The translations under genes and the position numbers were made by a program. Below, in pieces: positions 1-64,000 of a stretch of DNA of 64,000 nucleotides. The notes under the pieces were generated by a model. The model did no database searches and had not been told where the DNA came from. It saw nothing but the letters and a program-made list of their open reading frames with translations. Within the stretch, counting starts at the first letter, position 1. Every line of letters begins with the position of its first letter. The DNA comes from Ochromonas danica (lineage: Eukaryota > Sar > Chrysophyceae > Chromulinales > Chromulinaceae): contig VKHL01000020.1 in NCBI GenBank assembly GCA_015146655.1, forward strand, positions 124,001-188,000, read 5' to 3'.

Positions 1-49
1 CAATGGGATATAACATAGAAACAAATAGTTTTTCGCTGGATTCTTACTA

Positions 50-3000
50 CTACACCATGGCTATAGAGCCGACAGACTTCACTTCGGGGTAGATCTTGTG
101 CGGTGGTACATTATCGCCTGTCTCGGAGGTACCGGCCGTGCCATTGCTATTGTTATCAAAGAAGGAATTGGGATCCTCAGCTATGGGGAAAACCCGCATA
201 AACACACCCATGGGGAGACTGATCGCACCGAGCGCGACTGTTATTAGCCACTGCTCTATAGAGAGAGGCGTAGTCTTGAGAAAATCTCCACCAAAGTTGA
301 CCAAGATGATTTGAAATCCGATGGTGATCAAGGTGATGAAGATAAAGATGGGGTTGTGCTGGATATTCTTGAAGGCATTCCACTCGTCAAAGATGCTTCT
401 TGCATTGTATTCATTGAAGACCTGACAGAAGATGAATGTGTTAAAGATGATAGTATTGTGCGTGTAATCTTCCTTCTTGCATTCCAAGCACTTCGAATCA
501 AAATCCTCGAGATCAGACATGGCTAAATGATATGCTGTGCCATTTCCCATGAGGACGCGCTGTTCTTCCAGGCATTCCAACCCTTCTCCATCGCAATACG
601 TCTTGAAATCATTGCATGCAAATGTGCCCCAAGGAGAGATTTCTCGATTACCCAAGTCCCAGCGTTGGTTATAGCTCTCAACCTTGTAATCCAAGCAACC
701 AATTCCCTTAGAGACGTCAAACCACTTAGCTCCTTGGAAGAGCAACAGAAGCAACAGCAGCAGCTGGAAGAATGCCTGGAAAATAATGTTTCGGTACATA
801 GGCCAGGAGATCAAAGAGGCTGTTCGCTTGTATGGCTTGCGCTGAAGCAATTCTGGCGTGGGTTCCTCCATGCCCAAGGCCAAGGCACCCATCGTGTCCA
901 TGACCAAGTTCACCCAGAGCAGTTGAACAGCATTCAATGGAACTTCAAACCCAGCTATGGCGGAAATAAAGACTAAAAATAACGCCACAAGGTTAACGGC
1001 TAACTGGAATTGCAAGAATTTGCGAATATTATCGTATACGCAACGACCCCAAGAGATTGCCTTGACGATGGAAGAGAACTTATCGTCAAGAATCACGATA
1101 TCCGAGGCACTTTGAGCCACTTTAGTTCCTGTAATACCCATTGACAGACCGACATCAGCGGCCTTGAGGGCAGGAGCATCATTGGTACCATCGCCAGTGA
1201 CACCAACAACTTGTCCACCTTCCGGCCGACTCTCTTCCCATTCTTCGCGGTATCCAGGCAAGAGAAGATCACGATCCTTCTCCCAAGTCACTCCTTCTCT
1301 ATCTTTGAACTTCTTGACCCATTCTTCTCTATCTGAAGGAATGCCGTGTCCATTCAAGCGAGTCACTAGCAGATATTTATCATCAGGTGAAGATCGGGCC
1401 AGAACTTGCAAACGAGGCAGGATCGCGTCGACATCCTTAGGTTTCATTCGGCGGAATGTGGGACCTTCAACAGCCAAGCCCGTAGGGGTAAGGATACCAC
1501 ACTGTCTGGCGATTGCGCAGGCTGTGGCGATGTTATCGCCAGTGACCATGCGAACTGTAACGCCAGCCTCCTGAGCCATTCTGACTGCTTCTTTCACATC
1601 ACTTCGCAAAGGATCGATAATTCCAACAATACAATCCAGGATTAGACGACTATTATCAGGGGGATTGTCCTCCCAGCCATTAGGCAAGCTCTCAGCACTT
1701 TCAAAATCTCGATGAGCAAGGCAAAGGGTACGCAATGCATTGCCTGCCATTGACAAAATATGTTCTTCAAGTTGATCGCGCTTCTCTGGCGTCAAGGAAG
1801 CGGTCTTGCCCGTTGGAAGAAGATAATGGGTGCAGTCCTTCAGAATCCATTCACTGGCGCCTTTACAAAAGATCCTCACAGTTCCATCTGATTGATGGAC
1901 AACAGCTGTGGATCGCTTCTTCGCTGAGTTGAAATTGTAAATGCGGTCAATATCTTGGTTATACTTCGTCTCTTTCACTTGTTCGTAATCAAACCCCCAG
2001 GATCGGATCATCATCACTAACGCACCTTCAGTCTTGTTGCCAATGATTTGCGGACGATCCAAAAGTCGGCCATCAGCATCTTTGTGGATCAAATAAGCAC
2101 TACGATTGATGGCAACTTGCTCGGCAATTAGGCTTTTAACGTTATCGGTCAAGGTCACCTTGGGGAACTCTTCTTGATTGACGATGTTGTCTGCGAACCA
2201 GCCTTCAACAACAGTCATGCGGTTCTCCGTGAGGGTACCAGTTTTGTCAGAGCAAATGTTGGTAGCATTGCCCATGGTTTCACAAGCAGCCAACACACGA
2301 ATAAAGCATTGATCTTGATACATTTTCTTCGTGGAATAGGCAAGTGCAAGGGTAACAGCAAGTGGTAACCCTTCGGGAATAGATACCACCACAATAGTGA
2401 CAGCAATAATAAAAGCCTTGACAAATCCATCCACAACATCTTTGCCGTCATGTCTAGCCCAGATACTGACAACCAAAGCAATGAAGGTTGCCACAGCAAA
2501 CACCACTCCGACCTTCCCAATCTGAACACCACCAACAACAAGAAAAGCATTAGTTCAGATTAGCCAACAAGAGTAATCAGACATATACTGACCCACTTGG
2601 CCATATCTTCCAACTTGTCTTGCAAGGGAGTATTAACCGCTTCGCTCACTAAATTAGCCTTGATCTTTCCCCATTGAGAGCGAGTACCAATACCAATCAC
2701 TAACGCCTTACAATCCTCTCCTTCTGTGATTAAGCAAGAAGAGAGAAGAAAGCAATCTTTGTCTCGTGTCTTCTTGATATCCTCAGGCTCGCCAGTGAGC
2801 GACGATTCGTTGGACAGAACGGTACTCTTGTCAATGAGAATACAATCAGCTGGAATAGAATCACCAGCTTGAAGCACAACAATATCACCCACGACAATAT
2901 CTTTAGGGTTGACACGTTCAATCGAACCATTGCGCAAGACAGAGGCGCGCTCATCATTCTGAGAAGATGCCTCTAATGCGCGGAATTGTAATTGCTTGGA

Positions 3001-3399
3001 ATAGTCGTTTCCAGCAGTAATATTAGACACCAAGAAAATGGCAATAAAAATAGCGACTGCCTCAATCCAGCCATCCTCGGGGTGAGTAAGCACACCAATA
3101 ATCAAGGAGACGGTAGAGGCAGCAATAAGGATGAGAAGGATTCCATCAGATAGAGCGCGAAGCAACAGGGTAAAATAGCTTTCCATAGGGGACTCAGGAA
3201 ATGCATTTGTACCGAAGCGTTGTCTCATGGCTAGAACGTCGTCGTGACTCCATCCCGTAATGAGATTCACTCCGATAATCTTGGCCAGTATCTCGACACC
3301 ACCGAGTTCGTCTAAATGCTTGCGATTATCTTCGCGCGCTTGTTCGACATTTAAAGAGTCAAGTAATGACTGTGTTAATTCTCCATTTGGGCCACTCAT
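50..3399 (-). CDS. P-type Ca2+-transporting ATPase, plasma-membrane (IIB, PMCA) type
   Basis: Two exons (3399-2593 and 2521-50) encode about 1092 aa; the 71-bp intron 2522-2592 joins ...EDMAKW to IGKVGVVFAVATF in frame. The enzyme would export Ca2+ from the cytosol using ATP. Visible hallmarks in order are the actuator motif SLTGEPEDIKK, the M4 segment VSIPEGLPLAVTLALAYS, the phosphorylation site DKTGTLTEN (about residue 360), KGASEWIL in the nucleotide-binding domain, TGDN, GDGTNDAPALK and a run of C-terminal membrane helices containing LLWVNLVMDTMGALALG. The start is the first ATG in frame (MSGPNGELT), followed by the family N-terminus GGVEILAKIIGVN. The frame stays open further upstream but has no other ATG. 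The tail after the last membrane helix is only about 40 residues, so a long C-terminal calmodulin domain of the animal type is absent. The family call is very secure; plasma membrane versus vacuole is not determined. Confidence 0.95.
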
Positions 3400-3944
3400 T
3401 TTATCAACAATGCGATGACCAGACCAGTTCACACAGTGCCTTTCGATTCTGTCCAATCTAACGAATATGGACAGTATAGAGTGACGATCCGGATCTTCTT
3501 CTTCTCTCAGGACAAAGGAATATAGAAGAGATGCGCCAAGCCGAACCAGCTGGGCTGAGGCATGGCAAGCGGATAGTTCTTCTCTCAGGCTTGCCGGACA
3601 ATTCCATTCCGCTTCTATGGAATATAGAACAGCAGAGTCCCTTCCGTCCGTCCTTCTTGCTTCTCTTCCTTGCACAAAGGTGGAGATATAACCAGGATTT
3701 GTTGAGTTCTGAAACAGTGCCGGAATTGGCTGAGAAGTTTCTGAGCGGTTTTGCTGTACAGGTCATATGAGCTTGCTGACGTGAGCAGCAAACGTTGACC
3801 TGTCGGTTGCGTTGCGAAAGTAACTGCCTAACCCTCACTCAATCTATGAGATTGTGGTGTTACTTTTATAATGAATTGTTGCTACATGGTGGTGATACAA
3901 CCAGAGAAAATCAAACCAATTACATTGAGCAAAACTAGCCAAGG
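3400..3944. other. intergenic, ATPase 5' side to TTC8 3' end
   Basis: About 545 bp lie between the ATPase start codon and the end of the TTC8 gene. Open stretches here have no supported start and resemble no family. I see no RNA gene or repeat. Confidence 0.5.
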
Positions 3945-5695
3945 TTAGGTATTTAGAAAAGTCTTTTGGAGAGTGCTAAGCAGCTCTTTGCTATCAATAT
4001 GATTTGGAAAAATCTGCAACGCTTTGCTGACATAGTTATGAGCATCTTGGAAGTCTCCTGTTCGATAGGCAAGAAGAGCAAGATTATAGAATGGCTCGAA
4101 AACGTGTGGAGCGACTTCGCAACCAGCTGAAAGACAAGCCTTTGCAACATCATACTTTTGTCTGCGCATTTCAAGGACGGCAATATTATTCAACGCCTCC
4201 CCGTGAGAATTATCAATGGAAACAGCGACTTTGAATGCTTGGTATGCCAGACCAAGATCGCCTAAAGAGACACCAACATGGCCAATATTATACCAAACAT
4301 CCGCCATCTCTTCGTCGCCTGCTAAACTCAAAGCACGTTCAAAACAACCCAATGCCATATCATATTGTGAAGAATAGAAGCAGCAGAGTCCAATGTTATT
4401 CCAAACTTCTGTATTGTTCACACCCATTTGGAGTAATCGACGGTAGTACCGAATCGCCATCTCCGGCTACAAAACACTCACACCCACCATAAGAACCAGA
4501 CAAACACTCTCGCGTAACCAAGCAAAGCACTAACCTGATCAGAATAAAAGCAATGTGCGCCCAGACATGCGATGGACTCTATGTTGCTGGCATCCAGTGC
4601 CAACACGCGCTTGTAGTAGTTCATCGCAGCTTCCTGATCATTCAGCATGTCATACAATCTAGCCAAGCCAAGCTGCAGACGGGGTTCACATGTAAACTTA
4701 TCACTAGCTTCGATAAGTAACTCTAATGCAGTATTAGGCAAATCCAATCTTGTGTAAACATTGCATAGCTCGAGATAGGTGTTAACAATGGGTTGAATCT
4801 TCAATGCCGATCGAAATTGTTGTTCTGCTTCACGTAATAGCCCCAATTTGAAATAGCACTTCCCAAGGCGAGCTTTCCACCACCAATTCTTGAATTCATG
4901 CTCTCTTGTAGCCTCGGCACAGAGTTCCAAGGCCTTGCGTGGATTATGTTCCACGTAGAGCAAGTAGTCGACCAAAATCATGGCCAGCCCGGTGATCTTG
5001 GCATACTTCTTGATATTGAGCTTTTCGACATCAATCATAGAAGAGTTGTTATTGATCAAAGAGGCGGTACCTAATCGAATCTCTCTGCCTAATGTTGTCA
5101 TGGGACGACTGGACGTGCTGCCACGACTACTTTGTAATGCCGTACGAAGATCAGTTGAACCGGTAGTGGGCCGCGAACTAGATGGTCGAGCAAATCCAGT
5201 AACTATCCAGATAAAAGTTAAAAGTGATCAACAGGCACAACAATCAAAGCAAAGCAGATTTTTTTCCACTGCCTGAACAGTCTAGAGGCGCTCACCTGGT
5301 CGACCTGACTGACTCACAGGGCGAATAGCTTGGTCATAGCTTCCATTGGTTCGACTAGAAACTTGTGGAGTGCTAAGAGAAGTGCCAGGTCGCGGGACAG
5401 AGGCCATGGCATTCTCATCCATCATGACCTCGGCAATACCTTCCTCATCCATCTCAATGTCGTCTATGAAGTTCTTCTTGATCAACGCCTTGCACTTCGT
5501 CACCCAAGCTGCCTAATGTAGGTGAATGTGACACGTGGTATTTTGTCAAGTGGGTCAGGTCACCGCATGTCTCCGTGGGAGATAAGCTGTTACCTGATCG
5601 CCAGGATTAGCGGATAAGATCTCATTACAGATTTGAATACAATCGTCTAACTTCCCACGTCTTAGCTTACTTAACGCATGCCATAGAGGATCCAT
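3945..5695 (-). CDS. TTC8: TTC8/BBS8, tetratricopeptide subunit of the BBSome
   Basis: Four exons (5695-5594, 5512-5296, 5202-4535, 4466-3945) give about 502 aa, close to the animal protein (roughly 530 aa). Introns are 81, 93 and 68 bp, all GT-AG. Exon 1 starts MDPLWHALSKLRRGKLDDC. Exon 2 carries the family signature DEEGIAEVMMDENA followed by VPRPGTSL, then the SQSGRP repeats. Exon 3 carries GREIRLGTASL and HEFKNWWWKARLGKCYFKLG. Exon 4 carries RYYRRLLQMGV, NNIGLCCFYSSQYDMAL and DVWYNIGHVGVSLGDLGLAY. The second half is tandem TPR helices. In the BBSome this subunit helps form the coat that moves membrane cargo in and out of cilia, so its presence predicts a flagellated life stage. Alignment with animal TTC8 is strong over nearly the full length. 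Confidence 0.95.
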
Positions 5696-6104
5696 CTTCG
5701 GCTAGTTAACTTTTCCAGATGAATTTCTCTTACTCGACTGATTTTCGCTCTCCAACTGCAAACTTGACTGTTTTTCGTTTTAGCCTTCCAGCACAGATTC
5801 CATGGAATCCATCGCGCAACCTCTACGCTAAGCAGAAGCTACTAATATACTACTGTAGTAGTATCTATGCTACATTAGGCTGGGAGTCCTCTCAACTAAG
5901 ACAGTGGTAGAAGGATGGAAGATAAAGTAATAGACTAGGGTTCTTTCTAAGAGAAGTCTGTTAGTTTATCTAATCCAATGAGAAAATGTTGTATTCATTA
6001 ATTGTATACGAAGAAGATATCCGAGTTATATCTATACCACTACTACTATACCACTACTACTACTACTACTACTACCAAACCTTGATGACAGGCAATAACG
6101 AAGA
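5696..6104. other. TTC8 upstream region and trinucleotide repeat
   Basis: This 409-bp stretch lies upstream of TTC8 and downstream of the next minus-strand gene. It holds a (TAC)n run at about 6045-6076 and, near the TTC8 start, poly-T/TTTTTCG-like pyrimidine tracts of the kind seen near several gene starts in the window. No gene is seen. Confidence 0.5.
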
Positions 6105-7204
6105 TTATTGAAACAGTTTATCTGCTTCAAACTCTTCAAACGCGACGCTTTTCATGTCCATTCGATAGATGCGATGATCATTATCCAGCCAATAGGTCAT
6201 ATCCACAAAGAAATCAATTTTGTAGGGTGTAATACTGACATTAAGTCCTGAGAGATCAGACGAAAACCCGGCATTTTGCATTAGAGCATTCGGCTTTTCA
6301 CCAGTTGTAAGGAGATGGTCCCACACTCGCAGAGGGACACGATGCACTTTCTGATCTTCATCCAGTATCTCTACCGCAAAGTCCTTGATTCTCGTACCTT
6401 GAATTCGTCCTGTCATGATCAATTGACTCCCTTCTCGGTCAAGATGTTGCTTGATTTGTGCCTCATGAAGTTGCACCACATTATCTGGGCTTGCTAGCAT
6501 GTAGACAAAAATCACGGCTAGAATCTTATCTAGACCATTCAATCGGCGAATGAGCTCTGAGCTCACCTCCTTCTCAGCATAGCTATTCATGTGACAGCTA
6601 CCCACAGAATAGGTCATAAAGAACTTGCGCACTAGCTCGGTATCATTCGAGTTGTAGACATTGGTGATCATGATGGGGATATCACGTCGAATGTCTCTCT
6701 TGAGAATACGAGGAATAGGATTAACACGCCGCCAGGGTCGAAGCGGTTTGGGTCGAGGAGCGAGATTGACATCCTCACTCACAGGGAAGTCCACCACAAC
6801 CGCAGTGGAGACAGCAGGGCTTTCCTCTGAGTCTCTGCGACGCTTTCGCCCTCTCTTCTCCTTCATTGGCATACTACACACACAGACAATGCACACACAT
6901 ACACAGTTAGTCAGAGATGTCATGCAGAAGTCATCAGAGTGATGGTAACAAACCTCATCTCCGACGACTCTGCGGGAACTTCTTTGACACTAGCACTTGT
7001 ACAGGTCTCGTCACTATCATTGATGCTGGCATTGGCAAAGTCATAATCTGCCACATTGAAAAAGGGAGGGGGTATGAGAGATCAGATCTAATGTGATTCA
7101 AGGGTATTAGGCCATTAAGCCTTACCATAAAAGCATTTGAAAAGATCGTCAATCTCTTCTTCAGCTAGCCCCAAGTCGAATATATTCACTTGGTTCCCAT
7201 CCAT
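6105..7204 (-). CDS. unrecognised protein, acidic N-terminus and basic KRGRKRRR patch
   Basis: Three exons (7204-7126, 7047-6954, 6873-6105) encode about 313 aa. Introns are 78 and 80 bp, GT-AG, and keep frame (FKCFY/DYDF and SSEM/SMPMKE). I do not recognise the family. The first 57 residues are acidic (AEEEIDDLF, NDSDET). A likely nuclear-localisation patch KEKRGRKRRRDSEE follows, then a Pro/Arg stretch (PRPKPLRPWRRVNPIP), then a folded-looking region of about 200 residues ending in FEEFEADKLFQ. The acidic-basic layout suggests a nuclear factor, but that is inference. It is divergent from the YjbQ-like gene, sharing a 174-bp promoter region. Confidence 0.75.
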
Positions 7205-7272
7205 TGCTCAATCTCCATGAACCTTCGTTCTCCTCTCTACAGTACGTGGTGGTAAATTAGATGGTGGTTGTG

Positions 7273-7281
7273 TTAAGTTAA
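7273..7281. promoter_or_regulatory. TTAAGTTAA element in divergent promoter
   Basis: The 9-mer TTAAGTTAA sits between the divergent starts at 7204 (-) and 7379 (+). The same 9-mer recurs in two other divergent promoters of the window. A regulatory role is inferred only from position and recurrence. Confidence 0.35.
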
Positions 7282-7378
7282 GAGAAATAGGCGTTTTTCG
7301 CTAAAAACTGTTTTTCATACTGTGGGTGAGAAGTCAAGTCAGCAGAATCAGAAGAAGAAAGAGATTGAGGAATTGGAT

Positions 7379-8201
7379 ATGGTGGCACTTCACTGTGTTG
7401 GTAGAGATCGAAGCAGTCAGTCCTGGAGTATCTTAGCTCTTTGCCTTACTCTTCTTGCTATGACAATATCAACAACTGCCTTTCGACTTCCTTTTGGACA
7501 GGTTGTCTCAAGGAGGCTCCCTGCACTCTCCTTGCAGCAGCAGTCGACAGGAGACTTCATCTGTCATTATGAAGAGCTCTCTGTATCGACTCAGAAGGGT
7601 ATCCATCTCACTGACATCACCTCCAGGGTGCAGGAGGTGGTGAGGAGGGAAGCGCTGGAAAGTGGCCACGTGGTCGTCTTCCCCAAGCATACCACTACTG
7701 CGGTAGTGGTCAATGAGATGGAACCACGTCTAGTAGATGACGTTAGACAATACTTGTACAAGCTTGCTCCCCCTCAGTATCCCTACCTACACAATGACAA
7801 TCATCTGCGACAAGCACCATCAGGTTCGTTCCACTGCCACCACTGCCATTCACCTCCACCCACTCACCATACCCTCCAAATGAGATAGACTGGCCTGGAG
7901 GAGAGGAGGCTTGGAAAGCTCAAGAGCCCATGAATGCTCACTCTCACCTGCTCAACATGTTGCTGGGCAGCAGTCAGACCCTACCAGTGCATAAGGGCAA
8001 GTTGCAGTTGGGATCTGTGCAGTCAGTCATCTTGGTAAGTTATCGTTAAGATAGTATCTTTCAGTCAGTAGAAACTGAAAGTCTCTATGTCTCTCTCAGG
8101 TGGAGCTAGATGGTCCACGAGAGCGCACTGTGGCTGTGCACATTACTGGGCAACGTCAGCCCTCATCTTCAACTTCAACTAGGTCTTTTCCATCTGTCTG
8201 A
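7379..8201 (+). CDS. YjbQ/UPF0047-family protein with plastid presequence
   Basis: Three exons (7379-7823, 7889-8034, 8100-8201) encode about 230 aa; both introns are 65 bp and GT-AG. The core matches the YjbQ/UPF0047 family: FPKHTTTAVVVNE, the metal-site-like HNDNHLRQ, MNAHSHLLNMLLGSSQTLPV, GKLQLGSVQSVILVELDGPR and VAVHITG. Bacterial members have been linked to secondary thiamine-phosphate synthase activity; the physiological role is unsettled. The first ATG in frame at 7379 gives a hydrophobic signal sequence (WSILALCLTLLAMTIS) ending TTAF before RLPFGQ, which fits the bipartite plastid presequence of secondary algae. The family call is secure; plastid import is inference. Confidence 0.88.
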
Positions 8202-8528
8202 CCTTATCTCTACCATGAATTATCATGATCTGCATGCAGAACAGATCAATCACTTCTATCTCTTATGCTAGTATTTGCTTTTAACCTTAAAAGGAACAAC
8301 CTAATTCCATTGGAGTCGAAGGTTCTTCCATGGAATGCTCTCCACGCAAAATAGTATTTTCAGTTTCTGTCTCTTTTGCCCAGTTTTCAGTTCATATGTG
8401 TGTGTCTGTCTGCTGGAAGAAGAGCGACAAGGTCACCGTGACTGACTGACTGCTCGGTACTGCCCCATCGTCATCATCGTCATCATCTCATCATCATCTC
8501 TCAGCTCTCAATAGTGTCCCCAAGTAAG
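8202..8528. other. intergenic, nothing recognised
   Basis: This 327-bp gap between two plus-strand genes has a short TCATCATCG repeat near 8466-8500 directly upstream of the next ATG. No gene or RNA is seen. Confidence 0.4.
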
Positions 8529-9500
8529 ATGAAGGCAGAGGCTGTTGAAGAAGCAGAGCGAGATGATTCTTCTGCTTATCTCTCACAGCTGGCTGACCGG
8601 GTACAGGCCTGGGCGAGAGAGAAGAGAGTTGCTTTCAAGCTGTCAGAGTGCAAGGAAGCCTTCATGAAGATCAGTCCTATTCTCCTAGAGCGTGCCTGTG
8701 CTCTCCTAGTGGAGAGAGGAGTGCTCACAGTGGCAGGGGGACGCATCGCCCTGTACCAGCTCTCCCCCGCCTACCAGATGAAACAACAACCACTACAACA
8801 ACATGTAGCAGACAGAGCAGAGGCGGCTAGCAGCAATAAGAAGAAGAAGACTGTAGCAGCAGCAGGTGGAGGAGGAGGCCTGCGGGTCAAAGCACAGCCC
8901 TGCCCCTCCTCCTCCTCCTCTGCTGCTGCTGCTTCATTAGCTAAAGGGCATGTGAGCCTCCGTCCTATTCCTACCCCTCCTGCTCCTCCTGCTGCTGCTA
9001 CCAGGCAGGTCGAGCATAAGGTAACCACTACCTCTTCTACCTCTTCTACCAACACGAAGAAGAAGAGAGACCATCGCACTGCTGTCTTGGGCGATAATAG
9101 CGATAGCAGCAATGAGTCTTCTTGTGAGAACACCCGGCCTTTGAACATCATTGATATCTCTCTACAGCAGAGACCTGCTGCCTCTATGAAGAAGGCGAGG
9201 CTCGCTACCCACTCACTGCCTCTGTCTTCACAGGAAGAGGATGATCAGCAGAAGAAGCAGCTAGAGGTGGTGGTGGTTGAGCCAGAAGGAGGGGTGGTAG
9301 CGGAGGAGGAGAGGATGAAGCTGATCAAGCACTTGGCTGAAGCCTTCCGAGAGCATGACGCTGCCCTGTGTCTCTCCTCTTACCTCCCTCAGGCAGCCTC
9401 AGAGTTGAAGATGGAGAAGGATGTGGTACACTCTGTGTTGTTAGACTTGCAGACTCAGAACCGTGTCATGATAGATGGAGATGACATCTACGACATCTAA
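8529..9500 (+). CDS. protein with two winged-helix-like domains, C-terminal one MCM-like
   Basis: Intronless, 323 aa from the first in-frame ATG (MKAEAVEEAERDD). Residues about 15-80 (AYLSQLADRVQAWAREK to ERGVLTVAGGRIALYQL) form a helical unit ending in a beta-wing pattern. A long low-complexity linker follows with Lys, Ala, Ser, Pro and Gly runs. The last 65 residues (LIKHLAEAFREHDAAL, then VVHSVLLDLQTQNRVMIDGD and DIYDI) resemble the winged-helix tail of MCM helicase subunits such as MCM3, where the last strand reads NQVMVSDDIIFLI. There is no AAA+ domain, so this is not an MCM protein. A role in replication or chromatin is possible but unproven. It converges on MPP10. Confidence 0.75.
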   Translation: MKAEAVEEAERDDSSAYLSQLADRVQAWAREKRVAFKLSECKEAFMKISPILLERACALLVERGVLTVAGGRIALYQLSPAYQMKQQPLQQHVADRAEAASSNKKKKTVAAAGGGGGLRVKAQPCPSSSSSAAAASLAKGHVSLRPIPTPPAPPAAATRQVEHKVTTTSSTSSTNTKKKRDHRTAVLGDNSDSSNESSCENTRPLNIIDISLQQRPAASMKKARLATHSLPLSSQEEDDQQKKQLEVVVVEPEGGVVAEEERMKLIKHLAEAFREHDAALCLSSYLPQAASELKMEKDVVHSVLLDLQTQNRVMIDGDDIYDI

Positions 9501-9740
9501 CAACTGCTGCATCACAGACTGTGAGTGAGTGAGTGAGTCTATCTGTACTGTATATAGTCTAGAGAGAATGAATGGATGAAGAAGAAGTCTTCTTCTATAG
9601 TTAATTTAAACCAACCCTCCCTCTGTTAAGCCTCGCTAGTACTGTACCATCACTAGTAGTCTACTGTGAGCTATGATAATGTAGCAGTCAGTCAGTCAGT
9701 CAGCCAGCTAGTCTACAGTCAGTCTAGTTAGTTAGTCAGT

Positions 9741-10389
9741 CTAGAGTTTGAACGCCGCAGAGCGCGACTGTCTGCCAGCTGCTACCTCCTCACCTCCTCC
9801 TCCTCCTCCTTCCACTCGACTGTTCTTCATCTTCTTCCGCACCACTTCTTCTGTCTCAGCTTGCAGTTTGCCGAAGAAAGCCGCGGACTTGTTGTGCGAC
9901 CTGCTGTCAGTTACCGCCCCCGCTACCTCTCCTCCTCCTCCTCCTCGTCCTCTCTTCTTACCATTAGCTTCCCCTGCCAGAGTGACGCGCTTGTCTCTCC
10001 GTAGCTCATCATTGAGCATCTTGTTGAGGTAGTCAGCTGATTGATTACGCTTCTTCTCTGCTTCGTTCTGCTTGTTCTGCTTGCGAATCATTGTCTTGAG
10101 AGCACGACGACGACGTTGTTTCACTTCGGGTGTGTCCATCTCCTCAGCGGTCATCTTCAACAAGGCAATCTTATTCCGTGGTCGATCTACAATCTCTTCA
10201 GGAGCATAGGCCAAGGCAGTGGGGGAGGTTTGTAGGTTAATCATAGCACTACCTTGAGCACTGTCTTCCATTTGTAAAGCAGGTAGAAGACGTTGATTAG
10301 CTAAGACTTGTGCATTGACTTCGACAGAGACTGGCTTAGGGGTATAGTAGAAGTGGGAGAGACGATCCAATGTACGGGATAGCTGCATT

Positions 10390-10428
<39 letters not shown>

Positions 10429-12102
10429 TGTACATCACAGTGAGTTAGTCAATCAGTACGAGATAACAAGAGTATTGGTGTAACCCGATCTAGTCTAGCC
10501 TAGCTATCTGTCTCTAGCAATCTAGCAGTCTGGCTATCTAGCTGCTTACCTTATTAAAGAGTTCTAGCACTTCAAGTCGAGCAGCGGTAACTTGTGGAGA
10601 AGTCTCACTATCCTCCTTTAACACCTGCCTAGCATAGTCCTCAGCATAGAGATCACCTAGACCTTTCTTATCCTTCTCTTGAGAGAGATCCTCCCCTCCT
10701 CCTCCTGCTCCTCCTCCTACCTTGCCTTCCAGGTCATCTACAATCGAAGTAGAAGGCTGACTACGAGGCTGTGGGTCATCAAAGGTCTCACTCTGGATAC
10801 GTCTAGTGATGAGGTCTTCCAAGGAGTTGGTGTAGTCTTGAGTGATAATAGGCGCGGGCTTGGAGGCGCGGTCTACATCTGCTACAATCGTTAGCAACGA
10901 GTTCTCGGGGCGATCGGAGGCACGCACTTCACCGCGAAGCTCCCATGACTTGCCAGCCATGAGCTCTCTCTCGAACTCTTTCACCTATCATAGTCATACA
11001 CCACACAGTTAAGGGGTAGTAGCAGGAGGAGGAGGAGGAGGAGGAGGGGTGGTAGTACCTGTTCTGCTAGCAAAGCATTTTGGCGGTCTAGCTTGGTCAG
11101 CGAGGTCTTCTTCTTGTTCTTGCTACCCTCTGCTTCTTCTTCTTCTGACTCAGAGGCCGACTCCTCCTCCTCCTCCTCCTCCTCACTACCCTCCTCCTCC
11201 TCCTCCTGCTCATCATCATCATCTTCTTGATAATGCTGTTGCTTCTTCTGTTTCTGCTGTTGCTGCTTATTCTTCTTCATTGATTTGGTTTTGTCATTCA
11301 CGAAGAAGTCTTCATAGCGAATCTCCTCCTCCTCCTCCTCCTGCTGCCCCTTCTCCTCCTCCTCCTCCTCCTCCATCTCACTGTCATACATAGCATGCTG
11401 TACGAAGGAGAGGTCGTCTTCCTCGTCGTCGTCTTCTTCGTTGTAGTCGTCGCGGGGCTCAGCGTTGGGTAGCAGTCGCTTCTCTCGTCGCTCTGCTTTG
11501 CGGCGGTGGCGCTCTTCTAGAGCCTCGAAGTCGTCCAGCCAGGCCTCCATGCGCTCGTCCTCAGCTGACCCATAGCCTTCCTCCTCCTCCTCCTCCTGCT
11601 CCTCCTCCTCCTGCTCCATCTCTTCTTCTTCAACAGAGGGTGTCTCCTCCTCCTCCTCCTCCTCGGAGAGGGCGTCCTGGGAAGTCTTTTCTTCTTCATC
11701 CTCCTCCTCCTCCACTTCTTCTTCTTCTTCCTCCTCACTCTCATCAAGGCCACTAGTAGTAGTAGCAGGAGGAGGAGGAGGAGGGGTAGCTCTCTGTAGC
11801 AGTCGTCTAGTCTTTCTCTCGCAGAAGTTCAACAACGGCCTGAGACGAGTCTGTACCTCCTCCCAGATAGTCTCCTCGTCCTGTCCCTCTACCACGAGAG
11901 AGGTGAGAGGTCCGTAGGGCCTGAGGGAGGAGGAGGAGGAGGAGTCATAGAGAGCCTTGAGTAGCAGGAGGAGGGAGGCGCTGCGCTCGGCGCTGGGAAT
12001 GAGGTAGTCTTCTTCATGAGCGATCACAGCCTTGAAGGCGGTCAGACTCTCTCGCAATGCTTGTGTTCTGTCGTCTATTGCTGCCATTCTTCTTCTTCTC
12101 AT
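9741..12102 (-). CDS. MPP10: MPP10, U3 snoRNP / small-subunit processome protein
   Basis: Three exons (12102-11059, 10984-10550, 10382-9741) encode about 706 aa, close to the human protein (681 aa). Introns are 74 and 167 bp; the longer one carries a (CA)17 tract. Family signatures: DDFEALEE within the acidic region, ERELMAGKSWELRGEV, RPENSLL, PAPIITQDYTNSLEDLI, SETFDDP, LEVLELFNK joined to LSRTLDRLSHFYYTPKP, and EEIVDRP. MPP10 forms the IMP3-IMP4-MPP10 complex on the 5' external transcribed spacer during 18S rRNA processing in the nucleolus. The middle of exon 1 is dominated by Glu/Asp runs and the C-terminus by Gly and Lys/Arg runs. A second ATG at 12087 (MAAIDDRTQ) is an equally good start. 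Confidence 0.92.
10393..10426. repeat. (CA)17 microsatellite in MPP10 intron 2
   Basis: A perfect dinucleotide run lies just upstream of the exon 3 acceptor on the minus strand, read there as (TG)n. It makes this intron (167 bp) about twice the usual length here. Confidence 0.95.
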
Positions 12103-12267
12103 CCCCACCAGCCATCACTGCTATTGCTATTGCGTGGGAGATACCTAGAATGCCAGAATACCAGACTAATCCTTCAGGCTAGATAGCTAGTAGATAGCTA
12201 GATGGCTAGATGGCTAGAAAGCCAAAGATGCTGAGAGAATGATATTCGGTAGAAGAATATCAGAAGA

Positions 12268-12795
12268 ATGAAGAAAGCGAGAGATGAATCAAGTCCTTTG
12301 ATAGGGACCAAGAGCCCTTTTTACATTGCCTCTGCTCCTCCTATTGATCCTCGTTTTCCTAGTAGGGAAGAAGTCGTTCCAGTGGAAGTCATTATTCCTT
12401 CCTCCTCCTCCTCTGTTCTCCCAGACCGAGTCATTCAAGACACAGTGAAGAGCTTAGTAGTCATGGGCAATCGCGATGGAGATAATATCGTCTACAATGA
12501 TAGTGTGGCTAAAGTCGCATCGACATCAGTGGGTCAGTCGCTGCAACGTTCCATCGAAGCGAAAGTCAAGGCATCGAACCAGCGCGACAGCATCGCAGAC
12601 CTCAGTGTCAAGACCTTTTCTACTGCAACAGCCCTCACAGCAGATGATATAGAAGTGGATACCAAGCCTAATACAGGTGCTGGTGATTTTTCCGGAGGAA
12701 GAAGAGGATATGCCATTGCTGACTACCAGAGCCTCTACGACAGCCCCGAGGGGTGCAGCTACCAGCCGCAGGAGTACAAGTCCATCTATGACTAG
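12268..12795 (+). CDS. unrecognised 175-aa protein with tandem C-terminal YxSΦYD motifs
   Basis: Single exon from ATG 12268 to TAG 12795. No family recognised. The chain is polar without membrane helices, with a Ser/Val-rich segment (VEVIIPSSSSSVLPD) and a Ser/Thr-rich middle. The last 30 residues carry related motifs: ADYQSLYD and EYKSIYD, the latter at the very C-terminus. Such tyrosine motifs could be binding sites, but this is speculation. It is divergent from MPP10 with about 165 bp between start codons. Confidence 0.6.
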   Translation: MKKARDESSPLIGTKSPFYIASAPPIDPRFPSREEVVPVEVIIPSSSSSVLPDRVIQDTVKSLVVMGNRDGDNIVYNDSVAKVASTSVGQSLQRSIEAKVKASNQRDSIADLSVKTFSTATALTADDIEVDTKPNTGAGDFSGGRRGYAIADYQSLYDSPEGCSYQPQEYKSIYD

Positions 12796-12995
12796 TACAA
12801 GTCCATTTGCTTTCTCCTTCCTCTTCTAGCAGATGTCATTTTGTTATATTGTGTATAGATGATACATTGTACCTTGCTTGTACTGTAAAATGGATGGAAT
12901 TAATTATAATGTGTGAGTAGTTAAGTATCGCAATGCGAGAGCATGCAAAGTGCATTCAACAAGATATCACATACTTAATCAGGCTTGACAACTTC

Positions 12996-13775
12996 TCAAA
13001 GCTTTTTCAACAGGTAGATATGTCCCATGTTGCCTTTCATCACTCTAACTCTTCCCTGTTCATCCAAGAAGATGACATCAGAATGTCCTCTTCGCTTCAA
13101 AGGACTCTTCGCCCACTCTTCATTGTGATCCATTCCAAGGCGATGCTGTAAAGCAGTCAAACCTTCTGTGTTGTTGCAGCACAATTCATTTTGATAGAAG
13201 ATAATGTTAAGGCGATTGTTAGGTTGGAAATGATCAGGTTTAGTGAAGTCAGCACGAGTAATGACTGAGTATAGGCCGTGCTGGCGTCCCTCAGGATCAT
13301 CTGATAAGGTGAAGGAAACAATATTATTGTAGAGCCCTCTGTCCAAATCAACCTCTTGATCAATAGCCTCAATATGGATGGTAATTGAGTTGTTTAGGTT
13401 TATATTAGGGACAATCGCTTGTATGGGTAGCACTGCAGGAAGTGGCAGTGTGGTCGCAAGAGTCGCCCACTTGCCATGGAGCAAGGCCAAGCGGGAAGGA
13501 TCGACCATGTTAACCAGAGTTGCATTCACTGACTTTTCGACTTCCTCTATCTCACTCAGAGTACTATTGATTTCCTTCTGGTCAGGGAAGATCACAGGTC
13601 GGTCTAAAGCTTGCCATTTGGCAATGATCGCTGAGGTCGAGGTGGTCTGCTGATCTTGCATTACCAACCCTCGTCTGTTGAATGCTGAATGAGGCATCCT
13701 CGTCCAGGAGTGAACCAGGAGAAGGAAAGAGAAGAGCAGGATAGCCTCGGACAAGAGCTTCTTGATGGCTTCCAT
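12996..13775 (-). CDS. plastid lipid-associated protein / fibrillin-domain protein
   Basis: Single exon, 259 aa. The N-terminus is a signal peptide (AILLFSFLLLVHSW) followed by a basic stretch MPHSAFNRRG, which fits import into a complex plastid. The rest follows the PAP/fibrillin layout: a Leu-rich start (PSRLALLHGKWATLATT), central beta strands, and the family C-terminus with DVIFLDEQGRVRVMKGNMGHIYLL, comparable to the DxxYLDExLRIxRGNxGxLFVL tail of plant fibrillins. These proteins associate with plastid lipids and plastoglobules. The call rests mainly on the C-terminal signature plus targeting, so it is good but not certain. Confidence 0.75.
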   Translation of the reverse strand: MEAIKKLLSEAILLFSFLLLVHSWTRMPHSAFNRRGLVMQDQQTTSTSAIIAKWQALDRPVIFPDQKEINSTLSEIEEVEKSVNATLVNMVDPSRLALLHGKWATLATTLPLPAVLPIQAIVPNINLNNSITIHIEAIDQEVDLDRGLYNNIVSFTLSDDPEGRQHGLYSVITRADFTKPDHFQPNNRLNIIFYQNELCCNNTEGLTALQHRLGMDHNEEWAKSPLKRRGHSDVIFLDEQGRVRVMKGNMGHIYLLKKL

Positions 13776-14340
13776 CCCAGTGGCTCAGTGGATTCAATTG
13801 TGACTGTCCTGTCAAAGCAATTCACTGACGCGGTCTCTCTCAGAGGGAGGACGAAGCGTATCTTCAGTTTCATTTTCCATATCTTTATTTCAGTTTCATT
13901 CGAAGAAATGGGGCCTAACTTGACCATATATAACTGTATCCTATCATTGTATATGATAGCTCTAAATAAGTATGAATATCATATCAAACCAAAGATCAAG
14001 AACGATTTAAAACTACCACATTATCGTTCATTTTCCTCCTGTGCTGAATTCTTTAACTATTGGATCAATTTCTCCCGTGTTTCAAATAATTGACATGCCA
14101 ATTATCTTCAAATATGCTTGTAGTATATCATTCCATGACTATAACAACTGCTACAATGGACATCATCCCAACTGGCGTTCGATTATTACTGTTTACGCGG
14201 GAGTCTCAGTTATTATGTTTTGCGTGGTGCTATATCCAAGCTGTGCCGTGCTGCTGTGGGAGGCACTGATTGAGCGAGGCAGGCAAGACAAGTGAAAGAA
14301 AAGGATTTCCTTCCTCATCCAAGAAGAAGAAAATAAAAAG
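13776..14340. other. intergenic between divergent fibrillin-like and clathrin light chain genes
   Basis: 565 bp, AT-rich around 13920-14120, with only short open stretches lacking coding character. It presumably holds both promoters. Confidence 0.4.
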
Positions 14341-14968
14341 ATGGACTTTGATGATATTCCTCCTGCTGCTGAAGATGAGACTTATGTCTTAACAGATGCT
14401 CCTGAACTCCCTCCTCCTGTTCCTACCGTCATTCCTGAGCCTTTCCCTGAGGAAGATGTCGTTGTTCCTGCCTCTCTTGAAGCTCCTCTACCTGAGCCTT
14501 CTTTCATCCCTGAACCTGAACCTGTCCCTGTTGAAGATGCTCTCACGTTAGTTCCTTGTCCTTTCCTCTGCTTCATTTAATTAATATCCAACTAACTCAT
14601 CATGTCTTCTTTATAGGAAATTCAATCGTGAGTGGCAAGCTCGTATTGAAGAGAAGCGTGCTGCAGAGTTTGAGTTTGAGAAGCAAGCACGTGCTAAAGC
14701 TCAAGAAGAACTTGCTTCTTGGAAAGAGCAGAAGCACATTCGTCTCACAGCCAAGAAGGACAAGAATCGCACGGAACAGCAGGTGCTTGTCGAGACCTTA
14801 ACCAGCGAGTCAGAGAATCTGAAAGTGTGGGATCGTGTGGGAAAGCTCATTGATGCAACGGAGAATGAGAATCGTAAAGGGTCGGATACTGGTCGTATGC
14901 GTAAGCTCTTCATTCAGCTGAAGAATGAGCCTTTGGAAGTCACTCGGGCAGCAGCCAATGCTCAATAA
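14341..14968 (+). CDS. clathrin light chain
   Basis: Two exons (14341-14546, 14617-14968) encode about 185 aa; the 70-bp intron joins DAL to TKFNREWQ. The N-terminal third is acidic and Pro-rich. Exon 2 is a long charged coiled coil with the family layout: NREWQARIEEKRAAEFEFE, NRTEQQVLVETLTSE, then VWDRVGKLID and the C-terminal TGRMRKLFIQLKNEPLE, which matches the DTSRMRxxLxxLKxxP ending of clathrin light chains. It would bind the clathrin heavy-chain hub and regulate coat assembly at the trans-Golgi and plasma membrane. AP-1 sigma and ARL1 elsewhere in the window belong to the same traffic step. Confidence 0.92.
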
Positions 14969-15327
14969 GTCGTCGTCATGCCACCATGAGAAGAGAAGAG
15001 AAGAAGAGGGTGTGAGGAAAGGTGTAGAGAGAAATAGCAAGGGTGTGTATACTCTCCTTGAGAGAGGAGGAGGAGGTGGTGTGTAATAGTTCTAATCCCC
15101 ACACTCTTCTTGTGATAGCTATCGGCTATATGATGAGGTGCTCTTCTGTACCGAGGGGTTTGTGGTTGTTAATAAGTTTCTCTGTGAGAGGTGTGTAAAG
15201 CGCCAACACGTTATTGATATACAGCAGGCAGCCATTGTGATGGTAGTATGTACAGGAGGAAGGAGGCAAAGGAAAGTAGTCTGTCTGTCGGTCAGGTAGA
15301 CTAGACTAGACTAGACTAACTAGTCGT
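14969..15327. other. convergent 3' intergenic region
   Basis: 359 bp between two convergent genes. Only short simple repeats are seen (AGACTAGACTAGACTA near 15296-15316). No gene. Confidence 0.4.
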
Positions 15328-18233
15328 CTACGAGGAGAAGAGGCGAGAGAACTTGTTGCGCAGTCCCCTCAAACCTCTACGCAATAAGGACTCTTCTTGA
15401 GCAGTATTCTCCATCCGCCGATCAAGCTCTGGTGGGATAGGAGAGAGACCAGGCGAAGGAGTCATAAGAGGGAGACGCATGGAAGAGGAGAGACGGCGAT
15501 TGCGTGGTGCATGCACTCGTTGATACTGTTCGAAGAATCGCCTTTCCTCCTCATCCCCTGCACGACCTAGTCCATCATCTTCAACGAGAGAGGCAGAGTA
15601 AGAGTAAGCAGACTCACGCTCTTCAACAGAGAAGATGCGAGCAGGAGGGATGGAGTAGCCAGAGGTAGCAGCAGGTGTGACTGTGTTCTGTGTGTCCCAC
15701 ATCTTCCGATAGACACCCTCTGACTGTGCTAAGAGCTCTTCATGACGTCCACACTCGACTACACGACCTTTCTCAAGGACAAGAATCTTATCACAATGAA
15801 CCACAGAGGAGAGACGATGTGCAATAGTGATAGTCGTGCGCTGGGATGAAGCTGATCGAAGAGTGTCAATGATCTCACGCTCAGCAAAGGCATCCACAGA
15901 AGAGGTCACCTCATCACATAGAATAAGAGATGGATTGCGAAGAATGGCTCTGTCCATGCAAGTTATCAGTACCTGGGACATGGAGGGGGAGGGGCAGGAG
16001 GAGTAGGGGGGAAGCCTACCTGGCAATAGAGACCTTCTGACGTTCTCCTCCTGAAAGACGAGCTCCTCGTTCACCAACTTTCGTTTGTAACCCATCAGCT
16101 AGCTTATTAACAGTACCACGGAGATTGGCCAAGTCAATCGCCTTGTCCACCGCAGTTTCACTAGCTCCTTCACTACCGTAGCGAATGTTGTATTCCACCG
16201 TGTCATCGAACAGGCAGGTGTCTTGGGGTACTACCGCGATACGCTTACGTAAGGAATCCAAAGTCACTGCACGGACATCTACACCATCAATTAGCACAGC
16301 ACCACTTGTAGGATCTAGCATACGAGTGATGAGCTTCAAGGCGGTACTCTTGCCTGTTGTGTCATCATCATCATCATCATCATAATTGAGATGATTAGTC
16401 ACAGAGCATACTCGAGGAATAATAATAAGAAGAAGAAGGAGAAGACGTACCACTTCCTGATGGACCAACAAGAGCAACATTTTCACCAGGTGATATAGTG
16501 AAGGAGATGTTAGTTAAGGTGTGTGGTAGTCGTGGCTTGTTGACTTCCTCTTCATCGCTTTCTTCCAGCCAGCTTGCCTTCTCTCTACTAGCAGCACGAT
16601 TGACTGGGGTGGCAGAAGCGGTGCGACTAGCATTATAAGAGAAGCAGACATCGCGGAATTCAATACTAGATGGACCATAGCGAGGTGCTAGAAGGTCTAA
16701 CGAAGGAGACCCTGGCTTATCGACTACTGCAGGCCGTTGATTAGCTAAGACTTCTCGCATAGTACCCATATCTACAAAACTCTGTCTTAACTCTTGATCT
16801 ATGTATATACACAATATTAACACCTTATTAGAGTGAGCTGTATATCATTAAATAAGATATAAACAAAAAGGCTTACATGTAAATCCAATAAAGTTAAACG
16901 GTACAGCCAGTTGTAAGAGAAGAGAATTAACTGCAATGAGATCACCTACAGTCATCGTTCCTAGTCGAACTCGATGTAAAGCAAGTAATAAGGAAGAGAC
17001 TAATCCTAAGCCAAAGAGAATTGCTTGTCCAACATTCAACCAGGCGACTGCTACTGTAGTCTCAATATTCAATTGTTGTAAACGTGTTAAGAAGCTATCA
17101 TATCGTTTAGCTTCACGACGTTCATTAGTAAATAGCTTGACAACTTCATGATTCAATATAGAATCAATGAAGAATCCATTGCGTGCATTATCTAAATCAA
17201 CTAAATCTTGTCGTAAATGTAAACGCCATCGAGTGACCCAGATAGTGAATACCAGATAAGCAGAGAATGTAGCCAAGGTTATTGATGCAAATGCTGGTCC
17301 AAACCTCTGCCAAAGCACCTTAGAGACCATGGCTAACTCTAAAGCTGTAGGTGCCACGGAGAAAACAATTTGAAATAACATTGTCTGAAATCCTCGTACT
17401 GCACGTAGATAAGCTACAGAGACAACACCTGAAGGAGTTTGTAGATGGAAACTAGCATCTAGACTATGTAAATGACGGAAGATCTCACTTGAGAACTTTC
17501 TTAGAACATTCTGAGAGACATGTGTGAAGAGACATGTCTTGATCTCAGAGCAAAACACTGACAGACCTCGTGCTATACCATACCAGCCAATAGCTTGAGC
17601 TGCTGCAAGATAGAGTTCATTACCTATTAGTGCAGCTTTACCAAATCCTTGTTGATGAGATGACATCGAGTCAACTGCACGCTGTAGAATGAATGGAACA
17701 CGAAGATTAAACCATTTGCCTAAGACCATGAAGACTAGAGACAAGATGAGGAAGAGTCGTAAGCGAGGACTATCCTCAGGCCATAGATAACGCATCATAG
17801 GAAGCTCTTTAGCAAAGAAGTCTCCCAGTCGCTGCCATTGTCGTTGAGGGAATGTCATGAGACGATACAGGACATTCCTTTCCCTCTCCTCCACTACTCG
17901 CTTCTTCCTCTTCTTCGATGAGCTTGTGTTAATGGATTGTCGACCATTGACTGAAGCAGATGAGGTGCAGGAGGTAGTGAAAGGCGAGGAGGTGGCAGGG
18001 GTGAAGAGAGGTGGGCAGGTAGTGGGTAAGCGAAAAGGTTTGCCACAGTGAGAGAGACCTCGTCTACTCACACTATTCCCTCTTGACAAGGTGAAGCATT
18101 GGATTGGAGAAAGAAAGCCTAGTAAAAGGAAGAAAAACATGCAAGTCATCCTCTGTTGTCTCCATGACCAGGCAGTAGAAGGGCAAGAAGGAAGAGGATT
18201 CATTGCTCTTGCACCACTTGATTCAGATCCCAT
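15328..18233 (-). CDS. ATM1/ABCB7-like ABC half-transporter with secretory or plastid-type N-terminus
   Basis: Four exons (18233-16877, 16798-16451, 16353-16020, 15949-15328) encode about 886 aa; introns are 78, 97 and 70 bp. The membrane domain carries ATM-family marks: NHEVVKLFTNERREAKRYD, TMTVGDLIAVNSLLLQL and NFIGFTYQELRQSFVDMG. The nucleotide-binding domain has Walker A GPSGSGKST (split by an intron), Q-loop VVPQDTCLFDDTV, signature LSGGERQKVSIAR, Walker B SLILCDEVTSSVD and the H-loop in TIAHRLSS. ATM1 proteins export a glutathione-linked sulfur compound from mitochondria. Here the N-terminus has a hydrophobic signal-like stretch (TCMFFFLLLGFLSPIQC) before a Ser/Arg-rich segment, which looks more like ER or plastid targeting. 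A Ser/Arg-rich 170-residue C-terminal tail is also unusual. Family secure, location open. Confidence 0.9.
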
Positions 18234-18855
18234 TCAACACTACCAATTAACAAGAACCAATGGAGAGAAGAAAGCGCAGTGCGGACGCAAGGGGTGAGAT
18301 AGGGTAGGGTGGGGGAGGCAGTAGTATAGTAGCAGATTGGTCGGTGAGTTGGTTGCTTCTTGCCCAAAGCAGTCGCCAGCCACGCTGCACTCTCTCACTC
18401 TGTGTGTGCCACTGTGCACTGTGCGCTGTGCGCTGTGCGTGTAGCACCATACCAGAAAAGTCTATTTCTCTTGTTTGGTAAGTCCATTTCTCTGGTTTAT
18501 AAACCTTACTGCGAAACACCCAGCCAAAAAAAGACTGGAAGGCTGGAGGAGAAAAAAGTCAGAAAATCGTAGTTTGGGATGTGATCCCTATGACTTCTCC
18601 CTTCTTGCGCTAGATATCCTTACAGTCATGAAGAGTATGCATTTTGATTTCTACGTGTTGCTGACCTTCTTCTTCTTGAGGTCACGATGGAAAGAGTCCA
18701 TCTTGTACAATTGTGGGTATATTCTCCTCCTAATGTTACTGCTTCTGAAGTCGAACAAGTAAGAAAGAATGAACAAATACTACTATTACGGTATCACATT
18801 ACGCATTATGGTCAGATAAATTACATCATATACAAGATCACCCTAGACTAATGAT
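18234..18855. other. ABC transporter upstream region
   Basis: About 620 bp with no recognisable gene. A GTGCACTGTGCGCTGTGCGC repeat lies near 18412-18440. Open stretches here are short and lack coding character. Confidence 0.4.
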
Positions 18856-19647
18856 CTATTTCCACATATCTTCGTTAGCCAGTTTGATCCCTTCCACTGC
18901 ATTATCACCTTCAAAATCAAAACCAAAGTCATCTAAGGCCAAGTCAACATCCATCGCATCAGCATCATTCAGGTCAAGGGGAGGAGGAGGAGGAGCCGCG
19001 GTAGTGGACGTGGCAGTGGCTGAGCCTGGGACAGCTTCGGCGATCTTCGCCTTCTTGACCGGCCCTACCTTCTTCTTAGGAGGAGCACGAGTCTTCTTTG
19101 GGGCAATGACAGGAACAATAGCAGAGACAGGGATGATTGGTGTTGCGTGGGGAGCACTCCCCACATGAGGCTGGAGTGGAGCAGGAGGAGGAGGAGGGAT
19201 AGAGTGATCAGCAAGCATTGCCACCTTCTCCTCCTTGACCTTTGCCTTTGATTTTGATTTAGCCTTGCCTTCTGTCTCCTCCTGCATGATGACTTTCAGC
19301 ACCTGTGCGGGGTGCTTACCATGCTGTTCGAAGACTTTCCTCCAGTTCACATGCTTCTTGCTCTCCAACTGTCGTTGAAGCTTCTCGCAGCGATCTTGGA
19401 AGTATAGAATACTCTCTGTCTTACTCCAGACATGTGCTGTAGGAGGAAGATGATTCTTCTTCAAGGCTTCCTGGTAGAGCAGATCCTCAATCCACGCACT
19501 CATCTCAATGACAGCCACACTTTCCATATCTGCTTGACTTTTCCAAAATTTTTGTAAATAATAGATGAAAGATTCTTCATAAACTGAAAATGCTATCTCA
19601 TCGCCAACTCGGAGAGAACTGGAAGTCATTCTTCTCGATTCTGTCAT
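18856..19647 (-). CDS. unrecognised 263-aa protein, helical N-terminus, Lys/Pro/Ala-rich C-terminus
   Basis: Single exon. The first 135 residues look folded and helical (YEESFIYYLQKFWKSQADM, MSAWIEDLLYQEALKK, SILYFQDRCEKLQRQLESKK). A basic segment (KAKSKSKAKVKEEK), Pro runs and PKKTRAPPKKKVGPVKKAK follow, then an acidic end with DDFGFDFEGD. The alternation of basic and acidic low-complexity regions suggests a chromatin or nuclear protein. No domain is recognised. It is divergent from the HMG/histone-fold gene, with 228 bp between start codons. Confidence 0.65.
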   Translation of the reverse strand: MTESRRMTSSSLRVGDEIAFSVYEESFIYYLQKFWKSQADMESVAVIEMSAWIEDLLYQEALKKNHLPPTAHVWSKTESILYFQDRCEKLQRQLESKKHVNWRKVFEQHGKHPAQVLKVIMQEETEGKAKSKSKAKVKEEKVAMLADHSIPPPPPAPLQPHVGSAPHATPIIPVSAIVPVIAPKKTRAPPKKKVGPVKKAKIAEAVPGSATATSTTAAPPPPPLDLNDADAMDVDLALDDFGFDFEGDNAVEGIKLANEDMWK

Positions 19648-19668
19648 GGGGATGTTGTCATTCTCGTC

Positions 19669-19677
19669 TTAAGTTAA
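19669..19677. promoter_or_regulatory. TTAAGTTAA element in divergent promoter
   Basis: Second occurrence of the 9-mer, 22 bp outside the ATG at 19647 (-) in the spacer shared with the plus-strand gene starting at 19876. Confidence 0.35.
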
Positions 19678-19875
19678 AGGTCGTTTATGAAGAAAAAGTC
19701 GATGGCTCAGCAGCTGGGTGTTTTTCAGGTTCAAAAATTGAAAAAGAGTCTTTGGTCTTCTTTCATTCATAGCTTGCTGTGAAAGCTACCAGTACTCGAG
19801 TAGTGCTAGTAGTAGATAGAGACTAAACTAGTGAGAAACAGTGTGTTTGTCTGTGGTGACTGTCTAATTGAGAAG

Positions 19876-20904
19876 ATGGAAGAAGATCACAGAGAGAGAG
19901 AAGAAGAAGAAGAAGAAGGAGAAGCTGAAGCACAGGATATAGAGAAGCTGAAAGAGACTGAAGCAGAAGAAGAAGTTGAAGTAGAAAATGAAGAGTTAGG
20001 AGGCAGCAGAGATGAGGAGATTGCTATAGAGGAACAACAACAAGAAGGAAGGGAAGGATTTTCAACAGAAGGTGAAGAAAACACTGACGAGGTAATAGAC
20101 ACTGTAGAAGAAGAGGTTCTAGTAGTAGAAGAGGGAAATGATCTAGAAGCTCATCCCTCAGTAGAAGAAGAAGAAGTCACAGTAAAGCGAGTCAAGACTG
20201 TTCCTAAGAAACCCACCAGCAAGTGGGTGCTCTTCCTCTCTGAACATCGAGCTCAATGCTCTCGTGAGAACCCTGACCTCTCCTTCGCTGCTATCACAAA
20301 GTTACTAGCTGAACAGTATAAGAACATCTCTGCTGATGAATCAGCACGACTTGATCAAATTGTTGCCAAGCAGAAGGAGACTTGGTTACAGTATCAAAGT
20401 GAACGAGCTCAAGATCCTCCACGGCAGGAGCAGGAAGGGCAAACTGAAGAAGAGAGAGGACAGTTGATTTTCCCCCTAGCTCGTGTCCGTAAAGTCGTGA
20501 AAATGGATCCAGATGTACGCAATGTGAGCAAAGAAGGTGCTGTTGCACTCACCAAGGCCTCGGAACTCTTTCTGGGCTACTTGGCTGAACGATCACGTGC
20601 TTATGCTAGTCTTCGTGGTGGTCGTTCTATTCAATTAGATGACCTTCTTCAAGCTATACACACCCAACAAGATCTCTCCTTCTTAACTGATGACTTTCCC
20701 AGACGAGCGAAGGTCAGTCACTCCGCCAATAAGCTCAGCTCAGAAAAGAAGACCCTTCCTTCAAGAGCTCACCAAGAACCGAACGGTGAGGATGGAGTGC
20801 GTGAAGCCAAAGCTGTGGAAGCAGTCGGACAAAACTTCTTCCTGCCCAGGCAAACTGGAAGTAAGCATAGACGTGAAGAAGATATTACAAACTCAACATC
20901 ATGA
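19876..20904 (+). CDS. HMG-box plus histone-fold (DPB3/CHRAC/NF-YC-like) protein
   Basis: Intronless as read, 342 aa from the first ATG in frame (MEEDHRERE). Residues 1-105 are extremely acidic. Residues about 110-175 look like an HMG box: PKKPTSKWVLFLSEHRAQC, NPDLSFAAITKLLAEQYKNI, then ARLDQIVAKQKETW. Residues about 196-275 read as a histone fold of the DPB3/POLE4/CHRAC15/NF-YC class: IFPLARVRKVVKMDPDVRNV, SKEGAVALTKASELFLGYLA, SIQLDDLLQAI and LSFLTDDF. A protein with both domains would bend DNA and pair with a histone-fold partner, for example in a chromatin remodeller or the polymerase epsilon complex. The last 60 residues are poorly structured, and the true 3' end could involve an intron I cannot place. 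Confidence 0.8.
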   Translation: MEEDHREREEEEEEGEAEAQDIEKLKETEAEEEVEVENEELGGSRDEEIAIEEQQQEGREGFSTEGEENTDEVIDTVEEEVLVVEEGNDLEAHPSVEEEEVTVKRVKTVPKKPTSKWVLFLSEHRAQCSRENPDLSFAAITKLLAEQYKNISADESARLDQIVAKQKETWLQYQSERAQDPPRQEQEGQTEEERGQLIFPLARVRKVVKMDPDVRNVSKEGAVALTKASELFLGYLAERSRAYASLRGGRSIQLDDLLQAIHTQQDLSFLTDDFPRRAKVSHSANKLSSEKKTLPSRAHQEPNGEDGVREAKAVEAVGQNFFLPRQTGSKHRREEDITNSTS

Positions 20905-20951
20905 TGTAACTGTTAACAGAAGTAAAACATATAGAAAAGGCAGATAATCAA

Positions 20952-21620
20952 TTAGCTTAGAGTGAGCGCAATCTTCTGACGAATGGCTTGTTGAAGAACT
21001 TCAGCAACAGCCGCGGCGGTGGAGGCCAAGAGCTGCTGTGCTTCTGCCACCATGACTGAGTTTATTAGCCCATTGCTTTCCCAGCCTAGCAACTTGCGTG
21101 ACTCAGTCTCAATCGTAGCTTCGATAAGAGCATCAGCCAAGCGCTCTTCATCCGCGGAGGGATCCACCAACAGACTGCCCCCAACAATGGCTGCCCCCAT
21201 AGCACAGCCTGTGCGTCGCATTGGCAAGGCAGCATCCAGCAAAGCTAACATAGCAGCATTGAAAGCGGTAGCATAGATATTCCCCTGGTCTGAGACGACA
21301 GTGATTTGGACAAAGATGAGGAGGCGCGGATGAGCTTCCAGGATGAGGCATTGAGTGAGCGCTCTGTGAAGACGCTGTCGAAGTGCATAGATCCGACTCT
21401 CTTCCTCCACACCACTCAAAAAAGACAACTCTATCTCTAATGTACACCTCTCATTATTCTCATGTCTGTTAAAGCGTGGCTGGGAAGGGCCAGTGACAGC
21501 AGCACGAACAGTGCTTTGCCCAATCTGAACCATGGCCGCACCATCTGCCTCTGCTACATCTCCTATTGAAACACAGACATTTCTATACTGATTATTACCA
21601 CGAAGATCACTTCGAATCAT
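20952..21620 (-). CDS. RRP46: exosome core subunit RRP46/EXOSC5 (RNase PH fold)
   Basis: Single exon, 222 aa from the first ATG (MIRSDLRGNNQYRNV), similar in size to human EXOSC5 (235 aa). RNase PH-fold signatures: GAAMVQIGQSTVRAAVTGPS, ERCTLEIELSFL, RQRLHRALTQCLILEAHPR, ITVVSDQGNIYATAFNAAM, ALLDAALPMR and GSLLVDPSADEE. In the eukaryotic exosome ring this subunit is catalytically inactive and supports 3'-5' RNA decay and rRNA maturation. It points away from the CDF gene, and the two share a promoter region of about 326 bp. Confidence 0.9.
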   Translation of the reverse strand: MIRSDLRGNNQYRNVCVSIGDVAEADGAAMVQIGQSTVRAAVTGPSQPRFNRHENNERCTLEIELSFLSGVEEESRIYALRQRLHRALTQCLILEAHPRLLIFVQITVVSDQGNIYATAFNAAMLALLDAALPMRRTGCAMGAAIVGGSLLVDPSADEERLADALIEATIETESRKLLGWESNGLINSVMVAEAQQLLASTAAAVAEVLQQAIRQKIALTLS

Positions 21621-21946
21621 GACTTTACTAATAGAATATATCAAATGGACTTATTGTCCTTCATTGGTCAAGTATTATTACATGCGCGTGAAAGAGCTAG
21701 CTCATCCAGATTTGAAGATCTGGCCTCTCCTCTCGGGTGAAAGCCAGCATATCCAGATTTTGAAGATTTGGCTTCCTCTCAGACCTTCTTATGTGTCTGT
21801 GTGTGCGTGTGTGGGTGTGTGGGTGGGTGTGCTGTGCTGCTGTTGTGTTGAGCTTGGCCTCCTTGGCCTTCTCTTCTTGTTGGTGGACCATCATCCTCTC
21901 AAAGCAAACCGACAGAGAAGCAGTGGTTAATGAGAGGGACATAGTC

Positions 21947-22972
21947 ATGACTTTAATTGCTATTGAATTTCCTGAATGTCCATTTCCTAAGATTTCCAAT
22001 GAAACCCTTCTCGAGATCTCTCTCTTCCTCTTCTTCACTTTTGCTATGGCAGAGATGGTGGGTGCCTATGTCAGTTCCTCACTCTCCATGCTCGGGGATG
22101 CCAGCTGCACCTCAATTGATGTCTTCACGTATATTTGTAATGCCTATGTGGAATGGTTGAAAGGTCGCTATGGTCGACTGAGTCAGAGGCTGCGCTATAT
22201 TGTAGACGTCTATGTGCCTGTGCTCTCTGTGGCAGCTCTATTAGGAATCACTGCCTATGTAACCATCGATGCGGTGTCTGTGCTTGCCCACCCTCCCCCA
22301 GAGAACACTGTGGACGTCTCCTTCCTGTATGGCTTCTCTGCCGCCAATTTCTTGATTGATCTGCTGTGCTGCGCTCTCTTCCTCTTCAGACATGACGTCT
22401 TCCATGATCACCACAAGCTTCCTCAGCTTCCTATTGAGACGGATATCTACGATGATGATCGTGAGTTTGGATGTCTGGAGGATGAGCTTGAGGGGGTAGA
22501 GGGCAAGCCCCCAACTACTACCCTCACTACCCCTTCTTCTTCTTCCTCCTGTTGGTCTTGTCAATGGATGGTTGCTCTCCATCACACAACACATGCACCA
22601 GGTCATCGTAAGAATCTCAATATGATGTCAGCATTCGCTCATGTGGTGGGTGATACTTTGCGGACAGTGGCCATGTTCCTCGCAGCATTGATCAGCTCTC
22701 TTTCAGGAGTGGATGGAGACATCTGTGATGCCTGGGCTGCTGTCCTGGTCTCCTTGTCTATTGTCTGGCTATGCTGGCCATTAATTGTGGAGATCCGTGA
22801 AGCAGCCCTGCAGATAGAAGAGGATGAGCAAGAGGAGGATGAGGTGGAGTTGCGGCCGTTAGCTCCTTCTCGCCAAGTCCCTCAGAATAGAAAGGAGCAG
22901 TCCACGAGGCCGTACACGCGCCTCAACTTGAAGGAGGATCTGCAAGATGAGACGTTAGAAGGGGTGGTGTAA
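21947..22972 (+). CDS. cation diffusion facilitator (CDF/ZnT-type) metal transporter
   Basis: Intronless, 341 aa from ATG 21947 (MTLIAIEFPECPFP). An earlier in-frame ATG at 21791 would add 52 residues translated from a GT-rich simple repeat and is less likely. About six membrane helices are seen. TM2 reads SLSMLGDASCTSIDVFTYICN and TM5 reads NMMSAFAHVVGDTLRTVAMF. TM5 keeps the CDF metal-site HxxxD; in TM2 the usual His is Cys (CTSID). A His-containing cytosolic loop (FRHDVFHDHHKL plus an acidic, Ser-rich stretch) sits between TM4 and TM5. Expected role: proton-coupled export or compartment loading of Zn2+ or a related ion. The C-terminal tail is acidic and lacks a clear CDF cytosolic domain. 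Confidence 0.82.
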   Translation: MTLIAIEFPECPFPKISNETLLEISLFLFFTFAMAEMVGAYVSSSLSMLGDASCTSIDVFTYICNAYVEWLKGRYGRLSQRLRYIVDVYVPVLSVAALLGITAYVTIDAVSVLAHPPPENTVDVSFLYGFSAANFLIDLLCCALFLFRHDVFHDHHKLPQLPIETDIYDDDREFGCLEDELEGVEGKPPTTTLTTPSSSSSCWSCQWMVALHHTTHAPGHRKNLNMMSAFAHVVGDTLRTVAMFLAALISSLSGVDGDICDAWAAVLVSLSIVWLCWPLIVEIREAALQIEEDEQEEDEVELRPLAPSRQVPQNRKEQSTRPYTRLNLKEDLQDETLEGVV

Positions 22973-23201
22973 GAGGTCAGATAGATTGTTCATATTGTAT
23001 AAATAATATTATAAGCGACAGGTGCTCTATTTTTAAAATTGAGTTGTAATCATTCATTTTGACATCGCACCTCAAATCTATACCTGTGATCCTAAATCAT
23101 AACTCGTCAACTTGTTAAGGTTTTCCGGTTAGCCAAATCCCCAGATCAAATCTCCAGAGCTCCATCTGTGTGAGAGTCCATGGAATGAAAAAGAACTGAA
23201 A

Positions 23202-24710
23202 ATGGCTGAAAACCCTTTCAACAGTCGTATCCAATATCGTCTCAAGCAGGATAAGGACTCTATAGAGCGCAGGGAATGGTATAATCGTCTTCAGCAACCT
23301 GTTTTTCAGCGCTATCACGATCAAAAAGTTCTTCGTGAAGGTGTGCTCTCTGCATTGAACCCATCTACTGCCTCTACCTCTACCTCTACCTCTACCACTA
23401 CCTCTATCGCAACACACAAGGTCCAAGCAAGGGATGAAGAAGCAAAAGTGAAAGATAGAGAGAAAGTTTCAGTTTCTGAGAAGAAGATACTCTCTAGTAG
23501 TACTAGTGACCGCCGCCCCTCTTCCTCTGCCTCTGTCAACACCTCCTCGTCCTCTTGGCTGTTACCTTTGCTTCATAATCCTTCCTTAAGAAATGTTGAC
23601 CTTCTATTCATTGCCATCCCAGACATCGCTTGTGGTCCTTCCCTCTTCTATCCACTTGTGGAGCGATTGTCTCGTCTGCCTGTTCACTTTTATTGTGTTT
23701 GCTTTCCTGGTCGTGCTGAACGAATTGGGGAGAAAGTTTGTGAAGATAGAGTTCAAGCTTTGGTTGCAATTCGACGAGAAGTCTTAAAGGTTCTTTCCCT
23801 CTTTAATTCCGCTTCGTCAGCAGTGAGGACCATTCTCTTGGGTCATGGCATGGGTGCTATCCTAGCTTATGACCTGTGTCGCATCCTGGCTTCGGATAAG
23901 ATAGCCATTGAACGCTTGGTTGTTTGCTCTTCTCCTTCTCCTCTTGTTCTTTCAAGAGCCATTCGTCCGCGAGAAAATTTTGATCCTTCAGATCGATCTT
24001 CTTCGACCACTTCAGCGGCTAATCCTGTCAGATCAAGACGAGAAATACTAAGAGACTATCTCAACATCTATGGTGGAATTGTAGAGGACAGTGATTTATT
24101 GGTCAGAAAGGATCTTCTCAATCTGTTTGTACCCGCTATTCAAGCCGATGAGCGTCTGTTAGATAATTATGTTCCATTGCCTCCGTTGTTGCCGACGGCA
24201 GATTTAGAGAGTCAACTAATTGAAGGTTTCTCCATGCAAGAGAGTTTAGATACTTTGCGTGAAATGGGTGTAGGTGTATATAAAGTACAAGCGAGTATTA
24301 TATATATTCATGGTCTTGAGAGTGCGCCAACAACTGAAGAGAAAGAGCAAGAAGAGAAGACTGCAAGTAGTTATCCCTCCACTGCACTTTCTTCACGTAC
24401 CTCTTCGAATCGGCAAATGCTTAGTAGTCGACAGAGTACTGGTCTGTCCTCTTTATTGTCTTCTGCGCTTCGTGGAAATAATGCTACTGTGGTGCAAGAG
24501 GATGAAGGATGGGAGGAACTAACCCGGTCTGGTTATGAGGAGCAAGTATTTGTTGTTGGTGGACACTTCTGCATCGTCCATCCTGATGCTTGTGACTACC
24601 TGTGCGATATAGTTCGACAGTTGTCAGGAGATGGAGATAATGGACAGACGAAGGGCACCACAGATTATGGTGACAATAGCAGCGATGACGGCAAAACCTC
24701 AGGACGGTGA
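23202..24710 (+). CDS. thioesterase-domain (GrsT-like alpha/beta hydrolase) protein lacking the nucleophile Ser
   Basis: Intronless, 502 aa. After a Ser/Thr-rich 110-residue N-terminus the domain runs from VDLLFIAIPDIACGPSLFYP through CFPGRAERIGE, ILLGHGMGAILAYDL and ERLVVCSSPSP to the C-terminal EEQVFVVGGHFCIV. This is the layout of type II thioesterases that act with polyketide or nonribosomal synthases. The nucleophile elbow should read GHSMG but reads GHGMG, and the acidic residue region reads HGLESAP rather than the usual GxxD. The His of GGHF is kept. So the fold is clear but normal Ser-dependent hydrolysis looks lost; a binding or scaffold role is an inference. A poorly conserved Ser-rich insert of about 80 residues precedes the His motif. 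Confidence 0.78.
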   Translation: MAENPFNSRIQYRLKQDKDSIERREWYNRLQQPVFQRYHDQKVLREGVLSALNPSTASTSTSTSTTTSIATHKVQARDEEAKVKDREKVSVSEKKILSSSTSDRRPSSSASVNTSSSSWLLPLLHNPSLRNVDLLFIAIPDIACGPSLFYPLVERLSRLPVHFYCVCFPGRAERIGEKVCEDRVQALVAIRREVLKVLSLFNSASSAVRTILLGHGMGAILAYDLCRILASDKIAIERLVVCSSPSPLVLSRAIRPRENFDPSDRSSSTTSAANPVRSRREILRDYLNIYGGIVEDSDLLVRKDLLNLFVPAIQADERLLDNYVPLPPLLPTADLESQLIEGFSMQESLDTLREMGVGVYKVQASIIYIHGLESAPTTEEKEQEEKTASSYPSTALSSRTSSNRQMLSSRQSTGLSSLLSSALRGNNATVVQEDEGWEELTRSGYEEQVFVVGGHFCIVHPDACDYLCDIVRQLSGDGDNGQTKGTTDYGDNSSDDGKTSGR

Positions 24711-24911
24711 AGGTTTGCTCTCAAATTAATGAGACCTTTTCTAGCACTCCAGCACAGTTTGATTCTTACAGTAAATAAACCATATATCAAGTTTCTATCA
24801 ACTGCCCTCTCTATATTCAACCTGGCTGTGCTATCTAGTTGACAAGAAGAAGGATTTATATTTCACAGAATGATGACTTTTTCTCGTTCATCTCAACTGT
24901 CGTGCACAGCA

Positions 24912-26264
24912 TTAGTCTGATGGATTTAACAGCAATATACCAAGAGTTTGTACCGTGTGTCTCACACCGGGCGAAGGAGGTGCTCCTGGGCTCTCTTCTC
25001 TATCTTCCTCTCCGTCAGAAGCATGACTCTTACCGTGCAGATACTCATACTCCATTCTCACATTCTCTTCTTCGTCTGGACTTCTAGTACGGAATCGCTG
25101 ACAATCATTCTTCCATGTTGGGAGAGAAGGAGGAAGTCCTTCGTCTGTATGCAGGCTGCGATAGCAATAAGCTGGATAAGGTGTCGCAAAAGGAAACTGT
25201 GGGCCTGAATGGGCGATGTAAAGACGCACTGCTGGTCCACTGAGTATCCAATGCTCGGTGACTTCGTTGGCATTGGCCAGGAGGTTAAGAGGACGCAAAG
25301 TGGACAGGTAGCGTGAACTAGCCCACCAGAAGTTGCCCATCAGTCGAGATCGTGGGTGCAAACGATAATTTGTGGCAATGACATCAAACGCACCGCTCTT
25401 CAGCAGATGATAGCATTGCTCTTGTTGATGAAGAAGGAAGTGGATCATCATGTTTCTGAGGTCTGAGAGACTTTCCTCTCCCTCTAGTGTGTTTAAGTAA
25501 AGCACCTGTTTCTCTAATCCCCAAGTAGTGATCAAGTCGCTAAAGCTTTGAATGAGATTAAGACTTGGAACTTGTTTAAACTTTGTGCTGATAGTCACAG
25601 GGAGGAGAAAGATGGTGTTGAGATGAGAGGAGGGCACAGTGATGTCCAATCGAGTGCCATAATAAAGAACCACCACCATGGCATCAAACTTCCTCATAAG
25701 CACTTGTTCCAAAACGTGAGAAAGAGCATTGGTATCGCGTTCAAAGTTATCGAAAGAGACCGTAACATGCAGAAAGATGAAGGCTTCGGGCAGACTCTCT
25801 CTCTGTTGCAGCAGCTGCAACAAAGTACTCCAGGCCATACTCATTTCATGGTTCAGAGAGGTCACTTCTTCCTGAGTGATCGAAGGGTCAGAAGAATAGA
25901 GCCATTGGTGGTCAAGCAGGGACTGGGCCTCGTAGCCTTTAGAGCTCTGCTTCCACACTCTATGCATCAACTTCTGCACCGACATGCATTGATTGATCGT
26001 GATCTGCTTGGCCTCACAGAAGTTGAAGATATTAGACTGAATGTCTTTCTCAAAGATGGAAAGTTGGATCTCTGTATGATGCATCTCTCGGTCTATGTCG
26101 TCCCTCGAATAGTGGAGGGGATAGCTGAGCAAGAAGTCCATATTGAGTCCATCCGCTCTCGCCTTCTCCTCCTCATCGCCATAGGCACGATTCACAACGA
26201 AGTTAATAAATAGCCAAAGCCAGCATAACTTGGTTATTTGTATCAATAAAGTTGATATTGGCAT
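24912..26264 (-). CDS. glycosyltransferase-like secretory protein, paralogue 1 of a divergent pair
   Basis: Intronless, 450 aa from ATG 26264, with an N-terminal signal or anchor (STLLIQITKLCWLWLFINFVV). The C-terminal half shares many blocks with the protein encoded divergently from 26350: YLNTLEG, MMIHFLLHQQEQCYHLLKSG, GNFWWASSRYLSTLRPLN, EHWILSGPAVRLY, CYRSLHTDEGLPPSLPTWK and NVRMEYEYLHGKS. The pattern D-M-M-x-x-F-L, then FDV, then GNFWWA resembles an uncharacterised glycosyltransferase-like family widespread in algae and bacteria; I cannot name it. The related YLHTKG motif of the partner is YLNTLEG here. Residues 50-250 diverge strongly between the two. ER/Golgi location is inferred from the N-terminus. 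Confidence 0.75.
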   Translation of the reverse strand: MPISTLLIQITKLCWLWLFINFVVNRAYGDEEEKARADGLNMDFLLSYPLHYSRDDIDREMHHTEIQLSIFEKDIQSNIFNFCEAKQITINQCMSVQKLMHRVWKQSSKGYEAQSLLDHQWLYSSDPSITQEEVTSLNHEMSMAWSTLLQLLQQRESLPEAFIFLHVTVSFDNFERDTNALSHVLEQVLMRKFDAMVVVLYYGTRLDITVPSSHLNTIFLLPVTISTKFKQVPSLNLIQSFSDLITTWGLEKQVLYLNTLEGEESLSDLRNMMIHFLLHQQEQCYHLLKSGAFDVIATNYRLHPRSRLMGNFWWASSRYLSTLRPLNLLANANEVTEHWILSGPAVRLYIAHSGPQFPFATPYPAYCYRSLHTDEGLPPSLPTWKNDCQRFRTRSPDEEENVRMEYEYLHGKSHASDGEEDREESPGAPPSPGVRHTVQTLGILLLNPSD

Positions 26265-26308
26265 GCTCGACTCATCATCGGTTTTATGTCTCTGTGGACC
26301 CGTTTCTC

Positions 26309-26317
26309 TTAAGTTAA
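26309..26317. promoter_or_regulatory. TTAAGTTAA element in 85-bp bidirectional promoter
   Basis: Third occurrence of the 9-mer, in the only 85 bp between the divergent paralogue start codons at 26264 (-) and 26350 (+). Confidence 0.4.
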
Positions 26318-26349
26318 GCCAGTGGAGAAATGAAAATGAAAAGTGAAAG

Positions 26350-27858
26350 ATGTCTTCTGGAAGTCTCTTCAAGATCTCTCTCTTCGTGCTCTTCTTCTTC
26401 TTTAGTCCCTCATGGCACTGGCAGCTGAGTAGTGACCACCTCACAATCAAAAGACTTCCATTACCTTCACCATCCCATCCTGCCCCACCTTTATTATCCC
26501 AGCCAGAAGAGTCATGGCACTGGCCCTTTGCTGTAGTCTATTCTACCATCCATCATCTTGCACAGGGAAATCCTTTTGAATGGTCATCCTTCCTTGAGAG
26601 GAATCTCCCTGAAGAGACTCTAGCCTTCTGCCATGAAACTCCTTCTTATCAATCTCTTGCTGATTGTTCTAAGTTAGAAGGACTTGTCCGAGATCTAATC
26701 TATGAACTTTCTCCTACTCGACCACTTCCATTGCCTTCTTCCCAAATATTCCTTGGGCAGAGCCCCTGGAGAAGGTCTGTCGATGCAGAGCGGGCAGAGT
26801 TCTATGGTTCCGATGATAAAGGCACTTCGCTGGCAGTAATAAATCAAGCAGAGGAGAGAGCGTGGCATGAAATCTTGGCTATTCTTGACACTTTCTCGAC
26901 CTTCCCAGAGCGCGTTGTCTTCATCCATTCTAGTTTACTCGTTCATCCTTCTCCTCATCATTTTGCAATCCTACCTGATCTGCTGAACAGAATCAAAGCT
27001 GCTGGTCTGCATGCGCCCATCTTTGTCTTGCACTATGGCAGAGAGCTCTCTGGTCAGTTGGAATTTTCTCAGTCATCAGTTCATGTGATCGCTGTGTCGC
27101 GCCTAACTTCGTTGTTTGAACTTCCTTCAATCAATTTACTGCATCGGTTTGCTTGCCACATCGAGCGGCAAGGAAAAGGTGCACAGATACTCTATTTGCA
27201 CACCAAAGGAATTAGTTATACTCAACCGCGTCCTGGTGTGGAAGATTGGAAAGATTTAATGCTGTACTTCTTGCTTCAGCGGCACAAGGAGAGCTTTCAC
27301 ATTTTGAAAAGCGAAGCTTTTGATGTTGTTGGAGCAATGCTTTTACAGGACATGTTCGGTCGATACTATTTTGGAGGAAATTATTGGTGGGCAACCACTA
27401 ATTACTTGGCGCGACTAAAGCCCTTGAATTACAGCAGCACGAAATATGCTGCAGAATATTGGTTGCTTGGCAGTCCTTCGGTTAGAATCTACGCGCCTGA
27501 TACATTAAAAGGCGAGGAAATTCGAGCAGTTCATTATCGCAGTCGTTATCCACCTCACTGCTATCGCAGCTTGCGTGCAGACGAAGGAATTCCTCCTTCT
27601 CTTCCCACTTGGAAGGCCTCTTGTCAGCGACTCGATCCTAAATTTAACAGTCAGGATGAAGAAGAGCATGTGAGAATGGAGTATGAGTACCTGCATGGCA
27701 GGAGTACTATCCCTGAAAATGATATTCGGAGAACATTAGAAGCAACGGATGGCGAAACTAATAGCATTAGGGCCGAAGCGAGGGACAATGTGAGTAGCCT
27801 TTCTACTCCAACAGCAAGTACAGCGCACACTCTTGGCTTGCTAATTTTAGGTTGTTAA
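26350..27858 (+). CDS. glycosyltransferase-like secretory protein, paralogue 2 of a divergent pair
   Basis: Intronless, 502 aa from ATG 26350. The N-terminus has a strong hydrophobic segment (ISLFVLFFFFSPSW). The conserved blocks are ILYLHTKGISYTQ, VEDWKDLMLYFLLQRHKESF, EAFDVVGAML, GGNYWWATTNYLARLKPLN, AEYWLLGSPSVRIY, CYRSLRADEGIPPSLPTWK and EHVRMEYEYLHGRS. Sequence family and likely ER/Golgi location are as for its partner. It keeps YLHTKG where the partner has YLNTLEG, so this copy may be closer to the ancestral active form. The enzymatic activity is not known. Confidence 0.77.
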   Translation: MSSGSLFKISLFVLFFFFSPSWHWQLSSDHLTIKRLPLPSPSHPAPPLLSQPEESWHWPFAVVYSTIHHLAQGNPFEWSSFLERNLPEETLAFCHETPSYQSLADCSKLEGLVRDLIYELSPTRPLPLPSSQIFLGQSPWRRSVDAERAEFYGSDDKGTSLAVINQAEERAWHEILAILDTFSTFPERVVFIHSSLLVHPSPHHFAILPDLLNRIKAAGLHAPIFVLHYGRELSGQLEFSQSSVHVIAVSRLTSLFELPSINLLHRFACHIERQGKGAQILYLHTKGISYTQPRPGVEDWKDLMLYFLLQRHKESFHILKSEAFDVVGAMLLQDMFGRYYFGGNYWWATTNYLARLKPLNYSSTKYAAEYWLLGSPSVRIYAPDTLKGEEIRAVHYRSRYPPHCYRSLRADEGIPPSLPTWKASCQRLDPKFNSQDEEEHVRMEYEYLHGRSTIPENDIRRTLEATDGETNSIRAEARDNVSSLSTPTASTAHTLGLLILGC

Positions 27859-28492
27859 TTACCCTCGCGAAGAAGGAACTTTGGTAATTTAATGAAAATC
27901 GATAGTTATCGTAATCATTTGGTTTCGGTTCATCAAAAAGCGCAGATGATGCTCTAGTTTGAATGTGACTAACTGAATAAGCAGCAAGTCACAATGTCAT
28001 GGATTCGATCGGCATTCGACTGTATATTATTGTTTTTTTCATCTCATGGTTACCGCCTTCTCTAGCAAAAGGGACAGAAAGATGACGAAGACAACGCAGA
28101 GAGAGTTGTTGCTCATGTACATTATTTTTAATGGTGCACTACCTCAATTGCTCCTCATGGAGGAGAGTAACTTAAAGAATAAATACCCGGAATACACGAA
28201 GAAGTACATACACTGCTAAACTATCGCAAATACTGAAATAAGGAAAACACAATGGCATGGGCATCTAACCAATCATTTCTACATCGCTATTCAACTTAAT
28301 GACCATTTCTGTCAAATAATAATACAAAAACAAAACTATCTACTATATACAAGACAGGGATATGACTGGCAAGAGGGAGATCTTAATGTCATCATGTACT
28401 GAGAGAAAGATAGAGAACTGCAAGAAGGGGAACAATAGACTAGCAATGATTATGACAAGAAAATGTGAAACTCTAAATGGAATGGATGAATC
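27859..28492. other. convergent 3' intergenic region
   Basis: 634 bp, moderately AT-rich, between the 3' ends of two convergent genes. No ORF, RNA gene or notable repeat. Confidence 0.4.
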
Positions 28493-31404
28493 TCAGTCAG
28501 CGGGTACAATATAGTTGTGACCTCGCAAGGGAAAAGTCGAGAGTGCACTCAAAACTAACCCTTTCTTGGCAGAGGAACCGTTCAATCGAGATGGCTGCTT
28601 CTCGAATATTGGAAGCGGAGCGGGGGTGTCGCTGTCAGCCGATTCCGCGACCAATCTGTCCCACCACTTTTCCTTTTGGCCATCTTCGTTGGTATGAGTC
28701 TCTCCGAGACCACTGGAGGAGAGACTGTAGGGCTTAACCGATGTAAGAAAGGTTTGAAAGTCGGGTGTTTGCTTCCATCGTTGATAACCATCTCCACGGA
28801 GAAGAAGGACTATCTCCTGCTTTGCCTGTCGAAAGACGGAGTATTCGATGGAGCGGTTATAAATGGCCGTTAATGCACTGGGTTGATTTCGAGCAAGAAT
28901 AATCTCAAAGATCACCTCGACTGTCGCTTTCAAAGACTGTTGTTGGAGCTTACCGACAAGTCGTTCAGTTGCTTTACGAATTCTCTCGGGGAGATTGAGC
29001 TCGCAGCGACTTTCGGTCGCGATATACAGAGAGAGAATCTCCATTGCTGCATCCTTTACTTCTTTGACCATCTTATTCAACTTGTCTTTTGTTTGCGTCA
29101 GTGAGATCAGTTCTTGCTGAGAGATTGTAGTATTGCCGCTAGTGTTTGTAGTCGCGCCTGATTGTTGGCTCATTGGTGCGAGAAGAGAGCGCAGATCGGC
29201 TGCCAATTGGTCTGTCTGCCTTGTTGATCTGACAGTGCTTTCACGAGATAGACCTAAAGAGTGATGGCTTGAGAGTTGACTGTTCATGCTAATGGAAAGA
29301 TTAGAACTCTCGCGAGTGAAAACCCGAGGACTGAGACTGTTTAGCCCGGTGGAAGGATCGGTCATGGTGCTGTCCTTACCGCTGTTCAACTGATTGCTCA
29401 ACTGACTGCTCGCTATTGAGTTCAAAGTTGTACTCGTACTGTGTTGTGTCTTCTGATTTTGATCCGTCAAGAAGTTCAAAAGCTTCTTCCAGTCCGAGAT
29501 AGGCAGAGAGTTGGTGAGATAGAGACGGAGTCGCTCTAACAGCTCCTCATACTGCAATACCGCATTGTAGAACAAGATATTCTCCTCCGAACGTTCCTTG
29601 CGTAAAAAGTCACGTAATAATCCATTCGCCGTGGGATGGGCCAGGACGTGTTCTAGGTCCACCTCTTGGCCAGCAAGGCGGATGCAGATCTCGGCCAGCT
29701 TCGTCTTGTTCTTCTCATAGACCTGGTCTAGGGAGCGCTTGCTGATACATGCAACTATAGTAGGTTCCATAGCAAGTGCTGTAGAGAAATAGGGCATGTC
29801 TGCGACCAGTGAAATCTCTCCGAAGAGCGATCCCGCAGAAAGATAGCGTACAAGAGAGGGCTCACGATTTGATTTGAGACTATTTCGACTCGACTTTGAA
29901 GAATGATGGGAGCCCGTTGGAGTGTCTGACGGATGGTTAGTTTCTTGCACCACTCCATGGATGAGTACATAGGAGTTGGTGGAGGTCTGTCCTTTCTTGA
30001 AGATAATCTCTCCAGCAGCAAAACCTCGGACATAGATCTTCGAGCAAAGAGCGGTTAGCATCCCATCTTCAATATCGCTGAAAACAATGGGGAAGAGTAA
30101 GAGATTGGTCAAAGCACTTCATGCAACAATAACAATAATACCTCAAAAGTGGAAGCGAATGGCGAATCTGACCCAGCAGCTGCATGTGATAATTGCGCCG
30201 AAGTATTCTTTTCAAAGATCCGTCTAATCGAAAGATTGCTTGCAGAGCATCTCGGGAAACATACGTAATCCATCCATTCTCCACGGCAACGATGGAGTCG
30301 GTCATTAGATTGTTCTTCTCTATGAAGCACTTCTCGAAGCCAAAGACTGTGCCTGCACCACAGCGATCCTCCCAGAAAGACTGTTGTTGTTGCTGCTGTT
30401 GCTGCTGTCCTTGCTGGCTACGTAACGAAAATGAAGCTGGTGAAGATGGGATTGAACTCATGGCAATGCTATTCCGATGTCTACAAAACATGCAAGCCCA
30501 TTGGCTCCATGAGAAGTCGAGTAGAGACAGGAAGGAGATGGAGAAGAAAGCGCAAACCTGTGAACTGATTTCCTGCCATAAGCAGCACTTGTTATGCAGT
30601 GCACAAGGTCCACAGTATCGGGAACAAAGACACAATTGCCTTTTAGTAGCAATCCTACCGAGCGATCTGTCATGACTGGGAGGAGAAGGTTTTCCTGGGA
30701 ATGAAGGCCAGAAAGAAGTTGTGGCAGTACTTTGCTAGAGTCATCGTGCATCTTTATCAACTGTCCCTTCTGGAAGTAAGTGAGCTTCATCGCACAAATC
30801 ATGACCTGCACCTGTTATTATCACAGAACAATCACCTCTCAGGCAACTGTTGTATCACTTGAACAAAATGATTGCCTACCTGTTCCAGAGAAAGTGAACG
30901 AAAAGCTGGCAGTTGAAGAAGGTCTTTCTCGAAAGAACTAGCAGCGCTTGAGCCGAACAAGTCGTCCATCTCTTTGAGATAACTTCTCGTGGACAAGAAG
31001 TTCCTCAACCCTTCGCGATCGACGAGGAGCGCTTTACCACTCTCATAATCAGAGCAACAGAGCTGGAAATGTATTTGATAATCGCCACACTCTACGGCCC
31101 CTGTTGATGAGCTGGTCAGGCCTGGCAGGAGCAACATGGTCTCTCCCGCCTGATAAGAAGTGATGGGCAGAGCCTGCTGCTGGTCAGAAGACGACATATA
31201 AGCAACAACTTCCCCCGAGAGCACGATAAGAAGGCAATGAGAGGGAAGAATTCTGAGTGAGATAGGCGTCATCGTCAGTAATTGTTGTTCTGTTCTGCAA
31301 ATCTTCCGAAAGGCGCAGAGGTCCGATGAGGACAGCATCTCTCCTAACCACACCTTCTTCAGAGAATCCTTCACTCTATCTCGACAGTAAAAGCAATTCC
31401 CCAT
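28493..31404 (-). CDS. N-myristoylation-type protein with three cNMP-binding-like domains and a split RGS domain (paralogue A)
   Basis: Four exons (31404-30880, 30811-30558, 30480-30142, 30077-28493) encode about 900 aa; introns are 68, 77 and 64 bp. The N-terminus MGNCFYC fits N-myristoylation plus palmitoylation. Three cyclic-nucleotide-binding-like barrels follow: about 30-165 (VLSGEVVAY, YQAGETMLLL), about 190-345 (FQKGQLIKM, GLLLKGNCVF, FGFEKCFIEKN) and about 375-500 (GFAAGEIIFKKGQ, SLFGEISLVADMP). An RGS domain starts at about 515 (DLEHVLAHPTANGLLRDFL, ERSEENILFYNAVLQYEELL) and resumes after a Ser/Thr/Gln-rich insert of roughly 120-150 residues (CELNLPERIRKATERL, FRQAKQEIVLLLRGDGYQRW). 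Expected role: a membrane-bound G-alpha regulator controlled by a ligand. The cassette Arg expected for cAMP is not visible. Architecture is seen; function is inferred. Confidence 0.85.
29480..29761. repeat. 282-bp tract identical to 33609-33890 (gene conversion tract, copy A)
   Basis: Read base by base, this stretch matches 33609-33890 without a difference, in the same orientation, offset 4129 bp. It covers the end of the third cNMP-like domain and the first half of the RGS domain. Flanking sequence in the two genes is strongly diverged. Confidence 0.95.
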
Positions 31405-32615
31405 GATGGTCTTGAATAAAGTGGAACTCAACTCTTGATAAATGTGTCGACGACATTCCACTGACTTATGGAAACTCACAGAGAGAGAGAGCTACTGGTT
31501 TAAACTCCAAATTTAAGATTTTCAAGAGATGAGTCAACGGAATTCCATCTCAACTCCACTGGCTCTTCCTCCTTCACTGCTTCGTTTGTTGCTGTTGTCG
31601 CCAGCACAGTCAACAGTGGGGTTAACGATGAAGAGGTTGAAGAGTTCCGTCCATTCCATGGCATTGGTATTGCAGAAATACAAACCACATCCAAGGACGA
31701 TGATGTTAAACATTGGATAATATGTATGGGTAACAACAGTGTAAGAGAGGTCTAGTGGTCTCGAGGAAGAAGCTTTATATTCAGAAGTTTTACAACTATT
31801 GATGCTATACCGTATTATCAACATATCATTACAAGTATATCATCATCATTATTATTATCATTATTATTATTGTTATTCTACAAGATGATAGGAGTTTGTG
31901 TGATTAGTAACAAACAACTATCAACCGAACAAAACCAAGGCATGGTATGGTACTATAAACTACAATGATCAGATCCCATCTCCTCCGTGCAGACATTTAG
32001 AAGAGTTTTGCTATTAGGCGCTAACATTAACATTGAACTAGCCGCTACTGGATACGAATGAACAAACAATACACATACATACAACACTCACTCTGAACCG
32101 CACCACAGCCCCAAATATCAGAAGCATAGCCTAGCATAGCATAACATGTAGTGTAACACAACACAGCATGGCAAGCACAGCATACGGTCAAACCAAGCGA
32201 CAACATCAGAGGCACTAGCTGGCCAGCATCTCCTTTGATCACTTATACAAGACCTCATCATCTAACGAAATGAAAAAACGCATCACAAGACGTGACGACG
32301 TACTGTAGGTAGAAAGATTAGTATGGGGCAGCAAAGCAGAAACGTATGCTTGCAAAAAATGAATCGAAAAGAATAGTGTGGTAGACTTTGTACAAAACAA
32401 CAACATAAATAGAGTAGAATAGCATAATAGAAGAAGAAGAAGAACAGCACAGTAGTATGGCGGCATTATGATATGTATGACAGCCATATACTGTTATACA
32501 AGAGGATCAACATGTTCTCTCACATGGGATCATTCTCTCAACAAGCATCAACTAACTGAACCTGTCTTATCCTGTCCAACCCTTAGCAACACTATGCTAT
32601 TCAATAACATCTAAA
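31405..32615. other. intergenic between the two cNMP-RGS paralogues
   Basis: 1.2 kb without a supported gene. It contains a (ATT/ATC)n low-complexity run at about 31836-31880 and an AGCATAGCATA-type short repeat near 32125-32180. Open stretches are short and none resembles the neighbouring genes. Confidence 0.45.
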
Positions 32616-35343
32616 TTATCGTGTAGGGCTGGGATGGATAGCACTGACAGAGCTAGCTAGAGGTGATCTCCAAGATAAGACAGCACGCAGAGAACGACCT
32701 CTACTTGGCACAGCAGGAGAATTTGATCCAGTACGAGAGCGACTAATAGCTTTTTGCAGTCGCGCTCCACTGCGATCGCTGAGATGAGAGAGCAGAGAGG
32801 AGCTGTTGTTACTGTTGCTGCTAATCCCACTCAACGCACTCTTGTTACTCTCAAAATTGGATTCATCTTCAGCCCTTTTCATACTGATGGAAACTATTGC
32901 TTGTGTGTGCAGCGTTTGTTCGCCAAGGAGATGATGTAGTTTCGTATGCAGTCGCTCCCAGGCAGGCATCTCATAGGGATCGGAGCTACTGATAAACTGC
33001 AAGAACTCGCGGCAGCGCTTCCATCGTAAGAAAGCATCTGTTCTGAGGAGACGGAAGATCTCTGCTTTCGCTGCACGGAAGACATTACGGCCCGGTACAA
33101 AGCGTGACTCCGCGGTACTATTGCTCGCTAGCATTTCACTGGAGAGGGTACGAGACAATGAGATACAACGCAATGAAGTGGAAGCATCCTCTTCAAGAGC
33201 AACAGGTTGGGCTTGTATCATAATGATTGATTCCAATGCCATCTCCAACAGTACAGCATCAGATTGCTGCATAAATCGCTGTTGAAGATTCACCGTATCG
33301 TTGCGAATGCGCTCAGGCAGATTAACTTCATGCGAGGCATTAGTCAGAATGAACGACTCCAAGATCGATCGACTATTGCTGCGAATCACTTGAAACATAT
33401 CTTTGAGACTGGTAGCTGCCTCATTCAATGCTAATTCCTTCGAATGTTTTTCATGTTCAGCTGCCTCTTCTTCTGCTTCTTCTTCTTTCATGCCATCAAT
33501 ACGCAATGAAGGAGAAGAAAACTCACTTCGCAGACTATCACACTTGTTGATCAATCTATCTGTTAGGTCTCCATCATCTTCCTCCTCTTCCCTTTGCATT
33601 CGAAGGAGAAGCTTCTTCCAGTCCGAGATAGGCAGAGAGTTGGTGAGATAGAGACGGAGTCGCTCTAACAGCTCCTCATACTGCAATACCGCATTGTAGA
33701 ACAAGATATTCTCCTCCGAACGTTCCTTGCGTAAAAAGTCACGTAATAATCCATTCGCCGTGGGATGGGCCAGGACGTGTTCTAGGTCCACCTCTTGGCC
33801 AGCAAGGCGGATGCAGATCTCGGCCAGCTTCGTCTTGTTCTTCTCATAGACCTGGTCTAGGGAGCGCTTGCTGATACATGCAACTATAGTGGACTCTATG
33901 AAAACCAATAGTAGGTTAGAGAATGATTCACAGGGTGGTAAGGTGTGAGATGTAAGGTGTACGTACCGAGAGCGATGGAAGACGAAGGATAGGTACCATC
34001 TGTCACCAAGGCAGTGGGTGCAAGAATTCCACCGCTAGCAATCTTCCGTCCTACTTCTCCATCTCGATTAGTTTGACGTTCTTGTATTGATCCTTTGACT
34101 ACAAGGAAGGCTTGGGTTGCGTGTTCACGTACTCGGAAAATCTCTTCACCAGCACCATAACCACAGAGTTCAACCTTCCCAGCTAAAGCACCTAATTCAT
34201 GATCATCCATATCGCGCAGAAGAGGACAGAAATAGCGCATATCAGATAGTAAAGAGTGGATGTAATTGCGACGTAAAGCTCGTTTGATGAGCGGCTCGGC
34301 ACGAAACACTTCACGCAATTCCTCTTTGGCTACTTGTGCAATCCATGTATCCTCCAAAGCTACAACTGCTAAGGAGACTACAGTATTCTTCTCCACAAAG
34401 CAATGTTCCAGGCCAAGGAAAGTGCCACTTTCACAGACTTTCTGCTCTGCCGCCTCCAAAACAGAGTTGAAAGATGTCTTTCCCAGTCGAATCGATTGAG
34501 CTGATACTGCAGCGACATGAGATTGAGAATACTTAGCAGCACTGGGATGTGTTAGAGACCTCAACAGAGAGGACTGATCAGTCACGCGGCCGCAACGGCC
34601 TTTCAATACAATACCAATATAACCTTCCTGCATGGTTGGATGATGTTTCCGATCTAACAAGCAACCAAATCCGATTAGAAGGAAAGACAATATGACAAGG
34701 CGAAGGAGAAGGAGAGCATACCAAGATAAGCAGTGGTCTTATCCAGTCGCTTGGGGTCTTCTTCCAACTTGACCACCTGACCTGCTTTAGCATGGCTTAC
34801 TTTCATTACAGTCATTAGCACTTGAATCTGCTCGATTGTTAACGATTGTAAAGAAGGCATAGCACGTAAAGATCGTTCCAATCGGTCAGTAAGGCAGAGA
34901 TCGTGCAAGACCTTCAAATGCGGTCGATTGGTAAGAAATTTTCTCATGTCTGAACGAGAAATACTCATCACTTGTGCACGATTTGATTTTGTAGCACGTA
35001 ATTGAAAAGTTAACTTCGTTTTCCCACATAGTAAACTCCCTCTTATGGTCGGGTCTTGTAGACCAGGCAGTAGGAAGATCGTGTCACCTGGACGATAGAC
35101 CGAAACAAGAATGAGTTGCACTTTGTCATTAGTGAGATAAACTGCTACTTCTCCAGATAGCACGAGGTAAAAGCATTGTTCAGTATCAATAGAGAGACTA
35201 TCAGCAGAAAACGCTGCTTTTTGACTTTCATAAGAACAATAATCAGGAAATTGGAAGATATCAATTTCTAATAAATAGGAACCTATCCAAGATTGCCGTA
35301 TGGCAGAATTGCTTAAGTCTTGTATAGACTGACAATTCCCCAT
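32616..35343 (-). CDS. N-myristoylation-type protein with cNMP-binding-like domains and a split RGS domain (paralogue B)
   Basis: Three exons (35343-34722, 34653-33967, 33895-32616) encode about 862 aa; introns are 68 and 71 bp. It opens MGNCQSIQ. Domain order matches paralogue A: barrel 1 (YLVLSGEVAVYL, YRPGDTIFLLPG), barrel 2 (AGQVVKLEED, GIVLKGRCGRV, FLGLEHCFVEKN), barrel 3 (GYGAGEEIFRVRE, AFLVVKGSIQ), then RGS part 1 identical to A and RGS part 2 (HEVNLPERIRNDTVNL, FRAAKAEIFRLLRTDAFLRW). The RGS insert here is Glu-rich and unrelated to the Ser/Thr insert of A. Barrel 3 has lost most of the phosphate cassette (SGGILAPTALV). Outside the identical tract the two proteins are clearly diverged, so the duplication is old. 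Head-to-tail arrangement with A. Confidence 0.85.
33609..33890. repeat. 282-bp tract identical to 29480-29761 (gene conversion tract, copy B)
   Basis: Same orientation as copy A, no difference seen. The upper edge (33890) lies 5 bp inside the exon 3 boundary (33895) of this gene; paralogue A has no intron at that point. Confidence 0.95.
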
Positions 35344-35934
35344 AGTGATAGCTAATAATCGAATCGCTTCTCGCTCTCTTCTTCCTCTCTCTTCTTCTTC
35401 TGTCTTCTTTCTTCCATGCGATGTTGTTGACAAGCAGCAGGACAGAGGCAGAGACGACCGCCCAGCACGGCGCATTTCACACGGTGGAGCAGCATCACAG
35501 AATGATTCCGTTGAGAAATGAAAAGTCGAATATCTCGCTTGTCAAAGTCTGAAAAGCGGAGATTTGTCGTGTCAAAGTCAAAACCGAAACTAACAAATTT
35601 TGTGTGTCAAACTTTGTTTTTCGATTGCAATTGGTTGAGTCGAACTGACAGACACTGCCATAGCATACTCTAGCAGTATGTGATGTCAAACTACATCTTC
35701 ATACTGATTTTAAACAAAGAATTCTCATTCCTTCCATAGTCAATAATTTAAGTTCATTTGATCCGACGACTGCCGGAATGGTCGCAAGGGCTAAACAACT
35801 TATTATAATACATGTAAGCAAAGTGCCCCGAAATAGAGAGAAAGTGTTGTAGTACAAGTAACGACTGAGAATAACGGACACAACAGTTCTCTAAGGGCGC
35901 TAAAAATGATAATCCACGATCATCATCCACTTAA
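35344..35934. other. paralogue B upstream region with repeated GTCAAAGTC-like words
   Basis: 591 bp. Between 35530 and 35625 the words GTCAAAGTCTGAAAAG, GTCAAAGTCAAAAC and GTCAAACTTTG occur in a row, followed by TTTTTCG. These may be upstream control elements. No gene. Confidence 0.35.
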
Positions 35935-36869
35935 TTAATAGAGATTATGCACTTCAGGGGGTTTAATCGCATTCAGCATATCCGATCCATAATGGAAACA
36001 TGCCATGGTCTCTTCTAAACAATCTTGACGCTCCTTTTCGCTCCAATGAACGGCAAGCTCATCAATTTTATGTTTTGTAGAGTCGATTAGTTGCTTGATA
36101 TCACTTTTCCATTCGTAAAACTTGAGCGCTTTCCCTTCCAACAGTGCATCAATGATACGCTTGCCAATCATACGACCTAATCAAAAACAATTACAGCACA
36201 TGAGTGGGAGTGAAGGAGAGGAACTCCTCAGAGTTGATAGATCCACTTACCTCCTGCAGAATGCGCGAAATAGTGGTTGTAGTAATGGCAGATGAACTTC
36301 GGTATGCTCTCCTCCGCCTTTTCATAGAGGAACGTAGCGTAGGCTTTAGCAAGTGGTCCTGCTTCATAACGGACCAACGTGTGGTCGTATTGAAGCAACC
36401 AGGCAATGTCCTGCTGCAAGGGTTCACTTCGCTCTAATCCCGTGTTCCGAAAAGCTTCCAATGCAGGATATCTCTGGATAATATCTTCGAATGCTTGATA
36501 GACGACTAAGGCATCAACGAGGAATTGCAAGTAATTCTGTCGAGTGGGTTGCCAGGCAGTGAAAGGCGTCTGGGCGGGCAGTTCTCCTTCTCTCGCCTGA
36601 TCGCGAGTGTGTAATTTCATCGCATAAGGTTTCATAACATCTTGAACAAAAGAAGGTATCTTTTTTTCACTACCAACGGTAGAGACTGCACTGTGTTGAA
36701 GTTTGGAAGATCTGACGCGGGAGACAGGACTGCAGGTGAAGCATCTTCCACGAGGAAAAGTGAAAGACTTGGTGGTGGTCTTTTGAAAAGCTTGTGAATC
36801 CTGCCAGAATAGCAAGAAGTAGGTGAGCAAGATACATAGTGGTTTGGATAAGGTCATGGCAGTCATCAT
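35935..36869 (-). CDS. plastid heme oxygenase, plant/cyanobacterial HO1 type
   Basis: Two exons (36869-36251, 36176-35935) encode about 286 aa; the 74-bp intron joins FAHSAGG to RMIGKRI. It cleaves heme to biliverdin IXalpha, feeding phytochrome or phycobilin chromophores and iron recycling. The catalytic core matches plant HY1: FVQDVMKPYAMKLHTRDQAR with the proximal His in KLHTRDQ, REGELP, YLQFLVDALVVYQAFE, FRNTGLERSE, FICHYYNHYFAHSAGG and the distal-helix glycines in GGRMIG. The C-terminus has HWSEKERQDCLEETMACF. The N-terminus is a signal peptide (PLCILLTYFLLFWQD) ending SQAF before a Ser/Thr/Arg-rich transit segment, which is the bipartite plastid signal of red-lineage complex plastids. 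Among the strongest calls here. Confidence 0.95.
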
Positions 36870-37434
36870 GAGAAGTGAGGAGGACTGGGACAGTGACTTT
36901 GTTGTTGCTGCTGCTGCTGTTGTTTGTGTTGACTCCCACTCTTGTCTCTCTTCTCACACTCTCTCACTGCCTCTGGACACACTGGGCCAAGACCTGCACC
37001 ACGCAATAACAATTGCTCGGAACTTGCCTTCGGAACATCTCCGCGCGCTTGCTGCTCTACAGTGAAAGATGGGATTGAAAGAAATCTTGAAAGATAAGTA
37101 GATGAATGAATTTATGAATAACTGACAGATGCATGCATTAAAGTGTGCCATCTGCCAGCAACCAGAGAGAGCTAGTCTCTCAAAGCGAATAACAAAAACT
37201 ACAAACTGCATTCAATTTACGTTATAATCACAGGAATTGCAACTCTAATCATTAACTCACACCAAACTGAGTATAGCTTTCAACTTATTCACTTATAGCT
37301 CACCTCGTCGCTCGATTACTTAGTTGATAGAATGTTGTTTGTAGGTGACAAGGCTATCCCTTAATATAAACATAGTAGTTATAACTCGGATATTTGCTGT
37401 TTGAACAGCGAAGAAGATGACTTTTCTCATCTCG
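36870..37434. other. heme oxygenase upstream region
   Basis: 565 bp between the heme oxygenase start and the 3' end of the sulfotransferase-like gene. A (TGC)n run lies near 36905-36925. No gene seen. Confidence 0.4.
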
Positions 37435-40137
37435 TCACACAGCTTGTGATTGCTTTAATAAGATATTCATGAGATCTTTCTCTTTCTTATTAGAAGGAGA
37501 TGAAGATGTTAAGAATTGCCAATAGAGATGAACAAGATCAGGTACATCTTGTCTTAATAACCAACAAAGAAATCTCTCTGGTGGAAGATGTTTCAAAGCT
37601 TGACGCAAAGTTGTCACACAGAATGGTGAAGTAGAAGAAGTAGAAGTGGTAGAAGAAGAAGATGCTGTCGTGGTTGTCTTCTTGTTCTTGTTGTTGTTGT
37701 TGTTCTGCTTCTCAGCACTCTTCTTCTGACGGTTGTGATGACTCTTCTCTCTTTGACTAACATTGTCACCACCATCTGTGTCAGTGAATGTGTCCACCAC
37801 TGTGACTGTGTCAGTGTCTACAACAGCATCAGTGTCAGTGTCAATAGTAGTGCGTATAGCCTTTCGTGGTACTGCCATCGCCTTATTAGGACAACCTTCC
37901 TTATAGGAATAAGACAATTCCTTCATACAAAGAGATTGAACCTCTCGCAAGTTCTGACGATATCGTTGAAGATCACGTTGAAATCTTGCTTTCCCATAAT
38001 AGACAATGAGACGATCCATGACTCGATTAGCTAGGAGATAGATGAAGGAATCATAAGGTTGATAGGCTTTGGTTAGGGAGAGGAAGGACTTGGATGAAGT
38101 AGTAGTGGTTGAACTTGAAGTTGAAGTAGCTCGTTTGACCTTCTGCGGGAGATACCACAGGTTCTCATCACGAAACTTTGTCATCATCGTCAACATGGCC
38201 ATCTTGTTGTTTACTTCCCTATCCTCCTCCTCCTTCTCCTCCTCGCTCACAGTGGTAGTGGTAGCAGGTAGCCGTTGTTGTTGTTGCTTGGCGGTAGTAG
38301 TGGTAGTCTTCTTCTTCTTCTTCTGGTTGTTGTTATTGTTATTATTAGGTAACACTCCCCCAGAGAGATGAACATGAGAGAATCGACTTGCAATAAGTGG
38401 AGCACCATGATGTCCCTCTGAGAAGAACTTGTTAGATGATGACAGAGTAGCAGTGGTAGTAGTAGTGGTAGTAGTAGCACTACCTAGTGAGGAGGAGGAG
38501 GAGGAGGATTGGTTACTGGTAGTAGTCATGGCCATAGCCTTGGTCCAAGAGGAATCATCCATAGGCCATTCCATCACCCATCTTAACAAAATCATACTTT
38601 CATCAAATCTTTCTGTTACTAAGACAAAGATCTCATAGGAAGCAATCTTTTTCACTAAGGTATTCCAGAATATTCCATGGAATGATGGATGGAATCTCCC
38701 TACTCCTGTCATTTCTTGTGAGAGAGCTTCTAATCCCCATTCTGGACCATACCATTCCTTATAGAAAGATAAAGATTTCTTATTATAAGGGTTGTTGTTA
38801 TTGTTATTATAATTGTCATAAGGAATAGCATGAGATTGTAAAGTAGTTATCCAATTATTAACTTTGACTTTCATATGTTGTTCTAAAGTATAAAACTCCC
38901 ATGCACTAGCAAATCGTTGACCAGGATGACGTGATGTAGTAACATGAAGATAAGGTGATTGAATCATAGTTAATAGATCTGGAGAGAGGTCATTATGGAA
39001 TAACCAACTATCATAAGGAGGTGGTAAGAGTTGACTACCTAGACTATTCTCGATATAATAACGATCACGTGAATGGATAGTTGATATGAGAGGATGACTA
39101 CTACCACTACCTGCACCACTACCTGCACCTCCTCGAAGACTACCTTCTTCACTACCGCTCTTAGTCTTAGTGGTAGTAGTACTAGTAGTAGTGTTCTTCT
39201 TATTGTTCATGGTCCAGATTCTACCCGAATCTACAGCACTAGGTAGAAAGCAATTCATTCCTTGGTTAAGACAGAGTTCACGCCATAGGATAGAGACGGT
39301 AGAACTGGACCCTGTCTTATGAGCTTTATTATAGAAGATCCTCTTCCCTCTCCTCCATCTCACTCCTCCTCCTCCACTACCACTACCACTACCACCACCA
39401 CTACTCTCAGTAGAGGAGGAGTAGGGACAGAGGTAGGGATGATTGAGATAGTGACGATGATTCATACAAGCTTCTTGTGCTTGTGAAGTGAGGAAGATCA
39501 TGTTTCTTTGGAAGGTATCCAAGTCTCCTAAGAGATGGTCTACCTCTTCTTCTTGTCTAGACACTGTCTGAGAGAAGAAGAACGAGAGGTTGAAGGGGTA
39601 GTAGCCTTGCTCTGACACAAGGGTAGTATAGTTTGAGGTAGAGTTTGAGGTAGAGTTTGAGGTAGAGTTTGAGGTAGAGGTAATAGTACTATCATCATCA
39701 TCATCGTCAATAGGCCCACTACCACTACCACTACCACTGCCACTACCTTTACCACTACCTCTACTATCCTTCTTCTTCTTCTTACCTCCTCCTCCTCCTA
39801 GTGTTAGTAGTACAGGTCCTCTTCTTCTTCTTCGTAATCTTTTCTCTTCTACCTTCCAAGGATCATCTTCTCCTATTTCAATTATTTTTATTATTTTCTT
39901 CAAGTCAGGATCTTCTTTTTCTTGACCATGATGATGATGATGGTTACTAAGGTGGTAGGAGGAGGAGGAGGAGGAGAGGGTATAAGGGACTAGTAGTAAT
40001 AAAGAGAGAGCAGAGAGAAGGTAGAGGATGCCTTTTAGTCTTCCTCTCTCCTCCACTACTACTACTACCAAGCCTCCTCCTACCACTGCTGCTACCTTCT
40101 TCTCATTATCATTATTATTATTATTATTCCTCACCAT
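37435..40137 (-). CDS. Gal3ST-like carbohydrate sulfotransferase, type II membrane protein with low-complexity inserts
   Basis: Intronless, 900 aa. A cytosolic Asn-rich start precedes a membrane anchor (GILYLLSALSLLLLVPYTLS). The recognisable core is FYNKAHKTGSSSTVSILWRE, the 5'-phosphosulfate-binding element of galactose-3-O-sulfotransferases, then PYLHVTTSRHPGQRFASAWE for the 3'-phosphate side, then ILVTERFDESMILLRW-like sequence (read FVLVTERFDESM). These enzymes move sulfate from PAPS to glycans in the Golgi, fitting the sulfated surface or wall polysaccharides of many algae. Homopolymer inserts of Asn, Thr, Ser, Gly, Lys and Gln almost double the length of the domain. Tandem Asn-Ser-Thr sequons sit in the stem region, about 39640-39690. 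C-terminal 150 residues unknown. Confidence 0.8.
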   Translation of the reverse strand: MVRNNNNNNDNEKKVAAVVGGGLVVVVVEERGRLKGILYLLSALSLLLLVPYTLSSSSSSYHLSNHHHHHGQEKEDPDLKKIIKIIEIGEDDPWKVEEKRLRRRRRGPVLLTLGGGGGKKKKKDSRGSGKGSGSGSGSGSGPIDDDDDDSTITSTSNSTSNSTSNSTSNYTTLVSEQGYYPFNLSFFFSQTVSRQEEEVDHLLGDLDTFQRNMIFLTSQAQEACMNHRHYLNHPYLCPYSSSTESSGGGSGSGSGGGGVRWRRGKRIFYNKAHKTGSSSTVSILWRELCLNQGMNCFLPSAVDSGRIWTMNNKKNTTTSTTTTKTKSGSEEGSLRGGAGSGAGSGSSHPLISTIHSRDRYYIENSLGSQLLPPPYDSWLFHNDLSPDLLTMIQSPYLHVTTSRHPGQRFASAWEFYTLEQHMKVKVNNWITTLQSHAIPYDNYNNNNNNPYNKKSLSFYKEWYGPEWGLEALSQEMTGVGRFHPSFHGIFWNTLVKKIASYEIFVLVTERFDESMILLRWVMEWPMDDSSWTKAMAMTTTSNQSSSSSSSLGSATTTTTTTTATLSSSNKFFSEGHHGAPLIASRFSHVHLSGGVLPNNNNNNNQKKKKKTTTTTAKQQQQRLPATTTTVSEEEKEEEDREVNNKMAMLTMMTKFRDENLWYLPQKVKRATSTSSSTTTTSSKSFLSLTKAYQPYDSFIYLLANRVMDRLIVYYGKARFQRDLQRYRQNLREVQSLCMKELSYSYKEGCPNKAMAVPRKAIRTTIDTDTDAVVDTDTVTVVDTFTDTDGGDNVSQREKSHHNRQKKSAEKQNNNNNKNKKTTTTASSSSTTSTSSTSPFCVTTLRQALKHLPPERFLCWLLRQDVPDLVHLYWQFLTSSSPSNKKEKDLMNILLKQSQAV

Positions 40138-41720
40138 TTCTCTCTCTCACTCTCTCTGTGGTCTGCTCTGAGTCTGATACTACTCCTATATACTACTACT
40201 AGTCTAGTCTAGTCTAGAATATAGTTGTGGAGAGATCACAATACAATACCCTATAGAGAGAGAGAGAATAGAAATGAAACAGTCAAAGAGAAGGAGGGGG
40301 TTGTTGTCAAGAGAGAGACAGAGTGAGTGTGAGATGACTCCAGAGTGAGCCAGTCTCTTCCTCTTTCTCTTCCTAGAGCAGAACTATTATCAACTCTCTC
40401 TCTCTCCCTGTCTCTTTCACTGTCTGCTGGTCTAGCATCTTCTTCAACCTAGAAGAGACACTAGACTAGCAGGAAAAGAAGAGATTCCTATAACTACCTC
40501 CCTTCACATTGTGACAACCAAACAACTGTTGGAGCAGTTCGGAGTTGTGATGATGTTCTTGTTAAGTTAGTTACTTTCCCACGCAAAATAATTATACTGC
40601 AACCCTTACAATCCTCTTCTCTTATCTATGACTATGACTGTGGATAGATAGGACGTCAGATCACGTAGATCATATCGTTCCAAGTACATGATACTCTAAT
40701 GATAAATTCAATGTACTTTGACCTTCACCCATCATGAAGCTTGGCCCCTCAGCTGTCTGTCATCACAGTCTAAGACTTAGGTGAGGTTCACTTCGGTGTT
40801 TTTGCGTTTGCATATGGGACCGGTAGAGTAAACTATTAGGACAGCTACTGCGTGGCAACGGTTATCACAATGACACCAGCTTTTAATATACACTTACAGA
40901 AGAAGTCGCCATAATAGAATGGGCGATATGAATCTACACAGATAGTGTCTCTTAAATAAGTCAGAAACAGGGAAGTACATCTTCAGACCAGACCCAAACT
41001 TCCCATGTAGCATTTCCCTCCAGCACGATGCACACCGAGCACACAATCGAACCGTATAGCATCGAGTATCCCAGGCGGTTGGTGGGAAAGATCTAATGTC
41101 AACTTGGTATAGCAAAGCAAAAAGCTCCACTACTATAGTGACATACCTATAAGCACAAGGAAGTGTCAGTGAGTAGCTACAATCGGAAACAACTACTACA
41201 AGGTGGACCAGCACGAAGCGTATGCAAAACAATTGAGATTCATCACAGGAAAAAAACAAAACACACATATAATGATGTGCCGAGGGTATTATCCAGTCAC
41301 ACCACACAGTTCTCCGTCCATTCACTCAGTCACTTCTCAGTGGCTCAGCGGAATGGGAGAGAAGAGCAGGGACAGGATCTTGCCCTGGACTACCAGAGTA
41401 TTCGTTTAGCACAATGAAGAAACACACAAAGAAGGAGGAAAATCTTTGAGGTATTTTCAATGCCCAAGAGGGCTAATTGTGCATTAACCACAAAACACAA
41501 CACACAAACCAACTCAACAGAAGTTGATCAACAATACCAACCTGAGCTACTATATCATTGAAAAATCAAACAACGACAACACTTGTAGAGGGACAAGTGA
41601 TGACAAAGTTAAGAACTTCGACAAATAATTCTAGGTCATTTGTTCCCTGTGATCATGAATTGAATAGCAGACATCGGACATCATCCTTTGTGGTCCACAA
41701 AACCAAAAACCAAACCAAAC
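40138..41720. other. long intergenic region, no gene recognised
   Basis: 1.6 kb. It holds CT/GA-rich simple sequence (about 40250-40430) upstream of the sulfotransferase and then ordinary sequence. One 143-codon open stretch (41325-40894, minus) has no family resemblance or domain and is not called. Confidence 0.45.
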
Positions 41721-41868
41721 CTCCCAAACTTCACCACTCCTGTTCTATTTGATGACAGAAGAGAACTTGTACATGGTCGTGTGGTGTAGCGGTTATCACA
41801 TTTCGTTAACACCGAAAAGGTCCCCGGTTCGATTCCGGGCATGATCAAACCTTTTGCTTTTCGGATCA
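41721..41868 (+). repeat. left arm of 148-bp inverted repeat carrying tRNA-Val
   Basis: Reverse complement of 42031-42178 with two differences, both just upstream of the tRNA. The arm contains about 54 bp before the tRNA, the tRNA itself and about 21 bp of trailer. Confidence 0.95.
41775..41847 (+). tRNA. tRNA-Val (anticodon AAC), copy 1
   Basis: A 73-nt cloverleaf: acceptor GGTCGTG/CATGATC, D arm around GTGTAGCGGTTATCAC, anticodon stem TTTCG/CGAAA with loop TTAACAC (anticodon AAC), T arm CCCGG-TTCGATT-CCGGG, discriminator A. No intron. The internal A and B boxes are intact and a TTTT polymerase III stop follows within 5 nt. Confidence 0.95.
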
Positions 41869-42030
41869 CAGCTGTGCTATGTCCTATGCATTTTCCAATG
41901 AACATCCAATTTTCGTTGTCGCAACTTTAGTATGGAAGATATTAATGATTTTGCTGTGATGAAAACCGCTGTCTGTGGTCTCAACAATATGTTATTACAA
42001 ATACTCTTTCTGATCTAAAAGCAAGAACTT

Positions 42031-42178
42031 TGATCCGAAAAGCAAAAGGTTTGATCATGCCCGGAATCGAACCGGGGACCTTTTCGGTGTTAACGAAATG
42101 TGATAACCGCTACACCACACGACCTTGCACAAGTTCTCTTCTGTCATCAAATAGAACAGGAGTGGTGAAGTTTGGGAG
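42031..42178 (-). repeat. right arm of 148-bp inverted repeat carrying tRNA-Val
   Basis: Second arm, 162 bp from the first. The outer end of the arm is also the 3' end of a 96-codon ORF that runs into the tRNA. Confidence 0.95.
42052..42124 (-). tRNA. tRNA-Val (anticodon AAC), copy 2
   Basis: Identical in sequence to copy 1 over all 73 nt, opposite strand. The same trailer with TTTT follows. Confidence 0.95.
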
Positions 42179-42400
42179 TCTGGGACCGAAGGGAATCGGA
42201 GAAGTTGCAACACATTTCTCAGATTCAAGGGACAAAGGACATAATACTTCTGCTTGAACTTGTTGTTCAAGAGTCGTCAAGCTTCTTTCAGCTTTAACTA
42301 TAGCTTCTTCGAGCGCTTCATCAGAAGGCATCGCAACTACAGCATTCTCACCATTTAGAGCTTGTAAAACAGATCTGATTATAAACTTTCTCTTTGACAT
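42110..42400 (-). CDS. unrecognised 96-codon ORF ending inside a tRNA gene
   Basis: ATG-started open frame (MSKRKFIIRSVLQALNGEN) with a Glu/Ala-rich helical middle; its last codons and stop are the first bases of tRNA copy 2. The tail (LPNFTTPVLFDDRRELV) is repeated in the left arm of the inverted repeat without the rest of the frame. Probably a gene fragment, and no family is recognised. Confidence 0.3.
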   Translation of the reverse strand: MSKRKFIIRSVLQALNGENAVVAMPSDEALEEAIVKAERSLTTLEQQVQAEVLCPLSLESEKCVATSPIPFGPRLPNFTTPVLFDDRRELVQGRVV

Positions 42401-42555
42401 ATAGATATACGTTATTACTTATAACTAAACATTAATAGTAATAGACTTTTCTAAAGAAGTTATTAAGAATATACTATTGAAATTGAAAAACAGGCCAAAT
42501 TACGATATAATCAACTAACAAATATTAATGCTAACTTTTAAGATTACTAAATGTT

Positions 42556-43068
42556 ATGAAGCAATCTGACAAAACAAGAACTACAAAACATGTAACCTGG
42601 AAACCTTCAATAACAGCTAAAGAACTACAAAAACCAGCACAAGAAGTAGATTTAGAGAAATTACTAGGCTGCTTAAATGGAAATATTGATGCACCAGAAA
42701 GATACAAATTTTATATACTTGAAAAATTATGCCCTATTTTAAAACTATTAAATGCTAAAGCAAAAACTGATGGATATGACCAAGCTTCTTTTCGAAGTAT
42801 TATTTTACTCTTAAAACAGATGGATTTTAGTGAAGTTCTTAAATCTTACGGTGGATTTGTTTATTCTTTGGCAAGATTTAAAAAAGCAGGTGAGGATTCA
42901 ACAAATTATTTAGAACAAGACCAAGACTTTATCATCCAGTTACCTGCATCTTCTAGTGAACAAGAAGCTGACAGCACTCTAACTAACAGCCCTGAAATAG
43001 ATGAGCAACGAGCAGAAGGCGAATCTCCAGCCATACAACAGGCTATGCTAAAGACCATTCTGCTTTAA
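42556..43068 (+). CDS. unrecognised 170-aa ORF in AT-rich island
   Basis: ATG-started frame in sequence visibly richer in A and T than the surrounding genes, with many AAA, ATA and TTA codons, unlike host genes nearby. The first 35 residues are basic and polar, residues 35-115 look helical (LEKLLGCLNGNI, YKFYILEKLCPILKLLNAK, FRSIILLLKQMDFSEVLKSY), and the rest is acidic (PASSSEQEADSTLTNSPEID). No domain recognised. Composition and position between tRNA copies suggest transferred or mobile DNA. Another open stretch lies downstream, to 43394; its relation to this frame is undetermined. Confidence 0.4.
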   Translation: MKQSDKTRTTKHVTWKPSITAKELQKPAQEVDLEKLLGCLNGNIDAPERYKFYILEKLCPILKLLNAKAKTDGYDQASFRSIILLLKQMDFSEVLKSYGGFVYSLARFKKAGEDSTNYLEQDQDFIIQLPASSSEQEADSTLTNSPEIDEQRAEGESPAIQQAMLKTILL

Positions 43069-43394
43069 GAAGCGAAGAGAGTAAGAATTCTGCATCTAAC
43101 AATATAATAATATCTACAGAGACAAAAACAGAAAGCAAAGAACATAAATATACTCCAGCTACTGACGACAATTTCTTTCCTTTAAGACATATTCTAAATT
43201 CATTTTACGCTTGGTTAGGTAATTTACCAGCCGAATTACAAATATATATTCTTAACACTGCGCCTGTTAAGTCGTTTATTGAAAATGCAAAACTACTAGC
43301 TTCTATATATAATTTAAGACCAATAGCAGAACTTTATACTGAAACTACTACAGCACCTATCCCTAATAGCTACAGAAGATTTATACGAATATAG

Positions 43395-44928
43395 CGCCCC
43401 CCTCTAAGACAAGAATTTTCTTATTCTGAACAAATTGACATGGACATGATCAAAGAACAATCTCATGTCAGCGGCCTGATCTTGCTTATGCAGAGCATCG
43501 ACCCAACAAATATACTCGCTGGCAATCTTGAATTTATCCCGTTGGTTTTTTAGATCAAAGGACTATAGATCTCATGATGCTATTCCGATCAGGATAAGCT
43601 AATGTCCTTTGCTGGAACTGCGGAAAACTTCGAAGAGGTTTCATGATGCTCAAATGTCCCTTGAACCTCAGTAATGTGTTGTAGCTTCTCCGATTCCCTT
43701 CGTTCTTGCTTGAAGACTTTGCAAGATGCCTCCACAACGTCAGAGTCTGTTGAAGTCAAAACCCTTTGTTCGAATATGTTGAAAGAGCTAATTCGTCGCT
43801 GTCAATGTGGGTTTGCATTTTCTTGGCAACATTTGACTTTTAAAAGACCTCATGTGGAAAAAAATGGTCTACTTTTGTTGAGATTGATTAATGCTTAAGT
43901 CTACCTATTGATGGTTGAAATTTTGATAATTACATTTAACTTTGTAGACTATAACTTAAGAGGTCAAGTCTCGGGTCTCCAAAAAACCGACCAATACAAG
44001 GTCCTAATGATATTTTCGATTGTTGTGTCACCATTAAGACTACTATCATACTCTCCATCTGGAAGGTGTCTGCAAGGAAGAGAAGCGATTGAGTGAGAAG
44101 CTGAGTGTCTTCAGTGGATCACATCTGCGCACATGCTATTGCAAAGATGTCTGCTGTCGACAATCTGCTCTCATGTAGAGCAGCTAATGTAATGTACGGC
44201 CCAGCTGAAGTCCAGCATCTGAGTTTGCTAATATAAGGCTCTGAGTCAACAACAGTTTCGACTAAGTTATCCAATGTTAATAGTAATCTATTTACTTCAC
44301 TATTACTAGAATATTCCATAGATTACACACATTAGAGGCCCTGAATAGCAGCTAGACTTTGGATTATCCTCCTCTCTCTCCTCATCCGTCATCAACATAG
44401 TCTAGATCTAATGCAGCATATCTTAATTCAAGATGAACGAGATCCTACTGTACTGTCTTGTTATAGCAGATACACTAGTCTTGGTCATTTTACCTCAAGA
44501 AGAGAGCCAAGAGTAAAAAAGGCTGTCCTTCTCTCTAGCTGCAGGAGAGGAGAAGGGAGATGGCTAAGTGGGGATTAGGTCCATTGCAGTGGAGATTGGA
44601 GACAGAGCATCAGATAGGATGGTGCTGATGGTACTGAATATCAACAACTATCCGCCTATCTTAAACTCATGAGGGTATCAGGTAAATCACAGTTCATTCG
44701 CAGAACAGAGATGAGATGAAATCTGACACATAGACACGACTGTGCACGAAGAAAGTCCATTTCATGAATGGGGATGTGGGGATACACAGACCGGACATTC
44801 CTGAGTCTGTCTCTTTTCCTCACCCTGGCTCTATGGTGATATTTAATCGCTTTGACCGCGGAGAGTGAGGTCACAGTACTCTTTACTGTTGAAACATTAT
44901 ATTGTATATTTCCAAGTGCCAATCACAA
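43395..44928. other. AT-rich region with unassignable short open stretches
   Basis: 1.5 kb to the third tRNA. Several short open stretches on the minus strand look coding-like (for example 44319-44119, starting MEYSSNSEVNRLL) but none matches a family I know. It may be decayed accessory DNA. Confidence 0.35.
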
Positions 44929-45001
44929 GGTCGTGTGGTGTAGCGGTTATCACATTTCGTTAACACCGAAAAGGTCCCCGGTTCGATTCCGGGCATGATC
45001 A
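44929..45001 (+). tRNA. tRNA-Val (anticodon AAC), copy 3
   Basis: Identical to copies 1 and 2 over 73 nt, with the first bases of trailer (AACCTTTTGCTTTT) also shared, while the upstream flank is different. Confidence 0.95.
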
Positions 45002-45294
45002 AACCTTTTGCTTTTGCTCGCTTGGTCTGGTTAGTTTCAATGTTCTACGTAGGTACGCAGAAATCATTCGTAACAAATGTTTGAAAGTGAGAGCATTCAG
45101 TTTAATGTTGTCGAATCAAATTCAAATGTTATTGTTGATGTCGAACTTACAGCATATGCCCATTGACAAGACTGGAACATCAATAAAACTGTACATTTTG
45201 TATTAAATTAGCAGTGGAGGGAGAGCATAGGGACATGTATCTCAAAATCAAACATAAGAATCTTATAATTCTACACGAGAATAAAGTGAATCAC

Positions 45295-45576
45295 TCAAGC
45301 ATCTTCTATGCTGATAGAACTGTCCTTTAGAGGAGGTAGGTGAACCCGAAGCACCTTTTCAAATGCCGTCATCACTCGATCAGATGGTTTGATCACCACC
45401 ACCTTCACATGTTGACTGACAAGTGACTCAGATATCACAATAGCTGCTACCACATATAGTATACATATAGTAAATAGACTACTGTTCTGAAACAATCCCC
45501 AGCAGTGAGTTGACATAATGTACAATCTGACCAAAATTTGAGGTCTGAATATGTTGATCAACTTGATCTCCTCCAT
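45295..45576 (-). CDS. possible small membrane protein, unsupported
   Basis: 93-codon ATG-started frame with one hydrophobic segment (SLFTICILYVVAAIVISE) and a polar C-terminus. It lies 86 bp downstream of the MUCI70-like gene on the same strand. No family; could be chance or 3' UTR. Confidence 0.2.
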   Translation of the reverse strand: MEEIKLINIFRPQILVRLYIMSTHCWGLFQNSSLFTICILYVVAAIVISESLVSQHVKVVVIKPSDRVMTAFEKVLRVHLPPLKDSSISIEDA

Positions 45577-45662
45577 CAACTAGGTTAGGGTAACCTGGTG
45601 GATCATCCCAATCCACAATGTGAGTATGAGCTACCATTGCTCACTCAAATTCACCAATAGCC

Positions 45663-48200
45663 TCACATACCATGAGGGAGCTTGACAAAGAAGTCATTGT
45701 AATCATAACTTCCTAATACTTCCTTGTTGGGAAGTAGCAATGGATTGATACCAGATTGATACATGGCCACAGGGAAGGAAACCTGATCTTGGGTTGTCCA
45801 AGTTAGAACATGATTCATCCAATTTTCCATTGCTGACAGAGCCTGCTCTGATCGCATATCCACTGCCACAAAGCAGGTACAAGCTAAGCGACCGTAGGGA
45901 TCAGGGTAGTGCAATTCTCTGATGTAGTGGTCTAGCTGTGCTTCAACATTCTGGTAAGGCTGGGCATGGCCTGCCCAGTGGGTCACAGTATACTTCCCAC
46001 TCATTATCGAGGCTGCCACCTCTTCACTAAGATTGCTATTGCTCATATGCTTCCATGTGATTACTCTAACCTCAGAATCCAATAGCATGCGCTGCACTAT
46101 CTCAGCCGTCCGCATGTTTCGCAACTGCAGCGTGCCATCCATCCAAATGACCACGTCGTAATCCTGTAGATGAGGAATGCGTCGAAATGATAGCTTGTAG
46201 AACTTTGCGATGTTGAAAGGATGATTGTTACGATCATAGCGATTTACCATCTCCTCCTCGTCTCTTCCCAGGAAGTGAGTTAGAAGAAGGAGATGATAAG
46301 GGGTACTATCCAGAATCCATCCAGGAGCATTATGCGCCAACTCTTCGGGATGGTCAGTAAAGCAATAGAAATCAACTGCTATCGACTGCCGTACAATGGG
46401 TTTACAGGAAGACTCGTAGCCACCATAGATTGCTGTCACCACCGCCACACGAGTTGCTTGGGGAGTAGACGAAGAGAAGAGAGGGAGAGGATAGATTACA
46501 ATTGCTTCTCGTGCTAGCTCTTGATTTGCAAAAGTCAACAAAGGAAGGGGTAGGGTGGCCAGGTAGTCATCCTGTAGTCCAAGAAGATGTTTCACTTCCT
46601 CGGTGGTGCGAACAACTCGTTCTCGTTCACAATGTTGAGTTGACAACCTTTCCATCTCCCCATCTGATTGCTGGTCTGATAGGAGTATGTCAATGTCAAG
46701 GGAATAGGCTTGATAGTATTCATACAGTGCGTCACCCAATTGTACCTTGTCTCCACACTCTGCAGTTGCAGTGATCGGATTATTTGAATAGTAGCGAGCA
46801 TTGAGATGATCCTGGAAGATCTTGCGTATCTTGGGCAGATGCTCATGGTATGCCTCAGCTCGATCAGTGAGATGCAGGAGGAGGTACTGCTCGAGGGATG
46901 AGACCTCCACAGCCTCAGGATGATAGCAACCGAGACTATTCAAACCACGATAGAGATCGTGAAGAAGGAAGTTGTTCAAGCTGAGGTGGGCATCAGGTAG
47001 AAACAGACGCAAAGGAGTGGTTAGTTTGTCATTATCCTTCGAGGAGCGCATGAGAAGGTCGAAATGGCTGCGGTGCAAGAGAGGACTGCGAGGGTAGCGC
47101 AACAACCTGGACACATCGAAATAGCCCTCGTCGCCTTCTCCTCCTCCTCCGTCATCTCCTATGAACACTCCTTTCTCATCCTCCTTTGGCAAATGATCGT
47201 CATCATCATGCATCCAACTGCAAAGTTGCAAAGAGAGGCCAAAGTCATTCTCTTCAGTCAAGACTGACCTGCGAGCCACCAAGAATATGGCCTCGGATAT
47301 CCACGACCCACCAATGGGGATGACGTCGTTGTCTACTAGAAGGTAGAAGTCTGTTGGACTAGAGTCACTACGGATGTAACTACGCCATGCAAGTTCTTCT
47401 CGTGCATCATAGTACCCTGTGCTTCTCACCACTAATCCCTCACACTTCAATCGAATAGGAAGAGATGCTTGAGGGTCTACCTGGAGAGGGTGAATAAGAT
47501 ACTCTTGAATTGTCTCACAAAAGGAAGAGAGCTCTTCTTCTAGCTGTGGTCCGCTACCCGCTAGTCCGAACACCACCTCCACCCCCAGAAGATAGCACTG
47601 TGCTTCCTCCAAGCCTTCTCTGAGGGAGGGCAGAAGGTGGTTGACTAGTTGTCGGCGATAGTCAGTGAGACATCCTGGGCGATGACAGCTCTCAGATGGA
47701 GTGAGGATGAGTGTGAGGGTCCACTGTGCGATGGAACTCTCAACATCTTGCAATGATATCAACACTCCTAGGGTAGGCTTCAAGCCACTGCTATCCCTCC
47801 TCAAAGAGTCCTCCTCCTCCTGCTCCTGCAACAAGTTATCATATGAATTGTTCATAATGACATTGTGACCAGCGATAATGGTCGCTCTCAGACCTAAACT
47901 TAACGCGACTCGTTCGTTGGTCTTGAGCAGTGGATCCAACTCCTCATAGAGCCACAAAAGATGAGGAAGCTGACATGGATGGCGCAAAGAGCACAACAAT
48001 GTCTTAGCAAGGAGGAAGAAGGGGCGGAAGTGTTTCAGTGAGGAGGTGGAGAAGAGAACAGGGTTGGTCAGCAGCAGCCCTTCACGCTCTAGCCAGCACC
48101 ATCGCTCATCCTCGATCTTTGTACATTTAACAATGTTGTATGCTGTTAGCTGGACTAAATGAGTAATGAAGATGAGAAATAACAGCGAGATGGAGAGCAT
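45663..48200 (-). CDS. TOD1/MUCI70-type glycosyltransferase (DUF616) with an N-terminal GT-A-like region
   Basis: Intronless, 845 aa, starting with a signal or anchor (MLSISLLFLIFITHLVQL). The C-terminal 280 residues match the TOD1/MUCI70 family: RVAVVTAIYGGYE, SIAVDFYCFTDHPEE, GWILDSTPYH, FNIAKFYKLSFRRIP, YDVVIWMDGTLQLR, VITWKHMSNSNLSEE and TQDQVSFPVAMY. Plant members act on mucilage pectin or related wall glycans in the Golgi. The N-terminal 450 residues contain a second transferase-like region with a DxD-type element (FYLLVDNDVIPIGGSW), making this a likely two-domain enzyme. Donor and acceptor are unknown. It lies head-to-tail with another Golgi-type gene 110 bp upstream. Confidence 0.87.
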   Translation of the reverse strand: MLSISLLFLIFITHLVQLTAYNIVKCTKIEDERWCWLEREGLLLTNPVLFSTSSLKHFRPFFLLAKTLLCSLRHPCQLPHLLWLYEELDPLLKTNERVALSLGLRATIIAGHNVIMNNSYDNLLQEQEEEDSLRRDSSGLKPTLGVLISLQDVESSIAQWTLTLILTPSESCHRPGCLTDYRRQLVNHLLPSLREGLEEAQCYLLGVEVVFGLAGSGPQLEEELSSFCETIQEYLIHPLQVDPQASLPIRLKCEGLVVRSTGYYDAREELAWRSYIRSDSSPTDFYLLVDNDVIPIGGSWISEAIFLVARRSVLTEENDFGLSLQLCSWMHDDDDHLPKEDEKGVFIGDDGGGGEGDEGYFDVSRLLRYPRSPLLHRSHFDLLMRSSKDNDKLTTPLRLFLPDAHLSLNNFLLHDLYRGLNSLGCYHPEAVEVSSLEQYLLLHLTDRAEAYHEHLPKIRKIFQDHLNARYYSNNPITATAECGDKVQLGDALYEYYQAYSLDIDILLSDQQSDGEMERLSTQHCERERVVRTTEEVKHLLGLQDDYLATLPLPLLTFANQELAREAIVIYPLPLFSSSTPQATRVAVVTAIYGGYESSCKPIVRQSIAVDFYCFTDHPEELAHNAPGWILDSTPYHLLLLTHFLGRDEEEMVNRYDRNNHPFNIAKFYKLSFRRIPHLQDYDVVIWMDGTLQLRNMRTAEIVQRMLLDSEVRVITWKHMSNSNLSEEVAASIMSGKYTVTHWAGHAQPYQNVEAQLDHYIRELHYPDPYGRLACTCFVAVDMRSEQALSAMENWMNHVLTWTTQDQVSFPVAMYQSGINPLLLPNKEVLGSYDYNDFFVKLPHGM

Positions 48201-48309
48201 AACGCTAATCTTTGAACCATCTCAAGCAACTCTGGAACTGCCTCCAATTATGACGATGCGTGGGGTACAAACCAAAACAACGCAGTCGAAGTCTACGAAT
48301 AGCTTGAGA

Positions 48310-49914
48310 TTAACTGTGGCTATGACTTCGGTTTGGAGCAATCATCTCTTCACCTTCTTCTTGCCGATGACAATCATCATCACGGAGGCGTATTCCATAA
48401 CTCTTAAACAACGCCTCGTTCACATCCACAGGAAGCTCTTCCTCCTCAACACCCCGAAGCTGCTGCAGTCCAGACCGCTTTGATTCTCTAAAATCTATTA
48501 TCTTCTTGAGTATAACCTTCCAATCAGACTGGAGTTGTCGTTTAACCTGGTCGTTGTAACGTCGCATAGCCATGGAGGTGCCCAGCAGGTCGACGGACTG
48601 CAGCAACTCAAACAATTCCTGGAAGGAGTCGAAGATATGAATGTGTGGCCACTGATAGAAGTCTGACAACGCTAGCCATTCCATTAGAGCATCTTCCGAG
48701 AACTCATCATTGGGGTCGCTCTGCATGGGGCAGGAAGACTGCCAATGTTTGGCCACGATACTCTGACTTCGTGGACTGCCGAAGACGTTATCCCAAGTGC
48801 GTTCACTGAGTATTCGATGATCGAGATGCCATTGTACAAGAAGTCGTAGAGAAGGTACGAAGAGAGGTATGGCCATACGATAGGCCTCGAAGAGAGACAT
48901 GACGGATACCTGATAGGGTAGCACCACCATGCCTGGATGGCGACTCAGCTCGGAGTACTCGAAGTGTAGCGGATAGATATCTCGTACAGGAGAGATCACC
49001 AATGGTAGCTCTGATGCCTTCTTCTTGGCATTATACTCACTCAGTGCAGTACGGAGATTGCGTGCTACCCACTCACTCACCCCTCGTGCAGGAGTGAGCA
49101 GGAAAGGTTTGGTCAGGTCCGGTGTGTAGATCGTGTTGACATACTCACAATAAGAAGGTAGGAGCAAGACTTGATTCATAGACAACGATGTGAAGTAAGT
49201 GAGGTAGGCCTGGTCATAGGCATTGTTCGCAGCGATCGTGTTCTCGGCCTTCTTGGCGATGCGCTGCAAATTGCCATTCCATCGCTCCCAACTGACACGA
49301 TCATGTCTGCCAATCTCATAGCGCGTACTAGCAATAAGAATCAAAGGCTTCTGGAAGGGCATGAATAGCTCACAGAGAGAGATAGCGTGTGTGCATAGAA
49401 TGGCATCGGCTGCCATGAACTCTTTGTCTCGTCGGTAATGCTCATAGAACTCTCTCCTTAGCTTGTTGGGACAGGGAGAGAGACGAATACCATTGAACTG
49501 ATTAATGACATGAAGGTCCTTGGCGCAGGTGTTAGTGAGGTGGCAATGTCCACTGAGGGATTTGTCAATGAACCGCACATTGAAGTTTTTCAGTAAATAC
49601 TTCAAGTCAGCGATAGGCGAAATGTGAAAATCACTGGACCAGATGGTGATCTGAGGCATAGAGGACAGGTTGAGAGCATTATACTCCTTGAGGGCGACTT
49701 CATAGGGATCAACCTCTTTTGTCATTGCCATGGCATTACTACCACTACTACTACTAGTGGAGGAGGAGGAGGAGGAGGAGAAGGAGGGAGGAACATGATG
49801 ATAGAAGCGATAGAAGACAATAATAGCTATGAGGAATAAAAGATAGAAGATGATGGACAGACCAATTGAATTAGACCGTCGCCGAGGATCTTTCCTCTCC
49901 AGTGTGGTAGACAT
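48310..49914 (-). CDS. type II membrane protein, GT-B-like glycosyltransferase candidate
   Basis: Intronless, 534 aa: short basic cytosolic tail (TLERKDPRRRSNS), anchor (IGLSIIFYLLFLIAIIVFYRF), Ser-rich stem, then a globular domain. Conserved-looking blocks are PQITIWSSDFHISPIADLKY, ADAILCTHAISLCELFMPF, KPLILIASTRYEIGR, ERWNGNLQRIA, ANNAYDQAYLTYF, ISPVRDIYPLHFEYSEL and HPGMVVLPYQVSVMSLFEAY. The last block looks like the donor-side Glu of GT-B enzymes (PxQxSVMxxFE). I cannot name the family. The topology is that of a Golgi glycosyltransferase, and the downstream neighbour supports a glycan role. Two CHLT/Cys pairs may form disulfides. Confidence 0.75.
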   Translation of the reverse strand: MSTTLERKDPRRRSNSIGLSIIFYLLFLIAIIVFYRFYHHVPPSFSSSSSSSTSSSSGSNAMAMTKEVDPYEVALKEYNALNLSSMPQITIWSSDFHISPIADLKYLLKNFNVRFIDKSLSGHCHLTNTCAKDLHVINQFNGIRLSPCPNKLRREFYEHYRRDKEFMAADAILCTHAISLCELFMPFQKPLILIASTRYEIGRHDRVSWERWNGNLQRIAKKAENTIAANNAYDQAYLTYFTSLSMNQVLLLPSYCEYVNTIYTPDLTKPFLLTPARGVSEWVARNLRTALSEYNAKKKASELPLVISPVRDIYPLHFEYSELSRHPGMVVLPYQVSVMSLFEAYRMAIPLFVPSLRLLVQWHLDHRILSERTWDNVFGSPRSQSIVAKHWQSSCPMQSDPNDEFSEDALMEWLALSDFYQWPHIHIFDSFQELFELLQSVDLLGTSMAMRRYNDQVKRQLQSDWKVILKKIIDFRESKRSGLQQLRGVEEEELPVDVNEALFKSYGIRLRDDDCHRQEEGEEMIAPNRSHSHS

Positions 49915-50315
49915 ACTGCAGCTAGACTATAGCTGTACTATACTATCTCATCATCCAACAATATCAAGCGCTTCTGGAGATTTGGAGATCTGGAGTTCCA
50001 GACCCTCCTCTCTGACAAAAGTGTAGTGTGAGGGATTCAGTGAGCTAACTACACTCTCATCATTCTTGTCATCGCCATTACAACATAATCACGTCACCAT
50101 AGATACGAGTGATTAATAATAGTAGAACGAAAGCAATTAGTGATATTACATTACAGTCTTAACATTTCTCCAGCGAGAAGAAAAGAAGTACAAAGAACCG
50201 CAGCAGCGCTGTGCTGTGGGGTGAGTTGCACAAAGAATAAGAGACAGACAGCACACTGGGACCCCACAGTGAGAAGGAGCAAGCGAGCTAGAAAGAGAAA
50301 AGGGGGGAAGAAGCC
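49915..50315. other. intergenic, nothing recognised
   Basis: 401 bp between the 48310 gene start and the ARL1 3' end. It contains GGAGATTTGGAGATCTGGAG near 49977, similar to words upstream of the CDF gene (about 21701-21775). No gene. Confidence 0.4.
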
Positions 50316-51062
<747 letters not shown>

Positions 51063-51255
51063 TCAGTAAGAAGCCTTCCTAATAGACAATAGACAGACAA
51101 TGATGCATTCCTTACCTCCACTGTCTCAGAAGAAAACCTCGACTTTAGCAATAGTACACTTTCTCCCACCCTGGCCATTTCCCAGGTTTCCAGATGTCCA
51201 GACTGAATCCCAAATAGCAAATAGAGTCATTGCTATTCTGTTGAGCGAGGGGGTC

Positions 51256-51837
51256 ATGATGAATGAGATAGTCATCACAAGAGCCCAAGAGAATGATTTA
51301 CCTCAGATCAAAGCTCTCCAGTTAGCCAACCTCTCCAAGAATCTTTCCGATGAGGAGAAAGCTTCGGAGGGCTTCCTCACGGCAGACTATTCTCTCGACC
51401 TCTTGCAGGTCATGCACCGCGAGGCGCCTGCAGTGGTGGCCAAGGAGAGAGAAGGAGGCCGAGTTGTGGGTTATGTCCTTGCTGTGACCAAGTCTCTCTA
51501 TGGATCACATGAGCTTCTCAACCACCTCATGGATGACTTGAAGAGCTTGTCCTTCGAGGGACAGACATTGAGTGACTACAACTATGTCATAGTGGGACAG
51601 CTCTGTGTTGCCAAAGGATATCGAGGGCGAGGGCTAGTTAGCCTTCTCTATGAAGCCTTCCGCGTGGCATTCTCCCCGCAGCATTCACTGGCTGTGACGG
51701 AGGTGGCGGTCAGCAATCCTCGCTCTTTGCGGGCACATGAGCGCTCAGGCTTCCAAATTGTACGCACCAAGTCTTATGAGGGCGTCGCCTTCCACACCAT
51801 TGCTTGGCCCTGGAGATCTGAGGAAGTCGCCCACTAG
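51256..51837 (+). CDS. GNAT-family N-acetyltransferase
   Basis: Intronless, 193 aa from MMNEIVITRAQENDL, the position where GNAT domains normally begin. An upstream in-frame ATG at 51100 would add 52 residues (MMHSLPPLSQKK...), possibly a targeting extension. The fold is clear: ITRAQENDLPQIKALQLANL, then VVGYVLAVTKSLYG, then QLCVAKGYRGRGLVSLLYEA, where GYRGRG is the acetyl-CoA pyrophosphate loop, then EVAVSNPRSLRAHERSGFQI. Substrate unknown. Divergent from ARL1. Confidence 0.85.
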   Translation: MMNEIVITRAQENDLPQIKALQLANLSKNLSDEEKASEGFLTADYSLDLLQVMHREAPAVVAKEREGGRVVGYVLAVTKSLYGSHELLNHLMDDLKSLSFEGQTLSDYNYVIVGQLCVAKGYRGRGLVSLLYEAFRVAFSPQHSLAVTEVAVSNPRSLRAHERSGFQIVRTKSYEGVAFHTIAWPWRSEEVAH

Positions 51838-52304
51838 ACCATTGGGATCTCCTGGTGGTCATCTGTGGGTAGACAGACCCTCTTGTGTAGGTCATCTATT
51901 GTGTAGACTCTGTTCTAACAGAAGGGTATCCACAAAACATTCTCTCCCTGGATTAGAAATAGTAGAATAGACTCTAGTTGTTAGTTGAGTAATAGCCTTT
52001 AATAGCTATTATTTGTTTTGTTATAATAGGCAATGTGATGAATTATCTCTCCAGTACGAGTTATTCCGTAGCATTGCAGTCTTTTCATTGCTACCAATTG
52101 CAATGTCTTAATAGATAAATCCAACCACCAGATACGATCGATTTGTTACCAACTACGGGTCATTAACTATTATTGCCACCCACCGCAATAATCCACGCAT
52201 TGTAATAATAGTCACTTGATCGCTTTTGGGAATCCAAAGCAAGACATTGACATACACTATAGACGTCTAGTGTTTGTTTTCCTTTCTTTTCCCCTCCACT
52301 TCCC
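51838..52304. other. intergenic upstream of AP-1 sigma
   Basis: 467 bp, AT-rich in 51960-52200, with a CT-rich stretch directly before the AP-1 sigma ATG. No gene. Confidence 0.4.
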
Positions 52305-52975
52305 ATGGTGAGTACCATCCTCTGACTTGACATTTCCTGTGATGTGACGAGGAATGATGGATGACTTCGTAGATTAATTTTATTCTCCTCGTAAGCCGTC
52401 AGGGCAAGACTCGTTTGACAAAATGGTTTGTGCAGATGAATGCCAAGGTAACCCTCCTCCCCCTCCTCCCCCTCCTCCTTCTTTTCTCTCATCACATGCT
52501 GAGAGTCCTTGTAAAATGTCCTCCTCCTCCTCCTCTTATTCTCTGCACTGTGCTATTATAGGAGAAAGCTCGTGCTGTGCGAGAACTCACAGCTACCGTC
52601 CTAGCTCGTCCTCCTAAGATGTGTAACTTCATCGAGTGGCAAGACAAGAAGGTGATCTACAAGCGCTATGCCTCTCTCTTCTTCATCGCCTGTGTGGACA
52701 AGGACGACAACGAGCTCATCGTCTTGGAACAGATCCACCTCTTCGTCGAGGTCTTGGATCGATACTTTGGAAATGTCTGCGAGCTCGATATCATCTTCAA
52801 CTTCCACAAGGCCTACTATATCTTAGATGAGCTTTTCATTGGAGGTCATCTACAAGAGACCTCCAAAGCTGAAGTGCTTCGCATCTGTGCCGCTATGGAC
52901 GAGATGATGGACGAGTCCAAGGAAGACGGCGCCACGCCTGGCAGACCCAATACCAAGGGCAATAATGCACGATAA
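52305..52975 (+). CDS. AP-1 adaptor complex sigma subunit
   Basis: Three coding exons (52305-52307, 52373-52447, 52562-52975) encode 163 aa; introns are 65 and 114 bp. The first coding exon is just the ATG, followed at once by a GTGAGT donor. Joined sequence begins M-INFILLVSRQGKTRLTKWF, then AKEKARAVRELTATVLARPP and KMCNFIEWQDKKVIYKRYAS, DNELIVLEQIHLFVEVLDRY, FGNVCELDIIFNFHKAYYIL and DELFIGGHLQETSK. These match plant and animal AP-1 sigma best, not AP-2 or AP-3. AP-1 selects cargo into clathrin vesicles at the trans-Golgi. The extension after QETSK (MDESKEDGATPGRP) is slightly longer than usual. Confidence 0.93.
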
Positions 52976-53114
52976 GCCCACCACAACCCAATAGTTAAAG
53001 TAAGAATATTACCCAGATGATGCTATCGCTCAAGCTTTTGTTACAAGACGATGAAAATGCTCTATTATTACATTAAAACCAACACAGTTCGATCAACTCA
53101 ACCCACACCATCAT

Positions 53115-55720
53115 TTACTTGGACTTAGCTCCAGAAGTGACAGTGGGCTTGGCCTTGCCATCAGGGATATAGAACAACACGATTGGTTGGTCAGAGCCAT
53201 TGTAGGGCTTGTCAACACGATAGAATCCCTTGCGCTCCAGCTGGATGACGTCTCCAGCCTGGGCATTGCGAAGGCAAGCATCTACAACACCTTGCACTTC
53301 AAACTTCGACACAGGGTTCACAAAGTTCTTGAAATCTTCGTCCTCGCCCAGTTTAGCCTTGGAAATGATGTGATCAAACTCGAGCAGACGAGCTGGCACC
53401 AGATCAGGAGACTGAGTGAGCCAAGTGACCTTCTTTGTCTTGGAGAAGTTCGTGGCATTTGCATCATATTCGCCCTTCATGGAAATCACCTTTCCGCTGC
53501 TGTCCTTCTCAATCGCCGACAGCTTGACATTGCCCCAGCGGAGCAAAGTGATCTCTTCACCCACAGAATAGGTAACGGCATCGATCTGATCGATAAGTAC
53601 CACACGACCACGACGCATAACTCTAGTTCCCAACTCAGCTTTCTGAGGATGAATCTGCACTGTGTGGAAGGTGATTTCATCAGGAACATTCTCGAGAGTC
53701 AGAGGCACAGCGACATCGAGAGGAGAAATGCCCATGTAGCGAGGACAGCTCTCCTCAAGAACTTTCTTGTTCTCAGCCCAGAACTTGTCCCATTCCATGG
53801 TAATAACACGACGAGAAGCTCCCTGAGAGATGATGAAGTTCTTCAAAGCATGAATGTTCATGCCGCGACGAATGCATCCTTGGATAGTTGGGAAACGAGG
53901 ATCAAACCATCCTTCCACGAGACCTTGTTCAACGAACCATGTCAGCTTGCGCTTTGACAGAACTAAACACAATCAAAATGCATATAAGAGAAGAAAGTAC
54001 GTGGTATCAGATAAGCAGATAAGCTAACCAGTGTTGACGAAGTTCATCTTGCCAAAGGTCTGGATGTAAACATATCTCAAACCCAAAGCTTCTTGAATCC
54101 AGTGATACTGTTCATCACGATCGTTGTATTCAGTGGTGCGAAGGGCATGAGTGACTCCTTCAATAGCATCAATGATTGGGCAGACGAAGTCATAGGTAGG
54201 GTAGGCCTTGAACTTTGTGCCAGTGCGATGATGTGGGGTAGCATTGTATCGGTACAGAACAGGATCGCGCATGGTGCCATTGACAGAGTTCATGTCGATC
54301 TTAGCACGCATACAGAAGACTTGAGCATCCTTCTCGCCTGCCAAGAGCTTCTCAAACCAAGCCAGACCAACTTCAGGAGGGTCATTGCGATGCTTAGACT
54401 CCTTTCTCTCAAGCCGCTCTGCTTGCATGGTCTCTTGGTCAGTGTCGTCCATGTAGGCCTTTCCCTCGCGGATCATCTGTCTTGCCAGCTCCTCGCACTT
54501 GGCGAAGTAGTCACTGGAATGCGAGACCTACAAATCAAACATACATCAACCGCGAAATCAGCAATCTCGATGCATCCAAGGACAACATAACCATAGCAAA
54601 TACAGAACATAACAAAACATGAATGATAATCAACAGGGATGGATGGCTCATAAATTCTACTATCTTTTCCACGGATTTCTCAACATTGTGGTTCAGCTGT
54701 CCCTAATCTTTAAATATCATCGCCATCTCACTCCCTCCCTCTCACACATTCAACACAGACAATAGAACAGGATGATGGACTTACAAAATCAGGATGCACT
54801 CCCAAAGTGGCGAGATCTTGGATGATATTCTCTTCAAATTCCTCCTTCTCCTTGGAAGGATTAGTGTCGTCAAAACGAACAATCAGCTTTCCCTTATATC
54901 TCTGCGCATAATACTGATTCAGGAGGACAGCCTTAGCATGTCCGATGTGTAGATAGCCAGAGGGTTCAGGAGGGAAGCGAGTACAGACTTGCCCTTCCAC
55001 AGCATTCTCCAATGCTGGACAAGTCCCTCCTTCCTCTTCCTTCTCCACCTCCTCTTTCTTCTCCACTACGGGAGCTTTCTCCTTCTTAGCTGGTACGAAG
55101 GTGACAGGGGCAGGGGTCAATGCGGGCAGGTGAGATGCCACGACATCGACCCAGCGCTGAAGATTGACACCTAAGACAACTGACTTGTCCAGGCGCTTGA
55201 TAGCAAGATAGACAGCAATATCAGCGAGAGTTAGCAAGTGACCAGCCAAGAAAGACTTGGTGGCGAGGAAGGACTCGAGAAGGTCAGGCAAGGTGGACAA
55301 GTAAGAAGTAGAGAGGGTAGTGTATGAATAGACCTCAAGCCATTGATCAACTTGAGAGACTATCCAAGCATTTTGTTGGTCGTAGAGGACCGAGCTTGTC
55401 TTTCGGAGGAGGAACTTGGCGATGTTCACATCTCCTGAGACAGCGCCGGCATTCTCCGCCAGCTCCGAGGTCATGTGAGGAAGTGCTTGGGTTGTCGCGG
55501 TAGCAATGACATAGCGGATCTTAGGGGCTTTGCTGCCAAGCAGTAACTCCACAGCACGAGTGACATCAGGCTTGGGTCCAGCACCGCGAGGGACGTGAAC
55601 GGTGAACTCAACGGGGCCATCTGACACAGCCTCAGCAGAGGTTGGTTGACTCTTTTTCTCCTTTCTGGCGAGCTTATTTAGCTCCTTTTTGGAAGGACCC
55701 TTGGTCTCAGTGGTTGACAT
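53115..55720 (-). CDS. glutamyl-tRNA synthetase, cytosolic eukaryotic type with N-terminal GST-like domain
   Basis: Three exons (55720-54785, 54527-54029, 53962-53115) encode about 760 aa; introns are 257 bp (longest placed here) and 66 bp. Residues 1-30 are Lys-rich, about 35-200 form a GST-like domain ([18 protein letters not shown]), and a Lys/Glu linker follows. The class I catalytic core has [19 protein letters not shown] (HIGH motif), [18 protein letters not shown], the tRNA-acceptor region [36 protein letters not shown] and the KMSKS-equivalent VLSKRKL, followed by the anticodon-binding beta barrels. It charges tRNA-Glu in the cytosol; the GST-like part usually docks with other synthetases. 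GlnRS is the nearest alternative, but the core fits GluRS better. Confidence 0.92.
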
Positions 55721-55923
55721 GGCAATCGACTGTGAAGGATATGAGATGATGCTGTGTTGTGTTCAGACAAACGAGAGGCAGCAAGAGTTAACTTCACTTC
55801 CCACCGGCCAACTTCCCAAACTTCCCAAACTCATCTTCTCATCCCAAATCTCTAGTATTTAGCATCTGGACCTGCTGAGCATTGCGCTGCTGAAGAAGAA
55901 GCGGAAGGACGAGGTGAACTACT

Positions 55924-58900
55924 ATGAGACTATTGCCTTCTAGCTTGCCCACCTGCTCTTTGCTGCTGGTCTGCTTGACAATGATGATGCTTAGGAGAAG
56001 TCATGCTCTTCGGCTAGCTTGTCGATCCTCGGCAAGTCTCTATGCTGCCAGCCCTTGCCCCTCGAAGACCTCCTCCTCCGCCACCTCCATGTCCACCTTG
56101 GCCACGACCACCGCGACAAACTCGAAAGGTCCCTTCGGCTTGGGATGGCTAAAGAATCTCATGCCACGGTTTGGATTTCGCAATTCCCAAGGATCTACCA
56201 TGTCTCTGCACTCCACTTCCACTGCTGGATCCACTGCTGCCACACTGAACAGCAACGATGATCCCCTCCTAGCGAAGAAGAAGACCCCCGTGGAACACTT
56301 CCGCAAGGACTACAAGCCAAGCCCGTATACGATCAAAGACATCTTTCTCGACTTCGACTTGGATGAGAGTGTGACAACAGTGTGTGCGAAGAGTCAGGTC
56401 TACCTCTCGGAGGGTGAGCGAGGAGCTGACTTGGTGCTCAACGGCGAAGAACTCACTCTGGTTAGCCTGGCAATCAACTCTCAACCTCTCACCTCTGCAG
56501 ACTATCAGTATGTCGAGGATCAGCTCACCATCTCTGGAAGTGCCATCGAGCGTCTGGTAGGAGGAGGAGGAGGAGGAGGAGGAAGCGTTTCCTTCGAGTT
56601 GGAGACAGTGGTCACCATCCATCCAGACAAGAACCTCGCCCTCTCAGGCCTCTACAAGTCCAGCGCGACCACTTTGCTCTCCACTCAATGTGAGGCTATG
56701 GGCTTCCGTCGCATCACCTTCTCTTTGGACCGCCCGGATGTCTTGAGTCGCTATCGAGTTCGACTTGTGGCAGATCGCGAGCGATACCCTCTGCTGCTGT
56801 CCAATGGCAATCGCATTGAGCAGGGAGACTTACCAGGGACTAACAAGCATTACGCAGTGTGGGAAGACCCCTTCCCAAAGCCTTCTTATCTCTTTGCCTT
56901 GGTGGCAGGGCAGTTGGGTGGAGTACACGATAGCTACACGACTCGCAGTGGTAGAGAAGTCTCTCTCGCAGTCTATAGCGATCCTCGACATGCTGATAAA
57001 CTACAACATGCTCTGTTCTCGTTAAAAGAAAGCATGAAATGGGATGAGGATACCTTTGGTCTGGAATGTGATTTGGATAACTTCAATGTGGTCGCCACGG
57101 ATGACTTCAACATGGGAGCTATGTAAGACCACCACTGCCACAGCTTAACCCACCTCTCTTGTCTTACTCCTCTCTTCTGCTATTAGGGAGAATAAAGGCT
57201 TGAATATCTTTAACTCGGCGTACATCCTGGCAGACCCAGCCTCTGCTACCGACGCTGACTACGATCGAGTCTTGGGCGTTATCGGCCACGAGTACTTCCA
57301 CAACTGGAGTGGTAAGTAGTCAGTGTATTATGTCGTATGCTTCTTGGTTTTGCTCTTAACAAACTATCTGTGATGTGGTATGGTATCTGCGGTCTGGTAT
57401 GGTGCTGTATTGCAGGCAATCGAGTCACTGTTCGCGATTGGTTTCAGCTCACATTGAAGGAAGGCTTGACAGTCTTTCGTGATCAGGTGAGCTCTTTAAC
57501 CAACACTAACACTGTTTTCAATCGACCTCTTTGAATCAACGGATGAAAATTGAATTCAATCACTTGCTTGTCCGTAGTGGTTCTCTGCGGATAAAACAAG
57601 TGCTGCAGTGAAGCGCATTGAGGATGTGCGTGGATTGAGAAGTCGACAGTTTGCTGAAGATGCCTCACCAATGGCCCACCCTATCCGCCCTGAATCATAT
57701 ATCTCTATGGATAACTTCTGTAAGCTTTGTCATTTATTTCTCTTTGTTCCATGTTCTCATCTCAGATCATCTCTGTAGACACGTCAACGGTCTATTCAAA
57801 GGGTGCGGAAGTAGTTGGCATCTATAAGACGTTGTTAGGTACCGAAGGGTTTAAGAAGGGATTGGCCCTGTACTTCGAGCGACATGATGGCCAGGCGGTC
57901 ACCTGCGATGATTTCCGTCAGGCTATGGCTGATGCCAATGAGGTTGATCTCAGTCAGATGGATCGCTGGTACTCGCAAGCCGGCACTCCAGCTGTCACCA
58001 TGCGCACTTCTTATGATGCATCAGAGAAACGCTTCACTATTACTGCCTCCCAGCATTACCCTGCTCTTCCTGGCCAGCGTCAGCAGGAAGGGAGTTGTGA
58101 TGCAAGGCAGCCTGTCGTGATACCTCTCGTCACTGGTTTGCTGGCTGCAGATGGCCGCGAGTTGAGTCCTTCGCGTCTCTTGATTCTCAATGAGCAGGAG
58201 CAATCCTTCGTCTTCGATGACATCCCAGAGCCACCCATTGTTAGTACGTTACGTGATTACAGTGCTCCGGTTACCCTTGAATTGCAACAGACTCCTCAGG
58301 AGTTAGCTGTCCTCATGGCCCATGATACAGACGCATTTAATCGTTGGGAGGCGGCACAGCGTTACTACACTTCCTTCTTATTGGAGCAAGCTCGGGAACA
58401 TCCTACAGGTCCTCTCCCAGAAGAACTATTGCAGGCCATGCGAACTATTCTCCGATCTATCTCAGCTGATCGATTGCATGATATCGATCTCTCACTGCTG
58501 GCTTATGCTTTACAGTTGCCGGATTTGCTCACCTTGTTCAATATCATGCAGCCTTTAGACCTCGACTCCCTAATGTTGGCACGCAAACATGCAAAGCGGG
58601 CGATGGCGGAGGCTCTACAAGAGGATTTCCGTCGTGTCTACGACATTCTGTCTGCTGCTGCAGAACCTACCTACTTGTTTAACCCCAAGGAAGTGGGAAG
58701 ACGTCGATTGCGCAACACCTGCTTGGACTATCTCTCTACTCTGTCTGGTGCTGCTGATCACTTGCAGAGCGCTCAGCTGGCTAAGACCCAGTTCGAGGCA
58801 GCATCGTGCATGACTGATCGAATTGCGGCCCTGGCTTATTTATGTGGCCAAGGAGGTCCAGCGAGCAATGAAGCATTACAGCACTTCCATTCGCAAGCCA

Positions 58901-59292
58901 CTGGGCAGCCTTTGGTATTGAACAAATGGTTCTCAGTACAAGCCATGAGCGATGCTGAGGACTGCCTCGATCGCTTGCGTGCACTGGAGAAGCATGAGGA
59001 CTTTATTCTAACGAACCCCAATCGTGCACGATCACTCTATGCTGCAGCTGCCTCAAACATCCCTCTCTTCCACCGCAAGGATGGCGCTGGATATGAATTC
59101 ATTGCTCAGGCGGTGGTAAAGCTTGATGCAATCAATCCACAAGTAGCTGCTCGACTGGCTGGCAGTTTTGGAGGATACAAGAAGTTGGACCAAGCTCGAC
59201 GAGAGAAAGTGGAAAATCTCTTGCGAGAGCTGCAAAGTCAACATAAGCTCTCACCAGACACTTTTGAGATTGTCTCTCGATTCCTCAATTAA
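55924..59292 (+). CDS. pepN: M1-family aminopeptidase N, bacterial PepN type, with N-terminal presequence
   Basis: Five exons (55924-57122, 57187-57311, 57416-57486, 57578-57719, 57779-59292) encode about 1016 aa; introns are 64, 104, 91 and 59 bp. The catalytic set is complete: GAMENK, split by intron 1, and the zinc site [13 protein letters not shown] with the downstream Glu in [11 protein letters not shown]. Around it are [61 protein letters not shown] and [15 protein letters not shown], then the long helical C-terminus, all as in E. coli PepN and plant homologues. The first 115 residues hold a hydrophobic segment ([13 protein letters not shown]) and a Ser/Thr-rich stretch, probably plastid or mitochondrial targeting. 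It trims N-terminal residues from peptides. Its 3' end is duplicated at 62523-63106. Confidence 0.95.
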
Positions 59293-59618
59293 ATGTAATT
59301 GATAATCGTCCACAAGTACTTGTAGCTAACTAACTCATTGTCAGTTTGGTGTGGACTGCGGTATAGAGTATGTACAATAGTCTAGGCTGTTATTTATTGT
59401 ACAAGTCGTAGACTTGAGGAAGGAAGTGGTGATTACACGAAAGGCAGCGCTTTCAACACAAAAAATCGACACCAAACTCGCGAAAATGGCTTTTAAAGCC
59501 GATTTTGCTGATCAACAAACTCAGATTTTCCGAGGTCTGTGAATTTGTCTGGGTCTGGGTCTGGGTCTGGAGCACACACAGCGCACACACAGAGGCCAGA
59601 GCACAGGCTTTTCCTTTC
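58999..59618 (+). repeat. segmental duplication, copy 1 (3' end of pepN and downstream DNA)
   Basis: Bases 58999-59542 match 62523-63066 without a difference seen. Similarity then resumes to 59618, with about 36 bp more here, mostly in GGGTCT and CACACA repeats. Confidence 0.95.
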
Positions 59619-59850
59619 GCTTGCCATAGAAAACGGGTTTTAAAGTCAACTTTGCTGAAAAGCAAAGTCGCAAAAGAACCGTTGGGGTGACGGATTGTTT
59701 GACAGCACTGGTCAGGTCACAAAAACAACATTCATTGATTCGTTTTCACAAAGCATTCCCACTTAGTATGACAAAGAATGGCCGATAAAGAACAACGAAA
59801 CTCCATAAAGTATAACATAGTCAAATTTGTGGCGTCAGAATCTTGTTCAA
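59293..59850. other. pepN downstream region with GGGTCT tandem repeat
   Basis: 558 bp, the first 326 of it duplicated at the second copy. A (GGGTCT)3 run lies at about 59551-59570, and GGCTTTTAAAGCC (palindrome) at about 59487. No gene. Confidence 0.5.
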
Positions 59851-61053
59851 ATGATGTGCAGAGTTCCTCCTTATTGCTCATTGGTGAAGCTTCAGGAATT
59901 TGTGAACGCAGAGAGACGTAGAGAGACCGGACAGAAATCGACCTTGGAGTTATTCAAAATAGGAATTGCGATTGTCGTTTTCTTTGTACAATCTGATGCA
60001 ATGCGATTGTGCTTGTCCTTGTTTCTTGGATTTATGGGATGCGTGGGCCTGTGGGAAACATTGCAGCTTAAGAAATTGGAAAGAGCAGATATTTTTTTCT
60101 ATTCCGAGGTCGACGACGACGCCGTGAACTGCGCCATATGTGTGTGTGGATGTCTACCCTGGATCAATGGAATAATAAGCGTTGGCGTAGTTTGGGGTAT
60201 ATTCATGATTTATTTAGTTTTATGCAATGTTTGTGTGAGCGTACCGTTGTTTTGCTTATATCTTAGAAAATGTTTATTCAGCGAACTGAAAACGCGTGTC
60301 ATTATTATTCCAGCCGAAGCAAAAAATGATGCAACAGGACATGATGAGGAATTCGGAATCCCGCCTGCTGCAGATGCAGCGCAAGAAGATAGGATGGATG
60401 ATGCGCATGCATTTGGTGATGAAGAACTTTCTCTTAAGCTTGGATCATTGACACTGACAAATCGACTATATTCGTATGAGGATGAGACGGATGATGAAAA
60501 TATGCATCTATTGAAAGGTGAGGAGGTCGCAGGGCCGCTGATTTTTGAAGATCAAATGATTCGATATTTCCAGTATAAAATGAGACTATCTCCTGCTCAA
60601 TATTGTTATGTTCGTTGCCTTCAAGAACAAGATCGGATTGTTTTTATAAGGGCATATGTTGATGCACTGGCCACAGGGTGCAAGAATATCGCTCGTCGCA
60701 AGGAGATAATTGATTCAGGAGGAATCCGTTTACGAGTATGGAAGTTCCTTATGAACAAATGTTCATCTGATCTTCACACCACCTATCACTTGCATAGATA
60801 TGCTCACTGGGGAGAAAACGCAGGCGCCGTGAAAGTAAGCAAGTATTACTCTTCGTATACGGTAGAGCTTGCCATTTTTGGCCCTTTGGAAAGAACCGGA
60901 GGAGCTCATATTCTCTACCATGATCATCATTTGGAGCGTGTACAAGAGCGTTTGATTAAGCCATCAAGACACGTGAACAGTGTAGTAGATGTGGACGAAG
61001 AAATCGCGGACGTTGCCAACTCTGTTCTAAGAAGGCAGTGGTGGTTCTTTTAA
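59851..61053 (+). CDS. unrecognised membrane protein within the duplicated block
   Basis: Single open frame, 400 aa from ATG 59851; a later ATG at 60001 (MRLCLSLFLGFM) is possible. The N-terminal third has three or four hydrophobic segments (FKIGIAIVVFFV, LCLSLFLGFMGCVGLW, IISVGVVWGIFMIYLVLC). An acidic linker follows (EDETDDENMHLLKGEE), then a soluble domain (MIRYFQYKMRLSPAQYCYVR, RIVFIRAYVDALATGCKN). No family recognised. Because it lies between two copies of the pepN tail it may have arrived with the rearrangement, so its integrity is worth doubting. Confidence 0.5.
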   Translation: MMCRVPPYCSLVKLQEFVNAERRRETGQKSTLELFKIGIAIVVFFVQSDAMRLCLSLFLGFMGCVGLWETLQLKKLERADIFFYSEVDDDAVNCAICVCGCLPWINGIISVGVVWGIFMIYLVLCNVCVSVPLFCLYLRKCLFSELKTRVIIIPAEAKNDATGHDEEFGIPPAADAAQEDRMDDAHAFGDEELSLKLGSLTLTNRLYSYEDETDDENMHLLKGEEVAGPLIFEDQMIRYFQYKMRLSPAQYCYVRCLQEQDRIVFIRAYVDALATGCKNIARRKEIIDSGGIRLRVWKFLMNKCSSDLHTTYHLHRYAHWGENAGAVKVSKYYSSYTVELAIFGPLERTGGAHILYHDHHLERVQERLIKPSRHVNSVVDVDEEIADVANSVLRRQWWFF

Positions 61054-61261
61054 TCTGGCGAAGAAAAGGAAAACATAACATAATAGAGGAGGTGCATTTG
61101 TTTGGTGCATGGATGTTTCCTTTCAGTGCTCAATTTTTCCTTGATTCAGCCATTCTCATTACAAATGATACTTTCGGTTGGCTGGCGGGTGTGTAAATTA
61201 AGAAGTTCTTACAATGTGGGCATTTACGCATCACAAGTTAGTTTATCGAGGAGGAAAAGGT

Positions 61262-62370
61262 ATGAAGAAGCAAGAAGTTGTTGGTCTCGTGGTGGCTATC
61301 ATTCTCCAAAGGCTCTGAACGCCTGGTCCTGTCATTGGTCAGGCATTGGGTCCTTTGGCTCTCAACATGGCTGGGTTCTGCAAGAAGTTCAATGACCGCA
61401 CCAAAGGCTACGATAAGGACATCCTCCTCCCCGTCATCAAACTTTATGGTAATCACAACACCCTCTGCCATTTCTCTGTCTCCCTCGCCTCTCTCGCTCT
61501 CTCTCTCACTCTCACTGTCACGCTTTTTTGTCTCTTCTCTCTCTCTGTCCCTGGCACAGACTATTCCAATCGCACTTTCGCTTTCCTATTGAATACTCCC
61601 ACTACCTAGTCCAACAAATCATGATCAGGATCTTTCAATACACCAGCGTTATGATGACGGAGACTATACTGTAATTGGTTGATACAAACAAAAGAGAAGC
61701 GCTCAACAAACCACCTGCAAGACTATGATTCTGCATTTGAATATCTTGCCGCTGTTCTTTGGTCAACTCATGACCCAACAAGGATCGTCCCCCTCTGTTC
61801 GAATCTGCTCTTCGCTCTTCAGATTTGGAATTGTGAATGACTTATTCTCTAGGAAGAGCCTTTGTTTGATTGACATCCTTGCCATAGTTTACATAAACTG
61901 TTCCTTTGTCATCTTTCGTTTGGCTTTAATATTGGGATTGTGACGATCTGTATTGAATACTAGCATAATGATAGAAAGTGACAATACTGTAGATATGTCA
62001 CTTCAGCATTCTCCAATAAACCATTCTTCCGGCCTTCTCGACTACTATTATGATAGACAGTATTCGGAGAAGGCCATTAGAATTGATGTTTGTCAATTTG
62101 TTATGCTTCTCCTACTAGAATGCTCTTTCCTAATAGCTACGGCAGTCTCGATATGACAATTCCGCATACATTCCATTGTTCTCGCTTGTCTCATCCGAGT
62201 TAACGACTGATGATATCGCGGGCAAGATCCATGTGAAGCGAGTCTATGAGATCGCTAAGGTCAAGAAGCATCGCAACGAGCATTTGGCCAAAAACTCCTT
62301 GCTTGTACTCTTCTGTGGGAGCATCGCAGCCTCCTGCTTCTCCATGGGTGTTGAGGTCGTAGCGGATTAG
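61262..62370 (+). pseudogene. relic of mitochondrial ribosomal protein uL11 (MRPL11)
   Basis: Parts of a uL11 protein are readable in order: KKQEVVGLVVAIILQ at the start, then PGPVIGQALGPLALNMAG, FCKKFNDRTKGYDKDIL, and after a 111-bp GT-AG intron (61449-61559) DYSNRTFAFLLNTPTT. About 580 bp later come LTTDDIAGKIHVKRVYEIAK and CGSIAASCFSMGVEVVAD, the C-terminal uL11 signature. An in-frame TGA near 61317, an early TAG at 61607-61609 and the unrelated spacer before the C-terminal part indicate a broken copy of a host gene. A functional copy presumably lies elsewhere. Confidence 0.65.
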
Positions 62371-62432
62371 AACAAGCCATGGAGATAGCAGAGCGACTAC
62401 TGTAATGATGTGAGTAAGTTCTCATCTTCTTC

Positions 62433-62816
62433 ATGAAGGCAAAGGAAAGGGAAAGTGGAGATGGAAGAGGATGTATCTATAGTGAGGTGGTGAGAGAAAT
62501 AGACATGAGAGAAATAGAAAAAGACTTTATTCTAACGAACCCCAATCGTGCACGATCACTCTATGCTGCAGCTGCCTCAAACATCCCTCTCTTCCACCGC
62601 AAGGATGGCGCTGGATATGAATTCATTGCTCAGGCGGTGGTAAAGCTTGATGCAATCAATCCACAAGTAGCTGCTCGACTGGCTGGCAGTTTTGGAGGAT
62701 ACAAGAAGTTGGACCAAGCTCGACGAGAGAAAGTGGAAAATCTCTTGCGAGAGCTGCAAAGTCAACATAAGCTCTCACCAGACACTTTTGAGATTGTCTC
62801 TCGATTCCTCAATTAA
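62433..62816 (+). CDS. chimeric ORF: 30 new codons joined to duplicated PepN C-terminus
   Basis: ATG-started 127-codon frame. The first 30 residues (MKAKERESGDGRGCIYSEVV...) come from local DNA and the rest ([20 protein letters not shown] onward) is identical to the end of PepN, including the stop. It has no catalytic part, so it is probably a by-product of the duplication. Confidence 0.35.
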   Translation: MKAKERESGDGRGCIYSEVVREIDMREIEKDFILTNPNRARSLYAAAASNIPLFHRKDGAGYEFIAQAVVKLDAINPQVAARLAGSFGGYKKLDQARREKVENLLRELQSQHKLSPDTFEIVSRFLN

Positions 62817-63106
62817 ATGTAATTGATAATCGTCCACAAGTACTTGTAGCTAACTAACTCATTGTCAGTTTGGTGTGGACTGCGGTATAGAGTATGTACA
62901 ATAGTCTAGGCTGTTATTTATTGTACAAGTCGTAGACTTGAGGAAGGAAGTGGTGATTACACGAAAGGCAGCGCTTTCAACACAAAAAATCGACACCAAA
63001 CTCGCGAAAATGGCTTTTAAAGCCGATTTTGCTGATCAACAAACTCAGATTTTCCGAGGTCTGTGACTGGGTCAGCACAGAGGCCAGAGCACAGGCTTTT
63101 CCTTTC
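62523..63106 (+). repeat. segmental duplication, copy 2 (pepN tail)
   Basis: Second copy, offset 3524 bp, same orientation. It ends 42 bp before the start codon of the next gene, so it supplies that gene's proximal upstream region. Confidence 0.95.
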
Positions 63107-63147
63107 AACAGCAGGACGCTGTCATCTCAAAAGATCATTTCATCACA

Positions 63148-64000
63148 ATGGGCAATGGCCAGCATCGATACCTCACGAACAATGATGCCGTTGAAATCAT
63201 TGGAAGTGATCGTTGGACCGACCTCCGATTGAAGTTGGAGCGGCCAGGAGTGAAAGGCATCGACTTCGAACTCTTCGCCGCTATCCTGGCCTCTCGCTTT
63301 GACCGCATGGTAACCTCTCCTCCCGCTCTACACGCGCTCTTTCTTCACTCCACCCCTTCCCTGCCAATATGTGTGTGTTTTCTAGCCTGGTAATTTATGT
63401 GAAGCTGTCTTCCGAGCTTTCTCCTCGGACCCTCAAGGACGTGTTGACATGGATGTCTTTATTTCTTCTCTTGCTGTCCTATATTCCAACAACCCATCAC
63501 TTATATTGAAGTTCCTTGGGCGTATATATGAAAATGGCTATGGCGTGGTTGAGCGGCGTCGAATGGAAGAAATCCTTCTCCAGGCGTATGGCAACGAAAA
63601 ACTGCGAGCAGAACAGACCAAATGGGTCCAACTGATAGATAGCCTATTCTCTCGGAGAAGAATGGAGATCAGCTTGCGCGAGTTCGAGTCTTGGTCAGGT
63701 CCGTTAGAGCCTCTGCTAGAATGGGTAGTGAAGGTAGTGGATGTCGTGGCGGAAAGCCCTCCCACTCGACTGCTCGCACTACATCGGCGATACTCTTCTT
63801 TAACTGAGGGAGAGCAAGTGCTTCGACGCTTTCATCCTTCTACTGCCTTTCTCGAACATCTCCGTCAAGTCTTTCAATCGCGTAGTGGTGGGAGTGGTGG
63901 CGGAGGAGGAGGTGTTTGGTCTTTGGCCTCATGGCAGCGTATTACTGTCCCTCTTCACCTTCCTGCTATCCTTGCAGAAGTGATTTTTCTTGCCAAGGCG
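63148..64000 (+). CDS. MEAK7/TLDc-family-like protein, partial (cut by window end)
   Basis: Two exons seen (63148-63309, 63386-64000, still open), with a 76-bp intron. It starts MGNGQHRYLTNNDAVEII, an N-myristoylation-type start like animal MEAK7 (MGNSRS). An EF-hand-like helical region follows (FELFAAILASRFDRM, NLCEAVFRAFSSDPQGRVDM, DVFISSLAVLYSNN, SLILKFLGRIYENG). The visible part ends with SWQRITVPLHLPAILAEV, where MEAK7 proteins approach the TLDc domain. The TLDc domain itself is outside the window, so the family call is provisional. Confidence 0.5.

Follow-up and report, generated by a model that had tools for sequence, protein, structure and literature searches.

RGS and CNB domains are each widespread. 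Whether the two can be combined in a single protein, and what such a protein would do, is the question raised by positions 28493-35343 of the 64-kb stretch of DNA analyzed here (the window). There the initial annotation had described two tandem genes for MGNC-starting proteins with three CNB-like barrels followed by an RGS domain, and had proposed that these proteins couple a small-molecule signal directly to G-protein shut-off at the membrane. A chain holding both domains would put a sensor-type fold directly onto a G-protein off switch.

Gene models and tandem arrangement

The region contains, on the minus strand, two tandem genes of the same orientation, A and B. Their splice models are predictions in which GT-AG sites were read against the alignment of the two paralogs; together with the Pfam matches they give the following features:

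28493-31404, minus strand: gene A, 900 aa, four coding exons (predicted at 31404-30880, 30811-30558, 30480-30142 and 30077-28493); domain order MGNC, CNB1-like, CNB2-like, CNB3, RGS, tail
31393-31404, minus strand: MGNC start of A, from splice model and sequence
32616-35343, minus strand: gene B, 862 aa, three coding exons (predicted at 35343-34722, 34653-33967 and 33895-32616); domain order that of gene A
35332-35343, minus strand: MGNC start of B, from splice model and sequence

The proteins are 41.6% identical over 574 aligned columns, an identical tract described below being counted in. The five introns of the pair measure 64-77 bp, begin with GT and end with AG, and none of the five has a length divisible by three; they interrupt A at codons 175, 260 and 373 and B at codons 208 and 437. 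As read from the alignment, none of the five intron positions (0/5) is common to both genes. A pseudogene reading was rejected in view of the long open frames and the plausible GT-AG introns. The intron-bearing genes indicate that the host genome is eukaryotic.

In A, the MGNC codons at 31404 begin with the first ATG downstream of the last in-frame stop. In B they begin at 35343, and a further in-frame ATG lies upstream at 35475, which makes this start less certain than that of A; MGNC is preferred since it is present in both paralogs. The tandem pair and its MGNC starts were thus recovered at the positions initially annotated, with this reservation for B. The MGNC start may permit G2 to be myristoylated and C4 to be palmitoylated, and on this reading both A and B would be anchored to the membrane.

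CNB and RGS domains in one chain

Both families were recognized above their curated Pfam cut-offs in the full chain of each gene, with E-values for cNMP_binding (PF00027) and RGS (PF00615) of 8e-19 and 4.7e-14 in A and of 1.2e-19 and 8.5e-11 in B; the combination announced by the initial annotation is therefore significant within the same chain in both cases. The last exon of A taken alone, an unbroken frame of 527 residues, matches RGS at 9.6e-15 and cNMP_binding at 2.1e-13. Since the third barrel (CNB3) and the RGS domain of A lie within one exon, their fusion is not a gene-model error; the possibility that these regions belong to separate genes fails for A, and a wrong joining of two genes was rejected on the same ground. 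In B an intron falls within CNB3 and the one-exon argument reaches this gene by homology only; here the Pfam matches of CNB3 and RGS are only 17 residues apart. Structures predicted from two-row alignments had a mean pLDDT of 34.9 for the CNB3-RGS part of A and of 30.3 for CNB1 of B, values too low to inform on either fold.

GRK-like proteins occur in oomycetes and brown algae, according to the available part of PMC3307776. No kinase domain was found by Pfam in the chain of A or B up to an E-value of 10, and a GRK-like insertion of a kinase into the RGS domain was rejected for this reason.

The RGS domain and its predicted G-alpha contacts

In a piece search, the chains of A and B were cut into eight pieces and each piece was run against Pfam. 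The RGS features are:

28745-29659, minus strand: RGS domain of A, about aa 513-817; PF00615 at 1.4e-15 in the piece search
about 29087-29476, minus strand: insert in the RGS domain of A, about 130 aa, rich in Ser/Thr/Leu/Gln
32985-33785, minus strand: RGS domain of B, about aa 474-740, with two inserts; PF00615 at 1.6e-12 in the piece search

The full-chain PF00615 scores (53.2 bits in A, 42.7 bits in B) exceed the cut-off of 23.9 bits, which bears out the annotated RGS domain in both proteins, less strongly in B. Because of the inserts, the domain is matched piecewise in either gene: two stretches in the exon of A and one in that of B pass 0.001 individually, and the sole passing stretch of B (aa 474-512) belongs to the tract of exact identity between the two genes. 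The domain is complete in A and less strongly supported in B, where Pfam lends it little weight beyond the tract held in common with A.

Comparison with solved structures was made with a two-row profile that combined A and B and from which the inserts had been removed by hand beforehand. At E<=0.001 this trimmed profile retrieved 35 different PDB sequences, of which 33 carry an RGS name and the remaining two are GAIP and CG5036; the top match was RGS17 (7e-12), covering profile positions 11-136 of 139, and after removal of the inserts the domains are colinear with RGS17, GAIP and RGS12. The untrimmed profile found RGS12 first at 1.1e-5, and the untrimmed single chains gave weak matches to RGS12 (0.0035 for A, 0.0031 for B).

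The G-alpha contact set, which we take from RGS4 to comprise the E-E-N of SEEN, Asn, Leu, Asp, Arg and Ser, bears on whether the domains would be active. One alternative is that the RGS fold serves as a scaffold, kept for binding while its GAP use has been lost or become secondary. The large inserts agree with such a role, as does the Ser contact, which is replaced by Gly803 in A and Ala724 in B, whereas the remaining contacts are kept in A and B (the E-E-N of the SEEN motif, N734/N628, L798/L719, D802/D723 and R806/R727), and we regard the scaffold reading as unlikely. The conservation of these residues makes GAP activity of the predicted domains plausible.

The CNB barrels: one clear, two tentative

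The barrels precede the RGS domain in both proteins:

30955-31347 (approximate), minus strand: CNB1-like region of A, placed by alignment with B; no PF00027 match of its own in the piece search against Pfam
34894-35286 (approximate), minus strand: CNB1-like region of B; PF00027 at 6e-5, below the cut-off
30142-30909, minus strand: CNB2-like region of A, containing a run of Gln and interrupted by two introns; PF00027 at 0.03, below the cut-off
34226-34869, minus strand: CNB2-like region of B, with an intron inside; PF00027 at 0.0035, below the cut-off
29708-30028, minus strand: CNB3 of A, aa 390-496; PF00027 at 9.2e-15
33837-34159, minus strand: CNB3 of B, aa 373-456, split by an intron; PF00027 at 2.3e-11

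Of the three barrels annotated initially, CNB3 stands well above the PF00027 cut-off of 27.5 bits in both proteins (54.8 bits in A, 43.9 bits in B), whereas all four pieces of CNB1 and CNB2 fall under it, the best being CNB1 of B with 23.4 bits (6e-5). Profiles of CNB1 and CNB2 retrieved no CNB chain from the PDB up to an E-value of 10. The profile comparison of CNB1 with CNB3 yielded nothing of weight (13 columns), and the other two barrel-barrel matches are uninformative, as they reflect overlap between the cut pieces. CNB3 can be considered secure, and the position and weak scores of CNB1 and CNB2 are suggestive of further barrels.

Ligand signatures of CNB3

When PKG and further CNB entries served as alignment references for the cassette residues, the classical cAMP/cGMP pair of Glu and Arg proved incomplete in CNB3 of both A and B. 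The Arg position is occupied by Tyr in both (Y469 in A, Y429 in B), and the Glu position is kept in A (E460, within a retained FGE) and is P420 in B. Since both copies carry Tyr in place of the Arg that would grip the phosphate, a classical cAMP/cGMP response of CNB3 has probably been lost.

These substitutions, the Arg change in both proteins and the loss of Glu in B, weigh against a cyclic-nucleotide-gated GAP, that is, a PKG-like front in which cAMP or cGMP on a CNB barrel switches an RGS domain that has replaced the kinase. Such gating would agree with the Glu retained in A and with the CNB3 profile, whose best PDB match is cGMP-dependent protein kinase 2 (1.7e-5), followed by four further PKG sequences at 6e-5 to 2e-4; on balance we consider it rather improbable. 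The available part of a study of the Plasmodium protein CBP-O (PMC12422582) names Glu and Arg as the residues that mediate CNB binding, and its judgment, made from sequence and without an assay, that a CBP-O barrel devoid of both is non-binding also counts against cyclic-nucleotide gating. In the same part of the study, one barrel having both residues failed to bind in a pull-down. By this comparison of barrels, the cassette residues alone settle binding in neither direction.

The CNB2-like region of A has E309 opposite the cassette Glu of a PKG when a one-residue gap is allowed, and Met takes the Arg position; the alignment behind both assignments is weak (4.7 bits). With the Glu of CNB3 kept and that of CNB2 perhaps so, the barrels of A may bind some ligand, weakly or of another kind.

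Sensing of a different small molecule, for example a nucleoside, has a precedent in trypanosomatid PKA regulatory subunits, which bind nucleosides and in which, in the available part of PMC10959531, polar residues (T318, N442) replace the cassette Arg, as Tyr does here. The trypanosomatid subunits also carry Glu at the position of A202 of PKA RI-alpha, a position that the alignment assigns to Ser462 of A and Ala422 of B. A trypanosomatid-type nucleoside site was rejected on this account, only the loss of Arg matching its signature, and the broader small-molecule reading seems to us to have little probability. CNB3 thus fits neither known ligand signature in full. As for the coupling of a small molecule to G-protein shut-off, the CNB-RGS architecture that it calls for stands, whereas a cyclic nucleotide as the signal is weakened by the altered cassettes.

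An identical tract across the CNB3-RGS junction

The two genes share one stretch of perfect identity:

29480-29761, minus strand: tract copy in A, 282 bp, 100% identical to 33609-33890
33609-33890, minus strand: tract copy in B, 282 bp, starting 5 bp inside exon 3

The tract runs from the end of CNB3 across the junction into the beginning of RGS, and so marks this joint as the part that A and B hold exactly in common. Within it, codons are equal at 93/93 positions (Met and Trp excluded) and fourfold sites at 41/41. Outside it, equal nucleotides occupy 29 of 88 fourfold sites (33%), identical amino acids use the same codon in 81 of 217 cases, and no exact match between A and B exceeds 13 bp ahead of the tract or 11 bp beyond it. 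GC3 reaches 0.65 within the tract, compared with 0.50 for the remainder of A and 0.35-0.42 for that of B; a tract rich in GC fits biased gene conversion. The simplest reading is that the tract probably results from recent gene conversion between old duplicates.

An assembly error in place of gene conversion, a matter independent of the functional readings, could produce sharp tract edges and perfect identity amid very diverged paralogs. It is opposed by the flanks, which are particular to each copy, the two lying about 3.8 kb apart, and by the colinear fit of the tract to the RGS match in both genes; we hold it to be very unlikely.

Proposed mechanism

With moderate confidence, these domain assignments are read as describing a GAP for G-alpha that is tethered to the membrane and carries a degenerate CNB front end. 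Through their MGNC start, A and B would be held at the membrane, where the RGS domain, judging from its fold and the contacts kept, would bind active G-alpha and speed GTP hydrolysis. The front end would be an array of CNB-like barrels whose clear member, CNB3, adjoins the RGS domain. The Tyr-type CNB3, probably without a classical cAMP/cGMP response, would act as a docking, dimerizing or otherwise-liganded module, and its CNB C-terminal helix may set the position or the access of the RGS domain. A and B would be old duplicates whose sequences at the CNB3-RGS junction were recently equalized, gene conversion being the probable cause.

A more specific version, to which we give only a modest probability, is a GAP gated by a CNB that answers to something other than a cyclic nucleotide: a ligand or partner of the Tyr cassette would toggle G-alpha shut-off at the membrane, the C-terminal helix of CNB3 would continue straight into RGS, and conversion would keep this joint, together with the first G-alpha contact loop, free of differences between two otherwise diverged copies. 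The Tyr common to both altered cassettes poses a clear question, namely whether CNB3 has any ligand and whether such a ligand affects the GAP rate.

Genomic surroundings and relatives

Among 30 other open frames of the window that were scanned, Pfam gave no match to a G-alpha, a receptor, a cyclase or a kinase; one of them is an Arf-family GTPase. Several further frames were noted:

3948-5227, minus strand: TPR frames (Pfam)
19816-20901, plus strand: single frame combining an HMG box with a histone fold of the CBF/NF-Y type, both above the Pfam cut-offs
36228-36869, minus strand: heme oxygenase (PF01126, 3.5e-6); N-terminus hydrophobic, AF motif present
37435-40137, minus strand: 900-aa frame with many low-complexity runs; Gal-3-O-sulfotransferase at 1.3e-8, with no single stretch below 0.001
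45666-48221, minus strand: 852-codon frame with a TOD1/MUCI70 glycosyltransferase-like domain, 2.3e-6

The AF motif of the heme oxygenase frame resembles the plastid-targeting signals of algae whose plastids are of secondary red origin, and the frame is compatible with an alga bearing such a plastid. The stramenopile origin implied by the initial annotation would be possible. The start of the TPR frames at 3948-5227 resembles BBS8/TTC8, a similarity that would suggest an organism with cilia.

Relatives of A and B were sought with peptide patterns and tblastn, and none was found in three scans of viral contigs (27, 139 and 23 stretches) or among 88 stretches of bacterial and archaeal genome contigs; these pattern scans used two to six peptide patterns each and are insensitive. 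In plasmids, tblastn gave no match to A or B. No paper combining an RGS domain with a cyclic nucleotide-binding (cNMP-binding) domain was found among the open-access texts searched; the novelty of the CNB-RGS architecture rests on these texts, and the architecture may have been published or entered in a protein database before.

Comparison with known systems

The RGS domains of RGS17, GAIP and RGS12 (PF00615) are like those of A and B, being colinear with them once the inserts are left aside and sharing G-alpha contact residues; the domains described here differ in their large inserts and in their place behind CNB-like barrels. The closest solved matches of CNB3 are PKGs (5bv6 of PKG2, 5dyk and others), which likewise place several CNBs before an output domain, and some cGMP-dependent protein kinases have an MG-C acylated start. 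In contrast to PKGs, the output domain of A and B is RGS, without a kinase, and the cassette Arg is replaced. D-AKAP2/AKAP10 links RGS domains with the regulatory (CNB) branch of PKA, and does so with a helix that binds the regulatory subunit; it lacks a CNB itself.

Plasmodium CBP-O has, in the parts described in PMC12422582, several CNBs, some of them degenerate, and an insertion between barrel strands, as is the case here; it differs in that one barrel binds cAMP and cGMP and in that those parts include no RGS domain. Fusion of RGS to a signaling module is known from EhRGS-RhoGEF and from the 7TM-RGS proteins of protists and plants (PMC9283941, available part). In these proteins the partner of the RGS domain is a RhoGEF or a 7TM receptor, whereas in A and B it is an array of CNB-like barrels.
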